DNA of 11,966 nt from Acetobacteraceae bacterium (lineage in GTDB: Bacteria; Pseudomonadota; Alphaproteobacteria; Acetobacterales; Acetobacteraceae), in contig DAHWNE010000249.1 in assembly GCA_027340195.1 (NCBI GenBank), positions 1 to 11,966 of the forward strand, given 5' to 3'. Below are positions 1-11,966 of this stretch, one piece after another. Below the pieces are notes generated by a model. It had not been told where the DNA came from and searched no databases. It saw only the letters and a program-made list of their open reading frames with translations. A program made the position numbers and the translations under genes. The first letter of the stretch is position 1. Every line of letters begins with the position of its first letter.

Positions 1-78
1 GAGCTGGCCTCCCGCCCCGGGCCGTACCGGGAATTGCTGCGCAAGCAGGGCATGGAGCCGTTGCCGCTCGCGGCCTAG
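1..78 (+). CDS. 3' end of an unidentified protein (partial)
   Basis: The first 25 codons of the window read as an open frame ending in TAG at 76-78, with C-terminus GMEPLPLAA. The start lies outside the window. A stable hairpin right after the stop supports this being a true gene end. The fragment is too short to assign a family. It is co-oriented with the acyl-CoA synthetase about 100 bp downstream, so it could belong to the same acyl-CoA metabolic locus, but that is only an inference from position. Confidence 0.55.
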   Translation, partial: ELASRPGPYRELLRKQGMEPLPLAA

Positions 79-83
79 CCGGA

Positions 84-106
84 GAGAGCCGCGCGGAGCG
101 GCTCTC
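84..106 (+). terminator. Hairpin after the first gene, probable terminator
   Basis: A perfect 9-bp stem, GAGAGCCGC (84-92) with GCGGCTCTC (98-106), closes over a 5-base loop GCGGA, beginning 5 bases after the stop codon at 78. No T-run follows, so it is not a classic intrinsic terminator. Position and stability still fit transcription termination or 3'-end protection ahead of the next gene. Confidence 0.6.
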
Positions 107-177
107 GCATCCGGCCGTCTTGCCCGCCGCGTCCCCGCACCGCACACTCCGCGGCGCACCGAAGGGGGAAACGCCGC

Positions 178-2283
178 ATGTCCGCCACCGTTCGCTTCGC
201 CGGTCTCACGCCGCTGCTGGCGCCGCGCTCCATCGCCATCCTCGGCGCGTCCAACGACGCGACGCGCATCGGCGGACGGCCGATCGCCTTCATGAAGGCG
301 GCCGGCAAATTCACGGGCCCGATCTGGCCGGTGAACCCCAACCGGACCGAGGTGCAGGGCCTGCCCGCCTATCCCTCGGTGGCCGCGCTGCCGGCAACCC
401 CCGATGTCGCCATCATCGCCGTGCCCGCCGCGCTGGCCGAGCAGGCGGTGGAGGATCTCGGCGCACGCGGCACCAAGGCCGCGGTGATGTTCACCGCCGG
501 CTTCGCCGAGGTCGATGCGGCGGGGGAAGCCGCGCAGGCGCGCATGGTGGCCTCGGCGCGCAAGCACGGGATGCGCCTGCTCGGCCCCAACTGCCTCGGC
601 GTCTTCGACGGGCGCACCGGATACTACGCGACCTTCTCCTCCTCGTTCGATTCCGGCTGGCCGGTGCCCGGCCGGATCGGCATTGCCTCGCAATCCGGTG
701 CCTACGGCACGCATCTCTATACGCTCGCCCGCAACCGCGGCATCGGCGCCTCGCTCTGCATCATGACCGGCAACGAGGCCGACGTGACGGTCGGCGAATG
801 CATCGGCTGGTTGGCCGAGAATCCGGAAGTGGACGTGATCGCCGCCTATATCGAAGGCATCCGTGAGGCACCCAGCCTGATTGCCGCGTTCGAGACGGCC
901 CGTGCGGCGAAGAAGCCGATCGTGATGATGAAGGTGGGGCGCAGCGCGCTCGGTTCGGCGGCGGCGAAGTCGCACACGGCTTCCATTGCCGGCGACGACG
1001 CGGTGACCGAGGCGGTGATGGCCGAATTCGGCGTCTATCGCGCGCGCACGTCGGAGGAGATGCTGGATATCGCGCAGACCGCGACCCGGCGGATCTATCC
1101 GGCGCGCAACACGCTCGGGATGATCACGCTCTCGGGCGGCGCCGGCGTTCTGGTCTCCGACGTTGCCGAACAGCTCGGGCTGGCGATGCCGCCGATGCCG
1201 GAGGAGGCGCAGGCGCGGCTGAAGGGGCTGGTTTCGTTCTGCGCCCCGCGCAATCCGGTGGATGCCACGGCGCAGGTGGGCAACGATCTCGCGCTGCTGG
1301 AACCGTTCTACGACTCCGTGCTCCGCGACGGCGGCTACGCCTCGGTGCTGGGGTTCTTCACGATGGTCGCCTCCTCCCGCCGCTGGCCTTCGATGCTGGA
1401 GGTCCTGAACCGGGTGCGCGCCCGCTATCCCGATCGGCTGCACGTGCTGTCGGCGATCGCGCCGGCGGAGGTCACCCGGGCGATGGAAGCCGACGGCTGG
1501 GTCTGCCACGAGGACCCGAGCCGGGCGGTGGTGGCGATCGCCGCCATGGGTCGGTTCGGGGCCGCCTTCGCCGCGCCGACACCTGCCCCCGCGCCGTCGG
1601 TGCCGCCGGTCTCCCTGCCCGCCGCCACGCCGTCGGAGGCGGCGGCGAAGCAGCTTCTGTCGGCGGCCGGGATCGCCTGCGCGCCCGAAGCCGCCTGCGC
1701 CGATCCCGCCGCGGCGGTGGCGGCGGCGGAACGGTTCGGCTTTCCGGTGGTGCTGAAAATTCTCTCGCCCGACATCCTGCACAAATCGGAAATCGGCGGC
1801 GTGCTGCTGGATGTCGCGGATGCGGCCGCGGTGCGCGCCGGCTTCGCCACCTTGCTGGACCGCGCGCGCGCCCATGCGCCCACCGCGCGGATCGAGGGTG
1901 TGCTGGTGGCCAAGCAGCTCAAGGGCGGGGTGGAATGCATCCTGGGCATTCACCGCGACCCGGTCTTCGGCCCGATCGCCATGTTCGGGCTGGGGGGCGT
2001 GTTCGTCGAGGTGCTGAAGGACGTGGTGTTCCGCCGCTGCCCCTTCGGCGAGGACGTGGCGGAGGCGATGATCCGCTCCATTCGCGGCTTTCCGCTGCTG
2101 GATGGGGCGCGCGGGCGGGCCCGCGCCGACATCAAGGCGCTGGCGACGATGCTGGCGCGGCTGTCGGCCTTCGCCGTGGCGGCAGGCCCGCGCCTGGCCT
2201 CGGTCGATCTGAACCCGGTCTTCGCCATGCCGGAGGGGCAAGGCGCCTTCGCGGCGGATGCGGTGGTGGAGGTGGCGCCGTAG
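178..2283 (+). CDS. Acetate--CoA ligase family protein (ADP-forming acyl-CoA synthetase, fused alpha-beta)
   Basis: This 701-residue protein has the architecture of fused NDP-forming acyl-CoA synthetases, which interconvert an acyl-CoA, ADP and phosphate with the acid, CoA and ATP in the cytoplasm. Residues about 9-140 form a CoA-binding Rossmann domain (SIAILGASND, LLGPNCLGV). Residues about 150-460 are the two succinyl-CoA-ligase-like flavodoxin domains. They include SQSGAYGTHL and His266 in KSHTASIAG, the position of the phosphohistidine in this family. An Ala/Pro-rich linker (about 463-485) leads to a C-terminal ATP-grasp domain (about 486-701) with FPVVLKILSPDILHKSEIGG, GPIAMFGLGG and DLNPVF. 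The length is typical of fused forms. The ATG at 178 follows a Shine-Dalgarno-like GAAGGGGG (161-168). The acyl substrate cannot be read from the sequence; relatives use acetyl-, pimeloyl- or aryl-CoA. No gene in the window fixes its pathway. Confidence 0.9.
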   Translation: MSATVRFAGLTPLLAPRSIAILGASNDATRIGGRPIAFMKAAGKFTGPIWPVNPNRTEVQGLPAYPSVAALPATPDVAIIAVPAALAEQAVEDLGARGTKAAVMFTAGFAEVDAAGEAAQARMVASARKHGMRLLGPNCLGVFDGRTGYYATFSSSFDSGWPVPGRIGIASQSGAYGTHLYTLARNRGIGASLCIMTGNEADVTVGECIGWLAENPEVDVIAAYIEGIREAPSLIAAFETARAAKKPIVMMKVGRSALGSAAAKSHTASIAGDDAVTEAVMAEFGVYRARTSEEMLDIAQTATRRIYPARNTLGMITLSGGAGVLVSDVAEQLGLAMPPMPEEAQARLKGLVSFCAPRNPVDATAQVGNDLALLEPFYDSVLRDGGYASVLGFFTMVASSRRWPSMLEVLNRVRARYPDRLHVLSAIAPAEVTRAMEADGWVCHEDPSRAVVAIAAMGRFGAAFAAPTPAPAPSVPPVSLPAATPSEAAAKQLLSAAGIACAPEAACADPAAAVAAAERFGFPVVLKILSPDILHKSEIGGVLLDVADAAAVRAGFATLLDRARAHAPTARIEGVLVAKQLKGGVECILGIHRDPVFGPIAMFGLGGVFVEVLKDVVFRRCPFGEDVAEAMIRSIRGFPLLDGARGRARADIKALATMLARLSAFAVAAGPRLASVDLNPVFAMPEGQGAFAADAVVEVAP

Positions 2284-2293
2284 CCCCGGCTAC
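2280..2293. repeat. 14-bp palindrome holding both convergent stop codons
   Basis: GTAGCC (2280-2285), CC, GGCTAC (2288-2293) is a perfect inverted repeat. It contains the TAG stop of the acyl-CoA synthetase (2281-2283, +) and the TAG stop of the DUF2189 gene (2290-2292, -). It might act as a tiny bidirectional end signal, but the 6-bp arms around a 2-base centre give only a weak RNA hairpin and no T-run is present. Confidence 0.4.
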
Positions 2294-3147
2294 GCCTCCG
2301 GCCAGATCACCGCCCGCCGGTAGAGATGCCAAGTGGCGTGCCCCAGCAGCGGGATCGCCACCGCCAGCCCCAGCAGGAATGGCAGGCTGCCCAGCACCAG
2401 AATCGCCGCGACGATCAGGCCCCAGCCGGCGATCATCGCGGGGTTGGCGCGCGCCGTGGCCAACGAGGTCGCCAGCGCGGTTTCGACCGAAACCCCGCGA
2501 TCGACGATCATCGGGAACGAGACCACCCCGGCCACCAGGGCGGCAGCGGCAAACCCAAACCCGGCGGCGTTGCCCAGCACCAGCAGCGCCCAGCCGGCCC
2601 GGGTGCCGAAGACCGCGGCCAGCAGGGCGGCCACGGAGTGCGGCGCGACGGGCCCGAGGGTGAGCAGGTAGAGCCCCTCGGCGACGATCAGCCACAGCAC
2701 GAACCAGGCGGAGAGCCCCAGGCCGAGTTTGAGGATCTCCGGGAAATAGGGCGCCCGGAAGACGCCGAACGCATTCCACCACGCGACGGGCTGTCCGGCC
2801 TCCCGCCGACGCGACAATTCGTAAAGCCCCACCGCCGCGAATGGCCCCAGGAGTGCGAAACCGGCCACCAGCGGGAAGATCAGCGCCACCGTCCCCGCCC
2901 CCGACGCGAGCCGCCCCAGCACCAGCCCGACCACCGGGTAGAAGGCACAGAGAAACAGGTAATGGGTGGGATCGGCGCGGAAATCCGCCCATCCCTCGGC
3001 CAGCGCGGCGCCGAGATCGGATGGGGCAAGCCGCGCGATCGCCAGTTTCGGCGCCGGGTGGACGACGGCGGGATGCGGATGCAGGGCGCCGCGGAGTTGG
3101 TCCCAGCCCCAGACCACCGGGTTGCGGGCAGGCGTGCCGACCGACAT
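2290..3147 (-). CDS. DUF2189 family integral membrane protein
   Basis: This is a 285-residue polytopic inner-membrane protein of unknown function, matching DUF2189 in length and pattern. A soluble N-terminus (about 1-60) contains PAPKLAIARLAPSDLGAALAEGW, the conserved lead-in of the family in general form. Hydrophobic segments lie near residues 62-80, 86-110, 138-163, 188-212 and 238-270. GLYELSRRREAG (107-118) sits after the second segment and resembles the family's cytoplasmic loop. The start at 3147 is supported by a strong AGGGAGGA Shine-Dalgarno (minus strand, 3160-3153) five bases upstream. The gene lies about 100 bp downstream of the PIN toxin on the same strand and ends 6 bp from the convergent acyl-CoA synthetase stop. 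The neighbours give no clue to its function. Confidence 0.82.
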   Translation of the reverse strand: MSVGTPARNPVVWGWDQLRGALHPHPAVVHPAPKLAIARLAPSDLGAALAEGWADFRADPTHYLFLCAFYPVVGLVLGRLASGAGTVALIFPLVAGFALLGPFAAVGLYELSRRREAGQPVAWWNAFGVFRAPYFPEILKLGLGLSAWFVLWLIVAEGLYLLTLGPVAPHSVAALLAAVFGTRAGWALLVLGNAAGFGFAAAALVAGVVSFPMIVDRGVSVETALATSLATARANPAMIAGWGLIVAAILVLGSLPFLLGLAVAIPLLGHATWHLYRRAVIWPEA

Positions 3148-3209
3148 GTCAATCCTCCCTCACGGTTGCGCGAGGTCGCGGGACGGCGCCTCGCGGTGCC
3201 GTTGCATAT

Positions 3210-3225
3210 GGGAAGGAGTCTTCCC
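3210..3225 (-). terminator. Hairpin downstream of the toxin gene (weak terminator candidate)
   Basis: GGGAAG and CTTCCC form a 6-bp stem over a 4-base loop, about 22 bases past the TAG stop of the PIN gene on the minus strand. A partly overlapping alternative pairing runs over 3218-3235. There is no T-run. It lies in the 100-bp spacer before the DUF2189 gene, which must also hold that gene's promoter if it is not cotranscribed. Nothing else is visible in this spacer. Confidence 0.3.
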
Positions 3226-3247
3226 GGGGAAAGACCTGGGGGAAGGG

Positions 3248-3685
3248 CTACCAGATCCGGGCGATGCCCCGGCCGGAGAAGGCGGCGTCGCCGGAGACCA
3301 GCGCGAGCCCGAGTGCCGCGGCCTGGGCCAGCAGCATCCGGTCGAACGGGTCCCGATGCGCCCAGTCCAACGCGCCGGCCGTTCGCGCCTCCGCCGGGGT
3401 GATCGGCAGCGCCGCGAAGCGGGAGCGGCGGAGCAGGTCGTCGAACTGGTCGAGCACGACCGTCGCTTCCGGCCATTTGCCGAGCCGATGCTTGGTGGCG
3501 AGCTCCCACGCCGAGGCAGCGGACACATGCGCGACCCGTGCAGGGTCGGCGATGGCGGCGCGGGCCGGCGGGGTCAGGCGCGGGTCGTCGGTCCACCACC
3601 AGATCAGCGCATGAGTGTCCAGTAGCAGGCCGGCCGGGGGACCGCCGGTCGGAACCTCAGCGGGACCGGCGGCGATTACTCCCAC
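3248..3685 (-). CDS. PIN-domain toxin, VapC-like ribonuclease of a type II toxin-antitoxin pair
   Basis: The 145-residue product is a single PIN domain, a metal-dependent RNase fold used by toxins that cleave tRNA, rRNA or mRNA. The characteristic acidic residues are present: Asp23 in LLLDTHALIWWW, Glu61 in AASAWELATK, Asp112/Asp115 in HRDPFDRMLLAQA and Asp133 in SGDAAF. The frame stays open far upstream, but that region overlaps the antitoxin gene in another frame. The chosen start is GTG at 3685-3683, the only plausible non-CTG start shortly before the PIN core. It overlaps the last 10 bases of the antitoxin gene, which suggests translational coupling. The initiator is weak, with no clear Shine-Dalgarno, and about 18 residues precede the usual PIN start, so a non-standard start closer to LLLDTHA is possible. 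All key residues are intact, so the toxin is probably functional. Confidence 0.82.
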   Translation of the reverse strand: MGVIAAGPAEVPTGGPPAGLLLDTHALIWWWTDDPRLTPPARAAIADPARVAHVSAASAWELATKHRLGKWPEATVVLDQFDDLLRRSRFAALPITPAEARTAGALDWAHRDPFDRMLLAQAAALGLALVSGDAAFSGRGIARIW

Positions 3686-3903
3686 AGCGCGACGTCGTCC
3701 GGATCGAGCGGAGCGAAGGCGGCATCCGGCACGGCGAGCCCGCGCAGCAAGCCGGGCGTGCGCGGGGCCGGGGTGGAGAGCGGCATCAGCCGGGCCAGCG
3801 GTGTGCCGGCGCGGGCGATCAGGATCTCCTCCCCGGCGGCGGCGCGGTCCACCAGACGGGAGAGCTGGGTTTTGGCGTCGTAGATGTTCACGGTCTGGGT
3901 CAT
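3676..3903 (-). CDS. Phd/YefM-family antitoxin
   Basis: This small 75-residue protein has the Phd/YefM N-terminal DNA-binding fold: MTQTVNIYDAKTQLSRLVDR, followed by AAAGEEILIARAGTPLARLMPL. Such antitoxins dimerise, bind an operator through the N-terminal half and neutralise the toxin with a C-terminal tail, here the acidic, hydrophobic AAFAPLDPDDVALWE. Upstream open sequence in the same frame is rejected because the canonical family N-terminus begins at the ATG at 3903. The stop TAA (3678-3676) lies inside the start of the PIN toxin gene, the usual antitoxin-toxin order with overlap. No strong Shine-Dalgarno is visible. A palindrome about 58 bp upstream (3961-3980) is a candidate operator for autoregulation. 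Antitoxin identity is well supported; the cognate relation to the PIN gene is inferred from overlap. Confidence 0.88.
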   Translation of the reverse strand: MTQTVNIYDAKTQLSRLVDRAAAGEEILIARAGTPLARLMPLSTPAPRTPGLLRGLAVPDAAFAPLDPDDVALWE

Positions 3904-3960
3904 GGCACGGAAACGGTTGGCGAAAGGTGAACGGAGCGGACAAAATCCAACATCCCATAA

Positions 3961-3980
3961 ACCAGACCAGATGGTCTGGT
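3961..3980 (-). promoter_or_regulatory. Palindrome between cmk and the toxin-antitoxin pair: operator or terminator
   Basis: ACCAGACC (3961-3968), AGAT, GGTCTGGT (3973-3980) is a perfect 8-bp inverted repeat touching the last base of the cmk TGA. Each arm also carries a tandem CCAGA/TCTGG-type echo. On the minus strand the hairpin is followed by TTTATGGG, a poor T-run, so a cmk terminator is possible. Equally it lies about 58 bp upstream of a Phd-type antitoxin, where autoregulatory operators occur. The remaining spacer to 3904 shows no clear promoter hexamers. Confidence 0.55.
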
Positions 3981-4615
3981 CAAGCTCGGCGCAATCGCTC
4001 CTCCACCAACGCCAGCGCCGCGGCAAACGCGGCGTCCGGGTCCAGGGCGGTCGTATCCAGCAGCGCCGCGTCCTCGGCCGGACGGAGCGGGGCAGCGGCC
4101 CGGGCCGCGTCCATCGCGTCGCGGGCGCGCATGTCCTCCGTGACCCGCGCCAGCGATACGGCGGCGCCCTTGGCGGCCAACTCCGCGTGGCGGCGGCCGG
4201 CGCGGGCATCCAGACTGGCGGTCACGAACAGCTTGGCCGTCGCGTCGGGGAAGATCACCGTGCCGATGTCTCGCCCGTCCAGCACCGCCCCGCGCGCGGC
4301 GGCGAAGTCGCGCTGGAACGCCAGCAGCGCCGCCCGTACCGCCGGGATGGAGGCGACCGCGGCGGCGGCGGCGTCTGCCTCGGGGCCGCGCAGATCGGTC
4401 CGCTCCAGGTCGGCGGGGCGCAGCGCCCGCGCGGCGGCGGCGGCGCTCTCCGGGTCGGCGGGGTCGCCGCCCGCATCCAGCACCCGCCGCCCCACCGCGC
4501 GATAGAGCAGCCCGGTGTCCAGATAGGGCAGCCCCAGGGTCGCGGCCAGTCGCCGTGCCAGCGTGCCCTTGCCCGCCGCGGCCGGGCCGTCGATCGCGAT
4601 CACCGGGCCGGTCAT
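3980..4615 (-). CDS. cmk: Cytidylate kinase (CMP/dCMP kinase)
   Basis: The 211-residue enzyme phosphorylates CMP and dCMP with ATP in cytoplasmic pyrimidine nucleotide synthesis. Near the N-terminus is the P-loop [10 protein letters not shown] (9-18), then the family motif LDTGLLYRA, the nucleotide-binding [14 protein letters not shown], and the C-terminal lid and arginine region [18 protein letters not shown] followed by LLDTT. Length and motif order match bacterial Cmk, and no key residue seems missing. The ATG at 4615 overlaps the aroA stop by four bases (ATGA), so the pair is translationally coupled; the aroA-cmk order is common in Proteobacteria. Downstream, the usual alphaproteobacterial neighbour rpsA is absent and a toxin-antitoxin pair follows instead. 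Confidence 0.96.
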
Positions 4616-5940
4616 GGCGCCGCCAGCCGCGCGCCCAGCCCGTTCATCAGCGCCACGAACCCGGGAAAGCTGGTGTCGATGAAGCCGGCATCGTCCACCA
4701 CCATCCCGGCGCGGGAGGCAAGCCCGAGCACCAGGCCGCTCATCGCCAGACGGTGGTCCATGTGGGTTTCCACCGTCCCGCCGCCCGGAGCGGGGCCGCC
4801 GACGCCATGGATGATGAGGTCGTCGCCGGTGATCTCCGTCCGTACCCCGGAAGCGGCCAGCATCGCGGCGGTGCCGGCCAGGCGGTCGCTCTCCTTCACC
4901 CGCAATTCCTTGAGCCCGCGCAGGCGCGAGGTGCCGCGTGCCATCGCGCAGGCGACCGCCAGGATCGGGTATTCGTCGATCATGCTGGGCGCCCGTCCGG
5001 GCGGCACATCCACCGCGCGCAGCGGGCCGGATCGGGCGGTCAGGTCGCCCACCGCCTCACCGCCGGCGATGCGGGGGGTGCCGACCGTCAGCGCCGCGCC
5101 CATGTCCCGCAGGCACTCCAGCAGCCCGGTGCGCAGTGGGTTCAGCCCCACCCCGCGCAAAGTCACCTCCGAATCGGGCACCAGCAGCGCGGCCACCAGC
5201 GGGAACGCGGCCGAGGACGGATCGCCGGGCACCACCACATCCCCCGCCCGCAACTCCGGCTGGCCGGCGAGCTCGATCACCCGCCCCGCGCCTTCGGGCG
5301 ATACCGTCACTGCGGCGCCGAAATGGCGCAGCATGTTTTCGGTATGATCGCGCGTCGCCTCCGGTTCCACCACCCGCGTGATGCCCCGCGCGTTCAGCCC
5401 GGCCAGCAGCAACGCCGATTTCACCTGCGCCGACGGGACCGGCACGGTGTAGTCCAGCGGCAGCGCCGCGCCGGTGCCGGTGACGGCCAGCGGCAGCCGT
5501 CCGCCCTCGCGTGCCGCGAATACCGCGCCGGTCGCGGCCAGAGGATCGGTCACCCGGCGCATCGGCCGCCGCCGCAGGCTGGCATCGCCGGTCAGGACCG
5601 AGAAGAACGGATGCGTCGCCAGCACCCCGCACAGCAGCCGCGCCGCGGTGCCGGAATTGCCCATGTCGAGCACGTCGGCGGGCTCGGTCAGCCCGCCGAC
5701 GCCCCGCCCGGCAACCCGCCACGCGCCCGGCCCGTCCTGGACCACCTCGGCGCCGAGCGCGCGCATGGCGGCGGCGGTGCGGAGCACGTCTTCGCCTTCC
5801 AGCAGGCCGGCGATGCGTGTCTCGCCCAGCGCGAGCGCACCGAACATCAGGGCGCGATGGCTGATGGATTTGTCGCCGGGCACGGCAATGGTGCCGGCAA
5901 GCGCGGCGGCGGGCGGGGCGCGGAGAGGGGTCGGGCTCAT
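4612..5940 (-). CDS. aroA: 3-phosphoshikimate 1-carboxyvinyltransferase (EPSP synthase)
   Basis: The 442-residue enzyme transfers enolpyruvyl from PEP to shikimate-3-phosphate, the sixth step of the shikimate pathway. Diagnostic motifs are [11 protein letters not shown] (20-30, with Lys24 and Arg29), [13 protein letters not shown] (91-103), [37 protein letters not shown] and [21 protein letters not shown] and SAQVK match the class II (CP4-type) signature. The loop is GNSGT with Gly97 where CP4 has Ala, and NPLRTG stands where CP4 has NPTRTG. The start is set at ATG 5940, which puts PGDKSISHR at the usual distance from the N-terminus; a frame open to 6015 adds 25 unconserved residues overlapping the transglycosylase gene. 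No good Shine-Dalgarno precedes 5940. The gene lies 43 bp after the transglycosylase stop and overlaps cmk by ATGA, so it is probably cotranscribed with cmk. Confidence 0.96.
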
Positions 5941-5983
5941 GCGGGGCGGGTTAGCACGCCCGGGCGGAGCGGACGATGGCGGA

Positions 5984-6682
5984 TCAGCGCGCCAGCCCGG
6001 AGGGCCAGCCGACATGCACCACCGGCCCGGAGGGCGCGGCTTGCAGGGAGTCCGGGGTGATGACCCGCATCCCGACGACCGGTGTCACCACCACCCAGGT
6101 CGGATCGCCGCCATCGGCCGACCGGCTGGTGACGGCGCGCGTTCCGGCCGGATCGGTCCAGCTGGCCAGCACCGCGTTGAGATAGGGCGCCCCCAGCGCC
6201 GGAGTTTGCGAGTGATACGCCGCCACCGCCGCCCGCCAGCTCCCCAGCCGCGCGTGCAGCCGCGCCAGGAACGACGCTGCCCAGGCCGCGTTGTCGCGCG
6301 GGTTCAGCGCCTGGCGCACCGAAGTGAAGGCATCCGGGTGAGCCCCCAGATCGACCTGGAAACAGCCGAGATCGAGAGCGCGCACCCCGGACGCGAGCGC
6401 CGCCCGGGCCGCCGCCGCCGCGTCCCGGCGGGTCGGATAGAGCGCGCCGGCGCCGGCCGCGTCCACCGCCCAGGGCCAGGGTGCGACCCGGCCAAGTCGC
6501 GCGCTGTAACGTCCGGACTCCACACGTCCGATCGCCAGCAGCAGGCCGCGCGGGATATGATTGGCGCGCTCCGCCGCCCGGCCGGCGGCCTCGCACGCAT
6601 CGGGCGCGGTCGCGGCCCGCGCCCATGGCGCCGGCAGGGCCAGCACCAGGGCGCAGGCCGCTACCCGGAGCCGTCGCCGCAC
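5984..6682 (-). CDS. Exported lytic transglycosylase (SLT domain)
   Basis: The 232-residue protein has a signal peptide ([20 protein letters not shown], cleavage after ARA near residue 23) and a family 1 SLT-type domain. These enzymes cleave peptidoglycan between MurNAc and GlcNAc without water. Catalytic Glu55 lies in [14 protein letters not shown], followed by [17 protein letters not shown] (104-120), [16 protein letters not shown] and [15 protein letters not shown], the usual order. About 50 C-terminal residues beyond the domain are unrecognised. The start is uncertain: GTG at 6682 begins directly with the basic head of the signal peptide, and GTG at 6733 would add 17 residues; neither has a clear Shine-Dalgarno and no in-frame ATG fits. 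It follows the response regulator on the same strand with a short gap. Small SLT proteins of this kind often serve pili, flagella or secretion systems, which fits the nearby Tad genes, but a general wall role cannot be excluded. Confidence 0.83.
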
Positions 6683-6741
6683 GGTCCGGGGTGGCGGGGG
6701 AACCGTGGGCGAGTGGTCGCGTGGACCGGGCACGAACCCGG

Positions 6742-7482
6742 TCAGGCCGCCGCCAGCGCGCCGATCCGCGGGCTCTGACGCGCCGCCGCCGGCGCCGGCT
6801 CGGCCGGGGCCGAAGGTTCGGAAAGCTTGTAGCCGCAGCCCCACACGTTCTGCACTAGGGTCGGCAGCCCAGCCGCCGACAGCTTCTTGCGCAACCGGCA
6901 GACGATCACGTCCACCGTCTTGGGCTCGGGCTCCTCCTCGGCGCCATACAGATGATTGAGGCAGGCGCCCTTGGACAGCGACACGCCGCGCTTCAGCATC
7001 AGCAGTTCCAGCAGCGAGTACTCCTTCGGCGTCAGATGCAGCGCGCGGCCGCCGACCGTCACTTCCCGGCTGTCCAGGCACAGCTGCAACGGCCCGGCGG
7101 TCAGCACCGATTTCGCGTGCCCGGCCGAGCGGCGGATCACCGCGCGCAGCCGCGCCAGCACCTCGTCGATGGCGCAGAACGCATCCAGCACGTCGTCGGC
7201 GCCGAGATCGAGCGCCTTCACCCGCGGCCCCGGTTCCGGCCCATCGGCGACAGCGAGGATCGGGCTATGGCAGCCGGCGGCGCGGATGCGGCGGATGAGA
7301 TCGTGGCCCGACATGTCGCGCAGGTTGAGATCGAGCAGCAACGCGTCGAACCGATAGAGGCGCAGGAACTCCATGGCCTCGGCGCCGGTCCCGGCGTATT
7401 CGCGGTTCACCCCTCGCCGCCGCAGTTCCTGCAGGTCATCGACCCGGCGCAATGGCTTTGTTCCGACTTGCAGAATAAGCAT
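6742..7482 (-). CDS. CtrA-like OmpR-family response regulator with a degenerate receiver
   Basis: The 246-residue protein aligns from end to end, by eye, with CtrA, the alphaproteobacterial cell-cycle transcription factor. The receiver (about 1-120) keeps Asp51 in LLLDLNLRDMSGHD and CtrA-like RAVIRRSAGHAKSVL. The acidic pair normally near 7-9 is replaced by GTK, the Thr/Ser switch by Ala79 and the conserved Lys by Ala101 (ADDVLDAF instead of ADDYMTKPF). The winged-helix output domain (about 125-222) is well kept: LHLTPKEYSLLELL, CLNHLYGAEEEPEPKTVDVIVCRLRKKL and VWGCGYKL. An Ala/Pro-rich tail follows. The ATG at 7482 has GGGGGAT upstream. It is divergent from the Tad genes and precedes the transglycosylase. 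Identity as an OmpR/CtrA-type regulator is firm; phosphorylation-independent action and a paralogue rather than ctrA itself are inferences. Confidence 0.92.
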   Translation of the reverse strand: MLILQVGTKPLRRVDDLQELRRRGVNREYAGTGAEAMEFLRLYRFDALLLDLNLRDMSGHDLIRRIRAAGCHSPILAVADGPEPGPRVKALDLGADDVLDAFCAIDEVLARLRAVIRRSAGHAKSVLTAGPLQLCLDSREVTVGGRALHLTPKEYSLLELLMLKRGVSLSKGACLNHLYGAEEEPEPKTVDVIVCRLRKKLSAAGLPTLVQNVWGCGYKLSEPSAPAEPAPAAARQSPRIGALAAA

Positions 7483-7487
7483 CTTAT
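7475..7487 (-). promoter_or_regulatory. Small inverted repeat around the regulator's start codon
   Basis: ATAAG and CTTAT flank the ATG (7482-7480) exactly, so in the mRNA the start codon would sit in the 3-base loop of a 5-bp A/U-rich stem, next to the GGGGG Shine-Dalgarno. The stem is weak and may be chance. If it forms it could tune translation of the regulator. Confidence 0.25.
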
Positions 7488-7513
7488 CCCCCGCCAGATG
7501 GGTGGAGTTGTGA

Positions 7514-7533
7514 AACCATCAACGAATGGTTAA
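7514..7533. promoter_or_regulatory. Candidate CtrA-type binding site in the divergent spacer
   Basis: ATGGTTAA at 7526-7533 is the exact reverse complement of TTAACCAT, an 8-base motif known from CtrA-regulated promoters of Caulobacter. AACCAT at 7514-7519 is an inverted partial copy separated by six bases, so the two form a 6-bp inverted repeat. The site lies 32-51 bases upstream of the regulator start (-). On the plus strand AATAAT at 7552-7557 lies 18 bases beyond it, the geometry of a site overlapping a -35 region. This would give the Tad operon a leader of a little over 100 bases. The sequence match is direct; binding and promoter activity are inferred. Confidence 0.5.
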
Positions 7534-7590
7534 CGTGGCGGCACGATCACGAATAATTCACCGCGAAGCAACGCCGAAGATGGCCGGGTT

Positions 7591-7604
7591 ATGGCCTAGG
7601 CCAT
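7591..7604. promoter_or_regulatory. Perfect 14-bp palindrome upstream of the Tad operon
   Basis: ATGGCCTAGGCCAT reads the same on both strands. It sits among further GGCC repeats: ATGGCC at 7580-7585 and TTGGCC at 7605-7610. It is in the 5' leader or promoter zone about 75 bp before the TadG-like start. It is a possible operator or recognition site for a dimeric protein; no known family of sites is recognised. Confidence 0.4.
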
Positions 7605-7679
7605 TTGGCCGAATGGTCCGATCGCGGGGGATGTGCTTGCTTTCCGGCTCACGAGCGCGTGAACGCCGTCCCTCCGCGG

Positions 7680-9098
7680 ATGTTGACCCGGATGTCCCTG
7701 TTTCAACTTCGCTTTTTTCCGTCTCGGCGGGGTGCCGTGGCGCTGATGGCGGCACTCGCGGCGCCCGCCCTGCTTGCCGCCTCGGCGGTGGGGATCGAGG
7801 TCGCCAACTGGTCGGCCTGGCAGGTCGAGACCCAGCGTATCGCCGATCTCTCTGCCCTTGCGGCCGGACAATCCTATGCGTCCGGCGCGACCGTCGAGGA
7901 GGCCGCGAATGCGGGGGCCACGATCGCCGAGGATAACGGTGCCGTGGGTGCGTCCACGCGCAGTTGGAACGCCTCCAGCCAGGTGCTTTCGGACGGCTCC
8001 GTCACCGTGGCCTATGTCAGCGGGGTCCGCAGCAGCAGCGATCCGGCGTTCCGGGTGACCGTCACCACATCCGTTCCGCTGACGATCGCGCGGCTCATCA
8101 CCACCGCCAGCGATGAGGCCATCACCGCCTCGGCGACCGGCGAGGTGGAATCGCTGCAAGCCTGGGGTGGCCCGCAGCCTTGTGTTGCGGCGCTCAAGAC
8201 CGCCGCTCAGGGGGGCACGGGCCTCACCTATACCGGCTGGACCACGATGGAGGCGTATGGCTGCTCGATCCGCTCCAACGCCGGCATCGACGAGACCGGC
8301 AGCGGCGGATGGAATACGCAGGGGATTTATGCGGCCGGGTCGATCTCGATCCCGAACTGGGTGTCAGATGTGAACAACGCCGGGCAGACCGTCACCCCGA
8401 TCGCGAACGACGGCACGATCCCCGATCCGTATGCGAACAACGCGGCGGTCAAAGCGGCCTTCACCGCCGCGGCGAACTCGACCGGGAGCTCCATCGCCTG
8501 TTCCAATCAGAACTGCGGCCTGCCGAGTGGCGCCGGCAACGGGACCTACAACGGCAGCTACTGCGTGGGCCAGGGGACCGGCTCGGTCAGCTGCACACTC
8601 GAGCCCGGAAGCTACGGGAGCTTCAACGTGACCTCCGGCGGGCCATACTATTTCACGCTCGAGCCCGGGATGTACTACTTCAAGGGCAACATCAACCTGA
8701 CCAACTACACGGTGACCAACGGTAGCGCGGTTACCATCGTCACCGCCGGCACCTTCACCGGGGCCAACACGTTCGACTTCACCCTTACCGCCCCCGATCC
8801 CGCGCAGGCGGCCAGCACCGGGGGCATCGCGGGGCTCGCGCTGGCCGGGAATACCACCGGCAAGATCAGTGTTTCAGGCAATCCGCAGGTCTCCATCACC
8901 GGGGTGATGTATTTCCCGAACGCCACCTTCTCGGGGGCCGGGTCCACCACCGCGAGTTCCTCCTCCTGCTTCGAGATCCTCGCCGGGTCGATCAGCCTGT
9001 CCGGAGATTCCGGCTATTCCGGCACCTGCCCGCAGTTGGGGGCGACCCCGTTCGGCAGCACCTATTCCTCCTCGTCGCTGACGGCGCTGGTGCAATGA
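7680..9098 (+). CDS. TadG-like protein with a secreted beta-solenoid-like C-terminus
   Basis: The 472-residue protein begins with a TadG-type N-terminus: basic FFPSRRGAVALMAALAAPALLAASAVGIEV (12-41), then NWSAWQVETQRIADLSALAA, the usual membrane anchor and following helix of Tad pilus-assembly TadG-like proteins. The rest should be extracytoplasmic and is rich in Gly, Ser, Thr and Asn. Residues about 300-430 contain short beta-strand-like repeats, such as LEPGSYGSF and LEPGMYYF twenty residues apart, common in TadG C-termini. Eight cysteines (168, 194, 274, 279, 295, 305, 430, 450) allow disulfides. The start is uncertain: ATG 7680 or ATG 7692, neither with a clear Shine-Dalgarno; a TTG at 7605 is rejected because the extra residues are unlike the family. 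The stop overlaps the next gene by ATGA. It probably anchors or assists a pilus-like structure; a function as surface protein is the alternative. Confidence 0.83.
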   Translation: MLTRMSLFQLRFFPSRRGAVALMAALAAPALLAASAVGIEVANWSAWQVETQRIADLSALAAGQSYASGATVEEAANAGATIAEDNGAVGASTRSWNASSQVLSDGSVTVAYVSGVRSSSDPAFRVTVTTSVPLTIARLITTASDEAITASATGEVESLQAWGGPQPCVAALKTAAQGGTGLTYTGWTTMEAYGCSIRSNAGIDETGSGGWNTQGIYAAGSISIPNWVSDVNNAGQTVTPIANDGTIPDPYANNAAVKAAFTAAANSTGSSIACSNQNCGLPSGAGNGTYNGSYCVGQGTGSVSCTLEPGSYGSFNVTSGGPYYFTLEPGMYYFKGNINLTNYTVTNGSAVTIVTAGTFTGANTFDFTLTAPDPAQAASTGGIAGLALAGNTTGKISVSGNPQVSITGVMYFPNATFSGAGSTTASSSSCFEILAGSISLSGDSGYSGTCPQLGATPFGSTYSSSSLTALVQ

Positions 9099-9532
9099 AC
9101 GGGCGTCGGGGCATCGCGGCGGTGGAGTTCGCGCTGGTCACCCCTGTGCTGCTGGTGCTGCTGGTGGCGGGGGCGGATATCGCGTTTCGCATCTGGGCGC
9201 GCGGCGCGTTGGTGGACGCGGTGGCGCAGGGGGCGATGTATGCGTTCCTGACCGGCCCCACGGTCACCGCGGGCGCGGTCTCGAGCTTCGTCGAACAGGC
9301 GGCGGGCATCCCCGGGGTCAGCGCGAGCGTCTCCGGCCCGTCGAGCGGATGCGCGGTGCCCGGATCGACCACCCTCACCGCCGCGAATTCCAGCGGCACC
9401 TGCGCCGACGGCACCAAGCCCGGCGTCTTCCTGACCATCACCGCCAGCGCCACCGCGTTTTCCCTCGACACCGGGATCTGGAGCGAACCGGGGCTCAGCG
9501 TGTCCGATCAGGCCATGGTGAGGCTGCAATGA
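9095..9532 (+). CDS. TadE-like pseudopilin (first)
   Basis: The 145-residue protein has the TadE-type class III prepilin start RRGIAAVEFALVTPVLLVLL. Gly6 is the likely cleavage point and Glu11 is at +5, matching the G/XXXXEF pattern cut by the Tad prepilin peptidase. One hydrophobic helix (about 12-32) is followed by a periplasmic domain with two cysteines (86 and 103), suitable for a disulfide. Start and stop overlap the neighbouring genes by ATGA on both sides, so the three genes are tightly coupled. In Tad systems TadE and TadF are minor pseudopilins needed for pilus assembly. Which of the two this represents cannot be told from sequence alone. Confidence 0.88.
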   Translation: MNGRRGIAAVEFALVTPVLLVLLVAGADIAFRIWARGALVDAVAQGAMYAFLTGPTVTAGAVSSFVEQAAGIPGVSASVSGPSSGCAVPGSTTLTAANSSGTCADGTKPGVFLTITASATAFSLDTGIWSEPGLSVSDQAMVRLQ

Positions 9533-9927
9533 TCCTGACCCGGCTCCGCCGCGCCCGTCGCGGCGAGACCGCCCTGGAGTTCGCCATCGTCGGCGCGCTG
9601 TTCGTGCTGCTGCTGCTGGCGCCGGTGGAAGGGGGGCTGATGGTCTGGACCGCCAGCGCCTTGCAGGTGGCGGCAACCGAAACGGCGCGCTGCGCCGGCA
9701 TCGGATCCTGCTCCAACCCGCAGGCCTTCGCGGCGAATGTGGCGAACACCTGGATCGGCCCGAGCGCCGTCTCCACCGCCAACGTGACGGTGGCCAACAC
9801 GACGACCTGCAACAAGGCCTCCGGGAATTTCGTGACGGTCACCATCACCGCCTCGATCTGGTCGGGGGCGATGCTGTCGCCGCTGTTCGTGCCCAGCCAG
9901 AAGGCGAGTGCCTGCTTCCCGCTGTAA
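9529..9927 (+). CDS. TadE/TadF-like pseudopilin (second)
   Basis: The 132-residue protein carries the same processing pattern, RRGETALEFAIVGALFVLLL, with cleavage predicted after Gly12 and Glu17 at +5. The hydrophobic helix spans about 16-37. The periplasmic part has four cysteines (55, 61, 94, 129). The start at ATG 9529 overlaps the preceding stop by ATGA and has GTGAGG six bases upstream; a longer frame open to 9349 lies inside the previous gene and is rejected. It is the last gene of the operon, ending 9 bp from a convergent stop at 9937 without a visible terminator. It is paralogous in style to the preceding gene and both probably enter the same pilus-like assembly. Confidence 0.88.
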   Translation: MILTRLRRARRGETALEFAIVGALFVLLLLAPVEGGLMVWTASALQVAATETARCAGIGSCSNPQAFAANVANTWIGPSAVSTANVTVANTTTCNKASGNFVTVTITASIWSGAMLSPLFVPSQKASACFPL

Positions 9928-9936
9928 GCCGGGCCG

Positions 9937-10518
9937 CTATATCGCGCCGCCCATCACCGCCAGCCCGAACAGGATCGCCACCCCGCCGATCGCCGCCGCC
10001 GCCCAGCGCAGCGCCGGCATCCTTGTGACGATGGAGACCGAGGCGAGCAGGATCGCGATCTGCAACGCGCCCGCCGCGCCGGCATAGCCATGTTCCCGGT
10101 GCAGCGCGTGATCGGCCTGACGGCGGTGCTTCGCCGCCTGCGCCAGCAGCTGTTTCATGCCGTTCCCCGCTTTCGGATCATCGCGCAGCTGCGTGATCGT
10201 GGCCTCCGCCGCGCGGATGCGGGTTGCGATCGCCGGCGTAATCCCCCCCGGCAGGTTGCGCAGGATGTCGTTGCTGGATTGCAGGGTGGTCACCCGCAGG
10301 TTCTTCGCCTGATAATAGGCGTAGTCGTCGGTCATGGAGATGTGGTCCATCAGGAAGGCGGTTTGCGACGCCTTCTCCCCCACCTCGGCCAGCGCCAGCG
10401 CCGCGGCGAACAGCGCCACCAGCACCGCGACCCAGCGCGCCGCGCTGTCGCCCTCGGCCTCATGGGCGTGGTGGGCGCGTTCGATCCCCTCGCGCGCGTG
10501 TTCGATCGATTCGCTCAT
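9937..10518 (-). CDS. DUF4337 family membrane protein
   Basis: The 193-residue protein fits DUF4337 in size and layout: a charged His-rich N-terminus (MSESIEHAREGIERAHHAHE), one membrane segment (about 28-46), a soluble region with DYAYYQAKNLR (65-75) and a helical, charged stretch (95-142), then two C-terminal membrane segments (about 145-164 and 168-191). No catalytic motif is seen and the family's function is unknown. The ATG at 10518 has a GGAG at a nine-base distance. The gene converges on the Tad operon and is divergent from the ABC binding protein. A link to either is not shown. Confidence 0.8.
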   Translation of the reverse strand: MSESIEHAREGIERAHHAHEAEGDSAARWVAVLVALFAAALALAEVGEKASQTAFLMDHISMTDDYAYYQAKNLRVTTLQSSNDILRNLPGGITPAIATRIRAAEATITQLRDDPKAGNGMKQLLAQAAKHRRQADHALHREHGYAGAAGALQIAILLASVSIVTRMPALRWAAAAIGGVAILFGLAVMGGAI

Positions 10519-10545
10519 GCCGGCGGCTCCATGGTGGGGGTCCGA

Positions 10546-10562
10546 TATAGCAGTTATAGCAG
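10546..10562. repeat. Direct repeat TATAGCAG x2 in the divergent promoter region
   Basis: TATAGCAG occurs at 10546-10553 and again at 10555-10562, one base apart, in the spacer between the DUF4337 gene and the ABC binding protein. On the minus strand it reads as TATAAC (10558-10553) and TATATC (10549-10544), plausible -10 elements about 30-40 bases before the DUF4337 start, though no good -35 was found. It is the most A/T-rich patch of the spacer. Confidence 0.4.
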
Positions 10563-10607
10563 GTCCGGGCTTGCGGGCGGCCGGCGGGCGCGGTAACGCC
10601 GCCTGGA

Positions 10608-10625
10608 ACTGCGCCGGGGCGCAGT
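10608..10625 (+). promoter_or_regulatory. 18-bp inverted repeat before the ABC binding-protein gene
   Basis: ACTGCGCC (10608-10615), GG, GGCGCAGT (10618-10625) is a perfect inverted repeat ending eight bases before the Shine-Dalgarno AGGGAGGAG (10633-10641). It could be an operator for a dimeric regulator of the transport operon, or a leader hairpin affecting translation. No regulator gene is adjacent. Confidence 0.45.
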
Positions 10626-10650
10626 CGTTGCCAGGGAGGAGATCGAACCC

Positions 10651-11892
10651 ATGACGTCCGCTTTATCCGGCGCCACGCGCCGCCAGTTGCTGGGTACCGC
10701 CGGAGCCATCGGCGCCGGGGCCGCGACCGGGCTCGGCATGCCGTTCATCCGCCCGGCTTCGGCGGCCGGCCCCATCCGCATCGGCCTCCTGGAAGCCAAG
10801 ACCGGCTCCATCGCCGCGCAATCGCAATATCTGGTCTATGGCACCAAGATCGCGCTGGCCGACATCGGCCACAAGATCAATGGCCGGCCGGTCGAGCTGC
10901 TTTGGTACGACGAACCCTCCACCCAGGGCGCGGAGCAGAATTTCCGCAAGCTGGTGAAGGAGGAGAAGGTGGTCGCCGTCCTCGGCGGCACCCTGAGCTC
11001 GTCCGCCCTGGCCGAGGAAGCGCAGGCGCAGGAGATGAAAATCCCCTATGTCTGCAACAACGCCGCCGCCACCGAGATGACCGGCAAGAACTGCAACAGC
11101 TGGACCTTCCGGCTGAACACGCCGGTCGATGTGCAGGCGCGCATGTTCGCCCCGTTCCTGATGGGCTACGGCAAGAAATGGTACTTCCTGACCGCCAATT
11201 ACGCGTTCGGCCAGGACATCGCCAAATCCTTCAAGAAGCTGCTGAAAGCCGCCGGCGGCACGATCGTCGGCGATGACACGGTGCCGCTGAACACCGCCGA
11301 CTACAGCGCCTATATCCTGAAGATCCGCGCCGCCAAGCCGGACATGGTGCTGGGCGGGCTGGCCGGCGATCTCGCCACCTGCCTCAAGCAGTGGGACGAG
11401 ATGGGGATGCGCGGCAAGATCCCGTTCGCCGAGATCGCGATCGGCGATACCGATCTTTGGGCGGTGGGGCCGAAGGCGGCGACCGGGCTCTATACCTCGC
11501 TGTGGTGGTACAAGAACCCGGCCAACACCCCGGCCGAGAAGCGCATGGCGGCGGAGCACGTCAAGATGTTCGGCAAGCCGGCGGCCGACAAATCCTGGAT
11601 GGGCTGGCAGGCGGCGCGGTCCTTGTTCCAATCCATCGCCGCGGCGAAATCCACCGATCCGCACGCCATCGTCGCCGCGCTGGAGAAATGGCACGACCCG
11701 GATACCGGCGTGTCCTATCGCGGCTTCGACCACCAGATGCTGCTGTCCAATCTGGTGGTGCAGGTCAAGAAGCACATCCCCAACAAGTGGGATTATTTCG
11801 ACGTGATCGCCACGGTGCCGAAGAACAAGGCCGACCTCAACGCGGTCTATGGCACCGAGGCCGAGGTCGGCTGCCACATGCCGCCCGCCTGA
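10651..11892 (+). CDS. ABC transporter substrate-binding protein, branched-chain amino acid (HAAT) type
   Basis: The 413-residue periplasmic binding protein starts with a twin-arginine signal (ATRRQLLGTAGAIGAG, Arg10-Arg11; cleavage near ASA-AG, residue 38-39), so it is probably exported folded by Tat. The mature part resembles the LivJ/LivK-like Peripla_BP_6 fold. It opens with PIRIGLLEAKTGSIAAQSQYLVYGTKIALADI, then VVAVLGGTLSSSALAEEAQAQ, IPYVCNNAAATEMTGKN, YFLTANYAFGQDIAKSFKKL and KPDMVLGGLAGDLATCLKQW. Length is normal for the family. A strong Shine-Dalgarno (AGGGAGGAG) precedes ATG 10651. A permease of the LivH type begins 19 bases downstream, making this the first gene of a transport operon. 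The substrate is unknown; HAAT proteins bind amino acids, amides, urea or aromatic acids. Confidence 0.92.
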   Translation: MTSALSGATRRQLLGTAGAIGAGAATGLGMPFIRPASAAGPIRIGLLEAKTGSIAAQSQYLVYGTKIALADIGHKINGRPVELLWYDEPSTQGAEQNFRKLVKEEKVVAVLGGTLSSSALAEEAQAQEMKIPYVCNNAAATEMTGKNCNSWTFRLNTPVDVQARMFAPFLMGYGKKWYFLTANYAFGQDIAKSFKKLLKAAGGTIVGDDTVPLNTADYSAYILKIRAAKPDMVLGGLAGDLATCLKQWDEMGMRGKIPFAEIAIGDTDLWAVGPKAATGLYTSLWWYKNPANTPAEKRMAAEHVKMFGKPAADKSWMGWQAARSLFQSIAAAKSTDPHAIVAALEKWHDPDTGVSYRGFDHQMLLSNLVVQVKKHIPNKWDYFDVIATVPKNKADLNAVYGTEAEVGCHMPPA

Positions 11893-11911
11893 CCCGGGAG
11901 GGCCGGTCGCG

Positions 11912-11966
11912 ATGACCTCGTTGCTGCTGTCCCAGGCCGCCAACGGGCTGGTGCTGGGCGGGCTCT
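11912..11966 (+). CDS. N-terminus of a LivH-type ABC permease (partial)
   Basis: The ATG at 11912 is preceded by GGGAGGG (11896-11902) and opens a frame reading MTSLLLSQAANGLVLGGL, cut by the window edge. The pattern LLxQxxNGLVLGGL is the typical first membrane segment of branched-chain amino acid transporter permeases. Position directly after a HAAT binding protein supports this. It would form the inner-membrane channel with a second permease and ATPases expected further right. Confidence 0.8.
   Translation, partial: MTSLLLSQAANGLVLGGL

Follow-up and report, generated by a model that had tools for sequence, protein, structure and literature searches.

CtrA is the textbook example of a cell-cycle regulator controlled by phosphorylation. 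In Caulobacter, it drives pilA and cpaA, and CtrA-type boxes near TTAA-N7-TTAA are found at pilus genes (PMC11264516, in excerpt). Among atypical OmpR/PhoB regulators, ChxR, HP1043 and GlnR are reported to form dimers without phosphate, and in GlnR and RamR the Asp serves dimer formation (PMC12632262, in excerpt). Among the matches listed from the open-licence literature, in titles and abstract openings, no description of a Tad-linked CtrA paralogue was found, and a term search of PMC2877005 returned no mention of Acetobacter, Gluconobacter, paralogues or duplication.

The protein considered here, hereafter psi-CtrA, is a CtrA-type regulator of 246 residues with a pseudo-receiver, encoded at positions 6742..7482 of the minus strand in a window of 11,966 nucleotides, which is the whole stretch analysed (Acetobacteraceae bacterium, GenBank assembly GCA_027340195.1, contig DAHWNE010000249.1). 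Like canonical CtrA (NF045991), it displays the same two-domain layout and has NF045991 as its best curated model. Unlike canonical CtrA, it lacks the acidic pocket and the Lys, carries three diagnostic changes in the recognition helix, lies in a Tad neighbourhood, is co-resident with a canonical CtrA in congeners and scores under 350 bits with NF045991. With ChxR, HP1043, CosR and GlnR, it shares the domain layout and a degenerate receiver, but it differs from them by its CtrA descent and its Tad linkage, and no special kinship is apparent, since PmrA tops the Foldseek list. The CtrA-type protein and the CtrA-type boxes at pilus genes recall the control of pilA and cpaA in Caulobacter, where, however, the global CtrA itself acts, whereas psi-CtrA is a separate paralogue located in or beside the pilus genes.

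Domain organisation and family assignment

Both Pfam domains expected of an OmpR/PhoB response regulator, PF00072 and PF00486, score above their cut-offs in psi-CtrA. The receiver half (residues 1-119; 7126..7482, minus strand) gives a weak but significant match of 45.4 bits to Response_reg PF00072 (cut-off 30.2), to be compared with 96.4 bits for the canonical CtrA of a congener. The DNA-binding half (residues 126-222; 6817..7107, minus strand) is a normal winged helix, with 72.9 bits for Trans_reg_C PF00486. In the AlphaFold2 model, built from a 34-row alignment (mean pLDDT 87.3, pTM 0.64), the receiver is predicted to form a complete (beta-alpha)5 fold, followed by the winged helix. A Foldseek search placed an ordinary PmrA at the top, and CosR, GlnR and HP1043 lower among many OmpR/PhoB structures. 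The top NCBIfam model is CtrA NF045991, at 207.7 bits, which is below the 350-bit cut-off and leaves psi-CtrA outside the canonical CtrA equivalog by score. L010 and L015 reach 208.7 and 229.4 bits, respectively, and full-length canonical CtrA of the same genus (L051) scores 364.4 bits; the canonical sequences L047 and L016, which are without their first residues, score 328.1 and 336.5 bits.

Orthologues in the genus and co-resident canonical CtrA

The source MAG comprises 2.24 Mb in 450 contigs and is 66% complete. An orthologue of psi-CtrA is present in all five congeners (71, 74, 78, 81 and 94% identity). Pairwise dN/dS values within the genus range from 0.08 to 0.32 for the receiver and from 0.01 to 0.20 for the DNA-binding half; both halves are therefore under purifying selection. 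Together with the intact frames in congeners, this rules out a pseudogene, a decaying gene or a chance ORF.

A preliminary description of this DNA had proposed a CtrA paralogue, with the reservation that a genome holding no second, canonical ctrA would make the window gene the main copy, merely diverged. Canonical CtrA is encoded by a separate gene in all five congeners, with 48-50% identity to the window protein, and the reservation is thereby lifted for the genus, where a diverged main copy can be rejected; the proposed paralogy is supported. The pocket of the congeners' canonical CtrA contains the usual residues, except in the closest sister species, G005, whose copy (L048:820-1431) has Glu51 despite the presence of ChpT. 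In the source MAG, at 66% completeness, a second CtrA was not found, the next matches being other OmpR-type regulators with 28-33% identity. A comparison of the MAG with an 8-kb stretch of G005 that surrounds its canonical ctrA gave, among the 40 of 775 candidates that were scored, nothing beyond scattered short hits and the window gene (66%). Apparently the assembly lacks this region, which makes the lack of a second ctrA in the MAG uninformative.

The same co-residence extends beyond the genus, as all 13 other clade A genomes examined (G001-G005, G012, G024, G080, G082, G138, G183, G206 and G225; the clades are defined below) also encode a canonical-lineage CtrA. Position 8 (T or N) and position 101 (R) are altered in those of G082 and G206. 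ChpT (PF10090) scores above its cut-off in the five congeners, barely so in G002 (25.3 vs 22.9 bits), and in 11 of the 13 clade A genomes searched, the exceptions being G082 and G206.

Two deviant clades of CtrA-like proteins in Acetobacteraceae

Searching 200 Acetobacteraceae genomes, among them the MAG, with the window protein gave matches at E <= 1e-36 in at least 175, and more than one such match in at least 32. From selected loci, rather than from all matches, 139 proteins were taken; L236, which resembles another OmpR-type regulator, was left out, giving a tree of 138 rows. In this tree, the window protein belongs to a 16-row clade, here named A (SH-aLRT 97), which amounts to 15 distinct proteins because L089 is identical to L167. 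A second deviant clade, B, contains 11 proteins, and the A+B grouping has an SH-aLRT of 88. A quick tree of 73 rows, from which columns 8, 9, 51, 79 and 101 were removed, gave values of 96 for A, 100 for B and 99 for A+B. One protein, L233, joins A when A is included alone (98) and B when B is included alone (84), and A, B and L233 form one clade at 95 after removal of the recognition helix. In view of the long branches in this grouping, a single origin of A and B is likely but not proven. In the quick trees, the genus's five canonical copies cluster among canonical CtrA and the window protein falls in clade A instead, which leaves a recent duplication inside the genus unsupported.

Eleven further deviant CtrA-like copies fall outside A and B (L056, L226, L229, L230, L227, L054, L060, L063, L225, L234 and L237). 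Several of them lack Asp51, and only L056 has Tad/SLT genes nearby in the flanks available. L087, which belongs to clade A and has SLT beside it, is located on a contig labelled Nitrosovibrio, a betaproteobacterium; this is perhaps misbinned Acetobacteraceae DNA.

Variation at position 51 is also encountered in canonical CtrA of the family. In CtrA, the D51E substitution is a laboratory phosphomimetic. Glu51 is the natural residue in 16 Acetobacteraceae genomes (L021, L036, L058, L181, L238, L240, L241, L243-L250 and L252), where, among the matches listed, this protein is the only CtrA-like one at E <= 1e-36. ChpT (PF10090) is above cut-off in none of these 16 genomes, with weak sub-cut-off matches in G014 and G218, and is present in 21 of the 23 family genomes with Asp51 that were compared, in G022 only within kinase-length frames. 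Three genomes whose CtrA belongs to the same clade as the Glu51 copies and has Asp51 (G035, G088 and G210) also show no ChpT. The combination of Glu51 and missing ChpT suggests that the phosphorelay has been replaced by a fixed state. Among Rhodospirillales genomes, ctrA, gcrA and ccrM occur in 72-82%, and chpT, cckA and divL in only 27-36% (PMC8116508, in excerpt), a scarcity that agrees with loosened control in the order.

Receiver pocket and dimer face

Residues were counted in 15 clade A, 11 clade B and 95 canonical-like rows, eight of the latter from other families, with 18 other rows excluded. In the window protein, G7, T8 and K9 replace the acidic cluster, and Ala occupies positions 79 and 101; Asp51 is retained (codon at 7330..7332, minus strand). 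All these residues had been reported correctly in the preliminary description. Four of the five active-site positions (DD, D, T, K) are altered, as in the pseudo-receivers defined in PMC12632262, and of the phosphorylatable receiver of canonical CtrA, Asp51 is there but the acidic residues, the Ser/Thr and the Lys are absent. The earlier reading as a pseudo-receiver is supported by the changes in both the window protein and clade A. It had been added that Asp51 had lost every partner residue; this holds for the window species only. The six orthologues of the genus all have G-T/P-K at positions 7-9, retain D51 and have lost K101, but Ala79 is found in the window protein only, Thr79 being retained in all five congeners and Thr/Ser79 in 11 of the 15 clade A proteins.

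The pattern differs between the clades. Position 7 is Glu in 89 of the 95 canonical-like proteins and Gly in all 15 of clade A. Position 9 is acidic in 90/95 canonical-like proteins and in 8/11 of clade B, and in none of clade A (Lys in nine, Arg in one, other residues in five). At position 51, the canonical-like set has 78 Asp and 17 Glu; Asp is found there in 14/15 of clade A and 5/11 of clade B. Ser/Thr at position 79 is invariant in the canonical-like proteins (95/95), with a single case among the 11 of clade B, and Lys/Arg at position 101 occurs in 95/95 canonical-like proteins and in no member of either deviant clade. Further, position 98, aromatic in canonical CtrA, is Val in 14 of the 15 clade A proteins. 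The share of the canonical consensus retained in the pocket is 0.21 for clade A and 0.18 for clade B; it is 1.00 for both in the beta5 GADD (GADD in 15/15 of clade A) and 0.76 and 0.85, respectively, in alpha5. For alpha4 it is only 0.45 in clade A and 0.05 in clade B, and conservation of the dimer face is thus incomplete. As judged from these alignments, the switch is lost; the general DNA-binding frame and a large part of the dimer face are kept.

As psi-CtrA lacks the Lys and the acidic residues that bind the metal, normal phosphotransfer would not be expected of it, although residual phosphorylation fits too with Asp51 and Thr/Ser79 being mostly retained. Pseudo-receivers generally retain the D and the K in about 65% of cases and Thr/Ser in 65-70%, with a non-acidic DD2 in about 80% (PMC12632262, in excerpt). 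By these rates, the residue pattern of psi-CtrA is ordinary when taken alone, and the retention of Asp51 says little by itself. What is unusual about psi-CtrA is its descent from CtrA and its Tad linkage, not the pocket pattern.

DNA-binding half

Recognition-helix residues I189, F193 and K196, which, by analogy with PhoB, probably contact bases, are invariant in the 95 canonical-like proteins and altered in all 26 proteins of clades A and B. Clade A has T/A, I/V/L and R at these positions, and clade B S/T, L and R; the helix reads KTVDVIVCRLRKKL in psi-CtrA and mostly KIIDVFICKLRKKL in canonical copies. Clade A retains 0.63 of the canonical consensus over the DNA-binding half and 0.71 over the recognition helix. 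The preliminary description had concluded that this CtrA paralogue with a pseudo-receiver may still read CtrA-like sites and compete with CtrA. The first part of that interpretation stands, and the second is weakened by the alteration of positions 189, 193 and 196 in 15/15 of clade A. The C-terminal Ala-Ala, a possible proteolysis tag from Caulobacter work, is present in 4/15 of clade A, 0/11 of clade B and 52/95 canonical-like proteins.

Tad/Flp and SLT neighbourhood

The main correlate of psi-CtrA, which the preliminary description did not mention, is the adjoining Tad pilus genes. A TadG-like protein is encoded divergently at 7680..9098 on the plus strand, ATG 7680 or 7692 being likelier starts than TTG 7605; the TadG domain PF13400 stays under its cut-off for both the window and L072, and exceeds it in the relative L228. 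It is followed on the plus strand by two TadE-like minor pilins with PF07811, at 9095..9532 and at 9529..9927, the second inside ORF 9349-9927. Adjoining psi-CtrA downstream is an SLT-type lytic transglycosylase (PF01464; 5984..6727, minus strand, start approximate). Elsewhere in the window, at 3160-3958 on the minus strand, ORFs resemble by eye a VapC-type toxin and its antitoxin.

Across genera, the gene is found in or beside Tad/Flp genes. Among the 14 clade A loci searched, the window being excluded, TadG/TadE genes adjoin nine, SLT ten and either of them 13. For clade B, Tad or pilin genes adjoin 6/11 loci, and Tad/pilin or SLT genes 7/11. Tad or SLT genes adjoin none of 37 canonical ctrA loci, in flanks of mostly about 1.5-4 kb compared with up to 20 kb for some clade A loci. 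Of 16 other deviant loci, two have Tad/SLT genes, L233 close by and L056 at 2-4 kb. In the flanks searched, Tad genes were not found beside 5/14 clade A and 5/11 clade B loci; the 14 kb of G024 searched contain none, and 12.7 kb of G183 (L089), queried by tblastn with the Tad proteins of the window, gave no match, SLT being the sole neighbour there. Neither Tad nor SLT genes were seen at the clade A locus L165 and the clade B loci L212, L220, L221 and L223.

The most complete picture of the arrangement is given by G012, with the order cpaB, prepilin peptidase, Flp pilin, SLT, psi-CtrA, divergent tadG, tadE and tadE; Pfam supports CpaB, the prepilin peptidase and TadE, the SLT and TadG domains being barely sub-cut-off. 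At four clade B loci (L061, L204, L224 and L228), the regulator has tandem short pilin-like genes on one side and tadG on the other. The Flp pilin domain (Flp_Fap) scores above cut-off in L072 and L204, and below it in L228 (barely) and L219. RcpC/CpaB is encoded 2-7 kb from psi-CtrA in four of 13 clade A genomes (G012, G082, G206 and G225), as well as from the clade B gene of G009, and on another contig in the nine remaining clade A genomes, the five congeners included; it was not found in the 66% complete source MAG. G017 and G029, two genomes with no known member of A or B, likewise contain RcpC, and Tad pili therefore do not require psi-CtrA.

The divergent promoter

The region between psi-CtrA and tadG contains a CtrA-type box, TTAACCATTCGTTGA (TTAA-N7-TTGA), at 7519..7533 on the minus strand, 37-51 bp upstream of the psi-CtrA start. 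It differs by one change from TTAA-N7-TTAA and is, against an expectation of 0.02, the sole TTAA-N7-TTNA site of the window. The half-site TTAACCAT occurs once in the window, in the psi-CtrA promoter (0.04 expected). A conserved dyad, CGGCCAAATGGCCTAGGCC in minus-strand reading, at 7593..7611, represents a candidate operator. Box and dyad both recur in the divergent promoter of the six genus members.

Boxes with at most one mismatch, within 200 bp upstream, were counted against expectations from mononucleotide shuffles. They precede 7/15 clade A genes vs 0.48 expected, namely those of G012 and the six genus members, whose boxes reflect shared ancestry and are not all in one aligned column. The corresponding figures are 2/11 vs 0.28 for clade B, 0/14 vs 1.2 for other deviants, 23/91 vs 10.5 for the remaining family rows and 8/8 vs 1.5 for other families. 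The exact TTAA-N7-TTAA is absent from both strands of the MAG (2 and 2 in the reversed control), which limits statements about CtrA itself too. As for the dyad, with at most one mismatch it is found upstream of 8/15 clade A and 2/11 clade B genes and of none of 14 other deviant or 99 remaining genes; since the six genus members served to define the pattern, only L015, L087, L061 and L219 are independent cases. Over 40 whole genomes, it was no commoner than the reversed control.

Proposed function of psi-CtrA

Paralogy, pocket loss, selection, neighbourhood and promoter motifs are established at the level of sequence; from them we infer the phosphate-independent dimers, the DNA target and the direction of control. 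We lean, with slightly better than even confidence, towards psi-CtrA being a pseudo-receiver regulator of the local Tad/Flp genes that dimerises without phosphate and descends from an old CtrA duplicate that some of the Acetobacteraceae have retained. With Tad neighbours, lost phosphate control and a changed recognition helix, a local pilus regulator acting as a phosphate-free dimer is the simplest reading. The ancient duplicate would have been retained for this local role, its receiver no longer engaging in normal phosphotransfer. As much of the dimer face (beta5, alpha5) is kept, psi-CtrA would probably form dimers without phosphate, as reported for ChxR, HP1043 and GlnR. Asp51 may be kept for structure or dimer contacts, and the Lys/Arg at the second acidic position, 9, in 10/15 of clade A, could pair with it. 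The activity of such a protein would be set by its amount, its synthesis being the control point; the promoter common to psi-CtrA and tadG has a CtrA-type box, and canonical CtrA or psi-CtrA itself would then control psi-CtrA synthesis, psi-CtrA presumably acting on this same promoter.

Competition with canonical CtrA at ordinary CtrA promoters, or its replacement there, might be envisaged from the 48-50% identity to the congeners' canonical proteins, the share of consensus retained in the DNA-binding half (0.63) and recognition helix (0.71), and the TTAACCAT half-site in psi-CtrA's own promoter. The box there makes a link with CtrA plausible, at least as much as target or partner as in the role of competitor. 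However, residues 189, 193 and 196 are altered in 15/15 of clade A and 11/11 of clade B, Tad/SLT genes adjoin 13/14 clade A loci and there is no exact TTAA-N7-TTAA in the MAG of about 2.2 Mb, all of which make such a function unlikely; a local regulator of Tad genes is likelier than a stand-in for CtrA and is the most likely role of psi-CtrA.

It is rather improbable that psi-CtrA works as a poor response regulator, phosphorylated slowly by ChpT or a small phosphodonor through Asp51 and Thr/Ser79. These residues are present in 14/15 and 11/15 of clade A, respectively, ChpT is above cut-off in 5/5 congeners and 11/13 clade A genomes, and phosphorylation may survive substitutions of DD, T or K (PMC12632262, in excerpt). 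Set against this are the metal-binding position 9, acidic in 0/15 and basic in 10/15, the loss of Lys101 in 15/15, Ala79 in the window protein and the fact that, according to the same excerpted source, pseudo-receivers keep the Asp in about 65% of cases anyway. As for heterodimers with canonical CtrA, in which psi-CtrA would be a modulator or a dominant-negative partner, beta5 GADD in 15/15, the retention of most of the conserved alpha5 residues and a canonical-lineage CtrA in 13/13 other clade A genomes point in this direction, but alpha4 has diverged (0.45 kept) and, since a CtrA-like gene occurs in at least 175 of the 200 family genomes, co-occurrence is expected anyway; we regard this arrangement as very unlikely.

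The local regulator that we favour can be extended, tentatively and with considerable doubt, to a dedicated Tad pilus switch independent of phosphorylation, in which the ancient CtrA duplicate would have its own operator, the dyad, and a CtrA-controlled promoter, the cell-cycle phosphorelay acting on these pilus genes, in part of the Acetobacteraceae, via the level of the pseudo-receiver protein. If true, this CtrA-derived lineage would illustrate the splitting of a global regulator into a local one. The psi-CtrA lineage may also serve as a natural series of proteins for what pseudo-receivers still do, and notably for why Asp51 stays.
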